Part shown: piece after piece, positions 1 to 64,000 of the stretch
Layout of the letters: the number at the start of each line of letters is the position of its first letter
Position numbering within the stretch: position 1 is the stretch's first letter
Origin: Gemmatimonadaceae bacterium
GTDB taxonomy: Bacteria > Gemmatimonadota > Gemmatimonadetes > Gemmatimonadales > Gemmatimonadaceae
Length of the DNA: 64,000 nt
NCBI GenBank assembly: GCA_020846935.1
Contig: JADLCY010000015.1
Span: forward strand, 202,402-266,401
Direction of reading: 5' to 3'
Made by a program: the position numbers and the translations under genes
Notes under the pieces: generated by a model
The model's input: only the letters and a program-made list of their open reading frames with translations
What the model was told of the DNA's origin: nothing
Databases searched by the model: none

Positions 1-818
<818 letters not shown>

Positions 819-842
819 CCCGGGCTCGCGTGCACCAAACGT

Positions 843-888
843 GAATGCGGGCGAGCGACTGGGGGGAATCAGTCGCTCGCCCGCATTC
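843..888 (+). terminator. Strong hairpin terminator after aconitase
   Basis: A perfect 18-bp inverted repeat (arms 843-860 and 871-888) encloses a 10-base loop and is followed by a short TTCT run. It lies 25 bases after the aconitase stop codon. The length and perfect pairing make it the clearest intrinsic-terminator-like structure in the window, although the T-tract is weak, as is common at high GC. Confidence 0.85.
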
Positions 889-892
889 TTCT

Positions 893-1323
893 GCTCAGAT
901 CGTCAGCGTGCGTCACCGAGCAGCGGAGGAAGTCTTCGGATCCATCGTTTCATCGTGCACTCCGGGTGTCAGGTGAATCGCGTCCTGCGTTCAGGGCAAT
1001 GCAGAGCAACACGTGTTCCACGTCACAGCGCCAGCGTGTGGTACGCCGGCCGGCGGAAGACCTCGATCCGTGGCGGCGGCGATTGCTTCCGGTAGGCGTC
1101 GCAATGTCTCGTCCTGGTCCCGGTTTTCGAGGTAGGACGAATCTGCCGTCTGACGGCGACGGAGCCGCGATATGACGCAGGGGCGTGGCGATTCGCAGCA
1201 GTCGTGGCGATCTGCCACGCCCTCATCGGCGAAGCGGGCGAGCGTCCCGGCGCCAGCAAATCGTGCGTTCCGTCACTCTCGCCCGATCGTCCATCTGGGG
1301 CATCCCAGCCCTGTCCCGTTTCC
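893..1323. other. Intergenic stretch with no recognisable gene
   Basis: About 430 bases between the aconitase terminator and the next lipoprotein gene. Short open frames exist on both strands, but none has a ribosome-binding site, a recognisable domain or a plausible start. The frame of the downstream gene stays open back to 1204, but the residues it would add look like random GC-rich translation and would bury the signal peptide. The region presumably holds the promoter of the downstream gene; I could not place one with confidence. Confidence 0.4.
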
Positions 1324-2979
1324 ATGGACGTTCACCGTCTCGCTCCATCCCTCGTTTTCGCTGCGCTGACCGCGTGCGGCGGATCGGCTGACGACTCCGC
1401 TGAGGCGGGTGGCGGCACCATCGTGTTTGCCGTGGCGGGTGAGCCCGAAACCCTCGTGCCGCCGTCGGTAATGTCGGTACAGGCCAGGATCCCCGTCGAC
1501 CAGATCTTCGAGCCGCTCGCCTCACCCGGGCCCGAGGGCAGTACGCTCGGCGACGCCGGGTTCATGCCCCGTCTGGCGGCCAGTTGGCGCTGGAGCGCCG
1601 ATTCATCGACCATCGACTTCTCCATCGACCCGACCGCGCACTTTCATGATGGTCGACGCGTCACGGCGAACGACGTGAAGTTCAGTCACGAGTTGTTCGT
1701 GGATCCCGCGGTCCAGTCCCCCAACGCGTCCTCGCTGCCCGCGATCGACTCCATCGTCGTGGTCGACTCGGCGACGGTCCGCGTCTGGTTCGGCGATCGT
1801 TCGCCGGAACGGTTCTTCAGGTTGGCCGCGAACCTGTTGGTCATGCCGCAGCACCTGCTCGCCTCCGTCGACAGAACCCGCCTTCCCGAGTCCGCGTTTG
1901 CGCAGGCCCCGGTCGGGAGCGGTCCGTACCGATTCGTGAAATGGGAGCGCGGTGCGACGATGGAACTCGCGGCCGACACCACACGCACCCGCAACCGTGC
2001 GCTGCCCGAGCGCCTGCTACTGCGCTTTGTGCCCGACCTCAATGCCGGAGCACGCAGCGTGGCTGCCGGCGAATCCGACTTCATCGAGAACCTGCGGCCC
2101 GAGGGGATGGCCCTGGTGGCACCGGATGGGCCAGCGCGCGTGGTGGAGTACGCGTCACCGGACCACGGCTACCTCCTGTTCAATACGCGCTCGAACGGCA
2201 ATCGAAAGGCGGCACATCCCATTCTGGGAGAGCGCGCACTGCGGCGCGCGCTCGGCATGGCGATCGACCGGCGCGCGGTGGTCCGTAACGCGCTCGACTC
2301 GCTAGCGGTGGTGTCCACCGGGCCATTCTCGCGCGCATCATGGGCAGCGGACACCACGATCGCGCAGATCCCGTATGCGGTCGAGGCCGCGAGGGCGCTC
2401 CTGGATTCACTCGGCTGGCGCGATGCCAACGGCGACGGCATCCGGGAACGCCACGGACGGCCCCTGCGCTTCCAGGTGACCGTGCCCTCGGTGAGCGCCA
2501 CACGTCGCCAGATCGCGGTGACGCTGCAGGAACAGCTCAGGCAGGTGGGTGTCGACGCCGTGATCGATGTCGCGGAGCCGGCGGTGCTCGCTCCTCGCCT
2601 CACCCAGGGGAAGTTTGACGCGTTCATCCATGTGTGGCACGGCGATGCGTCGCCATCGGGCATCGTTCAGGTCTGGGGGGGCCGCGACCTGGCGCAGTCG
2701 GCAAACTTCGGATGGTATGCGAGCGCCACCGTGGACTCGCTCCTCGACCTCGCTGGCCATGAGGCGACGCGCGATCGCGCGCGCACGTTCTACCGTGAGG
2801 CGTACGAGGTCATCGTACAGGACGCCCCGGCGATCTTTCTGTGGGAACCCCGCACATTTGCGCTCGTGCACAGGCGCATCAAGTTCGACCGGCTCGACGG
2901 CAGCGGCTGGTGGATGGGCATTCCAACCTGGCGGATCCCAGCCGCCGAACGCCTCCCGCGTGACCAGGTGAGGCGTTAG
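1324..2979 (+). CDS. Family-5 ABC substrate-binding lipoprotein (peptide/nickel type)
   Basis: A predicted periplasmic lipoprotein of 551 residues in the OppA/DppA/NikA family (SBP_bac_5), which captures oligopeptides, nickel or other solutes for an ABC importer. The chosen ATG at 1324 gives a proper lipoprotein signal: MDVHRL, a hydrophobic stretch and the lipobox LTAC with Cys18. Family landmarks follow: a DPTAHFHDGRRVTANDVKFS segment, a PVGSGPYRFVKWERG segment and ALRRALGMAIDRRAVV in the middle. No permease or ATPase genes adjoin it, so it is an orphan binding protein. It resembles the gene at 8030 in layout. The gene ends CGT-TAG-GC, one of ten CGTTAGGC octamers in the window. The ligand is unknown. 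Confidence 0.88.
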   Translation: MDVHRLAPSLVFAALTACGGSADDSAEAGGGTIVFAVAGEPETLVPPSVMSVQARIPVDQIFEPLASPGPEGSTLGDAGFMPRLAASWRWSADSSTIDFSIDPTAHFHDGRRVTANDVKFSHELFVDPAVQSPNASSLPAIDSIVVVDSATVRVWFGDRSPERFFRLAANLLVMPQHLLASVDRTRLPESAFAQAPVGSGPYRFVKWERGATMELAADTTRTRNRALPERLLLRFVPDLNAGARSVAAGESDFIENLRPEGMALVAPDGPARVVEYASPDHGYLLFNTRSNGNRKAAHPILGERALRRALGMAIDRRAVVRNALDSLAVVSTGPFSRASWAADTTIAQIPYAVEAARALLDSLGWRDANGDGIRERHGRPLRFQVTVPSVSATRRQIAVTLQEQLRQVGVDAVIDVAEPAVLAPRLTQGKFDAFIHVWHGDASPSGIVQVWGGRDLAQSANFGWYASATVDSLLDLAGHEATRDRARTFYREAYEVIVQDAPAIFLWEPRTFALVHRRIKFDRLDGSGWWMGIPTWRIPAAERLPRDQVRR

Positions 2980-3093
2980 GCGGCACTCGTGCGGCCACGC
3001 GCGAGACACGGGCGGCGCGAGGCGCTGCACACCGCCCGCGCCCGTTGCCTTGCCGCGGCGTCGGCACCGGCGAACGCCAGCCCGTTGGTACCG

Positions 3094-3564
3094 CTACCTG
3101 GGGATTCGGCTCAGGTCGACATTGTTGCCGATCACGCCACCGAGGATCGCGCCGGCCGCGGCGCCGATCACCGCGCCCTTCAGCCGGTCGCGCTTCCCCG
3201 ACGTCACGGCACCGATGGCAGCCCCTGCTACTGCGCCAATCGCGGCGTCGCGCTTGGTGTGCTTCACGACCCGAGGCCCGCTCGCACGGCCGGCGGTGCT
3301 GCCACCGCTCGACGGCGCGCGATAGATCCGCGGCTGGCGCGCCACCGCCTGCTGGTACGCGCCGGGCGGCGACGCGGCATAGCCCGGCTGGCCGTAGCCC
3401 TGAGCGTAGCCCGCTTCGATCGGCGAGAGGTACTGCTGAGGCATGTACGCCTGCGACGCGAGCGAGAGGTCCTGGCGCAGGGCCTCGTCGATGGCCGGCG
3501 TTTCGCGGCCACACCCAGCCAGCGACGCGACAGCAACCGCGGTGATCGACAGACGACGAATCAT
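3094..3564 (-). CDS. Glycine-zipper lipoprotein
   Basis: A 156-residue predicted lipoprotein. The signal peptide MIRRLSITAVAVASLAGC ends in the lipobox LAGC. The middle is rich in Tyr, Gln, Pro and Gly. The C-terminal third (about residues 108-148) carries two glycine-zipper segments, AIGAVAGAAIGAV and GAVIGAAAGAILGGVIGN, split by a basic SGKRDR turn. This is the two-helix hairpin seen in YMGG/17 kDa-antigen-type outer-membrane or envelope proteins. Such proteins insert into membranes; a precise role cannot be given. It is divergent from the peroxiredoxin gene, with a 230-base gap that should hold both promoters. Confidence 0.8.
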   Translation of the reverse strand: MIRRLSITAVAVASLAGCGRETPAIDEALRQDLSLASQAYMPQQYLSPIEAGYAQGYGQPGYAASPPGAYQQAVARQPRIYRAPSSGGSTAGRASGPRVVKHTKRDAAIGAVAGAAIGAVTSGKRDRLKGAVIGAAAGAILGGVIGNNVDLSRIPR

Positions 3565-3794
3565 GGGGGCTCCGGTGGGGTCACCTGCTTCAAGGCACCC
3601 TGCGTGCCGCGCAACGCACCGTTGTGGTGCAACGCTTTGCGACCCGCTCCGTCACCCCGGCGGGTCAATCGGTTGTCCTCCCAAACGGGCACGAGCACCC
3701 GTGGCGCTGGTTCTGCCCCGACCCGACGCCGAGCCCGTTGCCGCGCCTCGTACCTGTCAGCATTATCCGCACACTCTTGCTGGGAGGCGTTCTC

Positions 3795-4370
3795 ATGGCG
3801 TCACGCAGGTTGATGCATTCGACGGTTGCCGCCGCCCTGCTCGCACTCGCGCCCATGGTGGGCGCTGCGCAGCAGGCGGAGACAGGACCCAAGGTCGGCG
3901 ACATGGCCCCGGATTTTGCGCTCAGGGGTTCGACGCGCTACGGCATACTTCGCGACCAGGTCAGGCTGTCGGACTATCGCGGCAACACGGTGGTCCTCGC
4001 GTTTTTCTTCAAGGCCAGGACGCGTGGTTGAACAGTGCAAATGGAGGCGTACCGTGATCAGTACGCCACGCTGTTCAACAATGGCCGCAAGGTCGTGGTG
4101 ATCGGGATCAGTGTCGACGCCGACACGGCGCAGTACTCGTGGGCACGCGACGCGAACTTCCCGATGCTCTTTGGCTCGGACCCGGACGGCACCGTCGGCT
4201 CCCTGTACGGCGCCTACGACGCGGCCCGGAAGACGGACAACCGCTCGCTCTACGTCGTCGGCCCCGACGGCCGCATCACGTTCAAGGCCCAGCCGTTCCG
4301 CCAGATGGCGGAAGAGGCCTACACCGAACTTGCCGCCGCCGTGGACAAGGCCTCACCGAAGGAGCCGTAA
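3795..4370 (+). CDS. Secreted peroxiredoxin with in-frame TGA at the catalytic cysteine (putative selenoprotein)
   Basis: AhpC/TSA-type thioredoxin-fold peroxiredoxin, 191 residues if the internal TGA is read through. The start ATG has a GGGAGG ribosome site 7 bases upstream and gives a signal peptide ending MVGAAQQ. The fold reads GDMAPDFALRG, then VVLAFFFKARTRG, then TGA (4029-4031, codon 79), then TVQMEAYRDQY in the same frame. Homologues carry the peroxidatic Cys at this point within TxxC. Downstream segments (VVVIGISVDAD, FPMLFGSDPDG, SLYVVGPDGRI) are intact. TGA replaces only the catalytic residue, the frame is unbroken and a stem-loop starts at the TGA, so selenocysteine is the best reading. 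A simple nonsense mutation is the alternative. The selenium-insertion genes are not in this window. Confidence 0.8.
4029..4077 (+). promoter_or_regulatory. Candidate bacterial SECIS stem-loop
   Basis: The stem-loop begins with the TGA itself. Outer stem: 4029-4037 pairs with 4069-4077 (9 bp, one G-U). Inner stem: 4046-4052 pairs perfectly with 4061-4067 (7 bp) and closes an 8-base loop, CGTGATCA. The asymmetric internal loop is CAAATGGA on the 5' side against a single A. Bacterial SECIS elements lie immediately 3' of the UGA within the coding region, with the apical loop roughly 16-37 bases downstream; here it starts about 21 bases after the TGA. The base pairing is seen directly. SelB binding is inferred. 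Confidence 0.6.
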
Positions 4371-4408
4371 CGCCGCGCGGCACGACCGATACGGCGTCTG
4401 AGACCACG

Positions 4409-4443
4409 CGCTGGGTGAGCGGATCCTTCCGACTCACCCAGCG
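4409..4443 (+). terminator. Hairpin after the peroxiredoxin gene
   Basis: Perfect 11-bp inverted repeat (arms 4409-4419 and 4433-4443) with a 13-base loop, followed by TCGTTTCC. It sits 38 bases after the peroxiredoxin stop and before the glycerate kinase gene, so it probably ends the peroxiredoxin transcript. It also argues that glycerate kinase starts downstream of the hairpin. Confidence 0.7.
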
Positions 4444-4489
4444 TCGTTTCCGGGCTCTCACGCATGGTGAATTTCCTCGCCTCGGAGCA

Positions 4490-5836
4490 TTGTCCCCTTC
4501 CCGTTCGCCGACTGCTTCATTGCTGCACGCGCGCCCCCTCCTCGAGCACCTCCTCGACGTCGCCCTGCAGGCGGCCGATCCGCGGCGAGCGACGGCGCGG
4601 GTGGTCGCGGAACTCCCGCTCCGCACGGCACCGGGCGTCATCGCCATCGGGAAAGCGGCGGCTGGCATGGCGCTTGGCGCACTCGATGCCCTCGCGGAAC
4701 GAGGGCTGACACCAACGCGGGGCGTCGTCGTCTCGCACACCGGCGAGCCCGCCACGATCGGCGGACTCCCGCATCTCCTAGGCAGCCACCCGCTGCCTGA
4801 CGAGCGCTCGCGGTGCGCCGCCGAAACGCTCGCGGAGGTGGCAGGCCAGGCCCGACGACTCGATGACGTGCTCGTGCTCGTGTCCGGCGGCACCACCAGC
4901 CTCGTGGCGCAGGCGATCCCGGGGTCGCCGATCGAAGACCTCCGGCCGACGTTCGATGCCTTGCTGCGTTCGGGGCTCGCGATCCAGCCGATGAACCTGC
5001 TCCGACGCCGGCTGCTGCGGTGGGGGGCGGGTCGCCTCGCGGCCGCACTGGCGCCAGCACACATCCACTGCCTGATCGTGTCGGATGTGATGGGGAGCGA
5101 CCTCGCGTCGATCGGATCGGGCCCCTGCGTGCGCGACCCCGCGACCGCGGAGGACGTTCGCGCCGCGTTCGTCGCCGCGGCGCCGTCGCTGCCGTCGTCG
5201 ATTCGTGACGACCTGGGTCGCGCCATCCACCACGCGTCAGTCGAACCCCCGGTACCGGGCGGGGCGCGGTTCGACCGCGTGCAGACGCGTGTGATTCTCG
5301 AGAATCGCCACGCGCTCGCGGCCGTGCGCGAGGCGGCGCGCGCGGCGAGGCTCGCGGTGATCGAGGAGCCGCCGGCCGATGTGAGCGGAGAAGCGGCGGA
5401 TGTGGGCGTCGCGCTCGCCCGCTCGCTGGCTGCCGCGCAGCGATCGTTAGGCGCCGGCGAGCGCCGGCTCTGGATCGGCGGTGGTGAGCCGACCGTCACC
5501 ATCCCGGCCGGCGCCCAGGGCCGCGGCGGTCGATGCCAGGAACTCGCGCTGGCGTGTGCGCTCGAGTGGCACGCGCTGGGCGCTCGCAGCATCACGCTGC
5601 TCGCCGCAGGCACCGACGGGCGCGATGGCCCCACCGACGCCGCCGGCGCGGTCGTCGATGCGCACACCATCGACGCCATCCGCAACGCGGGACGTGACCC
5701 ACGCGCGGACCTGCGCGCGCACGACTCGGGCAACGCCCTCGACGCGGCCGGGGCCTTGCTCCTGACCGGCCCCACCGGCACCAACGTCAACGACGTGGTC
5801 CTCGCGCTCATCGAGCACCCCGCCGACCAGCCCTGA
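4490..5836 (+). CDS. Glycerate 2-kinase (MOFRL family)
   Basis: Cytoplasmic glycerate kinase of the DUF4147/MOFRL family, about 440 residues, phosphorylating D-glycerate to 2-phosphoglycerate. Motifs in order: AIGKAAAGMA near the front, VLVSGGTTSLVA (usually SGGGSAL, so slightly divergent), IVSDVMGSDLASIGSGP, IGGGEPTVTI followed by GRGGRCQELALA (the MOFRL domain), GTDGRDGPTDAAGAVVD and TGPTGTNVNDV. The start is uncertain. TTG at 4490 or TTG at 4520 both fit after the upstream hairpin, and 4520 gives the more typical N-terminus (LLHARPLLEHLLDVALQAADP). The open frame extends further upstream over the peroxiredoxin gene, but that part is a shadow. An SLG codon trio inside the gene uses the rare TTA codon. 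Confidence 0.9.
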   Translation: MSPSRSPTASLLHARPLLEHLLDVALQAADPRRATARVVAELPLRTAPGVIAIGKAAAGMALGALDALAERGLTPTRGVVVSHTGEPATIGGLPHLLGSHPLPDERSRCAAETLAEVAGQARRLDDVLVLVSGGTTSLVAQAIPGSPIEDLRPTFDALLRSGLAIQPMNLLRRRLLRWGAGRLAAALAPAHIHCLIVSDVMGSDLASIGSGPCVRDPATAEDVRAAFVAAAPSLPSSIRDDLGRAIHHASVEPPVPGGARFDRVQTRVILENRHALAAVREAARAARLAVIEEPPADVSGEAADVGVALARSLAAAQRSLGAGERRLWIGGGEPTVTIPAGAQGRGGRCQELALACALEWHALGARSITLLAAGTDGRDGPTDAAGAVVDAHTIDAIRNAGRDPRADLRAHDSGNALDAAGALLLTGPTGTNVNDVVLALIEHPADQP

Positions 5837-6051
5837 TAGCGAGTTCGCTGAAGCCAGACCGCTGAAGGCGTCCCGCAGGCGAAGCATGCCGGCCCGGTGG
5901 AACGTGAGTGGCTCACGGCCAACGAGCTCCGAGATGAGCTGCCAGCGGTCGCAAGCCACCGGGAACGCCGCGGACCCGACGGGATTGATGCCGGGGCTCA
6001 TGGCGCGGCTCCCGTTACCGACCCGCCGACCGTTCCGATACCTTCTTTGAC

Positions 6052-6978
6052 ATGTCCAGGATCTTCAAGGTCGGAATCGTCCAGGAAACCGCCGCGTCGC
6101 CCGACATCGCGGCCAACGTCGCGCGCGCGGTCTCCGCCGTGCGTGCCGCACACGCACAGGGTGCGCAGGTCATTTGCCTGCAGGAGCTGTTCAATGCGCC
6201 CTACTTCTGCCAGACGCTCGACATGAAGTGGTTCGACCTGGCGGAGCCGATCCCCGGGCCCACCACCGATCGCATGCAGGCGCTGGCGAAGGAACTGGCC
6301 GTCGTGCTGATCGTGCCCATCTACGAACGCGAGGCCGCGGGTCTCTACCGCAATTCCGCGGCGGTCATCGACGCCGACGGCGCGCTGCTCGGCGTCTATC
6401 GCAAGATGCACATCCCCCACGACCCGCATTTCGAGGAGAAGTACTACTTCGCGCCCGGTGACACCGACGGGAGGGCACTGGCCGCGCCCGGCAAGGTCAA
6501 GGAAGCGGACGGCTTTCGGGTGTGGCGCACGCAGTACGCCAACATCGGCGTCCTCATCTGCTGGGACCAATGGTACCCGGAGGGCGCCCGACTCACGTCG
6601 CTCCTTGGCGCCGACATCCTGTTCTATCCCACCGCCATCGGGTGGCATCCGCGGGAGAAGGCGGAGTTCGGCGAGGCGCAGGTGACGGCGTGGCGCACGA
6701 TCCAGCGTGCGCATGCGATTGCCAACGGCGTCTTCGTGGCGTCGCCGAATCGCGTGGGCTTCGAGACCGCGGCCGGCAGCGACGGCCTCGAGTTCTTCGG
6801 CAACTCCACGATCTACGACCCGTTCGGCCGCATCCTGGCCGAGGCGGGGACGGAACCGACGGTGCTCGTCGCGACGTGCGATACCGCGCGCATCGAGGAC
6901 ACGCGTCGCAACTGGCCGTTCCTCCGCGACCGTCGCATCGACGCGTACGGTGGACTCTCCTCACGGTTCCTTGGCTGA
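6052..6978 (+). CDS. aguB: N-carbamoylputrescine amidase
   Basis: A 308-residue nitrilase-superfamily amidohydrolase that converts N-carbamoylputrescine to putrescine, CO2 and ammonia, the last step of putrescine synthesis from agmatine. The catalytic triad is visible: Glu45 in ICLQELFNAP, Lys118 in YRKMHIPHDPHFEEKYYF and Cys170 in GVLICWDQWYPE. The HIPHDPHFEEKYYFAPGD block and the WDQWYPEGAR block are typical of AguB rather than of other nitrilases. The start ATG follows a 215-base gap. The 3' end abuts or overlaps the agmatine deiminase gene, so the two form an operon encoding consecutive steps. Confidence 0.95.
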   Translation: MSRIFKVGIVQETAASPDIAANVARAVSAVRAAHAQGAQVICLQELFNAPYFCQTLDMKWFDLAEPIPGPTTDRMQALAKELAVVLIVPIYEREAAGLYRNSAAVIDADGALLGVYRKMHIPHDPHFEEKYYFAPGDTDGRALAAPGKVKEADGFRVWRTQYANIGVLICWDQWYPEGARLTSLLGADILFYPTAIGWHPREKAEFGEAQVTAWRTIQRAHAIANGVFVASPNRVGFETAAGSDGLEFFGNSTIYDPFGRILAEAGTEPTVLVATCDTARIEDTRRNWPFLRDRRIDAYGGLSSRFLG

Positions 6979-6979
6979 C

Positions 6980-8020
6980 GTGACCAACTACCGGATGCCT
7001 GCCGAGTGGGCGCCGCACGCGGCGACGTGGCTCGCGTGGCCCCATCATGAGCCCGACTGGCCCGGCAAGTTCGCCCCCATCCCGTGGGTGTACGCCGAGA
7101 TCGTGCGGGCGCTGCACACCTCCGAACGCGTGGAGATCCTCTGCCACGACGCGGCCGTGCGTGACGACGCCCGCGCCCGACTCGATGCGCACCACGTCGA
7201 CCCGAACGGCTATCGCCTGCACCTCGTACCCTATGATCGCGGCTGGCTGCGGGACTCGCTGCCCACCATGGTCCACGACTCGGCGGGTCGTGTGGTGCTC
7301 GCCAACTGGCGTTTCAACGCGTGGGCGAAGTACGACAACTACGCCCTCGACGCCGAGCTGGGCCCCGCGGCGTCCACGATCACCGGGCACGACCGCATCG
7401 AGCCCATGCGACCCGACGGCACCACGCGTGTGGTGCTGGAAGGCGGGGCCATCGACACCAACGGCGCCGGCCTCTTCCTCACCACGGAGGAGTGCCTGCT
7501 GTCCCCGATCCAGGAGCGCAACCCGGGACTCGGGCGCCACGACTACGAGCGCATCTTTCGCGACTACCTCGGCGTGCGCGAGACCATCTGGCTCGGTGAA
7601 GGCTGCGTGGGCGATGACACCCACGGCCACGTCGACGACATTGCCCGGTTTGTCGCCGAAGATACGGTCGTGCTCGCCATGGAGGCCGACCCCGATGACG
7701 AGAATCATCGACGTTCGGTGGACAACCTCCACCGACTGCAGGCGTTCGGAGGCGGACGGCTCAACGTCGTCACCATCCCGTACCCACGCGCGGTGATGAT
7801 GGACGGGCAGCGCCTGCCCGCTTCGTACGCGAACTTCTACATCGGCAATCGGGTGGTGCTCGTCCCGACGTTCAACGACCCAAACGACCGAGTGGCGCTG
7901 AACACCCTCGCCGCGTGCTTTCCCGATCGCGAGGTCGTGGGGATCCATGCCGTGGACCTTGTCTGGGGCCTCGGCACGCTGCACTGTCTCAGCCAGCAGG
8001 AACCGACCCCTCAACGTTAG
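6980..8020 (+). CDS. aguA: Agmatine deiminase
   Basis: Agmatine deiminase of the PAD_porph/guanidino-group-modifying family, about 346 residues, converting agmatine to N-carbamoylputrescine, which the preceding gene then hydrolyses. Signatures: YRMPAEWAPHAATWLAWPH at the N-terminus, the DRGWLRDSLPT substrate loop, NWRFNAWAKYDNY, VLEGGAIDTNGAG, GDDTHGHVDDIARF (catalytic His) and, near the end, GTLHCLSQQEP with the nucleophilic Cys336. The start is chosen at GTG 6980. TTG 6971 would overlap the aguB stop, and ATG 6995 would begin exactly at MPAEW; both are possible. The final codon and stop read CGT-TAG-GC. Confidence 0.95.
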   Translation: MTNYRMPAEWAPHAATWLAWPHHEPDWPGKFAPIPWVYAEIVRALHTSERVEILCHDAAVRDDARARLDAHHVDPNGYRLHLVPYDRGWLRDSLPTMVHDSAGRVVLANWRFNAWAKYDNYALDAELGPAASTITGHDRIEPMRPDGTTRVVLEGGAIDTNGAGLFLTTEECLLSPIQERNPGLGRHDYERIFRDYLGVRETIWLGEGCVGDDTHGHVDDIARFVAEDTVVLAMEADPDDENHRRSVDNLHRLQAFGGGRLNVVTIPYPRAVMMDGQRLPASYANFYIGNRVVLVPTFNDPNDRVALNTLAACFPDREVVGIHAVDLVWGLGTLHCLSQQEPTPQR

Positions 8021-8029
8021 GCAGCCCGC

Positions 8030-9694
8030 ATGCGAGCCTCCACATCGTGCGCCACCGCGCTCGCCGCCAGTGTCCTGCTGGCGTGCAGCGAGACCGCGAC
8101 CACCGCAGGCGCCTCGGGCGGCACGCTCCTCATCGCGACCGGCAGCGATCCCGAAGCGGTGCTTCCGCCGCTGGTCCACAACTCCGTGGGCAAGCAGGTG
8201 ATCGACGCCCTCTACCTGCCCATCGCGCGCACCGGTGACACGATCACCCTGATCGGCGACTCCGGGTACGCGCCGGGTATCGCCGAACGCTGGACCTGGT
8301 CGACGGACTCACTCTCGATCGCGTTCCACATCGACCCGCGGGCCCGCTGGCACGACGGCCAGCCCGTGCGCGCGGCCGACGTGCGCAGTACCCTCGCCAT
8401 CTACCGCGCGCCGGCGATCGCCGCCGACGCCGTTCCCGCGCTCGTCGGCGTCGACTCGGTCTCGACTCCCGACTCGCTCACCTTCGTCGCGTGGTTCGCC
8501 CATCGGTCTCCGACCCAGTTCTACGACCTGGTCACGAATCTCATTCCGATTCCGGCGCACGTGTACGCCAACATCCTGCCGGACTCGCTCGCGGCCGCGC
8601 CGGCGGCCAGGGCACCGATCGGGAGCGGGAAGTTCCGCTTTGGTCGCTGGCTCCCCGGACAGCGCGTGGAGGTCATCGCCGACACGGCGCACTGGATGGG
8701 GCGCCCCGGGCTCGATCGCGTAGCGTGGCTCGTCGTCACCGACCCCACGGCGCAGGCCGCAATGCTCGCGGCCGGCGAAGCCGATATGGTCGAAGTGCTC
8801 AACGACGCCGCGATCGCCTCGCTCGCCGGTGACACCGCGGTGCACCTCGTCAGCAAACCATCGTTGGCGTACACGATGGCGGTCTTCAACCTTCATGATC
8901 CACGATCGCCCGCACGGCCGCATCCCCTGTTTGGCAATCGCGACCTCCGGCGGGCCCTCTCGATGGCGATCGATCGCCGACAGCTCGTGGCAAGCGTGCT
9001 CGATTCACTCGGCGCGGCGATGGGCAGTCCGTGGGTGTCGCGGATCGGGCTCAACGACGCCAGGCTGCTGCCGTTCGATTCGGCGCACGCGTCGGCGCTG
9101 CTCGATACCCTCGGCTGGCGGGACACCGACGGGGACGGCATTCGTCAGCAGGGCACGCGCGCCCTCGAGTTCACGATCACGGCGCCGGCATCGAGCCGCG
9201 GTCGTCGCCGGTCGCTCGAGGTCATGGAGCCCCTGTTCAAGGCGGTCGGGGTTCGAATGAAGCCGGATCTCGTCGAGCCCAGCGTGCAAGGGACCGCCGC
9301 CGAGGCCGGCCGCTTCGACGTCACGCTGCTCGGGTTCAACGGCGATCCGAATCCCAACTCCGTGCGCCAGTTCTGGAAGACGGAGCAGCGAAAGGCAGGC
9401 AGCAACTACGGGGGCTACTCCAACCCACTCTTCGACGCGACCATCGATTCGGCGGTCGCCACGTTCGACCCGACCGCGGCCCACGCGCTGTTCATACGAG
9501 CCGGGCAGATTCTCGCCGAAGACGCGCCGGCCATCTGGATCTACGAGGCAAAGACAGTGCTGGGAATCCGCGCGCGGTTCCGTACGGCGGCGATGCCCGC
9601 CCACGCGTGGTGGGCGAATCTCGATCGCTGGGAGGTTGATCCAGCGCGACGGATCGATCGGGACCGTATCGGTCCCCGCCTCCCGCCGTCGTAG
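8030..9694 (+). CDS. Family-5 ABC substrate-binding lipoprotein
   Basis: A 554-residue SBP_bac_5 lipoprotein with lipobox LLAC (Cys19). It starts 9 bases after the agmatine deiminase stop and is probably co-transcribed with aguBA, which hints at a polyamine-related or peptide ligand; that is inference only. Family landmarks include FHIDPRARWHDGQPVRAADV, APIGSGKFRFGRWLPG and LRRALSMAIDRRQLVASVLDSLG. Its architecture matches the protein at 1324, and the two may be distant paralogues. No permease or ATPase genes are nearby. Confidence 0.88.
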   Translation: MRASTSCATALAASVLLACSETATTAGASGGTLLIATGSDPEAVLPPLVHNSVGKQVIDALYLPIARTGDTITLIGDSGYAPGIAERWTWSTDSLSIAFHIDPRARWHDGQPVRAADVRSTLAIYRAPAIAADAVPALVGVDSVSTPDSLTFVAWFAHRSPTQFYDLVTNLIPIPAHVYANILPDSLAAAPAARAPIGSGKFRFGRWLPGQRVEVIADTAHWMGRPGLDRVAWLVVTDPTAQAAMLAAGEADMVEVLNDAAIASLAGDTAVHLVSKPSLAYTMAVFNLHDPRSPARPHPLFGNRDLRRALSMAIDRRQLVASVLDSLGAAMGSPWVSRIGLNDARLLPFDSAHASALLDTLGWRDTDGDGIRQQGTRALEFTITAPASSRGRRRSLEVMEPLFKAVGVRMKPDLVEPSVQGTAAEAGRFDVTLLGFNGDPNPNSVRQFWKTEQRKAGSNYGGYSNPLFDATIDSAVATFDPTAAHALFIRAGQILAEDAPAIWIYEAKTVLGIRARFRTAAMPAHAWWANLDRWEVDPARRIDRDRIGPRLPPS

Positions 9695-9828
9695 CGCGCA
9701 GCCGCGGGCGCGGGCCGTCGTTACGGCCGCGACGTTCGAGTGTTTCGCCGCGGGAACGTGAGCCGGCTCACACGTTGCGCGGCGTTCGCCGCCGACGTCT
9801 GTACATCGTGACCCATTCACCATTCCCG

Positions 9829-10926
9829 ATGGCCGCGCGACGCCTGGTCGTGGCGGCGCTTGCGTGCGTCTGCGCCTGCGACCGCGGGGACTCGACGATC
9901 CACATCGGCGCCGCCGGGAACTGGCGGGAATCGTACGGCGTGATGGGCAAGCGTGGCATCGACCTCGCCACCGAGGAGATCAATGCGCAGGGCGGCGTCC
10001 GCGGGCGCCAGCTGAGCGTGATCGCCGAAGAGGACAGCAGCGATGGATCGCGCGCGGTGCGCGTCGCGTCCCGGTTCCTGGCCGACCCGTCCATCGTCGG
10101 AGTGATCGGGCATCTCGAGTCCGGTACCATGGTGGCTGCCGCGTCGGTCTACGATCAGGGACTGCCCGCGATTTCCAGCACGGCCACGAGCCCCTCGCTG
10201 TCAGGCATCTCGCCGTGGGTGTTTCGCGTCATCTCGTCCGACTCCATGAACGGCCGCGACATCGCCGCGCACGCACGACGCGCAGGCCTGCAACGCGCGG
10301 CGGTGCTGTACGAAAACAACTCCTACGGACGCGGGCTCTCCGATGCCTTCGCCCGGCACTTCGCCGGTGAAGTGGTGGCGAGCGACCCGATCGCTTCGGA
10401 CTCGACTTCTGACCTCGAGCCGACGATCGCATGGCTTCGCCGCATGCGGCCCGACGTGGTCTTCGTCGCCGGAACCGCCGCGTCAGGCATCGCGGTGTTG
10501 CGCGAGGCCAGGCGACAGGGCCTTGCGGCGTCGTTCATGGGCGGCGACGGATGGAGCGGCGTGGTCTCGTCAGGCAGCCTCGCCGAGGGTGTGCTCGTGG
10601 CCACGCCGTTCGCGGTCGGAGACCCACGGGAAGAGGTGCGACGCTTCGCGCAGGCCTTCCGCCAGCGGTTCGGCGTCGATCCCGACCAGAACGCCGCTCT
10701 GGCCTACGACGCCACGCGACTGCTGGCCCGTGCGATCGAAGAGGCCGGCGCCTCGCGTCAGGCCGTGCGCGACTGGCTGGCCAACTCGCTCTCGGGTGCG
10801 CCGTACCAGGGCGTGACCGGATCGATCCAGTTCACGCCGTCCGGCGACGTGGTCGGCAAGAGCTTCGTGATCACGCGGATCCGGAACGGCGGCTTCCACG
10901 TGGAGGGCTCGGCGCGTGGCAGCTGA
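9829..10926 (+). CDS. LivK-like periplasmic binding lipoprotein (Peripla_BP_6)
   Basis: A 365-residue type-I periplasmic binding protein of the branched-chain amino acid/amide family. The ATG at 9829 gives [13 protein letters not shown], a short lipoprotein signal with Cys13 (further Cys at 15 and 17); in-frame GTG codons further upstream are alternatives. Typical segments: [55 protein letters not shown] and [18 protein letters not shown]. Its last 11 bases overlap the start of a chemoreceptor gene. It therefore probably acts as the ligand-sensing partner of that receptor rather than as part of an importer, since no transporter genes adjoin it. Confidence 0.88.
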
Positions 10927-12637
10927 ATCCGCGGCCGCACTCGTCAGGCTCGGGAGCCTTCGGCAACGGCTCTTTGCCGGCTTCGGGCTGCTGACCCTCC
11001 TCTTCGTGCTCGCCGGACTGGCCGCGCGCGCCGCCGTGGGACGCATGTCCGACGTGATCGGCGAGACGCTCGCGTCCGTGCAGGCGGACGCGCAGCTCTC
11101 CTCGCGATTGTCCGCGTCGGTCACGCAGGAGCTGGCGGCCGCCGATCGCTACCTCGTCTCCCGCGACACGGCGGACCTGACGGCGTTCCGTCGATCCGGA
11201 GCCGCCGCGCACCGCGCGCAACGCAGCATGGCGCTGCAGCTCGCCACATCACGCGATGAGGCCGCGCTGATCGCCGCGATCGACCAGCAACTGTCGACCG
11301 TCGAGGTGCGGTATGCGCGCGCACATCGACTGGCCGACCTCGAGCGTCCGGCGGAGGCCATGCGCGAGGCCGCGCTCGCCCGACGTGGCATCGAGGAGCT
11401 GACGCGCGATGTGCAGTCGCTCGATGCGCTCAAGACCACCAGCGTGGAGTCGGCGTCGCGCTCGCTGCGCCGACAGGCCGACCAGCGGACGCTGTGGGTG
11501 CTCGTGATCATGGGCGTGGCATCCGTGCTGGGACTCGTGGTCGTGTTCACGACGGTGAGCTGGGTGACGCGACCGATGCGGCGTCTGGCGTCGCAGGCGC
11601 GCGCGTTGAGCAGCGGGGACTTCGCCCCGCAGTCGCACGACGACCTGCCGCTCGAGTTTCGCGGTCTGGCCGACGCGCTCAACGGCGCCGCGTCGTCCCT
11701 GGCCCGCGTGGTGAACGTGACATCCATGACCGCCGACGACGTCTCGGGCTCGGCCCGCGAACTCGCCAACGTGTCCGAGCAGATCTCCGCGTCCGCGAGC
11801 CAGATGGCCGCGTCGATGAGTGACATCTCGTCGAGCGCCGACAGCCAGGTGCGACAACTGCGCGCCGTCGACGAAGCGTTGCGCGCCATCCAGGACAATG
11901 CCGTGGAAGTGCTGCGCGGCACGGATGAAGTGGGCGGACTCGCCGGCGAGATCGAACATTCGGCCCGCGCCAAACGCGCCGAGATCGAGCGCTCGCTCGG
12001 CATCCTCGTGATGGTGCGCAGCACCGTGGGTGAAGCGGCGGGCGAGGTGCAGGCGCTGCAGGGCACCGCGGACCACATCAACCGGCTCGTGGCGTCGGTC
12101 GGTCGGATCGCCGAGCAGACCGACCTCCTGGCGCTCAACGCGGCCATCGAGGCGGCCCGCGCGGGCGCGGCGGGGCGTGGGTTCGGCGTCGTCGCTGACG
12201 AAGTGCGCAAGCTCGCCGAGCAGGCGCAGGTCGCGGCCGATGACGTGACGCAACTGACCCGATTGGTGACCAACCGCGTGGCATCGACCACGCGCGCCAT
12301 GGAGCTCGGCGTGCAACAGGTGTCGGAGATCGAGGGCGTTTCCCGCGAGCTCGACTCGGCGCTCAACACGATCACGCTCGCCGCGACGCGCACGCGAGCA
12401 GCCGCCGGGGCCGCCGCGGACAAGGCTCGCGGCAATGCACAGTTTGTGGCCAGCGCCGCCCGGAGTGTGGAATCGGTCGCCCGTACCGCCGAGAGCTATG
12501 CCGCCGCCGCGCAGCAGGTCAGCGCGTCGACGCAGGAACAGAGCGCCGCGTGCGAGCAGATGAGCTCCGCCTCGACCCAGCTGCTCCAGGGCAGCGTCCA
12601 GTTGCGCGAACTCGTCGGGGGACTGGGCCGCAGCTGA
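10916..12637 (+). CDS. Methyl-accepting chemotaxis-type transducer
   Basis: A 573-residue membrane receptor that signals to a CheA/CheW kinase complex. The start is GTG, overlapping the preceding binding-protein gene by 11 bases (translational coupling). Layout: TM1 about residues 18-40, a periplasmic four-helix-type domain to about 190, TM2 about 193-216, HAMP ([21 protein letters not shown]), then a long coiled coil with the highly conserved tip [22 protein letters not shown]...[17 protein letters not shown] at about 397-437. No C-terminal CheR-tethering pentapeptide is seen. The coupling suggests that the upstream lipoprotein delivers ligand to this receptor's periplasmic domain. Confidence 0.92.
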
Positions 12638-12663
12638 TGCTACGGCGCCCGAAGCGCGCCGAG

Positions 12664-12940
12664 GACCCGGCGCCACGATGGGCGACCGGCGGCGCAGCCG
12701 AAGATCGAGCGCCCCCATGGACGAACGTGGCGGCGAGCAGCGCAGGATCGAGCGCCCCCATCGGCGACCGTGACAGCGTAGCCGCGGAGGATCGAGAGCC
12801 CCAATGGGGGACCGTGACAGCGCCCCTATGGGCGGCCGCGGAAGCGAAGCGAAGGAGGATCCAGCACGCCAGCGGGTGACCGCGGCTGCGTTGCGGCTCA
12901 AGCCGGCGTCCCGATGCGCGACCGCGGCAGCGCAGCGCGC
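12664..12940. repeat. Degenerate ~43-bp tandem repeats
   Basis: The gap between the chemoreceptor and the convergent lipoprotein gene is filled with about six imperfect copies of a ~43-bp unit. The clearest copies start at 12703, 12746 and 12790 with GATCGAGCGCCCCCAT or near variants, followed by a GGCGACCGTGACAGCG-like block. Later copies (from about 12822 and 12858) are shorter or more diverged, and a partial copy precedes at 12664. All three frames are open for stretches, but no gene is recognised. It may be a decaying minisatellite in a terminator region. Confidence 0.65.
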
Positions 12941-12957
12941 GAACGCGCCGCGCGACG

Positions 12958-13758
12958 TTACCTCGGGCTTCGCCGGATCTGGCTCGACCCCCACTTGGTC
13001 GGATCGAAGATCTCGGGCGGCAGGAGGACGTTCACCTGCACGTTGAAGTACTCCTCCTTGAAGTACAGCCGCCCGTCGCGGTAGAAGTGCACATCGAACG
13101 CGACGGGGTACCCACCCACGTCCTGATAGCGATAGAACCGGATGTCGCTTACCACCGGTCGGGCGCCACGGGCATCGCGCTGGATCACTCGACGCACGAG
13201 CAGCGAATCGCGATCGATCCAGAACTGTGACGTCGTGGTGTCGCCGGGCCGCGCGCCCACCACCATCACCGGGCGCCCCTGCCAGGTGGACGAGTGCATC
13301 ATGGCCAGATCGAAGCCCAGCGAATCGAGCTGCAGAACGGTCGTGTCCACCGCCTGGCCGTACACATCGGCGATGAGAACGGCGAGCGGATTCCAGCCGC
13401 GCTGCGGCGCCTGCGGCTTGTTGTCGGTGAACGCGTGGATCCGTCCGCCCGCGTACAGCACGCCGCTTCGCGAGGTGAGCGGCAGGTAGTCGATGCGCAG
13501 GCGTCCGGGCACGGCGAGGTACTCGTTCCAGACGCCTTTGATCTCGCGCCCCGACTGGGAGATGTTCGTCGTGTTCTGGGAGAAGCTGAGCGTCGTGAAG
13601 AACTTCCCGGCATAGCGCGCGTGCATCGCGGCGATGACGCCTCGACCGTCGCTGATCGGGGCCGGTGTTGGCGCGGGCGCTTCCGCGGTGCGCGTCGATC
13701 TGGTGCAGGCGGTGGTCGCGAGCAGCAGTGCGACGGCGAAGCAGCGGAAGGGCAGCAT
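12958..13758 (-). CDS. Lipoprotein with a LolA-like fold (putative)
   Basis: A 266-residue lipoprotein; signal MLPFRCFAVALLLATTAC ends in lipobox TTAC. After a Pro/Ala-rich linker, the body alternates short strands (FTTLSFSQNT, EYLAVPGRLRIDYLP, VLYAGGRIHAF, FWIDRDSLLVRRVIQRD, VSDIRFYRYQDVGGYPVAFDVHFYRDGRLYFKEEYFNVQVN). This resembles the outer-membrane lipoprotein carrier/LolA-LolB fold found in several DUFs. A carrier or lipid-binding function is possible but not shown. It converges on the chemoreceptor gene and diverges from queC. Confidence 0.75.
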   Translation of the reverse strand: MLPFRCFAVALLLATTACTRSTRTAEAPAPTPAPISDGRGVIAAMHARYAGKFFTTLSFSQNTTNISQSGREIKGVWNEYLAVPGRLRIDYLPLTSRSGVLYAGGRIHAFTDNKPQAPQRGWNPLAVLIADVYGQAVDTTVLQLDSLGFDLAMMHSSTWQGRPVMVVGARPGDTTTSQFWIDRDSLLVRRVIQRDARGARPVVSDIRFYRYQDVGGYPVAFDVHFYRDGRLYFKEEYFNVQVNVLLPPEIFDPTKWGSSQIRRSPR

Positions 13759-13866
13759 CGGGCGGTGGGCAGGGCCTCAACGGCGGTAAACAACAGCGAG
13801 GGTCGCGACGCCCCATGAGGATTGCTGATTACCTTTGCCTCGACAATCCCCCCAACCGCACGGCCG

Positions 13867-14577
13867 GTGTCCCCCGAAGGTCCTGCCCTTGCCCCCTCAG
13901 CCGTCCTGCTGCTGAGCGGTGGCCTCGACTCCACCACCTTGCTCGCCCTCGCCCAGCACGAGGGTCGCCGCGTGTTTGCCCTTACGTTCCGGTACGGCCA
14001 GCGGCACGAGGGCGAGATCGAGGCCGCGCGGCGGATCGCGCGCGCAGGGGGAGTGGCCGATCACGCGGTCATCGACATCGACCTGCGGCGTTTCGGGGGC
14101 TCGGCGCTCACCACCGCCGTCGACGTGCCGAAGGACCGACCCCTGGACGACCCCTCGGCGGGCATTCCGATCACCTACGTCCCTGCGCGCAATACGATCT
14201 TCCTGTCGTTTGCGCTTGCGTGGGCGGAAGTCCTCGACGCCGGCGAGATCTGGATCGGCGTGAATGCGCTGGACTACAGCGGGTATCCCGACTGTCGCCC
14301 GGCGTACGTGGCGGCGTTCGAGACCATGGCGAACCTGGCGACGCGGGCCGGCGTCGAGGGCACGCGCCCGGTGAGGATCCGCGCGCCGCTCATCGAGCTC
14401 ACCAAGGCGCGCATCATCGCCCTTGGCACGTCGTTAGGCGTGGACTACGCGTCGACGACGAGCTGCTACGACCCCGCCCCCGACGGTGCGGCCTGCGGCC
14501 ATTGCGACGCCTGCCAGTTGCGCCGTCGCGGATTTGCCGAGGCCGGCGTGGCCGATCCTACCCGGTACAGCCCGTGA
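13867..14577 (+). CDS. queC: 7-cyano-7-deazaguanine synthase
   Basis: QueC converts 7-carboxy-7-deazaguanine to preQ0 using ATP and ammonia, a step in making queuosine for tRNA. About 236 residues. The ATP-pyrophosphatase P-loop SGGLDSTT lies at residues 17-24. [37 protein letters not shown] and [17 protein letters not shown] are conserved blocks, and the zinc site is formed by SCYDP and CGHCDAC near the C-terminus. The start is set at GTG 13867; TTG 13822 would add 15 residues. It is followed 7 bases later by queE. A TCG-TTA-GGC (Ser-Leu-Gly) octamer lies inside. Confidence 0.95.
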
Positions 14578-14584
14578 GGCCGCT

Positions 14585-15214
14585 ATGTACACGGTGAAGG
14601 AAGTGTTCTTCACGCTGCAGGGCGAGGGCGTGCATGCCGGGCGGCCGGCCGTGTTCTGCCGGTTCAGTGGGTGCAACCTTTGGAGCGGCCGAGAGAAGGA
14701 TCGCGCAAGCGCCGTCTGTTCCTTCTGCGACACCGACTTCGTCGGCGTCGGCCCGGATGGTGGACGATTCGATTCTGCCTCCGCACTCGCCGACGCCGTC
14801 AGGGCGTGCTGGCCGCAGGCATCGGGCGGGCGGCCCTACGTGGTGTGCACCGGTGGCGAGCCGCTGCTCCAACTCGATCGTGCCGCCGTGGACGCGCTGC
14901 ACGCGGCCGGCTTCGAGGTCGCCATCGAGACCAACGGCACGCTGCCGGCACCTGATGGCATCGACTGGATCTGCGTGAGCCCCAAGGCGGCAGCCCCGTT
15001 GAGTCTCACACGTGGCCACGAACTCAAGCTCGTGTTCCCTCAGGCGGACGCAGCGCCGGAACGATTCGAGCGGCTGGATTTTCGCCATTTTTCGCTGCAA
15101 CCCATGGACGGCCCCGACGTCGCCGCCAACACCCGCGCTGCGCTGGCGTATTGCCTCGCACACCCGCGGTGGCGACTCAGCCTGCAAACCCACAAGCTGC
15201 TCGGCATTCGCTAG
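14585..15214 (+). CDS. queE: 7-carboxy-7-deazaguanine synthase (radical SAM)
   Basis: QueE is the radical-SAM enzyme that makes 7-carboxy-7-deazaguanine from 6-carboxytetrahydropterin. The ATG at 14585 gives the canonical start MYTVKEVFFTLQGEGVHAGRPAVF, 209 residues in all. The 4Fe-4S ligands are Cys30, Cys45 and Cys48 in the long Cx14CxxC spacing used by one QueE subtype (FSGCNLWSG...VCSFCDTDF). TGGEPLLQLD and ETNGTLPAP are the usual SAM-binding segments. It sits 7 bases after queC in one operon. queD lies about 3 kb further on. Confidence 0.95.
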   Translation: MYTVKEVFFTLQGEGVHAGRPAVFCRFSGCNLWSGREKDRASAVCSFCDTDFVGVGPDGGRFDSASALADAVRACWPQASGGRPYVVCTGGEPLLQLDRAAVDALHAAGFEVAIETNGTLPAPDGIDWICVSPKAAAPLSLTRGHELKLVFPQADAAPERFERLDFRHFSLQPMDGPDVAANTRAALAYCLAHPRWRLSLQTHKLLGIR

Positions 15215-15474
15215 CCCGACGGCGCGATTCGAACACCTGGCGGTTCACGTGGCGTCCGGGCGGGCGCGTCACCCACCTCGACGGCCGTGAACGGTTCGGC
15301 GTGTTGAGTCCAGCGGCCGTGTGCGTCCCGCTTCGCGTCACGAGCATCGCTCCCGCCATGAACGTTCTCGAACGTGCTGAGCGACGCGTTCGCCGACACC
15401 GACGGCCCTGATCGTTCGCAGGGGCTTGTCGAAGCCGGAGTCCAGTTGAGCGACTACCCGACCTGAACCCGCCC

Positions 15475-15503
15475 TTGCATCCCGTCAACAGGGGCGGTAA
15501 AAT
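15475..15503 (+). promoter_or_regulatory. Promoter of the arsR/AHSA1 pair
   Basis: A -35 box TTGCAT (15475-15480) and a -10 box TAAAAT (15498-15503) are separated by exactly 17 bases. It is the best sigma-70-like promoter I can see in the window. Transcription would begin at about 15510-15512, only a few bases before the ATG at 15514, so the message would be leaderless or nearly so. Confidence 0.65.
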
Positions 15504-15504
15504 A

Positions 15505-15522
15505 CTGAACCATATGGTTCAG
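15505..15522. promoter_or_regulatory. ArsR-type operator palindrome over the start codon
   Basis: Perfect 18-bp palindrome CTGAACCATATGGTTCAG directly downstream of the -10 box. It contains the ATG (15514) of the regulator gene. ArsR-family repressors bind such palindromes, so binding here would block both the promoter and the initiation region. The palindrome is seen directly; autoregulation is inferred from the family. Confidence 0.75.
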
Positions 15523-15876
15523 CTTTCGCCGCACCTCGACGCTTCGTTCGCCGCGCTCTCGGACGCCACCCGCCGCGGCGTGCTCGAGCAACTCGGACGC
15601 GCCGACGCATCGATCACGGAGCTTGCCCGGACGTTCCACATGACCCTCACGGGCATGAAGAAGCACGTTGGCATCCTGGAGCACGCCGGGCTGGTCAGGA
15701 CGGAAAAGGTCGGGCGCGTGCGGACCTGCTCGCTCGGCCCGCGCCGCCTGCAGGAAGCGGCGGCATGGATCGAGGGGTACCGTCGGCTCTGGGACGCCCG
15801 CTTCGACGAGTTGGACCAGGTCATCGAGCAACTGCAACGACAGGAGAAGACCCATGGACGCAGAAACAGGGCATGA
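15514..15876 (+). CDS. ArsR-family transcriptional repressor
   Basis: A 120-residue winged-helix regulator of the ArsR family, of the subgroup paired with SRPBCC/AHSA1 proteins. The start ATG lies in the operator palindrome. The conserved opening is LDASFAALSDATRRGVLEQLG, followed by the recognition helix region ITELARTFHMTLTGMKKHVGILEHAGLV and the wing VRTEKVGRVRTCSLGP. No metal-binding CxC motif is seen, so it is unlikely to sense arsenic. It probably represses itself and the overlapping downstream gene. Confidence 0.93.
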   Translation: MVQLSPHLDASFAALSDATRRGVLEQLGRADASITELARTFHMTLTGMKKHVGILEHAGLVRTEKVGRVRTCSLGPRRLQEAAAWIEGYRRLWDARFDELDQVIEQLQRQEKTHGRRNRA

Positions 15877-16366
15877 GCCCGCACCCACGAGGAACCCCAC
15901 CACGGTGGAGCGGACCTCCGAGCGTGAGCTGGTCGTAACACGAACCTTCAACGCCCCGGCGCGCATCGTGTACGAAGCGTGGACCAGGGCGGAGCTGTTC
16001 AAACAGTGGTGGGCGCCGAAGTCGATGGGCATGTCCCTCCGTTCCTGCACGCTGGATGTGCGGGTGGGGGGCACGTATCGCCTCGAGTTCGCACCCGACG
16101 GAATGGCGTTCTTCGGCACGTACCTCGAAGTGATACCGCACGCGCGCCTCGTGTGGACCAATGAGGAAGGCGGTGAGGGCGGGCCGGTCACCACGGTGAC
16201 GTTCGAGGAACAGGGCGGCAGGACGCTGCTCGTCATGCACGAGCTGCATGCCTCGAAGGAAGCGCTCGACGCTGCCGGCAGCGGGGCCGCGGAGGTGACG
16301 GTCGAGACGTTTGCGCAGTTGGATGCGCTGCTCGGCTCCCTGAGCGCGGTCGTTGGAGGGTCGTGA
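15854..16366 (+). CDS. AHSA1/SRPBCC-domain protein
   Basis: A 170-residue START-like (SRPBCC) hydrophobic-cavity protein of the AHSA1 family. The start ATG has an AGGAG ribosome site 7 bases upstream inside the arsR gene, so the two genes overlap by 23 bases and are co-translated. Typical sequence: ELVVTRTFNAPARIVYEAWTRAELFKQWWAPK, then RVGGTYRLEFAPDGMAFFGTYLEV and HARLVWTNEE. The ligand is unknown. Pairs of ArsR and AHSA1 genes are widespread and assumed to respond to small organic molecules. Confidence 0.9.
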   Translation: MDAETGHEPAPTRNPTTVERTSERELVVTRTFNAPARIVYEAWTRAELFKQWWAPKSMGMSLRSCTLDVRVGGTYRLEFAPDGMAFFGTYLEVIPHARLVWTNEEGGEGGPVTTVTFEEQGGRTLLVMHELHASKEALDAAGSGAAEVTVETFAQLDALLGSLSAVVGGS

Positions 16367-16493
16367 AGTCGTCGATCTCGCGGGTTCCCTTGCGAGGAGG
16401 CAGGACGATGCACCAGCGACGTGGCCGACAGGGTGGGAGCCGTCGCACGATGCTCGACTGGAGCGGCGCCGCACGCGCGGCGCTGCTCGTCAC

Positions 16494-17077
16494 ATGATTC
16501 GCGACGTGCCCGCGGACGTGAAGTACGCGGTCCGCTCCTTCTCCAGGAGTCCGCGGTTCACGGGTGTCACTGCTCACGCTTGCGCTGGGGATCGGCAGCA
16601 GTTTGGGCGCTGGACAAGGACGTCCCGGTGGCCGACCCGAACACGCTCCAATCCTGGGTCACCGAGGCGATGTCTCAGACGCGGTTCCTCCTGACGCTCA
16701 CGACCACCTTCGCGGGCTTGGTGCAGGCGCTCGCGGCGCTCGGTCTCTACGGCGTGATTGCCTGGCCTGCCCGCCAGCGCACGCGTGAAATCGGTGTCCG
16801 TGTCGCACTCGGCGTCCATGCCGGGGAGATCCGCCGGTTGATACCGGGCCACGACCTGGTCGTGGCAGGGGTCGGCATCGCGTTGGGACTCGGCGCCTCT
16901 GTGGCGCTTACCCGGAGCATGGCGCGGTATCTGGTGGGCGTTGGTGCCACCGACCCCGTCACGTTCCTGCCGGCGCCGCTGGTGCTGCTCGCGATGGCGC
17001 TGGTGGCGTGCTGTCTGTCCGCGCGGCAAGCGGCGGGGATGGATCCGGTGCGGGCGTTGAGGGATGAGCGGAGGTAG
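16494..17077 (+). pseudogene. Broken ADOP/MacB-type ABC permease
   Basis: Remnants of an ABC permease of the ADOP/MacB (FtsX-like) family. The first ~25 codons from ATG 16494 (IRDVPADVKYAVRSFSRSPRFTG) match the family N-terminus. The frame then shifts (TLALGIGSS continues in another frame at about 16570), and about 600 codons are missing before the C-terminal FtsX domain resumes (DKDVPVADPNTLQSWV...GVIAWPARQRTREIGVRVALG...GMDPVRALRDE), ending at 17077. An intact relative is at 21845. The deletion and frameshift show that the gene is dead. Confidence 0.8.
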
Positions 17078-17141
17078 GGGGAGCAACCCGGGCCAGACAT
17101 CGAGGTCGCTTTGCCTGGCGTATGCACGCGCGAGACCTCCG

Positions 17142-17732
17142 TCAGCTGCCCAACCGAAGGCCGAACCAGCCAGCGAGACTCGGCGCGCCTCCGCCACCGC
17201 TGAGTACATCATACCGAAGGAGAAACCGAGGCCCGAATCCGCGAACGGCACCCGCACTCGCCGCCAGGCCAAACGTGCCGCGGCGCCCGTCGAACGAGTT
17301 GTAGCCAGCCACCGCTCCAACAGACAGCGCGGCGCGTGCATGGTATGCTCGCACGATGTGGGCGAGTACTGCCGCCTCCGCCGAAAAGCCGTCGGGCGCG
17401 CAACCGCCAGCGCACGCAAACGGCTGCACGCCGCGTGCAATTGAAAGGAGCGCGGTGCCTCGCGAAGACGAGAGTTCCAGGGCAGCGCCAAGCAGCAGCT
17501 GCCCGGCATTTGTCGCCCCGGACTCAACGTCACGTGGTCGCGGAAAACGCCCTGCACCCACAAAGGGCACGAAAGCGCCTGATGGTGATCGTGTGGACTG
17601 CGCCTGGACCGGTGCTGCGACCAACGTGATGAGAAGAACGCGGAGCAGAACGCTGGAAACCTCGGCGCGGATGGCAACGAGACGCCGGCGGCGTCGACCA
17701 CGCGGGTCTCGAAGAGAGCGCCCAGCGCGCAC
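17142..17732 (-). CDS. Small secreted or outer-membrane protein (hypothetical)
   Basis: A minus-strand frame with a good signal peptide, VLLRVLLITLVAAPVQAQ, followed by about 150 residues of alternating hydrophobic and glycine-rich segments (GAFVPFVGAGRF, LLLGAALELSS, AALSVGAVAGYNSFDGRRGTFGLAASAG, RFLLRYDVLSGGG, WFGLRLGS). These would suit a small beta-barrel. The GTG at 17732 is the nearest in-frame start, but it leaves a long basic N-terminal extension and no ribosome site is visible. The true start, or an upstream frameshift, is uncertain. It is not assigned to a family. Confidence 0.45.
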   Translation of the reverse strand: MRAGRSLRDPRGRRRRRLVAIRAEVSSVLLRVLLITLVAAPVQAQSTRSPSGAFVPFVGAGRFPRPRDVESGATNAGQLLLGAALELSSSRGTALLSIARGVQPFACAGGCAPDGFSAEAAVLAHIVRAYHARAALSVGAVAGYNSFDGRRGTFGLAASAGAVRGFGPRFLLRYDVLSGGGGAPSLAGWFGLRLGS

Positions 17733-18177
17733 CTCGTCGTCCAGGGGCCGTTCGGCCAATCCCTTCCGGCGCGAGGCTGCCCCGAAATTCAGAGCAAGTC
17801 CAACGCATTCGGCTGACCTGACCGCGCGCAGTCCAAGCGGGCCCTGGGCCTGAACTGCCGCCGGCTTCAAGGTGGCAGCATCACACGGCAGCTCCGTCAG
17901 CACGTGAGGTACGCTCATCACCATTCGTAGCTGTTCCGCCTCCGCTGTGGGCCACGCGAACAGAGCCGACCAGCTTGACCCGCCCGTGAGTTCCGGCCAC
18001 GGCCCGGGCGGGTCGGCCAGCCCTGCCCGCCCGTCTCCTCGCGCCCAACGCCAGCCATCACCACCGGTCGATCCGGCAAACCGCCCACTTTGTTTCAACC
18101 TTCTCCCTCCGGCAGATTCTGACTCTGGCCAACAGGGCCAACCACCACCCTGACGACACCACGCGAGCCAACCCGAC
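17733..18177. other. Intergenic stretch upstream of queD
   Basis: About 445 bases without a convincing gene. The minus-strand frame of the neighbouring secreted protein stays open through it, but the translation is low-complexity and lacks a start with a ribosome site. The segment lies between decayed or weak genes, which suggests an old insertion or deletion zone splitting queD from queC-queE. Confidence 0.35.
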
Positions 18178-18555
18178 GTGCGACTGTTCAAGGACTTCAC
18201 CTTCGAAGCCGCCCACCGGCTCCCCAACGTCCCGGCTGACCATAAGTGTGCCAGGCTGCACGGCCACTCCTTCCACGTGCGCGTGACGGTCGAGGGCGAC
18301 GTTGGCGACGCCTCGGGCTGGGTAATGGACTTCGCTGACCTCAAGGCCGTCTGCGCACCAGTGATCGATGCGCTCGACCATCGCTACCTGAACGATATCC
18401 CCGGACTCAGGAATCCAACGAGCGAGGTCATCTCCCTCTGGATCTGGGAGCGCCTCGCCGGTGCGCTACCGGCGCTTGCCGAGGTGGAGGTGCGCGAAAC
18501 CTGCACCACGGGATGCGCCTATCGTGGTCCAGAGACCCTCAGAGATCCCACCTGA
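18178..18555 (+). CDS. queD: 6-carboxy-5,6,7,8-tetrahydropterin synthase
   Basis: QueD makes 6-carboxytetrahydropterin from dihydroneopterin triphosphate, the substrate of the radical-SAM enzyme at 14585. 125 residues, GTG start. Zinc ligands His13 (FEAAHRLP), His28 and His30 (RLHGHSF) are present, as is the catalytic Cys24 in [21 protein letters not shown] and LDHRYLND are the other usual blocks, and the C-terminal [13 protein letters not shown] supplies the catalytic Glu. It belongs functionally with queC and queE but is 3 kb away. Confidence 0.94.
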
Positions 18556-18763
18556 CGGCGCCGCACACGACGTCGGGGCGCGCCCCGACCGACCTGGCTG
18601 ACGTGAATGAACTCGGTCGAGCAGCAGACACAGAGGCCAGCCGCGACGGGGAATCACCTGACCGGACGGACAGCGCAAAGCCTGCGGCTGTGATCTGGGT
18701 GTACTCCCCTCCCGGGCAACCGACGCTAGGTTGACCACTCGAGTCCGCCCTGTACCCGAAAGG

Positions 18764-19426
18764 ATGACCGCCTCGTTCGCCCGACGTACCACCACGTTGA
18801 TCCTCCTCGCCTGCGCCATTGCGACGCCGGCCGAGGCTCAACGCACGCGCCGGGCGACCCACAAGAAGCCGTTCGAGGCCCTCTCCGAGTCCGCCCAGCG
18901 CCTCAAGGACTCGCTGTCGCTCCGGCTCGTTGCCGGGGCCGTCCCCCGGTACGACTCGGTCACCGCGCAGGGGGCCTTTGCGGCGGTGCCGACGAGGACC
19001 GCCTCCCAGCAGCACGAGGCGCTGATCTCCATGGCCCGATCGCAGATCGGGACGCGCTACATCCTCGGCGCCGAAAAACCCGGCCAGGCGTTCGACTGCA
19101 GCGGCCTGGTGCGCTTCGTGATGTCGGTGCTCCGGATCGACCTGCCGCGCACAGCGAACGAACAGGCCACGCAGGGGATCATGGTCGAGCGGGATCCCGC
19201 AGTGCTCAAGCCCGGCGACTTGCTGACCTTCGGTCGGGGGAGCCGCGTCTCGCACATCGGGGTGTACGTCGGTGGCGGCCGATTCGTCCACGCCAGTACG
19301 TCCAGAAGAAAGGTCGTCGAGGCCTCGATCGACCAGCCGAACACCTGGTTCCGGCGGAACTGGGTCGGCGTGCGCCGGTTGATCGCGGCGGTCGAGCCTC
19401 CGGTTGACACCGCGACGCTTCGCTGA
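18764..19426 (+). CDS. Secreted NlpC/P60 peptidoglycan endopeptidase
   Basis: A 220-residue secreted cysteine peptidase that would cut peptide stems of peptidoglycan in the periplasm. The ATG at 18764 follows an AAAGGA-type site and gives the signal peptide FARRTTTLILLACAIATPAEAQ. The catalytic domain is C-terminal: Cys112 in AFDCSGLVRFVM, His164 in VSHIGVYVGGG and a third polar residue, His176, in RFVHAST. DLPRTANEQATQG and LKPGDLLTFGRG are typical. An ATG at 18731 would add 11 residues before the signal peptide. It is monocistronic, followed by a 233-base gap. Confidence 0.92.
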   Translation: MTASFARRTTTLILLACAIATPAEAQRTRRATHKKPFEALSESAQRLKDSLSLRLVAGAVPRYDSVTAQGAFAAVPTRTASQQHEALISMARSQIGTRYILGAEKPGQAFDCSGLVRFVMSVLRIDLPRTANEQATQGIMVERDPAVLKPGDLLTFGRGSRVSHIGVYVGGGRFVHASTSRRKVVEASIDQPNTWFRRNWVGVRRLIAAVEPPVDTATLR

Positions 19427-19659
19427 GCGTAGACAATCCCGAAACCCAGGCGCGGCTCTCGACGGGGCCGCGCTGTTCGTTTCCGGACACTCGTTCCCAC
19501 CTTCGAACACGACGCGGGCACTGCGCCGATCTCACAACCTGCTGCCCCGCAATCGTTTGCGTGGTGCGGGGGGCAAGGCACGCTTCTTTCTTTGCGACGT
19601 GTCAAGCGAGTCGGACATTCTCGCTGTCCAACCCTGATAACGACGAGCCCCGATCTCTC

Positions 19660-20907
19660 GTGGACATCAAGCGCGAGCCGCCAAAGAAGACGAAGCGCAA
19701 CATCCTGATCGCCGCCGGCGTGGTGGGGATCGTCGTGGCCACGGTGGCGCTGAGCAACCTCGAAGCGCGACCTCAGGGGGTTCCGCGCGCCGAGCTGTGG
19801 ATCGACTCGGTGGTTCGCGGACCGTTCACTCGAAGTGTGCGCGCCCCGGGCACGCTCGTCCCCGAACAGATGCGCTACGTCGCCGCCGTCACGGCCGGAC
19901 GTGTGGAGGCGCGGCCGCTGCGTCCGGGCTCGCCGGTGACGCGCGCAACGGTCATTCTCGAACTGAGCAACCCGGAAGTGCAGCTCGAAGCGCTCAACGC
20001 GCAGCGCAACGTCACGCAGGCCGAGCAGGATCTCGTGACGCTCAAGACGTCGCTCGAGAGCAATCGGCTCGCTCAGGAATCGCAGGTGGCACAGCTGGTG
20101 TCACAGCGTGGCATCGCCTTGCGCGAGGCCGCGGTGTTCGAAGGGCTCGACCAGAAGGGCCTCTCGTCGAAGAACGAAGTCCAGCGCGCCCGCGAGTCTG
20201 CCGCGGAGCTGGATACGCGCCTCACGCTCGAGCGCAAGCGGCTGGCGGTGATCACGAACGCGATCGCCGAGCAGATCGAGAAGGCCGAGGCGAACCTGGC
20301 ACGGATGCGTGCGATCTCGCAGTTCCAGCAGGAGCGCGTGAACTCGATGAAGGTGCTCGCGGGCGAAGACGGCGTGCTGCAGTCGCTCAACTGGGAGCTG
20401 GGTCAGTGGGTGAACCCCGGCCAGGAGCTGGCGCGCGTGGCGCAGCCCGGCAAGCTCAAGGCGGTACTGCGCGTCCCCGAGACGCAGGTGAAGGACGTCG
20501 CGCTCGGGCAGAAGGCGTCGATCGACACGCGGAACGGGCTGATCGACGGTCGGGTGATGCGCATCGACCCGATCTCGCAGAACGGCACGGTGACCGTCGA
20601 GATCTCGCTCGAAGGCGAGCTGCCGCGCGGGGCGCGGGCCGACCTCTCGGTGGATGGCCAGATCGAACTCGAACGGCTGGACAACGTGATGTACGTGGCG
20701 CGACCGGCCTATGGGCAACCGGAAAGCACGGTCGGCCTGTTCAAGGTCAGCGCCGACGGCAGGACGGCCGAACGCATCAGCGTGAAGCTCGGTGTCGCGT
20801 CGGTGAGCACGATCGAGGTGCAGCAGGGACTCCAGCCGGGCGACAGCGTGATCGTGTCCGACATGTCCCGGTTCGACAACGTCCAGAAGGTCCGCATTCA
20901 GCGTTAG
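19660..20907 (+). CDS. HlyD/MacA-type efflux periplasmic adaptor
   Basis: A 415-residue membrane-fusion protein that links an inner-membrane ABC permease to the outer envelope. The GTG at 19660 gives VDIKREPPKKTKRNILIAAGVVGIVVATVALS, an N-terminal anchor at about residues 14-32. It is followed by a lipoyl/barrel-sandwich half, a long coiled-coil hairpin (about 110-215, rich in Ala/Glu/Gln/Arg), the second half LAGEDGVLQSLNWELGQWVNPGQELARVA, and beta-barrel domains. It is the first gene of an operon running to 27817. The gene ends CGT-TAG-GC. Confidence 0.9.
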   Translation: MDIKREPPKKTKRNILIAAGVVGIVVATVALSNLEARPQGVPRAELWIDSVVRGPFTRSVRAPGTLVPEQMRYVAAVTAGRVEARPLRPGSPVTRATVILELSNPEVQLEALNAQRNVTQAEQDLVTLKTSLESNRLAQESQVAQLVSQRGIALREAAVFEGLDQKGLSSKNEVQRARESAAELDTRLTLERKRLAVITNAIAEQIEKAEANLARMRAISQFQQERVNSMKVLAGEDGVLQSLNWELGQWVNPGQELARVAQPGKLKAVLRVPETQVKDVALGQKASIDTRNGLIDGRVMRIDPISQNGTVTVEISLEGELPRGARADLSVDGQIELERLDNVMYVARPAYGQPESTVGLFKVSADGRTAERISVKLGVASVSTIEVQQGLQPGDSVIVSDMSRFDNVQKVRIQR

Positions 20908-20951
20908 GCATCGTCCCGTTGGTCCTTTCCGTCCGACAAACCCTCCCGAAC

Positions 20952-21665
20952 ATGACCAGCTCCTCGCCCTCGGCCGACGCGCTCATCCGCATGGACGGCA
21001 TCAAGAAGATCTTCTACACGGACGAGGTGGAGACGCACGCCCTCGCCGAGATCCACATGGAGATCCGTCCCGGCGAATACGTGGCGATCTCCGGACCCTC
21101 GGGATGCGGCAAGACCACGCTGCTGTCGATCCTTGGCCTGCTCGACACGCCGACCGACGGCCAGTACATCCTGAGCGGCGAGAACGTCTCGAACCTCTCG
21201 GCCGCCGATCGCGCGCGGATCCGCAACCGCCAGATCGGCTTCATCTTCCAGGCGTTCAACCTGATCGGCGACCTCACGGTCTACGAGAACGTGGAGCTGC
21301 CGCTCACCTACCGCGGGATGGCGACCAACGAGCGACGGAAGCGCGTGCAGGAAGCGCTGGAACGCGTCGGCATGTCGCACCGCATGAAGCACTACCCGTC
21401 GCAGCTGTCCGGCGGCCAGCAGCAGCGCGTGGCCGTGGCGCGCGCCGTGGCCGGCGACCCGGCCATTCTCCTCGCCGACGAGCCGACCGGCAACCTCGAC
21501 TCCACGAATGGCGAGGCGGTGATGGAGCTGCTGCGCGAGCTGCACCGCGGGGGCGCGACGATCTGCATGGTGACGCACGATCCGCGATACGCGCGTCACG
21601 CGGACCGCTCGATCCACCTGTTCGACGGTCGGGTGGTGGACGAGATGGCCGGGGCGCCGGCATGA
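20952..21665 (+). CDS. ABC transporter ATP-binding protein (MacB/LolD type)
   Basis: A 237-residue cytoplasmic ATPase for the permease at 21845. Walker [10 protein letters not shown] (residues 48-56), Q-loop [24 protein letters not shown], signature [19 protein letters not shown], Walker [13 protein letters not shown] and the switch His in MVTHDPRYA are all intact. The Q-loop wording and the -GNLDS- ending place it with MacB/LolD/FtsE mechanotransmission ATPases rather than importers. Its TGA overlaps the ATG of the next small gene (ATGA). Confidence 0.95.
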
Positions 21666-21814
21666 ACGCGCGCCGACGACCGATGACGCGCGCATCCGGA
21701 GCCGCGACGCACGCAACGCCTGCGTGGGGATTCATCGTGCGCGGCGTGCTCACCGCGCTCGTCCTCGGCGCGGTGTCGGTCCTTGCGTTCCTGTTCAGCG
21801 CCACCGGTACCTGA
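21662..21814 (+). CDS. 50-residue single-pass membrane protein
   Basis: A tiny gene whose ATG overlaps the stop of the ATPase gene (ATGA), a typical translational coupling. Residues 1-22 are polar and basic ([13 protein letters not shown]...). Residues about 23-46 form one hydrophobic helix (GFIVRGVLTALVLGAVSVLAFLF). It ends TGT just before the ribosome site of the permease gene. No family is recognised. The coupling and position suggest a small accessory subunit of the ABC complex, but a chance frame cannot be excluded. Confidence 0.55.
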   Translation: MNARRRPMTRASGAATHATPAWGFIVRGVLTALVLGAVSVLAFLFSATGT

Positions 21815-21844
21815 CGCTCGAAGGTCAGCCCGCGAGGAGTTTCC

Positions 21845-24259
21845 ATGGACGCCATCAGACAGGATCTCCAGTTCGCGCTTCGGTCGCTCCTCAAGTCGCC
21901 GGGATTCACGGCGATTGCGATCCTGTGCATGGCGCTGGGCATCGCGGCCAACGTGTTCGTGTACAGTCCCGTCAACGCGCTGCTGCTGCGCCCGCTGCCG
22001 TACCGCGATGCGGGCCGGCTCATGCACCTCAACACCTGGAGACTCGGCGAGCGCCGCGAGAACTTCGCCAGCTGGTCGTGGCTCGACGTGCAGGACGTCG
22101 GGGCGGGCATGTCCGGCGTCCTGAGTGAGGTCGGCACGTATCGCCTGGGGGAGTGGAACGTCGGCGGGATGGACGAACCCGAGCGCATCCGCGGCGCTCG
22201 CGTGTCGCCGTCGCTGTTTCCGATGCTTGGCCTGCAGCCGGCCGTTGGGCGGTTCTTTCGGCCGGACGAAGAGCGCAACGCTGCGGTCGTGATCCTCGGG
22301 CATGGCGTCTGGACGCGGAAGTTCGGCGCCGACTCGGCGGTGGTGGGCCGTGCCATCACCGTGAACGGCCTGCCGCATACCGTAATCGGTATCATGGCCC
22401 CGGGCGTCCGGTATCCGGAGACCGAGGATCTGTGGCTGCCGACCGACCCGACCGAGGTGGCGATGGCTCAACGCAACCAGCGCAACCTGCAGTTGGTCGC
22501 GCGGCTCGCGCCGGGCGTGTCCGAAGAGGAGGCCAATGCGAAGCTGTCCACGGTGATGGCGGCCCTCGCCGCGAAGTTCCCCGACACGAACCGGAACCTT
22601 GGCGGCTGGATGTTCGAGCTGAGCGAAGACGTGCGCTCGGAAGTGCGGGCGATCTTCCTGACCATGGTGGGCGCCGTGGCGTTCGTCCTGCTGATTGCCT
22701 GCTCGAACGTGGCGAACCTGCTGCTCGCCCGTGGCTCCGGTCGCCAGCGCGAGCTGGCGGTGCGGCTCTCGATGGGCGCCACGCGTGGGCGACTCGTCAG
22801 GCAGCTGCTCACCGAGAGCCTCCTTCTGGCGCTGGTGGGCGGCCTGCTGGGCGCGCTGCTCGGCGCGTGGGGCGTGGACGTGTTCGTGCGGTGGGGCATG
22901 CCGGCGACCGTGCCGTTCTGGATGCGCTTCGACGTGGATCGCACCGTCATGGGCATCACGCTGGCCGTCACCGTGGTATCGGGGCTCGCGTTCGGCATCG
23001 TGCCTGCCCTCAGGCTCTCGGCGCCGGACCTCTCGCAGACCCTCAAGGAAGCCGGTGGCCGCGGCGGCAGCGCGCACGGCACCGTGGGCCGCCTGCGCGC
23101 CACGCTCGTGGTCGCACAGCTCTCGCTGTCACTCGTGCTGCTCGCGGGTGCGGCGCTGATGGTCCAGAGCTTCCTGCGTTCACGCACGGCATCGCTGGGC
23201 CTCGACCCTAACCACGTGCTCACCGGCGAGGTCTCGCTCACCGGCACGAAGTACGCGACCGACTCGCTGCGCAGCAGCGCGCGGGCCCGGCTGCTGGCGG
23301 CGATTCGCGCAATCCCCGGCGTGGAGGAGGCGGCCCTCGTCGGCTGGCGCCCCATCAGCGACTGCTGCTCGGGCGACGCGTATCGCATCGCCGGTCGTAC
23401 CTACGAGCCGACCGACGTGCCCGTGGCGCAATACAACACCGTGTCGCCCGGCTACTTCTCCGCCCTGCGCATCGCGATGCTGCGCGGACGTGATTTCACC
23501 GACGCCGATCGGCTCGGAGGCGCGAAGGTCGTGATCGTCTCTCAAGCGCTCGCTGAGCGTGAGTGGCCCGGGGCTGACGCGGTTGGCCAGGTCATGACGA
23601 TCGGATCCGACTCGACGCCCGTGACCGTGGTGGGAGTCGTGGGCGACGTCGTGGTGCGACGGCTGACCGATCAGCTCCGCAAGGAGCACCTGTACGTCCC
23701 GTTCGACCAGGGGAGGTTTTTCGGCGCCGACCTGGTCATGCGCACGGCTGGGGATCCGTATGCGGTGGCCAGCGCGCTCAAGCAAGCCATCGCCGGCGTC
23801 GATCCCGACCTGCCCGCGAGTTCCATCGTGTCGATGACCGACGCAGTGCGCGACCGCATGTTCGAGGGGCGCGTCTACGGCGCGATGTTCGCGTTCTTTG
23901 GCATCGCCGCACTCCTGCTCGCGAGCGTGGGCCTCTATGGCGTGGTGTCGTTTGGCGTCTCGCAGCGCACGCAGGAGGTCGGCGTGCGCATGGCCCTCGG
24001 CGCCTTGCCGCGCGACGTCATCGGGCTCGTGCTTGGTGGCAGTGCGCGCCTGCTGGGTCTGGGCCTCGCGATCGGTGTACCGGCAGCGATCGGTCTGGCG
24101 CAGGTGCTGCGCGGATCGTTGTACGGCATCTCCGCGAGCGATCCCCTCACGTTCATCGCGATCGCGGCCCTGCTCGGCGTTGTGGCGCTGCTGGCGTCAT
24201 GGATCCCGGCGCGGCGTGCAACGCGGGTGGACCCCGTCGTCGCCTTGCGGGCGGAGTAG
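21845..24259 (+). CDS. ADOP-family ABC permease (MacB/FtsX-like)
   Basis: An 804-residue inner-membrane permease with a GAGGA-type site before its ATG. Layout: an N-terminal ADOP segment (MDAIRQDLQFALRSLLKSPGFT), TM1, a periplasmic MacB-like domain (about 60-260), FtsX domain 1 with TMs at about 280-400, a second periplasmic domain, and FtsX domain 2 at the C-terminus (YGVVSFGVSQRTQEVGVRMALGA...RATRVDPVVALRAE). The duplicated FtsX layout is typical of ADOP permeases, common in Acidobacteria and Gemmatimonadota. With the adaptor and ATPases it should form a mechanotransmission-type efflux or envelope complex. The substrate is unknown. Confidence 0.93.
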   Translation: MDAIRQDLQFALRSLLKSPGFTAIAILCMALGIAANVFVYSPVNALLLRPLPYRDAGRLMHLNTWRLGERRENFASWSWLDVQDVGAGMSGVLSEVGTYRLGEWNVGGMDEPERIRGARVSPSLFPMLGLQPAVGRFFRPDEERNAAVVILGHGVWTRKFGADSAVVGRAITVNGLPHTVIGIMAPGVRYPETEDLWLPTDPTEVAMAQRNQRNLQLVARLAPGVSEEEANAKLSTVMAALAAKFPDTNRNLGGWMFELSEDVRSEVRAIFLTMVGAVAFVLLIACSNVANLLLARGSGRQRELAVRLSMGATRGRLVRQLLTESLLLALVGGLLGALLGAWGVDVFVRWGMPATVPFWMRFDVDRTVMGITLAVTVVSGLAFGIVPALRLSAPDLSQTLKEAGGRGGSAHGTVGRLRATLVVAQLSLSLVLLAGAALMVQSFLRSRTASLGLDPNHVLTGEVSLTGTKYATDSLRSSARARLLAAIRAIPGVEEAALVGWRPISDCCSGDAYRIAGRTYEPTDVPVAQYNTVSPGYFSALRIAMLRGRDFTDADRLGGAKVVIVSQALAEREWPGADAVGQVMTIGSDSTPVTVVGVVGDVVVRRLTDQLRKEHLYVPFDQGRFFGADLVMRTAGDPYAVASALKQAIAGVDPDLPASSIVSMTDAVRDRMFEGRVYGAMFAFFGIAALLLASVGLYGVVSFGVSQRTQEVGVRMALGALPRDVIGLVLGGSARLLGLGLAIGVPAAIGLAQVLRGSLYGISASDPLTFIAIAALLGVVALLASWIPARRATRVDPVVALRAE

Positions 24260-24371
24260 CCCCGCGAACATCCGAGATGCAGGACTCCCGCTCGCCGTAG
24301 TAGTGTTCAGGCATTCGGCGCGAGGCCTGCGCCGCACGGGGCACCCCTCCCCGAGTCTCGCACCCAGGATC

Positions 24372-25112
24372 ATGGCGTTCTTCAAGTCGAGCAAGCCAGC
24401 CACCCCGGTCGAAGACCCGCCGGTCGTCGGCCCGCTGGTCTCGTTGCGCGGTCTCGAGAAGTTCTACGACACTGCGGCCGGTCGCGCCTACGTGCTGCGC
24501 CGGATCAGTTTCGACATCCAGCCGGGCGAGTTCATCACCATCATGGGTCCGTCGGGCGCGGGCAAGTCCACGCTGCTCGCCATCCTCGGGATGTTCGACG
24601 GGCAATGGACCGGTGAGCTCGGGTTCCGCGGACACGCCGTGCATGCGATGTCCAACAAGGATCGGCTGGCGCTCAACCGGCGCTACATCGGGTTCGTCTT
24701 CCAGCAGTATCACCTGCTCGACGACCTGACCGTCGCGGAGAACCTCGACGTGCCACTGTCGTATCGGGACGTGCCGCGCGACGAGCGCGCCGCGATCGTC
24801 GGGGACGCGCTCGACCGCTTCTCGATCGTCGGAAAGAAGGACCTGTATCCGCGCCAGCTCAGCGGCGGGCAGCAGCAGCTCGTTGGCGTGGCGCGGGCGG
24901 TGATCGCCAGGCCGGCCCTGCTCCTCGCTGACGAGCCGACCGGCAACCTGCATTCGTCGCAGGCGCGCGAGATCATGGAGCTGTTCGTGCAGCTCAATCG
25001 ACAGGGCACGACGATCGTGCAGGTCACGCACTCGGAGGAGAACGCGCGCTTCGGCTCGCGGATCATCACGGTGCGCGACGGGTGGATCGTCGAGGACACG
25101 CCGACGGGCTGA
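24372..25112 (+). CDS. Second ABC ATP-binding protein of the operon
   Basis: A 246-residue MacB/LolD-type ATPase. Walker A GPSGAGKST, Q-loop GFVFQQYHLLDDLTVAENLDVPL, signature LSGGQQQLVGVARAVIARP, Walker [13 protein letters not shown] and VTHSEENARFG are intact. The signature helix has QQQLVG where most relatives have QQQRVA. No second permease follows, so this ATPase either pairs with the ADOP permease as a heteromer or serves a permease elsewhere. Its TGA overlaps the ATG of the regulator gene by one base (TGATG). Confidence 0.93.
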   Translation: MAFFKSSKPATPVEDPPVVGPLVSLRGLEKFYDTAAGRAYVLRRISFDIQPGEFITIMGPSGAGKSTLLAILGMFDGQWTGELGFRGHAVHAMSNKDRLALNRRYIGFVFQQYHLLDDLTVAENLDVPLSYRDVPRDERAAIVGDALDRFSIVGKKDLYPRQLSGGQQQLVGVARAVIARPALLLADEPTGNLHSSQAREIMELFVQLNRQGTTIVQVTHSEENARFGSRIITVRDGWIVEDTPTG

Positions 25113-26479
25113 TGGCCCGCCTCCTCGTCGCCGACGACCAGGCGGACGTCATCGAGGCGCTCCGCCTGCTCCTCAAGCGCGAGGGGCACGTGGTGGAGTC
25201 GGCGCACACGCCGGCCGAAGTGGCCACGATGGTGTCGGCGCGCGACTACGACAGCGCGATCATCGACCTCAACTACACGCGGGACACGACGTCGGGTCGC
25301 GAGGGGCTCGACCTGCTGCAGCAGTTGATGACACTCGACGCCACCTTGCCCGTGGTGGTGATGACGGCGTGGGCGAGCATCGACTCGGCCGTGGAGGCCA
25401 TGCGGCGCGGCGCGCGCGACTACGTGGAGAAGCCCTGGGACAACGAGCGGCTGCTCTCGATCGTGCGCTCGGCGGTCGATCTCGGGCGTGCGCTGCGCCA
25501 CAACCAGCGGCTGGAGGGCGAGAACCGGTCGTTGCGCCATCCGGCGACGCCGTCGTTCATCGCCGGATCGCCGGTGATGCGGCCGGTGCTGCAGCTCATC
25601 GAGCAGGTGGGCCCGTCGGACGCCAACGTGCTCATCACCGGAGAGCACGGCACCGGCAAGGAACTGGTCGCGAACCTGCTCCACGGCGCGTCGCCGCGCA
25701 TGGGCAAGCCGTTCGTCGCGGTGAACCTCGGCGGGATCGCCGAGGGCGTGTTCGAGAGCGAGATGTTCGGGCACGTGAAGGGCGCGTTCACCGACGCGCG
25801 TGCCGACCGGCCCGGGCGATTCGAGATTGCGCAGGCGGGCACCCTGTTCCTCGACGAGATCGGCAATCTGTCGTTGGGCCAGCAGGCCAAGCTGTTGCGC
25901 GTGCTGCAGACCGGCGAGTTCGAACGCGTCGGGTCGTCCAAGGTGCGACAGGCCGATGTGCGCGTCCTCTCGGCGACGAACGTCGACATTGCGAGTGAAG
26001 TGGCCGGGGGGCGCTTTCGCGAGGACCTTCTCTTTCGGATCAACACGATCGAGCTGCACCTCCCTGCCCTGCGGGAGCGACGCGAGGACGTGGGCCCACT
26101 CGCGCACAGTTACCTCCAGCGGCACGCGCAGCGGTACCGCAAGCCGGCGCGCGGATTCGAGCCCGCGGCGATGCAGGCGCTGCTCGACCACGCCTGGCCC
26201 GGCAATGTGCGCGAGCTGGGGCATGTGATCGAGCGCGCCGTGTTGCTCGCGCGCGGAGAGCTGATCGGCGCCGGTGACCTGGCGCTGCGACCGGCGGCAT
26301 CGGCGTCCGTGCGCCTCGAAGACCTGCCGCTCGAGGAGGTGGAGCGGATCCTCATCCGGAAGGCGCTCGCGAAGCACGGAGGCAACGTGTCGCGGGCGGC
26401 GCGGGCGCTCGGCCTCTCGCGCAGCGCGCTCTACCGCAGGCTGGAGCACTTCCGGATCGTGGGCCCGGACGCGGGCTGA
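25112..26479 (+). CDS. NtrC-family response regulator
   Basis: A 455-residue regulator. Receiver domain with phospho-acceptor Asp52 (SAIIDLNY), the conserved Thr in VVVMTAW and the Lys in VEKPWDNE. AAA+ domain: Walker A TGEHGTGKE, the loop GAFTDA (variant of GAFTGA, the sigma-54 contact), Walker B LFLDEIGN and the arginine-finger region RFREDLLFRIN. C-terminal Fis-type helix-turn-helix: GGNVSRAARALGLSRSALYRRL. It probably drives sigma-54 promoters under control of the kinase encoded next. No clear -24/-12 site was found ahead of this operon. Confidence 0.94.
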   Translation: MARLLVADDQADVIEALRLLLKREGHVVESAHTPAEVATMVSARDYDSAIIDLNYTRDTTSGREGLDLLQQLMTLDATLPVVVMTAWASIDSAVEAMRRGARDYVEKPWDNERLLSIVRSAVDLGRALRHNQRLEGENRSLRHPATPSFIAGSPVMRPVLQLIEQVGPSDANVLITGEHGTGKELVANLLHGASPRMGKPFVAVNLGGIAEGVFESEMFGHVKGAFTDARADRPGRFEIAQAGTLFLDEIGNLSLGQQAKLLRVLQTGEFERVGSSKVRQADVRVLSATNVDIASEVAGGRFREDLLFRINTIELHLPALRERREDVGPLAHSYLQRHAQRYRKPARGFEPAAMQALLDHAWPGNVRELGHVIERAVLLARGELIGAGDLALRPAASASVRLEDLPLEEVERILIRKALAKHGGNVSRAARALGLSRSALYRRLEHFRIVGPDAG

Positions 26480-26485
26480 CCCGTC

Positions 26486-27817
26486 ATGATCGCGCGCCCG
26501 CCCCGCGAGCCGCCGCCGCACGAACGTCGGGTACTCCTGCTCGCGCTGGCGTCCGGGCTCCCCGGGGCCATCGTCACCGTCCTGCTGCTCGTCGCCGGGG
26601 ACTACTCGGCGAAGACCGTGTGGACCGTTGGAGGGTTGGTGACCGGGGCGTGGCTCGTCGGGGCGATCGCGCTGCGGGAACGCGTGGTGCGTCCGCTGCA
26701 GACGTTGTCCAACATGCTCGCGGCCCTGCGCGAAGGCGACTTCTCGCTGCGCGCGCGACTCAGTCGTTCGGACGACGCCCTCGGGCTCGCATTGCTCGAA
26801 ATCAACATGCTCGGCGAGACCCTGCGTTCGCAGCGACTTGGCGCGCTCGAGGCCACGTCGCTCCTGCGCGCGGTGATGTCGGAGATCGACGTCGCCATCT
26901 TTGCGTTCGACGACACCGGGGCCCTGCGCCTCGCCAACCGGGCCGGTGAGCGCCTGCTGGCGCAGCGCTTCGAGCGCATCGCCGGCCGTCCGGCGTCGTC
27001 GTTAGGTGTGGCCGAACTGCTCGGCGGGGACTCGCCGCGCGTGTATGACCACGCCTTTCCCGAGCGCGCCGGTCGATGGGAAGTGCGTCGCACCACCTTC
27101 CGGCAGGAGGGCCGGCCCCACGTGCTCCTCGTGGTCACCGACGTCACGCGAACGCTCCGGGAGGAGGAGCTGCTCGCGTGGCAACGGCTGGTGCGGGTGC
27201 TGAGTCACGAGATCAACAACTCGCTGGCGCCCATCAAGTCGATCGCCGGCAGCCTCCGCGCGATGAGCGATCAGGCGCCGGGTGCTCCCGGTGCGCGCGA
27301 GGATCTGCACCGCGGACTCGACATCATCGAGGGCCGGGCCGATTCGCTGGCACGGTTCATGTCCTCGTATGCGCGGCTGGCGCGCCTGCCCTCGCCCGTG
27401 CGGCGTCGCTTCGATCTCGGCGCGATGGTACGCCGCGCGGCGGGCCTCGAATCGCGGCTCGCGGTTGGCGTGGAGGGTGGCCCTGCGATCGAGATCGTGG
27501 GCGACCCCGATCAGCTCGAGCAAGCGCTGATCAATCTTGTGCGCAACGCGGTCGACGCCGTAGGCCCGGACGGTGGCCGGGTATGCGTGGGTTGGCGGAT
27601 CGACGATCGCTCGGTTGAGATCCAGGTCGAAGACGACGGACACGGAATCAGTGGCACGTCGAACCTCTTCGTGCCGTTTTTCACGACGAAGCCCGAGGGC
27701 TCCGGGATTGGGCTCGTGCTCTGCCGTCAGATCGCCGAGGGGCATGGGGGATCGGTCACCATCGAAAATCGAAGTCACGGACGGGGCGCGGTGGCGCGCC
27801 TGCGTCTCCCGCGCTAG
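26486..27817 (+). CDS. NtrY-like sensor histidine kinase
   Basis: A 443-residue membrane kinase, 6 bases after the regulator gene. Two TM helices (about 16-38 and 47-62), a HAMP segment (RVVRPLQTLSNMLAALREGDFS), a PAS domain (about 125-220), a phospho-acceptor His241 in RVLSHEINNSLAPIKS, and an ATPase domain with N-box NLVRNAVDAVG, DDGHGI and the FTTKPEGSGIGL lid. The short periplasmic loop suggests that it senses a membrane or cytoplasmic state rather than a soluble ligand. It phosphorylates the NtrC-like partner. Confidence 0.94.
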   Translation: MIARPPREPPPHERRVLLLALASGLPGAIVTVLLLVAGDYSAKTVWTVGGLVTGAWLVGAIALRERVVRPLQTLSNMLAALREGDFSLRARLSRSDDALGLALLEINMLGETLRSQRLGALEATSLLRAVMSEIDVAIFAFDDTGALRLANRAGERLLAQRFERIAGRPASSLGVAELLGGDSPRVYDHAFPERAGRWEVRRTTFRQEGRPHVLLVVTDVTRTLREEELLAWQRLVRVLSHEINNSLAPIKSIAGSLRAMSDQAPGAPGAREDLHRGLDIIEGRADSLARFMSSYARLARLPSPVRRRFDLGAMVRRAAGLESRLAVGVEGGPAIEIVGDPDQLEQALINLVRNAVDAVGPDGGRVCVGWRIDDRSVEIQVEDDGHGISGTSNLFVPFFTTKPEGSGIGLVLCRQIAEGHGGSVTIENRSHGRGAVARLRLPR

Positions 27818-29177
27818 TGGCCCCGCAGGCCGCGCAAGAGAGAGCCTGCGACCGACACCGTCTGTCAGGGCGAGGACCGCGCCAACGTTCGAGACCGCCA
27901 CGAGCCGCATCGGAGCTGGGCAGTAGCCGCGGGGGCCAGAGAAGTCCAGCGCCCTGGGGCCGGGCGTAAGCCAGCAAGATCGGCCCGACGCAAACTGGTT
28001 GCTCGTCAGACCGGCGTGCGGCCCTGCCTTCCTCGCTCCTGAGGTAGCGACTCAGGACTTCCACATCATCGTCGTCCTGCGTTACGACGTAGAGATACCT
28101 CGGCGAAGCCCCAACGATGCGGGCGCGCGCTGGAAGTTCCAGAGTTGCGATCTTCCCGCTCGCCCTGCTAACCACATCGTAGCGCGTAGCGAGAAACGGC
28201 GGTGGCGTGAGTCGCCTGACAGCGATCACTCCCTCACCAAGAGTCACGAGCGCCTGGTTGACGAAGGGCGGCAGTCGGTCGGGCCACGGCGGAACCTCAT
28301 GCGGGCCAATTGGAGGCTCCGCGGCCGGCCAGCGCCTCCGAGTGAACGCCGACTTCCATTCCGTTGTAATCCTGGGAAACTCGCTCTCGATCACGGTACC
28401 CTCCTCCAGCACGCCTCGCGGATCAACCCAGTCGACGCGATATGGCTCACGACGAAGGAGCGCTATCCAGCCATCCTTGAGCAGCGCCACTTCGTCGGAG
28501 CCCACCAATGGATTTTCGAGTAGCCAACGGGAGGCAGGCGGAGGGCGTTCGCGCCACACGATGGTCTGGACCGCGCTGATCCCCCGAAGCCGGGCGACGG
28601 TATCCGCTCGCGGGCCAAGAGACCGCCCCTGCGTACCAAACCCGGATGCCAGGTAGCGTCTAATTACCAACAGCGAGTCCGCCGTGCCAACACTCGGAAC
28701 ATATGGCACGCCCGTGCTTCGCCGAAACGCGTACGGCAGCACGTCCAGGATATGGCCCAGCGTGTCCGCACCAGACAGGCGGACTGACTTGCGCCCAGTG
28801 ACCTGGATCGTCGCTGTGATCCTCTCGCCAACCACAACGATCCAACGCCCGGTACGCTGATCGTCCACGATCGTGGTGTCACCGCCCAGTGCAAACAGGC
28901 CGATTGCGCGGCGATACTCCCCGGGCCCGTCCCCCGTACGCCCGATGGGCACCGACTTGCCGGTCTCGAAGTCAATCAGCATCACCAGCTGGTCTGCGGT
29001 ATCGAGCACGATGGCCTTGGTGGCCGAAATCTCCCGGATGGCGGCAACGCCCACAAAGCGCTCGGACGCCTTACCGACGAGGCGGCCCGGCATTCGCTGT
29101 GCTGCGAGTTCCCCGGGAGCTATCGCGCCGTGCAGTAGCGCCACGGACACGGCCACGCTCGCTACGGCTGCGTTCAC
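27756..29177 (-). CDS. Secreted 6-bladed beta-propeller protein B
   Basis: A 473-residue exported protein starting at GTG 29177, with AAGGAGG a few bases upstream. Signal peptide VNAAVASVAVSVALLHGAIAPGELAAQ. The body resembles the 6-bladed beta-propeller proteins of Bacteroidota and Gemmatimonadota: PIGRTGDGPGEYRRAIGLFALGGDTTIVDDQ is the hallmark blade. It is a clear paralogue of the gene at 29569. The paralogue ends at the residues matching VEVLSRYL, but here about 90 extra, low-complexity Arg/Pro-rich residues follow and run over the end of the kinase gene. A lost stop or a frameshift near 28020 is likely. Function unknown. Confidence 0.75.
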   Translation of the reverse strand: MNAAVASVAVSVALLHGAIAPGELAAQRMPGRLVGKASERFVGVAAIREISATKAIVLDTADQLVMLIDFETGKSVPIGRTGDGPGEYRRAIGLFALGGDTTIVDDQRTGRWIVVVGERITATIQVTGRKSVRLSGADTLGHILDVLPYAFRRSTGVPYVPSVGTADSLLVIRRYLASGFGTQGRSLGPRADTVARLRGISAVQTIVWRERPPPASRWLLENPLVGSDEVALLKDGWIALLRREPYRVDWVDPRGVLEEGTVIESEFPRITTEWKSAFTRRRWPAAEPPIGPHEVPPWPDRLPPFVNQALVTLGEGVIAVRRLTPPPFLATRYDVVSRASGKIATLELPARARIVGASPRYLYVVTQDDDDVEVLSRYLRSEEGRAARRSDEQPVCVGPILLAYARPQGAGLLWPPRLLPSSDAARGGLERWRGPRPDRRCRSQALSCAACGATSAGDAGAPPRPVRDFDFRW

Positions 29178-29262
29178 GGCGCCTCCTTGCACTCCATGGC
29201 GCGACCGCACCCGAAACCGCGAAGTTGCGTGGCCGTCCGAGCCAGCGCGTTCGCCACTGGTC

Positions 29263-29496
29263 TCACTCAATCGGCGTCCCACAATAGAGCCTGAGCTGTC
29301 CGCCAAACTCGGCGCAGTTGGCCTGATCAGTCGCGCATCCGTAAGCCGCGCACGCGCCCTCCACGTCCAGCGGGCAATAGCTTACCGTGACCGTCTGCGG
29401 ACACGATTCCGTCGTTCTGACACGGTGCGGCGCGGCGAGCGCATGGCTGCCCATTGCGGTAACAACCAATCCCAGTATCGCGGTTCTTTGCATCAT
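29263..29496 (-). CDS. Small secreted Cys-rich peptide 2
   Basis: A 77-residue precursor with a GGAGG ribosome site 4 bases before a double ATG. Signal peptide MMQRTAILGLVVTAMGSHALA. The mature ~56 residues hold six Cys: ESCPQ, SYCPL, GACAAYGC, ANC and LYCGTP, so up to three disulfides. No known family is recognised. It lies between the two propeller genes and is probably exported and oxidised, a plausible substrate of the DsbA-like protein encoded upstream. Confidence 0.75.
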   Translation of the reverse strand: MMQRTAILGLVVTAMGSHALAAPHRVRTTESCPQTVTVSYCPLDVEGACAAYGCATDQANCAEFGGQLRLYCGTPIE

Positions 29497-29568
29497 GTTG
29501 CCTCCATCGGTGAACTCACGTGGGCGCGCGGCGCGGCCCGCATTGAGTGGTGCGACTCTACCCAGGCA

Positions 29569-30705
29569 TCACATCGGGTGACGGCTCAGGCGCTCAACTC
29601 CACCCTCATCCCGAGTCACTACCACCACTGTACTCGGGCCAAACGAGATGATTCGCTGGTTGGAACCAACGATCATCGTCTGCACCAGGCCCGCAGCTCG
29701 GTCCACGATGTAGTACCTACCCTCGGGGTGCCGCGCGCTCGGCGTCAATCGAATGGCGACTCGTCCGCTGGGCATTGGCAGAACTGCTCGGGCCAGGAAG
29801 GGCGGCGCAACACGCGGCCAGTGTGGGTAGTCGCTCGCCGCGAACGGCTTCGAGCCCTCAGCGGCGAGTCGCCGCAAGACAAACGTCTTCTCTGCCGCGT
29901 CGAGTTCCACCTCGTCACTCGGTAGGTTGTGACCCTGGAGTCGCCTACCGTCCGCAGAGATCCATTCGACCCGGAACGGCGCGAGGCGCACCAGGGCCAC
30001 CCAGCCGTCTGGCAGCATGACGGCTTGCTCGAAGGTCGGCAGCGCTTCGCGCAGCACGTGTGTTATCTCCTGACCACCCGACCGCCGCACGAGCATGTTC
30101 GGTGGGCCCCGATAGCCCCCGGCGATGCGGGCAATGGTGTCCACTCTTGGGGTGGTGATTGACGCACGCAGTACGAATTGCGAATCCGCGAACTCGGGGA
30201 AGTGTCCGAAGGAGGTGGCGATGCCGCGTGGGCGCGGCCGCGAAATGAAACCTCGCGTACCGAGGAGGTGAGACGGGGACGCTCCGCCATAAAGCATGGG
30301 CCCGAGCGTCAACGCGCGGGGATCGGCGACCGTGAGGCTCCGAAGGAAGCGATCGGCCACAAACACGCTCCATCTCCGATTCTGGAGGTCGGTGATGATG
30401 CATGTATCACCTTTGAGCCCCACCACGAACCCTGGCTGGGCAAACTCACCGGGGCCCTCGCCCAGGCGGCCTACGTCGACAACCCGTCGCGTGCGCCAAT
30501 CGACGAGACTCGCCGCTCGCAGACGCCAATCTGTAAGGAGCAATCGGTCATCATCGAGTGATCGCGCCGACAAGATGGACGCGAACTCGGCGTCCAGGCG
30601 CGATGATGCCGCCGCGAGCGTCGTCTGAGCGTCCTCCCGGCGTGGCGCCAATGCTATCGCGAAGACAGCCAACAGACGAACGACACGAGAGATTGGACGG
30701 CTCAC
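29569..30705 (-). CDS. Secreted 6-bladed beta-propeller protein A
   Basis: A 378-residue exported protein with signal peptide VSRPISRVVRLLAVFAIALAPRREDAQ. It starts at GTG 30705 behind GGAGAG; GTG 30726 overlaps the upstream stop and is the alternative. Contains VGRLGEGPGEFAQPGFVVGLKGDTCIITDLQ, the propeller signature shared with protein B, and later HWPRVAPPFLARAVLPMPSGRVAIRL. The two paralogues align along most of their length at low identity. No catalytic motif is apparent. It follows the DsbA-like gene directly, so a link to disulfide-bonded secreted partners is plausible. Confidence 0.8.
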   Translation of the reverse strand: MSRPISRVVRLLAVFAIALAPRREDAQTTLAAASSRLDAEFASILSARSLDDDRLLLTDWRLRAASLVDWRTRRVVDVGRLGEGPGEFAQPGFVVGLKGDTCIITDLQNRRWSVFVADRFLRSLTVADPRALTLGPMLYGGASPSHLLGTRGFISRPRPRGIATSFGHFPEFADSQFVLRASITTPRVDTIARIAGGYRGPPNMLVRRSGGQEITHVLREALPTFEQAVMLPDGWVALVRLAPFRVEWISADGRRLQGHNLPSDEVELDAAEKTFVLRRLAAEGSKPFAASDYPHWPRVAPPFLARAVLPMPSGRVAIRLTPSARHPEGRYYIVDRAAGLVQTMIVGSNQRIISFGPSTVVVVTRDEGGVERLSRHPM

Positions 30706-30722
30706 GATGCTCTCTCCGCGGA

Positions 30723-31394
30723 TCACTTTCGCGCCAGGAGCGAGTCGATCGTTCGAACGAGCGCCGGCTCAGGAACCGCCCCGTAGAACCTGAGCCCATT
30801 CACGAGAATCGTTGGTGTCCCCCTGACACCAAGGGGGCGCCCGGCCCGCAGCCCTCGTTCGGCAGCTGAATCTCCGATGCCCTGGATGCAACGCTTGAAC
30901 TCGGCCGTGTCCAGCACGCCGGCGTCCGCTGCATAGCTCGTCCATGACTTGAGCCCCAGCGAGTCCTGCTTCCGGTAAACCTCGTCGACCATAGCCGAGA
31001 ACCGATCCTGGGCACCCGCGCATTCAGCAGCTCGGGCAGCGGGGCGGGCGAAGCGATGTGAGGGTAAAGGGTAGTGCACGAACGTATGTGAGACACGGTC
31101 GCCGTACCGTGCAAGAATCACCTTCATCGTTTCACGCGATCGCTTGCAGTATGGGCACTCCAGATCGCCAAACTCCACCACCTTAACGCGCGCATCGGCA
31201 CGCCCCTCCGTGTGGCCGACCGCCGTCAGGTGTTCCCAGTTCGTCATCAGCACCACCTCAGGAATCGACCCGTCCGGCGGTGACCGTTGGCCTCCGAACT
31301 CCCGTTTTGCAAGCGCCGCAGCGACAGTAACCGCTGCGGCGCAAAGCACCACCAAGGCGATGCGCTCAAGGCGAGAACCAATTGCCGTTGTCAC
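30723..31394 (-). CDS. DsbA-family thiol-disulfide oxidoreductase
   Basis: A 223-residue thioredoxin-fold protein anchored or exported by an N-terminal hydrophobic helix (about 11-29). The active site is CPYC (Cys80, Cys83) in VVEFGDLECPYCKRSRE, with the cis-Pro loop GVRGTPTILVNG near the end. An inserted helical domain with Cys (AAECAGAQDRF, FKRCIQG) matches Thioredoxin_4/DsbA-like proteins. It lies between a Cys-rich peptide gene and a propeller gene, so its natural job may be to oxidise those products. Confidence 0.9.
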   Translation of the reverse strand: MTTAIGSRLERIALVVLCAAAVTVAAALAKREFGGQRSPPDGSIPEVVLMTNWEHLTAVGHTEGRADARVKVVEFGDLECPYCKRSRETMKVILARYGDRVSHTFVHYPLPSHRFARPAARAAECAGAQDRFSAMVDEVYRKQDSLGLKSWTSYAADAGVLDTAEFKRCIQGIGDSAAERGLRAGRPLGVRGTPTILVNGLRFYGAVPEPALVRTIDSLLARK

Positions 31395-31412
31395 TGATCG
31401 AGAGCTCGCAGG

Positions 31413-31667
31413 CTACTCGTTGCAACCGTACATGACGCCGTCGGTGCAGCCCGGCGTAGGACCTCCAGAGCAGCCTGGGAGCCCAGTCGGACAGCCCCTC
31501 GCCGTGCACTCCGCCTTGATCTGTTCCTCGTCGCACGCGATGATCCCAGGCATGCAGAAATAGCAACTATCGACGGATGTGGCCGCGGCAGAGCGAGGCA
31601 GGGCAAGCTCGACGAATCCGATGAGGCAGGTTGCACATGCCAAGGCAAGCAAGGGGCGTTGGGTCAT
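31413..31667 (-). CDS. Small secreted Cys-rich peptide 1
   Basis: An 84-residue precursor with an AGGAGG site 5 bases before its ATG. Signal peptide MTQRPLLALACATCLIGFVELALPRSAAA. The mature ~55 residues have eight Cys in DSCYFCMPGIIACDEEQ, AECTARGCPTGLPGC, TPGC and YGC, with many Gly and Pro. No family is recognised. It starts the peptide-DsbA-propeller series, 18 bases ahead of the DsbA-like gene, so the two are surely co-transcribed. Confidence 0.78.
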   Translation of the reverse strand: MTQRPLLALACATCLIGFVELALPRSAAATSVDSCYFCMPGIIACDEEQIKAECTARGCPTGLPGCSGGPTPGCTDGVMYGCNE

Positions 31668-31812
31668 CTGAGCCTCCTGGTTCCGGATCGTTTAAGTGTT
31701 TGCTCCAGTGGCAGCCGCATCGTACCCTTGGACTGACAGCCACTATGCCCCGAGGCTCCCGGCCAGTCAACGTCGCTCCGTCGCACGGCGTGACGATCGG
31801 TTGCGCGACCCC

Positions 31813-32529
31813 TCAGAGGTCGATGTCGCCAAGCCCCAGCGCACTCATGAATTCGCGCGTGGTATTGCGGACGCGGTGTCGCATCCGCAGCGCGCGGAGG
31901 GCGGTGGGGGTCAAGCCCTCCAGAGCTTCTGTGGCTGCGGTCGCGCCTTCGCCGCTGTTCGTCGTCAACTCCCGGACATGAAGCAGGCGCCCCAACCGCA
32001 ACAGGCAGCCAATGGATGGCAGGCCCTCCTGCCTCAGTAGCCTCGCCAAGTGGGATCGATTGAAGCGAAACCGAGTGGCAACATCGCCGACCCTCCAAAC
32101 GCGATGCCCGTTTCTGAGGCACGCAAGCACCACGGGTCGCAGGCGATTGGCTTCCAGACAATCGTGGACGGCGCGGATTTCGACCTCGGGCACGGGTGCG
32201 GCGACCCTCACCTGAACTGCGGCTGCGAACGCGTCCATTGCTCCTGCCAGATCCGTGAGGAACACGTCGTCCGCCCCGGCGATGAACAGGTGCTGCAGCC
32301 GCAGATGCGTTCCTGCGCGCCTCTCCCCGCACACGATGATGCCTACATGAGGGTGGGCGCGCCGCAGCTGGCGGATATCGCGCTCTGTACTCGCTCCCTC
32401 GGACGTCCGGGATCCAAAGACGACGAGCCGCGCAGCGCCGAGCGTCGCCGGCGACACCTGCCTGATGGCGACTCTCACGGGCGAGTGGCAGCGCGTAAGG
32501 GTAGCAATGGATCCCCAGAGGATCCCCAC
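31813..32529 (-). CDS. AraC-like transcriptional regulator
   Basis: A 238-residue regulator. The N-terminal ~110 residues look like a degenerate receiver (LVVFGSR, IRQLRRAHPHVGIIVCGERR, IAGADDVFLTDL) without obvious phosphorylation residues. The C-terminal half is an AraC-type double helix-turn-helix (RVGDVATRFRFNRSHLARLLRQEG, then TPTALRALRMRHRVRNTTREFM). Start chosen at GTG 32529 with a GAGGA site. The open frame reaches back to 32616 through a run of 12 G residues. It lies 145 bases upstream of, and in line with, the Cys-rich peptide cluster, its likely target. Confidence 0.75.
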   Translation of the reverse strand: MGILWGSIATLTRCHSPVRVAIRQVSPATLGAARLVVFGSRTSEGASTERDIRQLRRAHPHVGIIVCGERRAGTHLRLQHLFIAGADDVFLTDLAGAMDAFAAAVQVRVAAPVPEVEIRAVHDCLEANRLRPVVLACLRNGHRVWRVGDVATRFRFNRSHLARLLRQEGLPSIGCLLRLGRLLHVRELTTNSGEGATAATEALEGLTPTALRALRMRHRVRNTTREFMSALGLGDIDL

Positions 32530-32547
32530 GCTTTCCTCTACTAGGTA

Positions 32548-32559
32548 CCCCCCCCCCCC
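32548..32559. repeat. 12-base homopolymer (poly-C on +, poly-G on -)
   Basis: An uninterrupted run of 12 C just upstream of the regulator start (about 19 bases before GTG 32529 in its own orientation). Runs of this length are prone to slipped-strand changes. Depending on the true start, a change would alter the reading frame or the spacing of the leader and promoter. It could also be a sequencing-error hotspot. Confidence 0.8.
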
Positions 32560-32644
32560 ACTCCATGTCTCTCTCCTCCAATAGGCCCGCCTGGCGCAAA
32601 CGGTGACCATCGGCATCGAGTGTGCGACGCACGCCTCGGATCAG

Positions 32645-33418
32645 TCAAGCCCCGTGAGAGGTACTCTTCGCGATGGATCGGTGGGAGACGCCTTCGAGTT
32701 CGAGCAGAGCCTGCTTGCGCCAGAGCCCGCCGCCGTACCCCGTCAGAGCGCCATCGCTTCCGACGACGCGGTGACACGGAATGATGATCGCCATGCGGTT
32801 GTCCCCATTGGCGCGCCCCACGGCGCGAGGCGCCGAAGGCTTGCCGACGGCTGCGGCCAGCGCCTCGTAGCTCGTCGTGCGCCCCGGTGGGATAGTGAGC
32901 AGCGCCTGCCACACACTGCGCTGGAACGGCGTACCGAGCGGAAGCAGTGGAACGTCGAACGTCCGACGGCGACCGCTGAAGTACTCGGCCAGTTCCGCCT
33001 CGAGCGCCGGGAGCGCCGGAAACTCGCCCTCGACGATCTCGCTGCCGAACAGTGTTCGCACGCGCTCGCGCTGCGTGCGCAACATGGGCCGGTCGGCGAA
33101 CTCGAGGAGAGTGAGTCCTTCCCCTGTGCCGATCGCCACCATGTCACCGAGCGGCGTCGTCAGTCGCTGCTCGGCGAGTCCCACGGCCTGGCGATCACCC
33201 AAAGGCCTGCAGCGCTTGCAGGGCCGAAAGCCGGCGCGGAGCGCGTCCGATGCCGCAGCGAAGTACTCGACGTGCTCCTGAAGAGGCGTGCGGCATGCGC
33301 ACGAAGGCAGACAGAACACGTGCGTGGTCGTGACACCAAACCAGAACGTGCCGTCGAGTCGCCGATCGCGACGGATGATGGCGTGATAGCGTTCGTCGCT
33401 CGAGGAGGTGGCGGGCAT
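32645..33418 (-). CDS. Ada/Ogt methylated-DNA repair protein lacking the AraC domain
   Basis: A 257-residue fusion for direct reversal of DNA alkylation. N-terminal Ada zinc domain (about 8-75): Cys36, Cys40, Cys67 and Cys70 in HVFCLPSCACRTP and FRPCKRCRP. Cys36 corresponds to the methylphosphotriester acceptor. C-terminal O6-methylguanine transferase (about 80-245): FQRSVWQALLTIPPGRTTSYEALA, the acceptor Cys215 in IIPCHRVVGSDGALTGYGGG. The AraC helix-turn-helix that lies between these in E. coli Ada is absent: the two domains are joined by only about 10 residues. It should repair but probably cannot act as the classical activator. Confidence 0.9.
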   Translation of the reverse strand: MPATSSSDERYHAIIRRDRRLDGTFWFGVTTTHVFCLPSCACRTPLQEHVEYFAAASDALRAGFRPCKRCRPLGDRQAVGLAEQRLTTPLGDMVAIGTGEGLTLLEFADRPMLRTQRERVRTLFGSEIVEGEFPALPALEAELAEYFSGRRRTFDVPLLPLGTPFQRSVWQALLTIPPGRTTSYEALAAAVGKPSAPRAVGRANGDNRMAIIIPCHRVVGSDGALTGYGGGLWRKQALLELEGVSHRSIAKSTSHGA

Positions 33419-33427
33419 GCCCGCAAC

Positions 33428-35602
33428 CTAGTGCCACTCTACCGGAACGCGACCCGCTTGTTGCGCTCCGGCCGTCCCGGAGCGACACTCAGCGACATAG
33501 GCGGGCACATCCTCCGGCGCCATCGGCCGCGCGAAGTGATACCCCTGCCCGTAGTCCGCGCCCATGTGGTGAACGGCGCGCCGCTGTTCCTCGGTCTCGA
33601 TGCCCTCGGCGACCGTCTGCAGCGCCAGGGCGTTGGCCAGCTGAATGATCGTGCGGACCAGCGTCTGCGGCGGCCCCTCGCGGGTGACGCCATTCATGAA
33701 CGACCGGTCGATCTTGAGCACGTCGATCGGGAAGTGCTGCAGATAGCTCAACGACGAATAGCCGGTCCCGAAATCGTCCAGCGCGAAGCGAATGCCGTGC
33801 GCCTTGAGTTCGATCATGAGGCGACGCGCGATGTCGGGCTGGTGAATGACGGCGCTTTCGGTGAGTTCGAGGATGAGCGCACCCGGCGCAACACGCGTGT
33901 CGCGGACGATCGCCACCACCTCCTTCACGAACCCCGGATGCTGCAGCTGCCGGCCCGACACGTTCACCGAGAGGCTCACCAGTTCGCCGTCCACATCGCC
34001 CAGCGTGCGCTGCCATTCGCTGAGCTGCTGGCACGCGGCCGCGAGCACCCAGCGGCCCAGCGGAACGATCTGGCCTGACTCCTCGGCGAGCGGGATGAAC
34101 GTCGCCGGTGAGATGGCCCCGAACTGCGGGTGCGTCCAGCGCACCAGGGCCTCGAAGCGCGACACGCTGCCCGTGCCCAGCGAAACGATGGGCTGATACA
34201 TCAACGTGAACTCCTCGCGACCGAGCGCGCGACGCAGCTCGCGATGCATCGAGCGGCGCTGGGTGTCGGCGTCGTTCATCGCCGGGTCGAAGGTCGCGTA
34301 GCGGCCTTTGCCCAGCGTCTTGGCGTGGTACAACGCCACGTCCGCGTCGTGCAGCAGCGCGTCTACCGGGTCGAGGCCTTCCGGATCGTCGCTCGACGCC
34401 ACACGTGGCCCGGCATGACGGGCGCCATAGGCGATGCCGATGCTTGCACCGACGCTCGTGCTCCGGTCGCCCAGGGCAATCGGGGCGTCCAGCGCCCGCA
34501 GGATGCGCTCGGCCACGAGCCGCGTCTCGCCTTCGTCGCGGAGGTAGCAGAGCAGCACCGCAAACTCGTCGCCGCCGAGCCGCGCTACCACGTCGGACCC
34601 GCGCGTGGCCCCGAGCAGGCGTGTGGCCACCTCGCGCAGCAGCGCGTCGCCCGCGGCGTGACCGAAGGTGTCGTTCACGACCTTGAAACCGTCGAGGTCC
34701 ACCGCAAGCACGGCCGCTCGTTCCGGCGATCCGCCGGAGAGTGCGCCCGCAACGCGTTCGAGAAAGCGCGTTCGGTTGGGAAGCCCGGTGAGCTGATCGT
34801 GGAAAGCCTGATGCGTGAGGGCCTCTTTCGAGGCCCGGAGCGCAACTTCGGCGCGCGTGCGCTCGTGGATCTCGCCCTCCAGGGAACGCACCGCGGACCC
34901 GAGCTGTTCCGCGGTGTCGTTGAAGCTGGCGGCGAGAAACCCCAGGTCGTCCATGGCGCGCGCCGGGAGGCGCACCGAGAAGTCGCCGCGCGCGAGCGCC
35001 CCGAGCGCCCGACGTGCTGCACGGATTCGGTAGGTGAAGCGCATCGGGCCGGCGATCGCAAGGTGTCCGATGCCGCCGAGCACCACGGTCTCGAGCACCA
35101 CGAGCATGCCGTCCGATGCACTCGCGGGTCCGCTCATGCCGACCCAGCGCGCGATGGGGTAGGCGATGACGGCCACGCCCAGCTGCACGCGCGCCGCCTG
35201 CGGAATGCTGAGGGCGTACGCGGCAGCCGCCAGCAGAAAGAACGGGATTCCGAGGTAGCCAAGGCTTCCGATGGAAGCGGTCAGGAAGGCGATGATGAAC
35301 GAATCGAGACCGAGCATCGCCCAGATCGGCCATCTGTGGACCTGATCCGCACGGTTGTGCCACATCACCACGAGGTTCGCCGCGATGGCGACGAGCTGCA
35401 TGCCGCCAAAGACCTGCCAGTGCCCGGGCATGACGTTGGTCAGCATGTCGGCCAGCGCCATCGCCAGGCAGAGGCCAATGACAACGAACCGCACCCTGGC
35501 GGACTGGCGCAGCCACTCCTTCTGCATGAGCCATCGTTCGCGAACGATGACCTCGCGCGGGAGGAGTCCGTGCTGGGCGGGAAGGGTCGGTTGGACGGTC
35601 AC
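33428..35602 (-). CDS. Membrane GGDEF-EAL cyclic-di-GMP protein
   Basis: A 724-residue membrane protein with about five TM helices in the first 190 residues and a HAMP-like segment (RALGALARGDFSVRLPARAMDDLGFLAASFNDTAEQLG). The GGDEF domain has an intact RLGGDEFAVLL, so cyclase activity is plausible. The EAL domain has FEALVRWTHP, SVNVSGRQL, LELTES, DDFGTGYSSL, LKIDRSF and AEGIETEEQ, the full set for phosphodiesterase activity. Both halves look competent; the net direction cannot be told from sequence. It sits alone, ending close to the ada-like gene. Confidence 0.94.
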   Translation of the reverse strand: MTVQPTLPAQHGLLPREVIVRERWLMQKEWLRQSARVRFVVIGLCLAMALADMLTNVMPGHWQVFGGMQLVAIAANLVVMWHNRADQVHRWPIWAMLGLDSFIIAFLTASIGSLGYLGIPFFLLAAAAYALSIPQAARVQLGVAVIAYPIARWVGMSGPASASDGMLVVLETVVLGGIGHLAIAGPMRFTYRIRAARRALGALARGDFSVRLPARAMDDLGFLAASFNDTAEQLGSAVRSLEGEIHERTRAEVALRASKEALTHQAFHDQLTGLPNRTRFLERVAGALSGGSPERAAVLAVDLDGFKVVNDTFGHAAGDALLREVATRLLGATRGSDVVARLGGDEFAVLLCYLRDEGETRLVAERILRALDAPIALGDRSTSVGASIGIAYGARHAGPRVASSDDPEGLDPVDALLHDADVALYHAKTLGKGRYATFDPAMNDADTQRRSMHRELRRALGREEFTLMYQPIVSLGTGSVSRFEALVRWTHPQFGAISPATFIPLAEESGQIVPLGRWVLAAACQQLSEWQRTLGDVDGELVSLSVNVSGRQLQHPGFVKEVVAIVRDTRVAPGALILELTESAVIHQPDIARRLMIELKAHGIRFALDDFGTGYSSLSYLQHFPIDVLKIDRSFMNGVTREGPPQTLVRTIIQLANALALQTVAEGIETEEQRRAVHHMGADYGQGYHFARPMAPEDVPAYVAECRSGTAGAQQAGRVPVEWH

Positions 35603-35701
35603 AGGGGCAGCGACTGACCCGGCGGGGGAACCGGGGCTTCCCTCAAGTGTCGGCGGACGCTTCGACCGACTTCAGTGTTTGGGGCGCAGCGGGCGGGTGG
35701 A

Positions 35702-36949
35702 TCAGTCTTCGGGCCGCCGAATCTCGCCAAGCCCCCTGAGGACGGGGACCTTCCAGGCCGTCAGCGCCACGGTCCCGATGGCAACAAGGCCGCCGGCCAC
35801 CACGGCTGGGACGGTTCCAATGAACCTGGCGGCCAGTCCGGACTCGAAGGCGCCGAGCTCGTTCGACGAGCCGATGAAGATGGCATTCACGGCAGAAATG
35901 CGTCCCAGCATCCCGGTGGGCACCAGAATCTGGATCATGGTGCTGCGGATGACTGCGCTGACATTGTCGGCTGCACCGCTGATGAACAGGAGAGCCACCG
36001 ACAGCGGGAAGCTGCGCGAGAGCCCGAACCCCACGATGCAGGCACCGAACACAGTGACCGCGAGGAGCAGCGCGCGTCCGGCGCGCCGGAACGGCGGGCG
36101 GTGTGCGATGGCCAGGGCGGTGAGGACCGCACCAGCGCCCGGTGCCGCCTGAAGCAGACCGAGTCCCCTGGGACCCACCTGCAGGATGTCCGACGCAAAG
36201 ACCGGCATGAGCGCCACCGCACCTCCAAAGAGGACGGCGACCATGTCCAGCGCGAGCGCGGCGAGGATGACCCGGTTGGTGCGCAGGAACGCCAGGCCTT
36301 CGGCGAGGTTGCGCAGCACCGAGTCGCCGGGTGCGCCGCGTGGTGCCGGCCGATGGCGCACGGCGACCATCGCAAGGAGCGAGATCGCCGCGAGGCCGAC
36401 GTTGACGGCAAAGGTGAACCGCTCCCCGGTGGCCGCAAACAGCACGCCGCCTAACGCGGGACCCAGCACCATGCCGAGCTGCCAGGTGGAACTCCGCCAG
36501 GTGGCGGCGTTGGCATAGTGATCAGGTGACACGATCTCCGAGACCAGCGCCGACCGCGAGACCTGAAGGAACGAGCGCGCGAGCCCGCAGACGGCGACGA
36601 TGGCGTAGAACGGCCACACCACGGACGGGCTCGGCGACACGAGCACGAACCCGAGGACGGCGAGGGTGGCCACGAGGAGGACCGTCAGCGCGATGATGGA
36701 GATGCGCCGGCGATCCAGGCGGTCGGCGAAGTACCCGGCCAGGAGCGCAACACTCACGTAGGGCACGATCTCAGCGAGACCGATGAGTCCGAGAGCAAAC
36801 GGATCCTTCGTGGCCTGGTAGACCAGCCACCCCACCACCACCGCCTGGACCTGGGCCGCCATCGTCATCGTCAGCAGCGACACGATGAACCACCTGAAGG
36901 GCCGAAGCCGGAAGGCGGAGTAGGGATCGTGGCGCTGGGTGTCGCTCAT
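35702..36949 (-). CDS. MFS transporter (EntS/MFS_3-like exporter)
   Basis: A 415-residue, about 12-TM major facilitator protein. Start ATG 36949 (SDTQRHDPYSAFRLRPFRWF); the open frame runs further but lacks sense. The motif GYFADRLDRRRISI between TM2 and TM3 is the MFS motif A. The order SALVSEIVSPDHYANAATWRSSTWQLGMVLGPALGGVL is typical of the EntS/DUF894 exporter branch. The substrate is unknown. A CGTTAGGC octamer lies on its coding strand at 36449-36456. It is divergent from the S9 peptidase gene. Confidence 0.9.
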   Translation of the reverse strand: MSDTQRHDPYSAFRLRPFRWFIVSLLTMTMAAQVQAVVVGWLVYQATKDPFALGLIGLAEIVPYVSVALLAGYFADRLDRRRISIIALTVLLVATLAVLGFVLVSPSPSVVWPFYAIVAVCGLARSFLQVSRSALVSEIVSPDHYANAATWRSSTWQLGMVLGPALGGVLFAATGERFTFAVNVGLAAISLLAMVAVRHRPAPRGAPGDSVLRNLAEGLAFLRTNRVILAALALDMVAVLFGGAVALMPVFASDILQVGPRGLGLLQAAPGAGAVLTALAIAHRPPFRRAGRALLLAVTVFGACIVGFGLSRSFPLSVALLFISGAADNVSAVIRSTMIQILVPTGMLGRISAVNAIFIGSSNELGAFESGLAARFIGTVPAVVAGGLVAIGTVALTAWKVPVLRGLGEIRRPED

Positions 36950-37053
36950 CGGTGCAGGCAAACTAACCGGGCAACGCAGGAATCGGCGGTCGCCCCTCGC
37001 GCACACCGGCTCCACGCCTACATTGATCGCGACTTCCTTCCGGATCGTGGACC

Positions 37054-39057
37054 ATGCGCTTGCGATACGCCGCCGCGCTCGTCGCCCTCACCGGGGCGTC
37101 ACTCGGCGCACAGGGACCGGGCAACAAGCTCACGCTGGACCAGTACCTCGAGTGGGAGACCGTGCAGGCGCCCCGCGTGTCGCCGGACGGCCGACAGGTC
37201 ATCTACGGGCGACGCTGGGTCGACAAGATGAACGATCGCTGGGAGACGACCCAGTGGATCATGAACATCGACGGCACGCGACAGCGTGCGCTGATCACCG
37301 GGAGCAGCCCCGAATGGTCACCCGACGGGACGCGCATTGCCTATACGACGCGAGGCGAGCCCGGGGGAACGCAGATCTTCGTGCGATGGATGGACGCCGA
37401 GGGCGCGGTCACCCAGCTGACGCGTCTCACGCAAGCGCCGTCGAACCTGCAGTGGTCCCCCGACGGCAAGTGGATCGCGTTCACGATGCTCGTGCCCACC
37501 CGGGAGCAATGGAACCTGCCGATGCCGGCAGCGCCGCAGGGAGCGCGGTGGACCGAACCGCCGCGTATCGTCACGCAGCTCGATTACCGTCAGGACGGGC
37601 AGGGATTCACCACGCCCGGCCACACGCACATCTTCGTCGTGAGCGCCGACGGCGGCTCACCGCGACAGGTCACGAGCGGCGCGTGGGATCACGGAGCGCC
37701 ACAGTGGATGCCCGACGGACGGAGCATCGTCTTCTCGGCCAACCGCGTGCCGGAGGCGGAATACACCTGGCGACAGAGCGACATCTACGCCGTGGACGTC
37801 GCCAGCGGGAACATCCGCCAGCTGACGAAGCGCAACGGGCCGGACAACTCGCCGACGCCATCGCCTGACGGGCGGCTGATCGCCTACACCGGCTACGATT
37901 CGACGCGTGCGTCGTGGAAGGACTCCGAGCTCTACATCATGAATGCCGATGGGTCCAACCCGCGGCAGATCTCCGGCACCCTCGATCGTTCACCGCAGGC
38001 GCTGGTGTGGGCCCCGGACAACTCGGGCGTGTACTTCAGCGCCGACAACCAGGGGGCACGCAACCTGTATTTTGCCTCCACCGGTGGCGCGGTGCGCGAG
38101 GTCACGAAGGGCAAGCACATGCTCTCCGTCGAGGAGATCCGCAACGGCATCGGCATCGGCATCCTGACCACCGCCACGCAGCCCGGCGACATCGTGACGT
38201 TCCCGCTGGCCAACCCGACGTTCACGCAGCTCACCGCGGTCAACGACGATGTGCTCACGGGCCGCAAGCTGGGCGATCAGGAGGAGATCTGGTACACCTC
38301 CGTCGGCGGATTGCGCATCCAGGGATGGATCGTGAAGCCGCCCGATTTCGACCCGCGCCGCAAGTATCCGCTGATGCTGGAGATCCACGGCGGGCCGCAC
38401 TCGATGTACAACGTCGGGTTCAACTTCGCCCGGCAGAATCATGCGGCCGAGGGGTACGTGCTCCTCTATACCAACCCGCGGGGCTCGACCGGCTACGGCT
38501 CGAAGTTCGGCAACGAGATCATGAACGCGTATCCGGACAAGGACTTCGATGACCTGATGGCCGGCGTCGACACGGTCGTGAATCGCGGGTACATCGACAC
38601 GCAGCGCATGTACGTGTTTGGTTGCTCGGGCGGTGGCGTGCTCACCGCGTGGATCGTGGGCCACACCGACCGCTTTGCCGCGGCCAGCTCCAACTGTCCG
38701 GTGATCAACTGGCTCTCGTTCGTCGGTACGACGGACGGGCCGGGGTGGTATCGGAATTTCGCGAAGCCGTTCTGGGAGGATCCGAGCGAGCATCTGCGCC
38801 GCTCGCCGATCATGTACGTGGGCAATGTGAAGACGCCCACCATGCTCATGACGGGCGTCCTCGACCTCCGCACGCCGATCCCGCAGACGGAGGAGTTCTA
38901 CGAGGCGCTCAAGTTCCGGAAGGTGCCGACGGCCATGATCCGGTTCAACGAGGAGTACCACGGCACCGGATCGAAGCCCTCGAACTACCTGCGCACGCAA
39001 CTCTTCCTGCGGAGTTGGTTCGAGCGTTGGTCACACGGCGCGGCAAGTACACAGTAA
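37054..39057 (+). CDS. Secreted S9 family prolyl oligopeptidase-like peptidase
   Basis: A 667-residue exported serine peptidase of the acylaminoacyl/S9C type. Signal peptide MRLRYAAALVALTGASLGAQ. The first ~400 residues are a WD40-like/TolB-type beta-propeller (repeated WSPDGKWIAFT, WMPDGRSIVFS, PSPDGRLIAYTGY). The C-terminal alpha/beta-hydrolase has nucleophile Ser525 in VFGCSGGGVLTAW (GCSGGG instead of the usual GGSYGG), Asp604 in VLDLRTPI and His636 in EEYHGTGS. It probably degrades peptides in the periplasm or outside the cell. Confidence 0.93.
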   Translation: MRLRYAAALVALTGASLGAQGPGNKLTLDQYLEWETVQAPRVSPDGRQVIYGRRWVDKMNDRWETTQWIMNIDGTRQRALITGSSPEWSPDGTRIAYTTRGEPGGTQIFVRWMDAEGAVTQLTRLTQAPSNLQWSPDGKWIAFTMLVPTREQWNLPMPAAPQGARWTEPPRIVTQLDYRQDGQGFTTPGHTHIFVVSADGGSPRQVTSGAWDHGAPQWMPDGRSIVFSANRVPEAEYTWRQSDIYAVDVASGNIRQLTKRNGPDNSPTPSPDGRLIAYTGYDSTRASWKDSELYIMNADGSNPRQISGTLDRSPQALVWAPDNSGVYFSADNQGARNLYFASTGGAVREVTKGKHMLSVEEIRNGIGIGILTTATQPGDIVTFPLANPTFTQLTAVNDDVLTGRKLGDQEEIWYTSVGGLRIQGWIVKPPDFDPRRKYPLMLEIHGGPHSMYNVGFNFARQNHAAEGYVLLYTNPRGSTGYGSKFGNEIMNAYPDKDFDDLMAGVDTVVNRGYIDTQRMYVFGCSGGGVLTAWIVGHTDRFAAASSNCPVINWLSFVGTTDGPGWYRNFAKPFWEDPSEHLRRSPIMYVGNVKTPTMLMTGVLDLRTPIPQTEEFYEALKFRKVPTAMIRFNEEYHGTGSKPSNYLRTQLFLRSWFERWSHGAASTQ

Positions 39058-39069
39058 GGGCCGCGACGC

Positions 39070-39097
39070 CGGCCGGTCACGCACCCGCGACCGGCCG
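39070..39097. terminator. Hairpin between convergent genes
   Basis: A 9-bp GC-rich inverted repeat (39070-39078 with 39089-39097) with a 10-base loop, 12 bases after the S9 peptidase stop and overlapping the stop region of the convergent HDOD gene. It could act in both directions. No clear T-tract on either side. Confidence 0.45.
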
Positions 39098-40747
39098 ACG
39101 TGCAGCCGCCGCATCGAGAGGAGGCGGCGCCTCGGCTTGGCGCCCCGAAGTCGTGACGCCAGTCGTCGGCGTGCGGGTGGTACCGCCGCGGCTCGCAGCG
39201 ATCGCGGTCATTCCCGGTTCCGTGCGGCGCGCGGCAATGCCACGAGCAGCGCTGTCGCAGATGGATCGGACGAACGCGACGGTGGACTTCTCCGGCGCCC
39301 GCACGTGCCAGGCACGGTCACAATACACGCAGCCCACCATGCGTGACCCGACCATGACGGGGAACACACCAAAGCTCCCGGCGCCCAGCGACTGCGCGAA
39401 CCGTAGCTCCTGAGCCGTGAAGTCGCGATCGACCGGGACGAACGTGCTCTGTCGCCGAAGCATGGCGACGGCAAGTGGTCCGGCGCGCGGCGACAGCTCG
39501 AAGGAGAACTGCGGGAGCAGCGCTTCCACCTGGTCGCCGAGTCCGAACCGCGCCGTGGCGGTCGACCGATCCGGTGACAACACGCAGAAGACGACGCGAT
39601 CGAACGGGCCGCCGCGATAGATCGCCTCGAGCATGGTGAGGATCAGGCGATTGAGGTCGGTGCCCGACGCCGGCTCGGCCGCGTGGCGGACCTCGGCGAC
39701 GAGTGCCTCGCGCCTGGCGAGTGCTGCCGCTTCGCCGTCCGGAGCGATCGCGAGTTCACCGGACGGTGTCCGCGACAGGCGTCCGCCGCCCAGCTGCAGG
39801 ACCGCCGCATCGTGCTGACGCCGGAGTCGCAGGTCGTCCAGTCCGACCTTCGCGCTCGCAAAGATCTCGCGGGTCTCGCGCAAGGCAGCACGCACCACAT
39901 CGGTGGCCTGCGCGCGGTCGAGGGCAAGCCGTCGACCGTAGCGCTCCAGCACCGAGGGCACGCCGTCGAGTCGCACGGCGCGCTCGTGACGATAGACCGC
40001 GGTGGTCAGCTCATGCGCACACGAGACGATGGCGCTCAGCTCGTTGGCCGCCGCCGGGCCCTCCGCGCGCATCGCGAGGATCACCGATTCCGGCAGCCCC
40101 CAGTGACGCGCCATCGCATCGCCGAGATCCTCGAACACGAAGCCCAGCACGTCGAAGCTTGCGCCGGCGACGGACTGCTTTTGCGACTCCATGCGCGTGA
40201 GGACCTGCGCGTATTCGCGCGGGAAGTAGCCCGCCACGAGGACTTCGCCGAGGTTCCGGAACATGCCGGCGAGATGCGCCTCCTCGGGATCGGGAAGCCG
40301 TCGGAGCATCGCCAGTTCGCGGGCATGATTGGCGGTGATCATGCTCATGAGCATGAGTTCCCTGAGCCCGGGCGACCGCTTGCGGTAGTGGTCGAACACC
40401 AGGAGGCTCGCCGCGAGGTGGCGCACCGTGCGGGCGCCGAGCAGGAGCATGGCGTGGGCCGCGCTCTGCACCGTGGCGCCGCCGCGCTTGTAGTACGCAC
40501 TGTTCGCGGTCCGCAGCACCTTGAGCGTCAGCGCGTACTCGCGGAGCACGATGTTCGCGAGCCGCTGCAGCGAGGCGTCGTCGTCAGGCACTGCCTTGAG
40601 CGCCTCGAGCGCATCCGTCGCGATCGCCGGGAAGTCCGACTCGGAGAGGATGCGCCGCATGCGGACCTCGAGTGGCGTCGGCGCGTCCGTATTGTGCCCG
40701 TCCCTGTCACGCGGGTAACGTTGCGGCTGCTGCAGGTCCATGCCCAT
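39077..40747 (-). CDS. HDOD-GAF signalling protein
   Basis: A 556-residue cytoplasmic protein. The N-terminal HDOD domain (about 35-290) has FPAIATDALEALKAVPDDDASLQRLANIVLREYALTLKVLRTANSAYY and the AHLAGMFRNLGEVLVAGYFPREY region typical of HDOD rather than of catalytic HD hydrolases. A GAF-like domain (about 355-520) follows: LNRLILTMLEAIYRGGPFDRVVFCVLSPD and GVFPVMVGSRMVGCVYCDR. The tail is Thr/Ala/Pro-rich and disordered. HDOD proteins regulate motility, the cell cycle or c-di-GMP pathways; the exact role is unknown. Divergent from the diheme cytochrome gene. Confidence 0.88.
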   Translation of the reverse strand: MGMDLQQPQRYPRDRDGHNTDAPTPLEVRMRRILSESDFPAIATDALEALKAVPDDDASLQRLANIVLREYALTLKVLRTANSAYYKRGGATVQSAAHAMLLLGARTVRHLAASLLVFDHYRKRSPGLRELMLMSMITANHARELAMLRRLPDPEEAHLAGMFRNLGEVLVAGYFPREYAQVLTRMESQKQSVAGASFDVLGFVFEDLGDAMARHWGLPESVILAMRAEGPAAANELSAIVSCAHELTTAVYRHERAVRLDGVPSVLERYGRRLALDRAQATDVVRAALRETREIFASAKVGLDDLRLRRQHDAAVLQLGGGRLSRTPSGELAIAPDGEAAALARREALVAEVRHAAEPASGTDLNRLILTMLEAIYRGGPFDRVVFCVLSPDRSTATARFGLGDQVEALLPQFSFELSPRAGPLAVAMLRRQSTFVPVDRDFTAQELRFAQSLGAGSFGVFPVMVGSRMVGCVYCDRAWHVRAPEKSTVAFVRSICDSAARGIAARRTEPGMTAIAASRGGTTRTPTTGVTTSGRQAEAPPPLDAAAARRPVAGA

Positions 40748-40793
40748 GTCGCGAGGTTTCGGGGGCGGAGAAGACTTCCCGAGTATCGGCCGG

Positions 40794-41471
40794 TTGCCAC
40801 GAATTCTTCAGTCATTCGCAGTCGGGGCCCTCATGGCGCTCCCCGGCGTCGCCAGTCCTCAGGCGCCGCTGAGTGCGTTTGCCGTCCACAAGGCGGAAAC
40901 GCTGCTCAGGGAGCAGTTGCCCTGCCTCGGCTGTCACGCGCTTGGCAGCGACGGCGGTCGCCTCGCGCCTGACCTGCTCACTGTGCGCGAGCGACGATCG
41001 GTGGCCTACATCGCCGCGATGGTCGACGATCCGCAGCGCCTGGTGCCTGGGAGTCTCATGCCGCGCCTGACGATGGCGCCGGCCACCCGCGACCTCATCG
41101 TCCGCTACCTGCAGACGCGGCCCGGCACGGGGGCAACGCCACCTGCCGGGGCCGCGCGCGCGGTGCCTGACGCCGGTGGCCCCGCGTTGTATGGCCGATG
41201 GTGCGCGCCGTGCCACGGAGCGTCGGGCCGCGGCGACGGGCTCAACGCGTCACGACTGCCGGTCACCCCTGCCGCGCACGCCAGCGCCGCCTCGATGTCG
41301 GCCCGCTCCGACGATGCCCTCTACGACACGATCGCGAGCGGCGGCGCGATCATGAACCGCAGCCCGCGGATGCCGGCGTTCGGCGAGACGCTCACGCCAC
41401 CGCAGATCCGCGCCCTGGTCGCCGAGATTCGCCGCCTGTGCCGCTGCGAGGGGCCGGCATGGAGCAGGTAG
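40794..41471 (+). CDS. Diheme c-type cytochrome
   Basis: A secreted cytochrome with two heme-binding CXXCH motifs: CLGCH in the first half and CAPCH in the second (cytochrome c/CBM-like halves with RLAPDLLTVRERRSVAYIAAMVDDP and the Met-ligand region GSLMPRLTM; then NRSPRMPAFGETLTPPQIRALVAEIR). Start placed at TTG 40794, which gives a signal peptide LPRILQSFAVGALMALPGVASPQ. An ATG at 40740 would overlap the divergent HDOD start. It precedes the octaheme gene by about 25 bases and is probably its operon partner. Confidence 0.85.
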   Translation: MPRILQSFAVGALMALPGVASPQAPLSAFAVHKAETLLREQLPCLGCHALGSDGGRLAPDLLTVRERRSVAYIAAMVDDPQRLVPGSLMPRLTMAPATRDLIVRYLQTRPGTGATPPAGAARAVPDAGGPALYGRWCAPCHGASGRGDGLNASRLPVTPAAHASAASMSARSDDALYDTIASGGAIMNRSPRMPAFGETLTPPQIRALVAEIRRLCRCEGPAWSR

Positions 41472-41496
41472 ACATGCGACGCCGGGGCACACCGTG

Positions 41497-43983
41497 ATGG
41501 CCAGGAAGCGCAAAGGAGGTCGACGACCGGGGGACGCGTCCGGCGGTCCGCGTCTGGTGCCTGACGAGTCACCGGCAGCGGCGCCTGCCTCGGCCCGCCT
41601 GACGAGAGGGCGACTGTGGGCAGCGCTCGGCGTCGTGGCCGCGATGACCGTGGCCGCCACGCTCACCGTGCTGCGCACCTCGCGCGACGCGCCGGACTCC
41701 GGTGTCGAGACGCCGCTCCCGCCGCCGCGGGTGGCATTCGAGGCGGCTGACGTTTCTGCGTCGGACTTTCTTGGATCCGAGGCCTGCGCCTCGTGCCATC
41801 GCGCGGCGTACGACACCTGGCGGGGCTCTACGCACGCGGCCGCGGGCGGTGCTCCGGGATCCGTGCGGCTGCTGAAAGCCTTCGACGGCACGCCGATGCG
41901 CTTTCGCGATGGCGTGGTGGTCCCCGAGCGGCGCGGCAACACGTGGCAGTTCGTCGTGCGACAGGAGGGTCGCCCCGAGCGGACGTATCGCGTGGACGGC
42001 GTGGTGGGAGGTGGCCATATGCAGGGCGGTGGCACGCAGGGATTCGTGTCGCGACTCGCCGACGGCACGCTGCGCTTCTTGCCGTTCGATTTCATTCGAC
42101 GCGAAGCGACGTGGTTCTGCAATACCGGATCCCGCGCCAACCGCGGATGGGTGCCGATCACGCCCGATCTGCGCCTCGCCGACTGCGGGGACTGGCCGCC
42201 ACAGCGCGTTTTGGGCGACGAACTGCGGTTCACCAACTGCCAGTCGTGCCACGGGAGCCAGATCGAAGTTTCGGTGGACTCGGCGGCGCGTACGTACCGG
42301 ACGCGGTATGCGTCGCTGGGTATCGACTGCGAATCGTGCCACGGACCCGGACGGCGACACGTGGCGCTGGTGGGCGATCCGGCCGCGGTAGCACGGGGCG
42401 AGATCGGGATGACGCCGCTCGCCACGCTCGCCAAGGACGCGTCGTTAGGCACGTGTTTCCAGTGCCACGCCCTCAAGGACCAGCTCCGGCCGGGCTACCG
42501 CGCCGGACGATCGCTCACCGCCTACTACTCATTGCAGCTGCCACAGCTGGGCGACGCCGCGCACTTACCGGACGGACGCGTCCGGACGTTCGCCTATCAG
42601 GAGGGCCACCTCTTCAGCGATTGCTACGTGAACGGCGGCATGACCTGCACGAGCTGTCACGACCCGCATTCCCAGGGGTATCGCGACGTGCAGGGACGCC
42701 CGCTCGTGGGCCGCTTCGACGACCGCCAGTGCACGTCGTGTCATGCCAGCAAGGCCACGCAGGTCTCGCTGCATACCAACCACCCGGCAGACTCGCCCGG
42801 GAGTCGCTGCGTGGCCTGCCACATGCCGTACCTGCAGGAACCCGAGGTGGGCACGGCCTTGCAGTACGCGCGGTCGGACCACGCCATCCCGATCCCGAGA
42901 CCGCTGGCCGATTCGGCGCTGGGCGTTCGCAGCGCGTGCCGCTCGTGTCACGCCGATCGCTCCGAGGCGGCGCTCGACCAACAGGTCCGGTCGTGGTACC
43001 GCGAGCTCAAGCCGATCGCCCCGACCATCGCCTCGGTGCTCGAGGGCCGCGAGACGACCGACGCCGCGCGCGCCGCCACCACCCTGCTCCTGCCGGACGC
43101 CCCGCATACCGCCGCGCAGTTCGTCGGTCTCGCGCTGTTCACCGAACGCTTCCTCACCCCAAACATCCCGCTGCAGGGCACGCCATCGGAGCGCCTGCGC
43201 CGGCTCGCCGCCGATCGCGACCTTGATGTACGCGCGGTGGCGCTGGCCGCGCTGCACTACACGGGTGGCGCACGAGCACGCGGCTTTCTGGCCACGCAGC
43301 TCGGCGACCAGGGCTCCGACGAGCCGCTCGTGCGGAGCCGGTGGGCCACGACGCTGGGGTTTCTCGCCGATCGCCAGCGCGAGGCCGGGGATCCGGTGGC
43401 GGCCGTGACCACCTACCAGAAAGCCCTCGAGATCGAGCCGCGCAATCCCCGCATCCACCTCAACCATGGGCTCGCGCTCGCAAACGCGGGCCGACTCCCT
43501 GAGGCAATCGCGGCCTACGACCGGAGCCTGACGCTCGATGCCGCGCAGCCGCTGGCCTGGGTGAACATGGGCATTGCACGGGCCGCGAGCGGCGATGCGC
43601 CGGGCGCCGTACGCGCGTACGAGCGCGCGCTCGCCATCAACGCGCGCGAGCCGCTGGCCCACTTCAATCTCGGCAACCTGCGCCTCGAGTCTGGTCAACT
43701 GGACGCCGCCTCCGCGTCGTACCGCGCGGCGCTCGCCGCCGACCCATCGCTCGCGCTCGCCCGTTTCTACCTTGCGCGCATTCTCGCTCAGCGGGGCGAC
43801 CTGCGCGGCGCGCTTGCTGAAGTCGATGCCGGCCTCGAATTCGATCCCACCAACGCGGAGGCGCAGGCCGCGAGGGCGCAGCTTACCGCGATGATCGCCG
43901 GCGTCGGACGGCCGGCGGCTTCTTCGGTACCGCCGACGCCTCGCGCAGGGAGCGTAGCAGCACGCGCACCTCGGTCGTCGTGA
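41497..43983 (+). CDS. Octaheme c-type cytochrome with C-terminal TPR domain
   Basis: An 828-residue multiheme protein with an N-terminal anchor helix (about 38-60, RLWAALGVVAAMTVAATLTVL). Eight CXXCH motifs occur between residues about 97 and 480: CASCH, CQSCH, CESCH, CFQCH, CTSCH (twice), CVACH and CRSCH. The pattern resembles cytochrome c554/c3-type electron carriers. From about residue 640 to 800 are TPR repeats (AVTTYQKALEIEPRNPRIHLNHGLALANAGRLPEAI and three more). A GTG at 41494 could also serve as start. Such heme-TPR fusions are seen in soil Acidobacteria and Planctomycetes; the redox partner is unknown. Confidence 0.92.
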   Translation: MARKRKGGRRPGDASGGPRLVPDESPAAAPASARLTRGRLWAALGVVAAMTVAATLTVLRTSRDAPDSGVETPLPPPRVAFEAADVSASDFLGSEACASCHRAAYDTWRGSTHAAAGGAPGSVRLLKAFDGTPMRFRDGVVVPERRGNTWQFVVRQEGRPERTYRVDGVVGGGHMQGGGTQGFVSRLADGTLRFLPFDFIRREATWFCNTGSRANRGWVPITPDLRLADCGDWPPQRVLGDELRFTNCQSCHGSQIEVSVDSAARTYRTRYASLGIDCESCHGPGRRHVALVGDPAAVARGEIGMTPLATLAKDASLGTCFQCHALKDQLRPGYRAGRSLTAYYSLQLPQLGDAAHLPDGRVRTFAYQEGHLFSDCYVNGGMTCTSCHDPHSQGYRDVQGRPLVGRFDDRQCTSCHASKATQVSLHTNHPADSPGSRCVACHMPYLQEPEVGTALQYARSDHAIPIPRPLADSALGVRSACRSCHADRSEAALDQQVRSWYRELKPIAPTIASVLEGRETTDAARAATTLLLPDAPHTAAQFVGLALFTERFLTPNIPLQGTPSERLRRLAADRDLDVRAVALAALHYTGGARARGFLATQLGDQGSDEPLVRSRWATTLGFLADRQREAGDPVAAVTTYQKALEIEPRNPRIHLNHGLALANAGRLPEAIAAYDRSLTLDAAQPLAWVNMGIARAASGDAPGAVRAYERALAINAREPLAHFNLGNLRLESGQLDAASASYRAALAADPSLALARFYLARILAQRGDLRGALAEVDAGLEFDPTNAEAQAARAQLTAMIAGVGRPAASSVPPTPRAGSVAARAPRSS

Positions 43984-44380
43984 GCGTCGCGCGGACCCCC
44001 GAGACCACGTCGTCCGCCATGAACAGTCGATAGACCCGCTGCCGGTCCGCGCCGCGGCCCGCTGGTGAAAGACTCATGGCGCCGGCGCTCGTCCCCGGCT
44101 CCTCCACGCGCAGGGTCCATGTCGTGTCGCGCCGCGCGCGCGTACTCGTCAGGCGGCGCGTGAGTGAATCGACGAATCGACGCACGTCGGTCCCCCGGAA
44201 CGCCGCCGACGCCGAGCCGGAGTCCCCCGACGCACCCAGCAGGACATCGGTGCCGCTGGTGCGGACTTCGAACGCCACGTCCCCGAAAAGGCCGCGCCAC
44301 ACGAGTCGACCGCCCTGCGCGTAAACAAGTGAAGGCGCGGCGACCGTGAGCACCACCAGGCTGGCGAGGAGTCGGAACAT
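43883..44380 (-). CDS. Small secreted protein (hypothetical)
   Basis: A 165-residue exported protein, signal peptide MFRLLASLVVLTVAAPSLVYAQ. The middle has LVWRGLFGDVAFEVRTSGTDVLLGASGDSG, RFVDSLTRRL and TTEVRVLLRSLREA; the tail is basic and low in complexity (KKPPAVRRRRSSR). The last ~100 bases overlap the end of the octaheme gene on the other strand, so part of this basic tail may be a by-product of overlapping coding. No family recognised. Divergent from the TonB receptor gene. Confidence 0.7.
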   Translation of the reverse strand: MFRLLASLVVLTVAAPSLVYAQGGRLVWRGLFGDVAFEVRTSGTDVLLGASGDSGSASAAFRGTDVRRFVDSLTRRLTSTRARRDTTWTLRVEEPGTSAGAMSLSPAGRGADRQRVYRLFMADDVVSGVRATLTTTEVRVLLRSLREASAVPKKPPAVRRRRSSR

Positions 44381-44503
44381 CAGGCGAAAGTGGGGCCTCT
44401 CTCGACATTGTGGAAGTCGCGTTCGCCCCGTTTGCCGACTAGCCGGACGGCAGGTGCCGCATATCTTCGGATCACCGTTCGCTTACCCCCTCGAGAGGTG
44501 CAG

Positions 44504-47323
44504 ATGCAAGCACAACGATTGTGGCGATTCGTGCTGGCCACCGTGACGGTGTGTGCAGCCCCGGCGCTCCAGGCGCAGCAGGTGGGCAGCATCACCGGAA
44601 GGGTTACCAGTTCGGAAGGATCGTTGCCGGTAAATGGCGGCCGCATCCAGGCGATCGCGAGCAGCGGTCAGGCCGCAGCCTCGGTCCTGACGCGAGAGGA
44701 CGGCACCTACCGCATCGTCAATCTCGCCCCCGGGACGTACATCGTGCGCGCCGGAGGCATCGGATACATCCAGCAGGACATTCCCAACGTGACCGTCACG
44801 GCCGGTGGGACGGTCACGCAGGACATCTCGCTCACCCCAGCGGCCACGCGGCTCAATGCGGTCGTGACGACCGCGACGCGCGGCGCCGAGCCGGAGAAGA
44901 TCCTCGAATCGCCCAACTCGATCTCCGTGGTGAGCGCCGAACGTATCGCCGAGCGACCGGCGGTGACGGCGACGGACCACCTGAAGTCGTCGCCGGGCCT
45001 CGCCATTTCCACGGGCGGCATCGCACAATCGAACGTCGTCTCGCGCGGATTCAACAACGCGTTTTCCACGACGATGCTGATGTTGCAGGACTATCGGTTT
45101 GCCGGGGTCCCGTCGCTTCGCGTCAACGTGCCGTTCCTGTTCACGGGCACCGGGGACGACATCGACCGCATCGAAGTGCTGCAGGGACCGGCGGCCGCGC
45201 TCTACGGGCCAAACTCCGGCAACGGAGTCCTGCACATCATCACGAAGTCCCCGTTCGCCTCGCAAGGCACCACGGTGACCGTGGACGGTGGCGAGCGATC
45301 GCTCCTGCGCGCCGGCCTGCGCAACGCGGGCGCCACGGGCGACGGCAAGTGGGGCTACAAGATCGCGGGCGAATACTTCACGGCAAAGGATTTCGAGTAC
45401 CGGGATCCGAACGAACCCGCCACCTATTCGCTGACCGACACGCGGGTCCCCCAGTCGCGCCGCGGCGATGCCGTCTCGCGCAACTTCGATCTGCAACGCA
45501 CCTCCGGCGAAGCCCGCCTCGACTTCCGCCCCAACGAAGACACCGAGATCATCTCCTCGGCCGGCTACTCGAAGATCGGGCGCGGCATGGAGATCACCAC
45601 CACGTTCGGCGCCGCGCAGGTGCGAGACTGGAGCTACCTCAGCCTGCAGGAGCGCTTCCGGCACAAGAAGTTTTTTGCGCAGCTCTTCTACAACAACTCC
45701 AACTCGGGCAACGACAGCCCACAGGACGACGCCGGGACGTATTACCTGCGCACCGGCATTCCGGTGGTTGACCGTTCGAGCGTACTCGTCGGCCAGTTGC
45801 AGCAGGGCCTCGAGTTCGGTCGCACGCGCGTGGTACTTGGCGGCGACTACATCGCCACACGCCCGAAGACCGAAGGGTCGATCAACGGCCGCAACGACGA
45901 CAACGACGACATCAACGAATACGGCGCCTACATCCAGACGACGACGGAGCTGGCACCCAAGCTGGACCTGCTCGCCGCGATCCGTGGCGACGTGAACTCC
46001 CGCATCGAAGGCTCGCAGTGGTCACCGCGCGCCGCCCTGATCTTCAAGGCGACACCGACGCAGAACCTCCGCGTCACCTACAACCGCGCGTTCAACTCGC
46101 CCGCCTCGTTCGCCTTCTTCCTCGATCAGTACTCCGGCCAGACGCCAGCGCCCGGGCTGCCCGTGCAGATCATGGGCAACCCGCCAAAGATGGGGTGGCA
46201 GTTCAACCGCTCGTGCAACGGACTGTGCATGCGCTCTCCGTATGCGCAGGGCGTGCAGGCGGCGAGCGCCACCGCGGCCTACCCAGGCTTCATTCAAGCG
46301 CTGCCGAACATCGTGCGCGGCCTGCCCGTTTCGCAGTTTGGCCAGGCTGGTGAAGCCGGCCGCCAGCAGCTCCTCGGACTGCTCACGCAGCTCGGTCCCA
46401 TCCTCAACGCGCTCCGACCGACGCCGACCGACATCGGCTCGGTGCTGCTCGACCTCAATACGCGTCGCCCGCTCACCAGCGCGCCCACGGACTACGCGCC
46501 GCTCGGTGCGAACTTCTCGACCACCTGGGAAGTCGGCTACAAGGGGCTCTTCAATGAACGCTTCCGCCTGGCGACCGACCTGTGGTTCTCACGCCGACCG
46601 GCGGACCCCACCACGCAGATCCTCAACCCTGGCGTCCTGTTCAATCCGCAGCAACTGGGCGCGTTCCTCGGGGGCCGCATCGCGCAGGCGCTGATTGCCC
46701 AGGGTATGCCCGCACAGCAGGCGCAGGCCACGGCCACGGCGGCCGCCGGCGCCCTCACCCCGTTGATGGCGGCGATTCCCGTCGGCGCCGCGGCGTTCAC
46801 GAACCCGCTGTACGACCAGTCGTACCTCGTGTTCTCCTACCAGAATGCTGCAGGCTACGTGAACGTGAGCGGCCTCGACGTCGCCGCGGATTTCCTGATC
46901 AACGACCGCTGGTCGCTCGAAGGCACCTACTCCTACCTCAGCGACAACGTCTTCCCGGACGCGCCGGGCGCCACGCCCGGCAACCCGCTCGCGGCCAACG
47001 CCGCCAACCATCGCGGGAGCGCCGCGCTGCGCTACGCCAACCTGACGAGCGGATTCAGCAGCGAGATTCGCGGACGCTACGCCAACGCATTCCCCGTAAA
47101 CTCGGGCGTCTTCAATTCCTACGGGGTCGGGACGCCGGTGCGGTATCCCGCAGTGCCGGTGAATGCGTTCCTCGACCTCGGCTTCTCCTGGAAGCTGCCG
47201 GTGGCGAGCGAAGTGCGCTGGTCGATCAACGTGACCAACGTGCTCAACAACCAGAAGGCGACCTTTGTCGGCACGCCGAAGATCGGGCGGTTGGCGCTTA
47301 CGCGATTGCAGTACACGTTCTGA
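44504..47323 (+). CDS. TonB-dependent receptor with carboxypeptidase-regulatory domain
   Basis: A 939-residue outer-membrane receptor for energy-dependent uptake of a large nutrient. The ATG at 44504 follows GAGAGG. Signal peptide MQAQRLWRFVLATVTVCAAPALQAQ. N-terminal CarboxypepD_reg-like fold (about 25-115: GSITGRVTSSEGSLPVNGGRIQAI...GTYRIVNLAPGTYIVRAGGIGY), then plug (about 120-260: NSISVVSAERIAERPAV, IDRIEVLQGPAAALYGPNSGNGVLHIITK), then a 22-strand barrel ending LTRLQYTF with terminal Phe. The substrate is unknown. A terminator hairpin follows. Confidence 0.94.
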   Translation: MQAQRLWRFVLATVTVCAAPALQAQQVGSITGRVTSSEGSLPVNGGRIQAIASSGQAAASVLTREDGTYRIVNLAPGTYIVRAGGIGYIQQDIPNVTVTAGGTVTQDISLTPAATRLNAVVTTATRGAEPEKILESPNSISVVSAERIAERPAVTATDHLKSSPGLAISTGGIAQSNVVSRGFNNAFSTTMLMLQDYRFAGVPSLRVNVPFLFTGTGDDIDRIEVLQGPAAALYGPNSGNGVLHIITKSPFASQGTTVTVDGGERSLLRAGLRNAGATGDGKWGYKIAGEYFTAKDFEYRDPNEPATYSLTDTRVPQSRRGDAVSRNFDLQRTSGEARLDFRPNEDTEIISSAGYSKIGRGMEITTTFGAAQVRDWSYLSLQERFRHKKFFAQLFYNNSNSGNDSPQDDAGTYYLRTGIPVVDRSSVLVGQLQQGLEFGRTRVVLGGDYIATRPKTEGSINGRNDDNDDINEYGAYIQTTTELAPKLDLLAAIRGDVNSRIEGSQWSPRAALIFKATPTQNLRVTYNRAFNSPASFAFFLDQYSGQTPAPGLPVQIMGNPPKMGWQFNRSCNGLCMRSPYAQGVQAASATAAYPGFIQALPNIVRGLPVSQFGQAGEAGRQQLLGLLTQLGPILNALRPTPTDIGSVLLDLNTRRPLTSAPTDYAPLGANFSTTWEVGYKGLFNERFRLATDLWFSRRPADPTTQILNPGVLFNPQQLGAFLGGRIAQALIAQGMPAQQAQATATAAAGALTPLMAAIPVGAAAFTNPLYDQSYLVFSYQNAAGYVNVSGLDVAADFLINDRWSLEGTYSYLSDNVFPDAPGATPGNPLAANAANHRGSAALRYANLTSGFSSEIRGRYANAFPVNSGVFNSYGVGTPVRYPAVPVNAFLDLGFSWKLPVASEVRWSINVTNVLNNQKATFVGTPKIGRLALTRLQYTF

Positions 47324-47360
47324 CATCAACCCGGGTGGCTGCACGCCACACGATCGATGC

Positions 47361-47392
47361 CGGGGGGTCGGTCCACGCGGGCCGGCCCCCCG
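47361..47392 (+). terminator. Terminator hairpin after the TonB receptor gene
   Basis: An 11-bp stem (47361-47371 with 47382-47392, one T-G pair) with a run of six G-C pairs and a 10-base loop, followed by AAGCTTTCCTT. It lies 38 bases after the receptor stop and before the GTG of the next gene. Confidence 0.6.
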
Positions 47393-47430
47393 AAGCTTTC
47401 CTTCATCGGCTGCCTGACGAGTCCCACGAC

Positions 47431-48213
47431 GTGACCACGCTGCCACGACGCTTTGCGGAGATCCCCGAGCGCGGCGTCCTCGGCCACCGCGGCAACCCCG
47501 CACACGCACCGGAGAACACGCTGGTGAGCTTTCGGCAGGCGCTGGACCTGGGCGCGCACGGGCTCGAGTTCGACGTGCGCCTGACGGGTGATGGGAATCT
47601 CGTCGTCTTTCATGATGCCGAGCTCCTGCGCACCACGGGAGTGCCCGGGCTCGTGCGGTCCCACACCCTGGCCGAGCTGCGTGGCCTCGACGCCGGCGCG
47701 ACGTTCACACCCGATGGTGGCCGTTCCTTTCCCTGGCGGGAGCGCGGCGTCGGCATCAACTCGCTCCAGGACGTGCTGGAGGCGCTGCCCGGCGTGCCCC
47801 TGCTCGTCGAAATCAAGGAGGAGGAGGCGGCGCCCACGGTGCGACGCATCCTCGAACACGCGAATGCGCACGACCGAGTGCTCGTTGGCGCGTTCCGCCA
47901 CCGCACCCTGGCCGCGTTTGCCGGAAGTCGCATTGCGCGAACGTGTTCGACGCGCGAGGTGGGGTGGCTCTGGGCAGCGGCGCTCGCCGGCGTGCGGTTT
48001 CGTCGCCGGCCCTATGCGGCGCTGAGCGTGCCGGAAACGTACCACGGGGTCCCGCTGCCCCTGGCGGCACTCGCGCGGGCGGTGGAAGCTGCCGAGGTAC
48101 CGATGTACGTGTGGACGGTCAACGAAGTCGAGGCCGCGCGGCGCTGCTGGGCCCGCGGCGTGCGCGCCGTCCTGAGTGACGACCCCGGTCCCTTACTCGC
48201 CTCGCGTCGCTGA
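47431..48213 (+). CDS. Glycerophosphodiester phosphodiesterase
   Basis: A 260-residue GDPD-family TIM-barrel enzyme hydrolysing glycerophosphodiesters to glycerol-3-phosphate and an alcohol. GTG start at 47431. Metal and catalytic motifs: VLGHRGNPAHAPENT (His, Arg and Glu), GLEFDVRLTGDGNLVVFHDAELLRTT (Glu, Asp and the second His), LLVEIKEEE and, late, MYVWTVNEVEAARRCWARGVRAVLSDDP. No signal peptide, so probably cytoplasmic. Frames that appear to extend it upstream are shadows of the receptor gene. Confidence 0.92.
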   Translation: MTTLPRRFAEIPERGVLGHRGNPAHAPENTLVSFRQALDLGAHGLEFDVRLTGDGNLVVFHDAELLRTTGVPGLVRSHTLAELRGLDAGATFTPDGGRSFPWRERGVGINSLQDVLEALPGVPLLVEIKEEEAAPTVRRILEHANAHDRVLVGAFRHRTLAAFAGSRIARTCSTREVGWLWAAALAGVRFRRRPYAALSVPETYHGVPLPLAALARAVEAAEVPMYVWTVNEVEAARRCWARGVRAVLSDDPGPLLASRR

Positions 48214-48250
48214 ACGTCAGAGCGTGGCGATCACGTCCAGAGACACGGCT

Positions 48251-48370
48251 CGCGTGGCGGAGCATCAGGGCAACGCGATCGTTTTTTTGCTGGATCGGCT
48301 TGCGTGGCGGAGCGTCAGGGCAACGCGATCGTTTTTTTGCTGGATCGGCTTGCGTGGCGGAGCGTCAGGG
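48251..48370. repeat. 50-bp tandem repeat, 2.4 copies
   Basis: Two nearly identical 50-bp units (48251-48300 and 48301-48350, two differences) followed by 20 bases of a third. Each unit contains CGATCG followed by seven T. The third partial copy runs into the 3' end of the minus-strand Ig-like lipoprotein gene, suggesting that the unit arose by duplication of that gene's end. The T7 runs, read on the plus strand, could also serve as terminators for the phosphodiesterase gene. Confidence 0.85.
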
Positions 48371-49063
48371 CGAGGCGATGGCGTTGAGCGAGATCGGCTG
48401 CAGGTTGCCTGACGAGACCGCGAGCAACTGCGCCCCCTGGCTGCTGCCGAGTGTCCAGCGTGCGGTGACTTCGCCCTGGGCATTCGTCAGGCCGGACTGC
48501 GGGGAGATGAGGCCACCACCAGTGATGACCTGAAACGCGACGGCGATGCCCTTCATGGGCGCGTTGTTCGGCCCGACGACGCGGATCACGATCGGGTTCG
48601 GCAACGCTGCGGACGGTTTGGCCTGCTGGTTGTTGCCTTGCGCGATGAGGAGGTCGGTCGGGAGGAGGGCGATGGCGTTGATGTTGAGCGGATCCAGCCC
48701 GGGCGCTCTCGCGGTCAGCGTCTGATTGGCCTCCCCCGAACCCAGGATCCACTTCGTTCGGGCTTCGCCATTTTCGTCCGACACCACGCTGCCGGGGTTC
48801 ACGGCCCCGCCGCCCACCACGACCGAAAATCCCACCGCGACGCCTTCGACCGGGCGTCCGGTCTCATCCAGCAATCGCACGACGATCGGGTTGGGCAGCT
48901 CCTGACCGCCCTGTATCGACTGCAGGTTGCCCTGCACGAGCACGATCGAGGCCGGCGCGGGCGGGGCCTCTACCGGCTTGCCGCAGGCCACGAGGGCGAT
49001 GGCCGCACCCATGATCAGGCGCCGGCGAAGCCGCACGAAGGACGAACGGGTTGGATGGGACAT
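48365..49063 (-). CDS. Lipoprotein with two Big-1-like Ig domains
   Basis: A 232-residue lipoprotein, start ATG 49063, signal ending in the lipobox LVAC (Cys27). After a Pro/Ala linker come two tandem ~95-residue copies of a bacterial Ig-like (Big_1/invasin-type) module: SIVLVQGNLQSIQGGQELPNPIVVRLLD...GSGEANQTLTARAPGLDPLNINAIA and LLIAQGNNQQAKPSAALPNPIVIRV...GSSQGAQLLAVSSGNLQPISLNAIA. Probably an exposed surface or periplasmic structural protein. The end of the gene has been duplicated as the adjacent 50-bp tandem repeat. Confidence 0.85.
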   Translation of the reverse strand: MSHPTRSSFVRLRRRLIMGAAIALVACGKPVEAPPAPASIVLVQGNLQSIQGGQELPNPIVVRLLDETGRPVEGVAVGFSVVVGGGAVNPGSVVSDENGEARTKWILGSGEANQTLTARAPGLDPLNINAIALLPTDLLIAQGNNQQAKPSAALPNPIVIRVVGPNNAPMKGIAVAFQVITGGGLISPQSGLTNAQGEVTARWTLGSSQGAQLLAVSSGNLQPISLNAIASP

Positions 49064-49338
49064 GGGGACGTTCGCTGGGCGGGTGAAACGACCGAATGGT
49101 CCTCGGGCCCGAACGCTCGGGAGCGAGACTCCGACCATCAGGTGGGAGTATCGGCCGTTCCGAGGCGAGTTTGAGCCCTGCCTCGTGGACCAACTCCTCG
49201 CACCCAACGCGCGCCGGAGGTCCCCGTGTATGCTCCCGTGCGGATTTCTGGTCACGCGCGCGCACACCCGCTCAGCGATTGCAGTGCGAGTGCGTACCGC
49301 TCACCAGCGCCGCGCGCCCGCCGCGCACGTGGTGGCCG

Positions 49339-50016
49339 CTATGTGGTGGCCGACCACGGTGGCAGGGCGCGGTTCATCAGGGGCAGCATCTCGCGCGCGA
49401 CGTCCCGCGCCGTTTGCTCGGCCGCTTCGCGGCGCAGGCGCCAGTCGGTGGCGTCGAACGAACGCGAGGGCGCGATCGGCACCATCACCCGCACCAGCGC
49501 TTCCTCGGTCCGGCCGCGGTTCGCGGCGTCACGCAGGAGTTCCCACTTCACCTTGTACTCCGAGTGCGCAACGCGTCCACGCCCCTGGTACCAGTACAGC
49601 ACCACCGCCTGCATCGGACCGTTGGCGATCACGTATTGATTCACCGTGACCGTGCGACCGTCGAGCGGGAGCGCCGCGGTATCGGACTCCACGACCTGCC
49701 AGCCGGCCCCGGGCAGGCAGTTGCGCGGCGAGTGGATCGTCTTTCCCGTCGCCTGGGACTCGTAGTAGCCCACATACACCGAAAAGGCGTTCACCGAATC
49801 GCGACGAAAGATGCGGAACATGTAGTCCGACACCCCGGCCACCTGCCGCTCCTCGTTCGTCAGCGGACGCTCTTCGCCGACGACGCCGTTGATCGACGCG
49901 GGCAGCTCACGCAGCGGACGGTCGAGCGGCGCAGACTCCTGGCGGCCGGCCCCCCAGGTCAACACGCTGCCGATCGCGAACAGCATCGCGGGGACAAGGT
50001 TGCGCCAGTTACGCAT
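49339..50016 (-). CDS. EpsI-type exosortase-associated protein
   Basis: A 225-residue membrane or periplasmic protein of the EpsI family that accompanies exosortases. ATG 50016, N-terminal helix RNLVPAMLFAIGSVLTWGA. Conserved blocks: LPASINGVVGEERPLTNEERQVAGVSDYMFRIF, FSVYVGYYESQATGKTIHSPRNCLPGAGWQ (the HSPxxCLPG hallmark) and AVVLYWYQGRGRV. Its 5' end overlaps the exosortase gene by 8 bases. In other organisms these pairs process PEP-CTERM proteins and assist exopolysaccharide export. Confidence 0.9.
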   Translation of the reverse strand: MRNWRNLVPAMLFAIGSVLTWGAGRQESAPLDRPLRELPASINGVVGEERPLTNEERQVAGVSDYMFRIFRRDSVNAFSVYVGYYESQATGKTIHSPRNCLPGAGWQVVESDTAALPLDGRTVTVNQYVIANGPMQAVVLYWYQGRGRVAHSEYKVKWELLRDAANRGRTEEALVRVMVPIAPSRSFDATDWRLRREAAEQTARDVAREMLPLMNRALPPWSATT

Positions 50017-50878
50017 GTGGCGCCTCCTTGCCGAGCCAACGGGCTTCGAGCCTGAGGATCCCCCACGTGATGGCGCCAAGGATCGCAAAAGCAACGACGA
50101 AAAGCAGCCAGCCCTCGGTCATGTGCGAGAACCCTTCCGCGAGCGCCGGATCGACGAACGCCACCAGAAAGCCCGTGCCAAAAACCCGCACCCCGTTCAC
50201 CAGCACCGCGACGGGGATCGACAGACACACGATCGCCACGCGCGAAACCGGCGAGCGAAGCACCAGGCCACCGAGCAGGACGCCGAGGCTGAGCAACGCC
50301 GTCAGCGAGCGCAGCCCGGAGCAGGCCTCCGTCACGAACAGGTCGTGGCCCGGAAGGCGAATCACGTTGCCGTCCAGGTGAACCGGGATGCCGCGCGTGG
50401 AGAGCATCGCGGCGCCCAGCTTGGACGCCTGAAACTGCAGTGGCAGCGCCAGCGAACCGAGCACGATCTCCGGCAGCGGCATGGCCAGCGCCAGCAGCAG
50501 CACGGGCAACCACCAGTGCCAGAGCTGTCGAAAGCCCCATCCCCACACCACGACTCCACCGAGCGCCAGCAGCATCGCCGCGCGCGCCACGAAGGCCTCG
50601 GCGGCGAGCGCGGAGACATACCTCAGGAGCACCGCGACCACGATCGCGGTGAGTCCCCAGGCCCGCTGTGCTCTGGCGTGCGGACTCAGCCCGGCGCGCC
50701 ACGCGAGCCATACGGCCAGCGGCGCGAGCAACAGGCCATGGCCAGCATCCGGATCGCTCCACCACGTCGCCGCGGTGTTGGCCATTGGGGCCGCAAACAG
50801 GACAACGAACGTCACCCCGATCGCGGCGAGCGCGGCGAGGGGAACGCTGGTGTCCCGAGAAGGTGCGATGCTCGTCAT
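50009..50878 (-). CDS. Exosortase
   Basis: A 289-residue polytopic membrane transpeptidase of the exosortase/archaeosortase family. Start ATG 50878; frames further upstream are shadows of the VanZ-like gene. Catalytic residues are all visible: Cys in LFVTEACSGLRSLTALLSL, Arg in VLVNGVRVFGTG and His in EGFSHMTEGWLLF. DPDAGHGLLLAPLAVWLAW is the conserved N-terminal block. It cleaves and transfers proteins with C-terminal sorting signals. No PEP-CTERM-like substrate is encoded in this window. Confidence 0.93.
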   Translation of the reverse strand: MTSIAPSRDTSVPLAALAAIGVTFVVLFAAPMANTAATWWSDPDAGHGLLLAPLAVWLAWRAGLSPHARAQRAWGLTAIVVAVLLRYVSALAAEAFVARAAMLLALGGVVVWGWGFRQLWHWWLPVLLLALAMPLPEIVLGSLALPLQFQASKLGAAMLSTRGIPVHLDGNVIRLPGHDLFVTEACSGLRSLTALLSLGVLLGGLVLRSPVSRVAIVCLSIPVAVLVNGVRVFGTGFLVAFVDPALAEGFSHMTEGWLLFVVAFAILGAITWGILRLEARWLGKEAPHA

Positions 50879-50992
50879 TCCGATGGAAATAAGGCGAAGT
50901 GCGACGCGGATTGTCGCTTGCCGTTCACGCGCCCGGCAACAAGAGACGATCAACCGCTGCCGATACTCACGCCCGACTCTCACGCGCGCTCC

Positions 50993-52288
50993 GTGCCAGC
51001 GACTCCGTCCTCCGTGCCCGTACCATCCCCGCTTGCAGGACCATCGCAGGCACTGGACGGGTCGGTGGCGGCCAAGTCGTTCTCCCGCTTGGGCTTGGCG
51101 ATTCTGGCGTACCTCACGGGCGTGACGCTCATCATCACCCTTCTCCCCTTCCAGTTCGCCTGGCCGCGGGAGTGGCGAGTGATGCTCACGGGCAACGCGG
51201 TCGACATCGTCGCCAACGTGCTCATGTTCGTGCCGCTGGGATTCCTCTACCGGCTCGGCACGACCCACCATCGGAGACACAGCGCGCTCCGCGTGCTCTG
51301 GATGGGAGCGCTCGTCAGCTCGGCGATCGAGTCGGCCCAGCTCTTCGAGCTGGAGCGATACACCTCTCCGCTCGACGTGGCGACGAATGCGGCCGGCGCC
51401 TGGCTCGGCGCGCTGGCCAGCGATCGTGTGGCCTCGCGCCTTCGGGCGGGCGGCGCGATGGTGGCCCGCTTCTCCCTCGAGCTGCCGCTGATGGGCCTCG
51501 TTTACCTCCTGATCCCCCTGCTCTGGCTCAACGCGCTCGCCTCGGGCGGCGAAGCGGAACACGCCGGGCTCTCGGTGCTGCTCGCCGTGTTTGGGGCGTC
51601 GGTGCTCGGCGGTCTCCAGAAACACCACTTTGGCCCGGATCGCCATGTGTCACCCGCGGCCACGGCCTGTGTCACCATGACCTGGTACGCGGCTGGCAGT
51701 TTTCCCCTGCTGCCCACCCACCCGATCGCCGTGGGCGCCGGCGCGATCGTGGCGGGTCTCCTGGCCTGGCGCCGCGGCACGGTGGGCCACCGCGGCCACG
51801 CGCTCGAACGGCGCTACGAAGTCCGGGTGCTCCTGAGTGCGGTTCCCGCCTACGCGACGTACCTCGCCTTGCTTGGCGCGGGCCCGCTGCTTGGCGGAGT
51901 TGGACCCTGGAGCGTCGGCCTCGGCTTTCCCGGTGTGGCCACCGAATGGACGAAGCTGGAAATCCTGCGGCTGCTCGAGCTCGTCGCCGCATTCACGCTG
52001 CTCGGATACATCCAGTGTGAAACCCGAGGACGCAGCGTCGATCGCTACGTCGGAGCGCTACCGCGGCTTGTGGCGTGGACTCTGGTCGCTGTGGCCGCGA
52101 TCGAGGCACTGCGCGGGCTTGATCACGCCCACGGGGCCAGCGTTGCGCGAGCGGTGTTGCTGTTCGCCTCGAGCCTGTACGGTGGCGGGCTCTACTACCT
52201 CCAGCGCGCGCACATCCTGCACCTGCTGGGCGACGCAACCCGCGCCGAGCCCGTCGTCAGCGAGCGAGGCTCACCTGGCGCTCGATGA
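50993..52288 (+). CDS. VanZ-like polytopic membrane protein
   Basis: A ~431-residue membrane protein. The N-terminal third is VanZ-like: LIITLLPFQFAWPREWRVMLTGNAVDIVANVLMFVPLGFLYRL, then SSAIESAQLFELERYTSPLDVATNAAGAWLGAL. The rest adds about seven more TM helices. Start GTG 50993, with GTG 51014 and 51065 as alternatives and no clear ribosome site. VanZ-like proteins often accompany exosortase/exopolysaccharide loci, and this gene diverges from the exosortase gene with a 114-base gap. Function unknown. The 3' end overlaps a convergent lipoprotein gene by 32 bases. Confidence 0.85.
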   Translation: MPATPSSVPVPSPLAGPSQALDGSVAAKSFSRLGLAILAYLTGVTLIITLLPFQFAWPREWRVMLTGNAVDIVANVLMFVPLGFLYRLGTTHHRRHSALRVLWMGALVSSAIESAQLFELERYTSPLDVATNAAGAWLGALASDRVASRLRAGGAMVARFSLELPLMGLVYLLIPLLWLNALASGGEAEHAGLSVLLAVFGASVLGGLQKHHFGPDRHVSPAATACVTMTWYAAGSFPLLPTHPIAVGAGAIVAGLLAWRRGTVGHRGHALERRYEVRVLLSAVPAYATYLALLGAGPLLGGVGPWSVGLGFPGVATEWTKLEILRLLELVAAFTLLGYIQCETRGRSVDRYVGALPRLVAWTLVAVAAIEALRGLDHAHGASVARAVLLFASSLYGGGLYYLQRAHILHLLGDATRAEPVVSERGSPGAR

Positions 52289-52841
52289 GTGATCCGCGGC
52301 TGGGGGCGGAACACGCCGGCTTCTCGTCAGGCCGTTCAGGATACACGCGCTGAATCTCGACCACCGAATCGTAGCGGTGGTCACCGACGTTGACCGTGTC
52401 TTCGACGATGCGCGCGTTCACGGTGAAGTACACCGGTGACAGCGGCATGGAGGCCCTGAAGCGATAGCGCTGGACGATGTGTCCGACGGCCTCGGCCGAC
52501 ATGCGTGTGTAGTGCACGTGCGAGTCACCACACTTGACGAACGACGACTCGTCCGTGCCGCGCACCACGTAGCCCGACATGCGGACGAACGGCGCTTCGT
52601 CCTTGGTGAGTCGCGAGGGTCCTTCCCGAAGGCCGGACCGGCCACCCACCTGCTGCGCCTGCATGTCCATGCGCTGCTCGCGCTTGCTCGACGCCGTCTT
52701 GGTCCCGGCGCGCTTTGCGGCGACCGCGACCTTGCGGTCCGACTCGGCCTGGGTGCGGGCCTTGTACTCCTCGTCGCTCATGCACGCGGCGAGGGGGACC
52801 AGCACGAGGAGCAGGAGGGCAACGGTCCGAAGGTGGCGCAT
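52257..52841 (-). CDS. Hypothetical lipoprotein
   Basis: A 194-residue lipoprotein: MRHLRTVALLLLVLVPLAAC, lipobox LAAC. Then a charged Lys/Arg/Glu-rich segment (SDEEYKARTQAESDRKVAVAAKRAGTKTASSKREQRMDMQ), likely helical, followed by a strand-rich C-terminal half (MSGYVVRGTDESSFVKCGDSHVHYTRMSAEAVGHIVQRYRF, VYFTVNARIVEDTVNVGDHRYDSVVEIQRVYPERP). No family recognised. Its final codons overlap the VanZ-like gene on the other strand. Confidence 0.75.
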   Translation of the reverse strand: MRHLRTVALLLLVLVPLAACMSDEEYKARTQAESDRKVAVAAKRAGTKTASSKREQRMDMQAQQVGGRSGLREGPSRLTKDEAPFVRMSGYVVRGTDESSFVKCGDSHVHYTRMSAEAVGHIVQRYRFRASMPLSPVYFTVNARIVEDTVNVGDHRYDSVVEIQRVYPERPDEKPACSAPSRGSLIERQVSLAR

Positions 52842-52992
52842 CAGTAAGTGGGTCGGTCCTCGGTTCAAGCTCGTGACCACGCCGACGACGGGCAAGCCCG
52901 GCGGCTGGCTGCTCCAGGAGATGACGCGTACATTGGCCGCCGCGGAACGGGGCCGGTGGGCTCCGCCCTCCCTACCCTCTCCCCGCTCCGAC

Positions 52993-54126
52993 GTGCCATT
53001 CGTCGATCCTTCCCGCCGGGTGCGCGTTGGCGTGCTCGGCGCTGGCGCCTGGGCGCAGCTCGCCCACATTCCCGGCTACCTGCGCGACCCGCGCTGCGAG
53101 GTCGTGGCCATATGCGACCCTCAGCGCCCGATGGCCGAGGCGCTCGCCACGCAGTTCGGCATCCCGGTCGTTGAGTCCGATCATCGGCGGGTGCTCGAGC
53201 GCGAAGACATCGACCTTGTCGACGTCTGCACCCCCTCGGCCACGCATTTCGAGCTGGCGTGGTCGGCTCTGGAGGCCGGCAAACACGTGCTGTGCGAGAA
53301 GCCCGTGGCGTTCGACTACCGGGAGACGATCCGTGCCGCCGAACTGGCGCGATCGCGCGGCCTCAAGACCAAACTCGGTTTCACGTTCCGGTACGCGCCG
53401 GCGATGCGCTACATGAAGGCGCTGATCGACCAGGGCTTCATCGGCACGCCGTTCATCTTCAATGGGTACGAGCAGAACTCGCAGTGGCTCGATCCCATGA
53501 ATCCGCTTCGACAGGTGGACCCGGACGCTGACCAGTCGGTGATCCAGGTCTCGTCGCTCGAGGGGTACGGAGCGCCGATCATCGACATCGGGGCCTGGGC
53601 GGTTGGCGCACCGTACCAGCAGGTCGTCGGGACGATGCGCAACTTCATTCCCGAGCGCATGGTGCGCGCCACGGGCCGGATGATGCGCATGAATATCGAC
53701 GACGGCGACATTTTCCTGGGCGAGTTCGCGAACGGCGCGCTGGGCAGCATCCAGACCTCGTTCGTCACGGTGGGCAACTACCCCGGGATCGAGGCACGCG
53801 TGTACGGCAGCGCGGGCGCCCTCATCTGCCGCCTGGTCGAGGAGTTCGGCGTGTGCGAATCGCTCAAGGCGGCCACACCCGATAGCGTCGAGTTCCGCGA
53901 GATCGAGGTGCCACCGGCGTACTACCCCCCCGGTGGCCACAAGGGGGAGACGTGGCGCTCGCTGTTCTATGCCAACCTCATCTCGTCGTTCCTCGGCGAG
54001 GTGCAGTCGCCCGGGCCGGAGAACGAAGGCGACTTCATGGATGGAGCGCGCGTGCAGGAAGTCATCAACGGCGTGGAGCAGTCGTTCCGTGAGCGGCGCT
54101 GGGTGACACTCCCGCTCGATCGATGA
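52993..54126 (+). CDS. Gfo/Idh/MocA-family oxidoreductase
   Basis: A 377-residue NAD(P)-dependent dehydrogenase of the Gfo/Idh/MocA family, usually acting on sugars or inositols. N-terminal Rossmann motif VRVGVLGAGAWAQLAHIPGYLRDPRCEVVAICD, then DLVDVCTPSATHFELAWSALEAGKHVLCEKPVAFDYRE with the EKP catalytic Lys. The C-terminal substrate domain includes LGFTFRYAPAMRYMKALIDQGFIGTP and APIIDIGAWAVG in place of the usual GGxxxDxGxH. The start is GTG 52993, with no strong ribosome site. Its stop overlaps the next gene (ATGA). Confidence 0.9.
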   Translation: MPFVDPSRRVRVGVLGAGAWAQLAHIPGYLRDPRCEVVAICDPQRPMAEALATQFGIPVVESDHRRVLEREDIDLVDVCTPSATHFELAWSALEAGKHVLCEKPVAFDYRETIRAAELARSRGLKTKLGFTFRYAPAMRYMKALIDQGFIGTPFIFNGYEQNSQWLDPMNPLRQVDPDADQSVIQVSSLEGYGAPIIDIGAWAVGAPYQQVVGTMRNFIPERMVRATGRMMRMNIDDGDIFLGEFANGALGSIQTSFVTVGNYPGIEARVYGSAGALICRLVEEFGVCESLKAATPDSVEFREIEVPPAYYPPGGHKGETWRSLFYANLISSFLGEVQSPGPENEGDFMDGARVQEVINGVEQSFRERRWVTLPLDR

Positions 54127-55832
54127 CTCTGCGACCCGGCGACGAGGTCGACCGATTCCTGCAGACGTTGTTCACGCTCCGCCCGGTGGACGCGACGTTC
54201 ATCGGACATCACACGCAGGACCACCGCTATCCGGACTGGTCGCCAGCCGGGCACGAAGCGGCCACCGCGGCGTGGGCGAGTTCGCGTGAGGCCCTCAGGC
54301 AGGCGCTGGGCGCACGCACCGACGACGAGGTGCTCGCGACCGGGAACGCGGAAGACATCGACGCGTTGCTGGCGATCTCGCACTGCGACGTTGCCCTCGC
54401 GGAGTTGCGCGGTCCTCACGTGACTCGTGGCAATCCATCGTTGGCGTCCGGCGAAGCGGCGTTCGCGATCATTGGACTCCTGACGCGTGACTTCCTTCCC
54501 GCGTCGCAGCGGGCGTCGTGGCTGATGCAACGCCTGCGCGGCCTGCCGGGTTTCCTTGCCGGCGCCATGAGCACGCTGCGCGAGGCGCCGGTCCCTGAGG
54601 CGTGGCGTCGTCGTGCGTTGCGCGAGGCCGCGGGGCTGTCGCGACTCCTCGAGACCGGTGTTCCGCTCTGGTGCCAGGCGATGGCCCTCGAGGAGCGGAC
54701 GACGCGCGCGGTCCTGGAGGCGGCGCAGGTCGCCGGCGGCGGCACTCACGCCTTCGCGCATACGCTCGAACAGCTGCGCGGGAGCGGGCAGGAGGTCGCG
54801 ACCTGCGGAGAAGAGACACTCGGCGTTTTGCTGGCTCGCGGGCACTGGGAATCGCGATCCCTCGACGACCTCTGGTCGGATGTAACGGCGCGGTTCGAGG
54901 TCGAACAGGATCGACTGGGGGCGCTGGTGCGTTCGGTTTGTGCTTCGGACGTTTCGGAGGTACAGGCCCGGCTCGCCGCGCGGCATCCGTCGCCTGAGGG
55001 CTACTACGAGGCCTTCGCGCGAAGCTGGGACGCGTGCCGGGCCGCGTCGGCGCATCTGGTGACCTGGCCGAACATCCCCGTCTCGTACGTTCCGATCCCG
55101 GCGTGGACGCGCATGGCAGCGCCAGACCTGTATTACCTCTTCTACCGCTCGCCGGCCCCGCTCGATGCGTTCCCGCAACCGTTCGAGTACGTCGTCACGC
55201 CGATCGATGGGCTCGATCCGGCCGCGGTCGATCGACACCTTCGGGCGTGCAACGACTCCGTCATCAAGCTGAACCACGTCGTGCACCACGGCGCTCTCGG
55301 GCACCACGTCCAGAACTGGTATGCCGCGCGCGCGCCTTACCGGATCGGGCGCATTGCCGCCGCGGACTGCGCGAGCCGGATTGCGATGCTGCAGGGCGGC
55401 ACGAAGGCTGAAGGGTGGGCGTGTTATGCAACGGACCTGATGGATGAAGCGGGCTTTCTGACAGCCGATGAGCGGGTGGCCGAGCAACACACGCGCGTGC
55501 GCATGCTGGCGCGAGCCCTGGTGGACATCGAGCTTCACACCAGCCGGACGACGTTCGAGAATGCGGTTCGGTGTTACGCCGAGACGGTGGGCATGTCGGG
55601 CGAAGCGGCGCGTGCCGAGGTGGTGAAGAACTCGATGTTTCCGGGCACGGCGATGATGTATTGGCTCGGCACGCAGGGCATCCACGACCTGCGCGCGGTG
55701 GAAGCAGCGCGCGCGGGGGCGGCATTTTCGCTGGCGGGGTTCCATGATCGTTTGCTGGGGCACGGGTCGATTCCGGTCGCGGTGTCGGGCCGTCTCATGC
55801 AGCGGGGGTCAGGGCGGAATGCGGGTTTCTGA
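54123..55832 (+). CDS. DUF885-family protein with altered zinc motif
   Basis: A 569-residue protein coupled to the dehydrogenase gene by an ATGA overlap. DUF885 proteins resemble zinc-dependent carboxypeptidases. The opening DRFLQTLFTLRPVDATFIGHHTQDHRYPDWS and the late TKAEGWACYATDLMDEAG match the family. The metal motif, as I recall it HExxPGHH in relatives, reads here HHGALGHH (residues 388-395). The catalytic Glu is thus His389, so activity may be lost or changed. No signal peptide is seen. The substrate and role with the dehydrogenase are unknown. Confidence 0.82.
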   Translation: MTLRPGDEVDRFLQTLFTLRPVDATFIGHHTQDHRYPDWSPAGHEAATAAWASSREALRQALGARTDDEVLATGNAEDIDALLAISHCDVALAELRGPHVTRGNPSLASGEAAFAIIGLLTRDFLPASQRASWLMQRLRGLPGFLAGAMSTLREAPVPEAWRRRALREAAGLSRLLETGVPLWCQAMALEERTTRAVLEAAQVAGGGTHAFAHTLEQLRGSGQEVATCGEETLGVLLARGHWESRSLDDLWSDVTARFEVEQDRLGALVRSVCASDVSEVQARLAARHPSPEGYYEAFARSWDACRAASAHLVTWPNIPVSYVPIPAWTRMAAPDLYYLFYRSPAPLDAFPQPFEYVVTPIDGLDPAAVDRHLRACNDSVIKLNHVVHHGALGHHVQNWYAARAPYRIGRIAAADCASRIAMLQGGTKAEGWACYATDLMDEAGFLTADERVAEQHTRVRMLARALVDIELHTSRTTFENAVRCYAETVGMSGEAARAEVVKNSMFPGTAMMYWLGTQGIHDLRAVEAARAGAAFSLAGFHDRLLGHGSIPVAVSGRLMQRGSGRNAGF

Positions 55833-55881
55833 TTCGAATGGGGACAGCGCGATGGTGACAAACGTTCGGAAAGGACGCATC

Positions 55882-57573
55882 GTGAAGTCGGGGGGGGCCC
55901 CCCGCGTGCTTCGCGCAGCCCACGCGCGCTGGCGCCCTGCCCTTCGTCGGGCAGCACGCACGCTCGCCCTGCTCAGTCCGTTCCTCCTGGGCAGCTGCGG
56001 CGGTGAGGGCAGAACGCGCGGTGCCGCCGCCTCCAACGCGCTGCTCGTGGTCGGGTACGATCGCGAACCCGACACGCTCAATCGCTTCAGCACGCATATC
56101 CTCGAAGACGTCCAGACCTGCGTCATCGAGGGCCTCGTCACCAACGACGAGCACATGAACATCGTCCCCGTGCTCGCGGCCTCGATCCCCACGCTCGAGA
56201 ACGGCGGGGTCGTCATGCGCCCGGACGGCGGCATGGACGTCACGTGGAAGCTCAGGCCCGGCGTGCGTTGGCACGACGGCGTCCCCTTCACCTCGGCGGA
56301 CGTCAAGTTCACCGTCGACGCCATCAACTCGCCGGACTACAACCCCGAGAGCACCGACGGATTCGATCGCATCAGCTCCGTCGACACTCCCGACTCGCTC
56401 ACCGCGATCGTGCACTATCGGGAGCCCTACGCGCCCTATCAGTTGCAGTTCGTGCGCGGCGCGCTCCCCAGGCACGTGCTGGAAGGCAAGGACATCGATC
56501 GGGCCACCGAATACAACCGTGCGCCCCTGGGCACCGGACCCTATCGCGTCGCCGAGTGGAAGACGGGCGAATACATCCTGCTCGAGCGCGTCCCGAACTA
56601 CTGGCGCGGGAGCGCGTTCCCGAAGATCGAGCGCATCCAGTTCAAGTTCATCCCGAACACGACGACCCGCGTGAACCAGCTCGCGAGCGGCGAGGCTCAT
56701 GTGGTGGCGCTCGTGCCGTGGGACAAGTATCGCGAACTCGCGACCATCCCCGGACTCACCGTGCACCGGATGCCGGGGAACTCGTACGAACACATCACGC
56801 TCAACCAGCGTCAGGTGCCCGCGTTCCGCGATGTGCGCGTGCGCCGCGCACTCACACACGCGATCGACCGCGAGCTGATCGCAAGGACGATCCTCGACTC
56901 GCTGGCCCCGGTGGTCCACGGCGCCATCCAGCCCGTTTCCTGGGCCTTCACCGACAGCGTGCAGCACTACCCGTTCGACCCGGCCCGGGCCCGCACGCTC
57001 CTCGACTCCGCCGGGTGGACCGACGCTGATGGAGATGGCATCCGCGAGCGCGAAGGCGTGCGACTCGGGTTCACGCTCCTCACGCAGGCGGGCTTTGCGA
57101 TCCGCGAGAGCGTCTCGCAGGCCGTGCAGCGGATGCTGCGGGACGTCGGAGCGGACGTGAAGATTCAGCTGGTCGACGGGACGGCGATCTCGTCGCTCTG
57201 GTTCGAGGGCAAGTTCGACGCGATGCTGCATTGGTGGCACATGCCGGCCGATCCGGAGATCACGCTGTTCTTCGCGTCCGATCGCACCCCGCCCGCCGGG
57301 CGCAACATCAACTACGTCGCCGACAGCACGCTCGACCGGCTCATGTACGCCAGCGATCGCGAGATCGACCAGGCAAGGCGGCGGGCGATCCTCGTGCGCG
57401 TCCAGCAGCGTCTCGCCGAGCTGGCGCCGGAGATCCCGCTGTACAACGTGACGCGACTCGACGGCGTTCCCGCGGCGCTGCGCAACTTCAAGGGCAACCC
57501 GACCAACACCGGCGTGTTCTGGAACGTGTGGGAGTGGGACGTGGGCACAGGTCCGACGGCGCCGCAGGGATGA
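55882..57573 (+). CDS. Family-5 ABC substrate-binding lipoprotein of a peptide-type importer
   Basis: A 563-residue SBP_bac_5 lipoprotein, the binding component for the two permeases that follow. GTG 55882 has AAAGGA 6 bases upstream. Lipobox LGSC follows a basic N-region and hydrophobic core. Landmarks: LRPGVRWHDGVPFTSADVKFTVDAI, APLGTGPYRVAEWKTGEYILLERVPNYW and VRRALTHAIDRELIARTIL. ATG 55852 is an alternative start. A run of eight G and six C just after the start (55890-55903) may be slippage-prone. Its stop overlaps the permease start (ATGA). Confidence 0.9.
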   Translation: MKSGGAPRVLRAAHARWRPALRRAARTLALLSPFLLGSCGGEGRTRGAAASNALLVVGYDREPDTLNRFSTHILEDVQTCVIEGLVTNDEHMNIVPVLAASIPTLENGGVVMRPDGGMDVTWKLRPGVRWHDGVPFTSADVKFTVDAINSPDYNPESTDGFDRISSVDTPDSLTAIVHYREPYAPYQLQFVRGALPRHVLEGKDIDRATEYNRAPLGTGPYRVAEWKTGEYILLERVPNYWRGSAFPKIERIQFKFIPNTTTRVNQLASGEAHVVALVPWDKYRELATIPGLTVHRMPGNSYEHITLNQRQVPAFRDVRVRRALTHAIDRELIARTILDSLAPVVHGAIQPVSWAFTDSVQHYPFDPARARTLLDSAGWTDADGDGIREREGVRLGFTLLTQAGFAIRESVSQAVQRMLRDVGADVKIQLVDGTAISSLWFEGKFDAMLHWWHMPADPEITLFFASDRTPPAGRNINYVADSTLDRLMYASDREIDQARRRAILVRVQQRLAELAPEIPLYNVTRLDGVPAALRNFKGNPTNTGVFWNVWEWDVGTGPTAPQG

Positions 57574-58514
57574 GCGCCGCGCTGCGTCGCCTGCTGCAGG
57601 CGATCCCGCTGCTCCTGCTCATCTCCGTGCTGGTCTTTTCGCTCCTGCACGCGGCGCCGGGCGGGCCGCTCGCCATCTACCTGGAGAACCCGAACGTCCG
57701 CCCGGCCGACATCGAGCGACTCCGACGTTCGTTAGGCCTGGATCAGCCACTACCCGTCCAGTATTTGCGATGGCTCGCCGGATTCGTCACCGGCGACTGG
57801 GGCTTCTCCTTCACTGACGGGCGCCCCGTGACGCAGCGCCTCCTGGAACGGCTTCCGGCCACGCTCGAACTGGTGGCCGCCTCGCTCGTGCTTGCCCTCT
57901 TGGCCGCCGTACCGGCCGGGGTGCTCGCCGCCGTGCGCCGAGGCCGCCTCGTTGACCGCGCGATCTCCACGCTCACCATCGCCGGGATCTCCCTCCCCGC
58001 GTTCTGGTTCGGCCTGCTGCTGCAGCTCGTCTTTGCGGTTTGGCTCGGCTGGCTCCCGTCGAGCGGTCGCTCATCACTGCTCGGCAGCGGGCTGGGCGAT
58101 CGCCTCGCGCACCTCGCCCTCCCAGCCGCCGTGCTCGCGATCCTCCACGCCGCCGCCTGGACCCGATACCTGAGATCGGCGATGGGCAGTGTCATCGCGC
58201 AGCGGTTCATCCTCGCCGCGCGCGGGCGCGGTATTCGCGAGCGAACCATCCGGTACCGTCACGCGCTCCGAAACGCGCTGCTGCCCTTCCTTACCATCGT
58301 CCTCCTCGATGCCGCGATCATGATCTCGGGCGCGGTGGTCACCGAAAGCGTGTTCGCATGGCCGGGCCTCGGTGGCCTCTTTACCGAGGCGCTCGCTCGG
58401 CGCGACTACACCGTGCTGATGGCGTTCCTCATGCTCTCCTCCGTCGGCGTGATCGTGCTCAACCTCGTGGCGGACCTTTCGTATCGCTGGCTGGATCCCC
58501 GGGTGCGCGCATGA
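57570..58514 (+). CDS. DppB-type ABC permease
   Basis: A 314-residue inner-membrane permease with about six TM helices. N-terminal LRRLLQAIPLLLLISVLVFSLLHAAPGGP, then LGLDQPLPVQYLRWLAGFVTGDWGFSF, and the EAA-loop AARGRGIRERTIRYRHALRNALLPFLTIV that contacts the ATPase. It is translationally coupled to both neighbours by ATGA overlaps. A TCG-TTA-GGC octamer encodes SLG near residue 56. Confidence 0.93.
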   Translation: MSAALRRLLQAIPLLLLISVLVFSLLHAAPGGPLAIYLENPNVRPADIERLRRSLGLDQPLPVQYLRWLAGFVTGDWGFSFTDGRPVTQRLLERLPATLELVAASLVLALLAAVPAGVLAAVRRGRLVDRAISTLTIAGISLPAFWFGLLLQLVFAVWLGWLPSSGRSSLLGSGLGDRLAHLALPAAVLAILHAAAWTRYLRSAMGSVIAQRFILAARGRGIRERTIRYRHALRNALLPFLTIVLLDAAIMISGAVVTESVFAWPGLGGLFTEALARRDYTVLMAFLMLSSVGVIVLNLVADLSYRWLDPRVRA

Positions 58515-58576
58515 GCGCCACAGCAGCTGCGCGCATGAGCGACACAGCGGGTGCGCGCGTGAGCGCCACAGCGGGC
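58505..58576 (+). repeat. 24-bp tandem repeat, three copies, each carrying a start codon
   Basis: Three 24-bp units (58505-58528, 58529-58552, 58553-58576) of the form GCGCGC-A/GTG-AGCG... Each places an in-frame start codon: ATG 58511, ATG 58535, GTG 58559. The first overlaps the stop of the preceding gene (ATGA). They encode MSATAAAR, MSDTAGAR and VSATAGTS at the N-terminus of the second permease. Confidence 0.9.
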
Positions 58577-59365
58577 ACGTCGTCCAATCGCGCGGCATGG
58601 GGTCTCGTACTGGCGCTCGTCGCCGTTGCCGCCATCGCGCCCGTCGTAGCTCCCTTTGCTCCCGACGCGGTCGACCTTGCGCTCCGTCGACAAGGCCCGT
58701 CCGCGACACACTGGTTCGGCACCGACGACCTGGGGCGTGACGTGCTCACCCGCGTGCTGCACGGTGCGCGCGTGTCCATCGCCATCGGACTGCTCGCGGC
58801 CGGGCTGTCAGTCGCGTTAGGCACCGCCATCGGGCTGCTGGCCGGGTTCTTCCGCGGCTGGGTGGACACGCTCCTCATGCGCACCACCGACGCGATGCTG
58901 TCGGTTCCGCGGCTGCCCCTGCTCATGATCGTCGCCGCGATCCTGCAGCCCTCGATTCCGCTCCTCATCATCCTCGTGGCCGCCGTGGGCTGGATGGAGA
59001 CCTCTCGCGTCGTGCGCGCCGAGGCGCTCGCGCTGTCTGGCCGGGGGTTCGTGGAGGCAGCGCACGCGCTCGGACTGTCCCGCCCGCACGTCCTCCTGCG
59101 TCACCTGCTGCCGAACGTCGGGCCCACCGTCATCGTCTCGGCTACGCTCGCCGTCGGCCGCTCGATCCTGCTCGAGAGCGCGCTGTCGTTCTTCGGCGTC
59201 GGCGTACAGCCACCCGCGGCGAGCTGGGGCAACATGCTCTATCAGGCGCAGTCGACCATGACCTCGGAACCATGGCTCGCCCTCTTCCCGGGCCTCGCGA
59301 TCTTCCTCACGACACTCGCGGTGAACGCCGCCGGTGAACGCCTGTCCACGGTCAGCGTGTCCTGA
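58511..59365 (+). CDS. DppC-type ABC permease
   Basis: A 284-residue permease, partner of the one at 57570. After an unusual repetitive N-terminus (three ~8-residue repeats, each with its own possible start), TM1 is WGLVLALVAVAAIAPVVAPF. The family block HWFGTDDLGRDVLTRVLHGARVSI, the EAA-loop LALSGRGFVEAAHALGLSRPHVLLRHLLPNVG and the final FPGLAIFLTTLAVNAAGERL are intact. The ATPase subunits of this importer are not in the window, since the next gene is a ligase. The solute is unknown, peptide-like by family. Confidence 0.93.
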   Translation: MSATAAARMSDTAGARVSATAGTSSNRAAWGLVLALVAVAAIAPVVAPFAPDAVDLALRRQGPSATHWFGTDDLGRDVLTRVLHGARVSIAIGLLAAGLSVALGTAIGLLAGFFRGWVDTLLMRTTDAMLSVPRLPLLMIVAAILQPSIPLLIILVAAVGWMETSRVVRAEALALSGRGFVEAAHALGLSRPHVLLRHLLPNVGPTVIVSATLAVGRSILLESALSFFGVGVQPPAASWGNMLYQAQSTMTSEPWLALFPGLAIFLTTLAVNAAGERLSTVSVS

Positions 59366-59490
59366 AGCGGTGCGGACGGCGGCCAAAGCGAAGGACCGAT
59401 CGACGCGCACGGCAACCCGCTACCGACCGTTCATGCCGCGCACCGAAGGCGTGAGCTGGCGACATCCGATCCGCTGCGTTCAATTGGCGC

Positions 59491-60975
<1,485 letters not shown>

Positions 60976-61985
60976 CCACTGTGGACGGAGCAGAGCAGCC
61001 TCCAGCGCCGTCCTCTGTGGACTTGTAGAGCCCGCTCCCCATCAGCATCCCGCTGGCCGGCGTGCGCCCGGGCCAGGTGATCACGGTGCGGACGTCGGTC
61101 AGCGACGGCGCATCGAACACCGTCCTGGGATCTACACCAGCTGGTATCGACACAAGCACGTCATGCCGCTCGAAGCGCACGCGCTGCCGCTCGGTCAGAC
61201 TTGGGCTCTTCCTCGGCGATGGCTTACCTCCCATCGGGCGACGGCCCGATGTTTCCAGGTCGGTGAAGCAGCTCACGCGCGGCGTGGCATGACCGGAACT
61301 CGACCTGCTGGTGTCGACCTGCCTCGCTGCCTGGTCGAGTCCCTTCGGCGTTCGGTATGGGGTGTCGCGTTTCTCACTGGCGTGTGCCTGGCGGCTCATG
61401 CCCCGAGCGTCCTCAATGGACCGTCGCGGTTGAGGCACGCGGAACCGTCCCATCGTTGCTGACTGCCGGGCAAGCCCGGGGGCTCACGTGTTTGGCTATG
61501 GCTCTCGTGCTTGGCCAGGGTGCTCGTGGGTCGGCTGGGGCGCTCTTGGCAGGGACGCTCGTTCGCGCTGCCGTGGGCTGGGGACTGTTGTTCTGCTTCC
61601 GTAGATCAACCACGACGGCTGGACGGGACTGCGCGACTCCGGGCGATGATCCCTCAGTCGTGGCCCTGCGGGTCTCTGTTGGCGGAGCGCCGAGCGGCGG
61701 CGTAGGTCGGTTCGGCATTGCTTCTGCGCGGCCGTTGCGTCTGGATGAACAGGCTGCTGACGGTAGCGGGTAGGGTCGGCGTCGACGCAAGGCGAAGTAC
61801 CGCGGTTCAGAGCGCCGGTGAGCTGCGGCGAGCCAGTGCAGACTGACGCGCGGTCCGGTTGGTGGCCCGCCGCGATGGCGTGGAGGTAGCGCCGGACGGT
61901 GACAGTGGAGGACAGTGCGTGAATTTGATCCGGTGCAGGCGGAAACGGTGCGGCCAGTGGCTGGCGAAGCGTTTTGCGTTCGCGG
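60976..61985. other. 1-kb stretch upstream of the integrase with no assignable gene
   Basis: Both strands have open frames (for example minus 61453-60869 and plus 61357-61773), but their translations are low-complexity, lack ribosome sites and match nothing I recognise. The 61500-61570 part has loosely repeated GCTCGTG/GGCAGGG-like words. The 3' part should contain the integrase promoter. The composition looks less like coding DNA than the flanks, so decayed genes or old cassettes are possible. I see no attC hairpin here. Confidence 0.4.
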
Positions 61986-62972
61986 ATGACCGAGGGCACC
62001 CGAAGGCCGGAGAAGCTGCTGACGACCGTGCGTCGGCTGATGCGCGCGCGACATCTCAGCCTGCGTACCGAGCAGGCATACCTGTCCTGGATTCGTCGTT
62101 TCATCAGATATCACGACCTGCGGCACCCACGAGACATGGGAAGTGCGGACGTCGTCCGGTACCTGACCTATCTCGCCAACGAGCAGCGGGTCTCGCGTGC
62201 CACCCAGGCGCAGGCCATGAGCGCTCTGCTGTTCCTGTACCGAGAGGTGCTGGGAACGGCGATCGAGGACGTGCGGCAGGTGGTGCGGGCGCGTGCACCC
62301 GGGCGGCTTCCCGTCGTGCTGTCCCGCGCGGAAGTGCGGCGCATCCTGGACGAGTTGAGCGGCGACGTACGGCTCGTTGCGCTCCTGTTGTACGGCGCCG
62401 GCCTTCGGCTGGCGGAGTCCCTGTCGCTGCGCGTGAAGGACGTGGACTTCGATCGGCGTGAGCTCACCGTGCGTCGCGGGAAGGGTGGGAAGGACCGCGT
62501 GACCATGCTTCCAGCGGCCGCGCGCGAGTTGTTGAGGCGTCACCTGGAGCGGGTGAAGGCCTTGCACGGTCGCGACTTGAGGGCCGGCAGCGGGCACGTC
62601 GTGCTGCCCGAGGCGCTCGAGCGCAAGGCCCCTGGCTGGTCGAGCGATTTCGCCTGGCAGTGGGTCTTCCCTGCCTCGCGCCAGTACGTGGAGTCCACGA
62701 GCGGGGCGCGTCGCCGGCATCACCTTCACGAGACCGTCGTACAGCGCGCCTTTCGTCGCGCGGTCCTGGCGTCCGGCGTCAGCAAGCGCGCGACCTGTCA
62801 TTCGCTGCGCCATTCGTTCGCCACGCACCTGCTGGAGGACGGCTACGACATCCGCACGGTGCAAGAACTGCTGGGACACAGCGACGTGAGCACGACCATG
62901 ATCTACACGCACGTCCTGAACCGCGGCGGACTGGGTGTTCGGAGCCCGCTGGACTCGCAGGCTAACGATTAG
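61986..62972 (+). CDS. intI: Integron integrase
   Basis: A 328-residue tyrosine recombinase of the IntI class, which inserts and excises gene cassettes at attI and attC sites. Catalytic residues: Arg141 ([11 protein letters not shown]), Lys166 (RRGKGGKD), His272 and Arg275 ([13 protein letters not shown]), His298 ([10 protein letters not shown]) and nucleophile Tyr307 (MIYTHVL). The IntI-specific insertion that separates it from XerC/D is present at about 205-247: [16 protein letters not shown]...WQWVFPASR...[22 protein letters not shown]. The C-terminal [10 protein letters not shown] matches IntI1-like enzymes. ATG 61986 chosen over TTG 61974. The cassette lies downstream on the same strand. 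Confidence 0.95.
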
Positions 62973-63046
62973 GGGCTTCTGGCACTCCGCGTTGCGGGGT
63001 TGCGGGCGGGGCGGTAGACTCGGGGCAGCCGAAAAGGAAGTTAGGT
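62973..63046 (+). other. Candidate attI site
   Basis: The segment between the integrase stop and the first cassette. Its 3' end holds the core GTTAGGT (63040-63046), a match to the integron core GTTRRRY, with the crossover expected after the G. The boundary is supported by the 11-base sequence GTTAGGTTGCC at the cassette start being the exact reverse complement of GGCAACCTAAC at the cassette end. The extent of the integrase-binding part is inferred only. Confidence 0.65.
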
Positions 63047-63067
63047 TGCCATGGAGAGGTGCGAATC

Positions 63068-63796
63068 ATGAGTGATCCTCACAGCGACGCCGACGAGGCG
63101 CCGTTGCCCGACGAGTTGGCTCAGCGTCTCTTGGCCCGCGTCGTCGAGCTAGACGCTCACGGCCGTCCCACTACTTCGGTCGCCCGCCTCCGCGATGTCA
63201 CGCGAGATCTGGGAATCCCGGATGAGACGTTCGATCGCGCGCTTCGAGAACTGATGGCGCAGCAGTCCGCGACCCTCCGACGGTCCCATGCAGACCCGTC
63301 ATCGACTGCGACAGGAGGCTGGTGGCGCCGTCTGCTGCGCCCGGCGCGTGGCCGGACCGTTGCCGAGGAGGTGTTGGTGAACGTGGGCGTCGCTGCGGGG
63401 TTCTTTGGGGCACTCGGCTTTGCGTCCCGGCTTGCGCGACTTGTGGGCGGAGAGTGGCCGCTGCATGCTAGTCTGTTCGTTATCGTCAATATCGCGGCCG
63501 TGGCGCTGGCACGCCGGTATCGTGCGCGACCCGTGATGTATGTCTTGGCAGTGACGGCGGTATCCCAGGCTGTCGAGTATGCGATGCACCTAACGTTTGG
63601 CATTCGGGCAGTCCAGGGCGGACCGACCCATTGGGCTGTGATGCTCGCCGCCGCTGTGGCCATGTGCCTTGCGCCGATTCTGCGGGGACAGCCTACGTCG
63701 CTCGCGTCTCCCGAGAGTGCTCCCGACCCTAAGGCGCGCGAAGACGCAGACGGCCGCTCATGGTGGGCTGTAAGAGCCGCCGCGAGGGCAACCTAA
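63068..63796 (+). CDS. Integron cassette gene: multi-pass membrane protein
   Basis: The only complete cassette gene in the window, 242 residues, ATG 63068 with GGAGAGG 7 bases upstream. The N-terminal ~95 residues are soluble and helical (LPDELAQRLLARVVELDAHGRPTTSVARLRDVTRDLGIPDETFDRALRELMAQQ), perhaps a small helical or winged-helix-like domain. Then about four hydrophobic segments (VNVGVAAGFFGALGFASRLA, SLFVIVNIAAVALA, PVMYVLAVTAVSQAVEYAMHL, WAVMLAAAVAMCLAPIL) and a charged tail. No family recognised. It has less extreme GC than its neighbours, and its TAA lies inside the attC R'' box. Confidence 0.8.
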   Translation: MSDPHSDADEAPLPDELAQRLLARVVELDAHGRPTTSVARLRDVTRDLGIPDETFDRALRELMAQQSATLRRSHADPSSTATGGWWRRLLRPARGRTVAEEVLVNVGVAAGFFGALGFASRLARLVGGEWPLHASLFVIVNIAAVALARRYRARPVMYVLAVTAVSQAVEYAMHLTFGIRAVQGGPTHWAVMLAAAVAMCLAPILRGQPTSLASPESAPDPKAREDADGRSWWAVRAAARAT

Positions 63797-63883
63797 CTGG
63801 CGTTGGAGCAGACGGGCGAGCTAATGTATGCGCGCTGCGCGCGCTCGGTTGGAGTCGCCCGCAGCTCAACTTGAACGTTCAGG
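63787..63883 (+). other. attC recombination site
   Basis: Begins with R'' ACCTAAC (63791-63797, a RYYYAAC match overlapping the gene stop), then GTTGGAGC and a GACGGGCGA arm, a central loop, the pairing arm TCGCCCGC, then GCTCAAC and TTGAAC, and R' GTTCAGG (63877-63883). The arms pair imperfectly, and the L'' box has one extra G (GTTGGAGC against GCTCAAC), as expected for the extrahelical bases of real attC hairpins. R' departs from GTTRRRY at one base. Confidence 0.7.
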
Positions 63884-63911
63884 GTGTAGGAAAAGCCTCT
63901 TTTGGTCGACG

Positions 63912-64000
63912 TTGCGACGGACCATCACGCGGGTCAGCGACGCGGAGTGGGAGCGAAGGCGTCGTGAGGTCTCTGGCCGTTCGCTTGGACGATGCCCGAG
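63912..64000 (+). CDS. Start of a second cassette gene (partial, tentative)
   Basis: The second cassette begins at 63878. A frame open to the window end starts at TTG 63912 and reads LRRTITRVSDAEWERRRREVSGRS, hydrophilic and helix-like. There is no clear ribosome site, and the call rests only on position and an open frame. Confidence 0.25.
   Translation, partial: MRRTITRVSDAEWERRRREVSGRSLGRCP

Follow-up and report, generated by a model that had tools for sequence, protein, structure and literature searches.

The locus and its reading frame

The window (the whole 64,000-nucleotide stretch of DNA that was analysed) carries a gene of the peroxiredoxin family whose frame is interrupted by a single TGA. 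The features of the locus are as follows:

3782..3787, + strand: GGGAGG, a possible ribosome binding site 7 nt upstream of the ATG (read from the sequence)
3795..4370, + strand: predicted selenocysteine (Sec) peroxiredoxin gene, 191 codons when read through, with a terminal TAA
3795..3869, + strand: signal-peptide-like N-terminus, residues 1-25 (judged by eye from the sequence)
4008..4010, + strand: codon of Phe72, which stands where PxxxTxxC has its Pro (column alignment)
4029..4031, + strand: predicted selenocysteine codon TGA, codon 79, in the column of the peroxidatic Cys (column alignment of 122 copies)
4029..4077, + strand: outer 9-bp stem proposed in the initial annotation, not conserved (folding; pairing counts in TGA copies)
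4046..4067, + strand: conserved SECIS-like core, a 7-bp stem with the 8-nt loop CGUGAUCA (conservation, covariation and synonymous constraint)

The initial annotation had described an open frame with one TGA at codon 79, lying on the catalytic Cys, and both points were borne out. Only two stops occur in frame between 3795 and 4370, the TGA and the terminal TAA, and the motif around codon 79 reads FFFKARTRG-U-TVQ, with the UGA on the peroxidatic Cys of TxxC. Codon 79 was compared across 110 loci (30 from genomes of the phylum, including the window's own, and 80 named records; the two sets overlap), setting aside copies not aligned over residue 79. In the 122 copies that remain the codon is TGA in 103, TGC in 18 and TGT in one, and no other codon occurs; as expected of a bacterial selenoprotein gene, the UGA thus aligns with the Cys of homologues. 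Scattered mutations of the kind expected in a decaying gene were not seen in the relatives, each of which has one clean TGA.

These counts bear on two selenium-free readings of the locus. TGC or TGT becomes TGA by one base change, and the database entry of the window gene is just a 109-residue fragment, cut after the UGA, as would suit a dead gene whose Cys codon was altered by nonsense mutation or by an error in sequencing. Such an origin is extremely improbable, since distinct relatives share the TGA (103 of 122 copies) and have no further internal stop, the frame is open across 191 codons, and constraint on the codons that follow the TGA is raised rather than lowered. The UGA might otherwise be a true stop separating two short proteins, the second starting at GTG 4035; an ORF of 111 amino acids (4035-4370) is indeed present in the ORF listing. 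However, this division would cut the peroxiredoxin domain at its catalytic residue, GTG 4035 lies inside the domain, and the Cys relatives are one continuous protein, so that a split gene is very unlikely.

A conserved hairpin downstream of the UGA

The initial annotation had also proposed a 49-base hairpin of two stems beginning at the TGA. This structure is present in the window copy, where the outer stem starts inside the TGA, and its inner 7-bp stem-loop is conserved across the family, but its 9-bp outer stem is not. The inner stem pairs 4046-4052 with 4061-4067. The segment 4020-4090 folds at -27.3 kcal/mol (z -2.24), a stability equalled by 6 of 200 shuffles; when the window copy is compared with synonymous recodings, z is -3.3 and none of 500 is equally stable.

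Removal of identical 120-base pieces left 83 TGA copies and 19 Cys copies. All seven inner-stem pairs form in 69 of the 83 TGA copies and six form in the other 14, whereas among the 19 Cys copies six pairs form in one and seven in none. Of the 83 TGA copies, 79 have the loop CGTGATCA. Covariation was assessed in 48 aligned sequences (47 distinct) picked from the 83 TGA copies for diversity. Among the 47, 96.0% of inner-stem cells are paired, and two pairs are altered on both sides (to U-A, A-U and C-G). No shuffle of 500 equalled the observed paired fraction, changed cells or covariation score, while 19 equalled the number of changed pairs and 6 the pair types; sliding the alignment out of register lowers pairing to 9-44%. 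The outermost pair of the inner stem is broken in 13 of the 47 sequences, which counts against the hairpin reading.

At codons +6 to +11 the mean normalised synonymous entropy in TGA copies is 0.069, against 0.620 at 28 other codons; in Cys copies it is 0.714 (5 codons), against 0.537 elsewhere. The six hairpin codons show almost no synonymous variation in TGA copies and vary freely in Cys copies. The amino acids alone favour pairing, as at least six of the seven pairs form in 55% of synonymous recodings; the observed figure is 78 of 78. The family-wide effect on folding energy is modest (mean z -1.13 for 78 distinct TGA proteins and -0.09 for 18 Cys proteins), although in the window copy, as given above, it is strong.

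The published bacterial SECIS model, as given in the review PMC13188914, consists of a stem with a small apical loop, 16-37 nt from the UGA, that has a G among its first two nucleotides. The window hairpin fits this description in its stem, its loop CGUGAUCA and its UGA-to-loop distance of 21 nt.

The outer stem is not supported as part of the SECIS: all nine pairs form in just 2 of 83 distinct TGA copies, and for the five measures used, the number of shuffles (of 500) that attain the observed value is 18, 484, 63, 474 and 8. A SECIS model (R1), run on the window's own genome with 150 of 3010 candidates scored, returned among these only the window gene at E ≤10, so that further elements may have escaped it; applied to the selD locus, it gave no match at E ≤1. 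Its scores (77.5-83.7 bits for 7 TGA copies and 19.6-51.6 bits for 17 Cys copies) are by themselves no evidence, because the model contains coding sequence and so matches Cys copies too.

Selenium-decoding machinery and distribution in the phylum

A selenoprotein reading implies, as had been pointed out at the outset, that the organism carries selA, selB, selC and selD. In its own genome (4.5 Mb in 15 contigs, with completeness given as 100%) selA, selB, selD and a tRNA-Sec were all found. The scores are 536 bits for selA (cut-off 267.9), 358.9 bits for selB (cut-off 242.25) and 370.3 bits for selD (cut-off 125); the tRNA-Sec scores 70.2 bits (gathering score 47), is called SeC (tca) by ARAGORN and, at C13:9840-9932, adjoins selD at C13:10109-11029. 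The selD gene itself has one internal TGA, in the context CAG-TGA-AAK close to the start, which we take to be the usual catalytic site. SelD is, to judge by this placement, probably itself a selenoprotein, so that the genome probably encodes at least two.

Across the phylum, 387 of 395 genomes have a match to the protein at E ≤0.001, distant family members counted in, and at least 128 of the 395, the window's own included, have a copy holding exactly one stop, a TGA. SelB scores over the cut-off in 116 of the 128 listed TGA-copy genomes and in 282 of all 395. Ten of the remaining 12 TGA-copy genomes have a tRNA-Sec (66.6-78.9 bits); the other two, G286 (85% complete, tRNA-Sec match of 49.6 bits) and G363 (77% complete, no match), have no convincing selB or tRNA-Sec. 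The same tRNA-Sec search in eight selB-less controls gave 49.6-50.4 bits in four, over Rfam's 47, and nothing in four. We infer that matches at or below 50 bits are tRNA-Ser, because the second match in the window's own genome (46.6 bits) is tRNA-Ser by ARAGORN. Among the matches listed, ten genomes have stop-free rows only: seven without selB over the cut-off and three with it, which, like G286 and G363, speak against the Sec reading. Twenty selB-less genomes, those listed among the 98 without a selB match, were examined for their copies. In all 18 outside the window's own genus the best copy is stop-free; G257 and G354, which belong to the same genus and are split into about 900 contigs, carry a TGA copy and a tRNA-Sec but no selB over the cut-off, and G257 has a piece of selA at a contig end.

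A third selenium-free reading is that UGA is decoded as Trp or Cys through an altered code or readthrough, and one family protein in the database (P0004) does show Trp at the place of codon 79. UGA is not reassigned throughout, for TGA terminates 6052-6978, 9775-10926, 10916-12637 and 13822-14577, among others in the window. The complete Sec machinery of the genome, together with selB-less relatives whose copies have Cys codons or are stop-free, leaves decoding as another amino acid only a slight chance.

Insertion of Sec is the preferred reading: we put at roughly 90% the probability that this is a peroxiredoxin-family gene whose UGA at codon 79 is read as Sec, a prediction from sequence in which the hairpin at 4046-4067 likely directs the insertion. 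The Sec-peroxiredoxin proposal of the initial annotation thus gains support from the Sec machinery, the TGA in the Cys column, the fit to the SECIS model and the intact relatives. By the mechanism envisaged, SelB carrying Sec-tRNA would bind the hairpin once the UGA reaches the A site.

Some further observations concern individual genomes. G257 and G354 each contain one more AhpC/TSA-like match, a distant one (33% identity) that holds a single internal TGA, at G257:C361:1603-1989 and G354:C585:3400-3789, which is absent from the window's own genome. G086, without selB, has a stop-free copy and, in tandem, another that contains a single in-frame TAG (G086:C1:259796-260359). All 80 of the fetched named records are metagenome-assembled genomes; 76 are titled Gemmatimonad- or Longimicrobiales, three uncultured bacterium and one Candidatus Kuenenia.

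Relationship to known peroxiredoxins

The read-through protein (191 residues) matches the AhpC-TSA domain (PF00578) over residues 34-163 with E 4.8e-25, and the Redoxin domain with E 2.6e-13. Nine AhpC-TSA matches occur in the window's own genome, and only the window gene among them has a TGA. The domain search and the predicted structure agree on a peroxiredoxin fold, and the nearest structures are the 1-Cys AhpE and Bcp. The protein has no Cys besides the Sec position, hence no resolving Cys, as in the 1-Cys type, and so would be a one-Sec enzyme; from -49 to +112, additional Cys residues number zero in 84 TGA and 19 Cys rows. Residues 1-30 have low pLDDT in the predicted structure, and the signal-like N-terminus suggests that the protein is probably exported.

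Sec peroxiredoxins are an established selenoprotein family (PMC13188914, PMC9312934, PMC1088965, PMC1794560), already the subject of a 2001 paper that is cited in the review PMC13188914. PrxU of Eubacterium acidaminophilum (PF00578/COG1225, NF040737) is likewise an AhpC/TSA protein with Sec at the peroxidatic position of TxxU, and Sec peroxiredoxins of this type have, as here, the SECIS within the coding region (PMC13188914, PMC9312934). Unlike PrxU, the window protein has a signal-like N-terminus, Phe in place of the Pro of PxxxTxxU and no other Cys, and its score against the PrxU model NF040737 (59.6 bits) falls far below the cut-off of 270. AhpE of Mycobacterium tuberculosis, a 1-Cys peroxiredoxin with 27-30% identity to the window protein, has Cys rather than Sec and, by alignment, lacks the signal-like extension. 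Bcp/PrxQ differs from the window protein, which has no second Cys; the NCBIfam Bcp-type model PRK09437 gives the latter 51.8 bits of 140. The Prx-like thiol:disulfide oxidoreductase selenoproteins (UxxC, UxxU) belong to the same Pfam family and contain Sec (PMC9312934), but the window motif is TxxU with no Cys or second Sec after it. The literature search, which covered titles and abstract starts in its top-ranked part, found no paper on a Gemmatimonadota Sec peroxiredoxin and none on Pro loss in Sec peroxiredoxins. Sec peroxiredoxins as a class are known; the window type is a variant of them that is widespread and has no dedicated model.

Loss of the active-site proline

According to the 2026 review PMC13188914, Sec peroxiredoxins show high conservation of PxxxTxxU, and a structural paper (PMC3337327) calls the Pro of the peroxiredoxin motif a solvent barrier. 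In the window protein the Thr and the U are in place, and the Pro is replaced by Phe72. The absence of the motif proline had gone unmentioned in the initial annotation; by fold and descent the protein is a peroxiredoxin with an altered motif.

In the 83 TGA copies position 72 is F in 31, Y in 26, P in 19, I in three, V in two and S in two, so that the Pro is missing from 64; all 19 Cys copies have P. The Thr of TxxU is kept in 81 of the TGA copies, the other two having S. Of the best 120 among 2449 database homologues, 117 have Cys and Pro together; W or L stands at position 79 in two, and the remaining one is the window-gene fragment. The two exceptions, P0004 and P0041, are full-length proteins with Trp and Leu at the catalytic place and Tyr and Phe at position 72; the likeliest explanation is that TGA genes were here translated under a different code. 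In this sample Cys always occurs with Pro; the presence of Pro in 19 of 83 TGA copies means that Sec permits loss of the Pro and does not require it. The comparison covers Gemmatimonadota copies and database homologues.

An unrooted tree of 222 sequences, built with columns 72 and 79 masked and read without a direction of change, has at least 11 Sec/Cys switches on the best topology, four of them forced by well supported branches, and at least 13 changes of the Pro. Well supported branches give four independent pairs; in most pairings two of these go the same way, none the opposite way and two show no difference, which is not significant, the pairs being too few for a test.

Loss of the solvent-barrier Pro (PMC3337327) could mean that Sec is inserted into an enzyme that is no peroxidase, such as a selenium-dependent oxidoreductase, or a reductase that acts on a different substrate. 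It would suit such a function that neither a Cys partner in the protein nor a reductant gene nearby was found (none stood out in 81 neighbourhoods). The retained Thr of TxxU, the lack of a UxxC pair, the closeness to the 1-Cys AhpE and Bcp structures and the full motif in 19 TGA copies all speak for a peroxidase, and a different activity is unlikely, though less so than the selenium-free readings.

If the product is a Sec peroxidase, its selenolate would attack the O-O bond of the peroxide, and the resulting selenenic acid would be reduced by an outside thiol, because the protein has no other Cys. With selenium in the pocket, the Pro that shields it from solvent may no longer be needed, and Phe or Tyr could then take the place of this Pro; the reason would be that a selenol needs less shielding than a thiol. 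On balance we favour, with a good deal of reserve, a coupled arrangement in which selenium frees the site from Pro: the Cys form would be tied to Pro, and the Sec form would have an open site where the Pro usually gives way to Phe, Tyr, Ile, Val or Ser. The Sec-form proteins would make up a distinct subfamily of exported one-Sec peroxidases.

The family offers a way to test a general question, namely what makes the active-site Pro necessary in peroxiredoxins. Were it needed by a thiol alone, a Phe-form enzyme with Cys in place of Sec should be crippled, except where Pro is introduced at the same time.

Paired copies and gene neighbourhood

In 39 of 81 neighbourhoods, many of them truncated, the gene is accompanied by an ORF like that at 6052-6978 of the window, presumably an N-carbamoylputrescine amidase-like gene. 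At eight loci (L077, L078, L086, L095, L096, L097, L101 and L105) a Cys copy is followed about 560 bases on by a Sec paralogue. Four others (L073, L114, L124 and L132) have two Cys copies in place of the Cys and Sec pair; those of L124, whose record is titled Candidatus Kuenenia stuttgartiensis, group with Gemmatimonadota, perhaps through a binning error.
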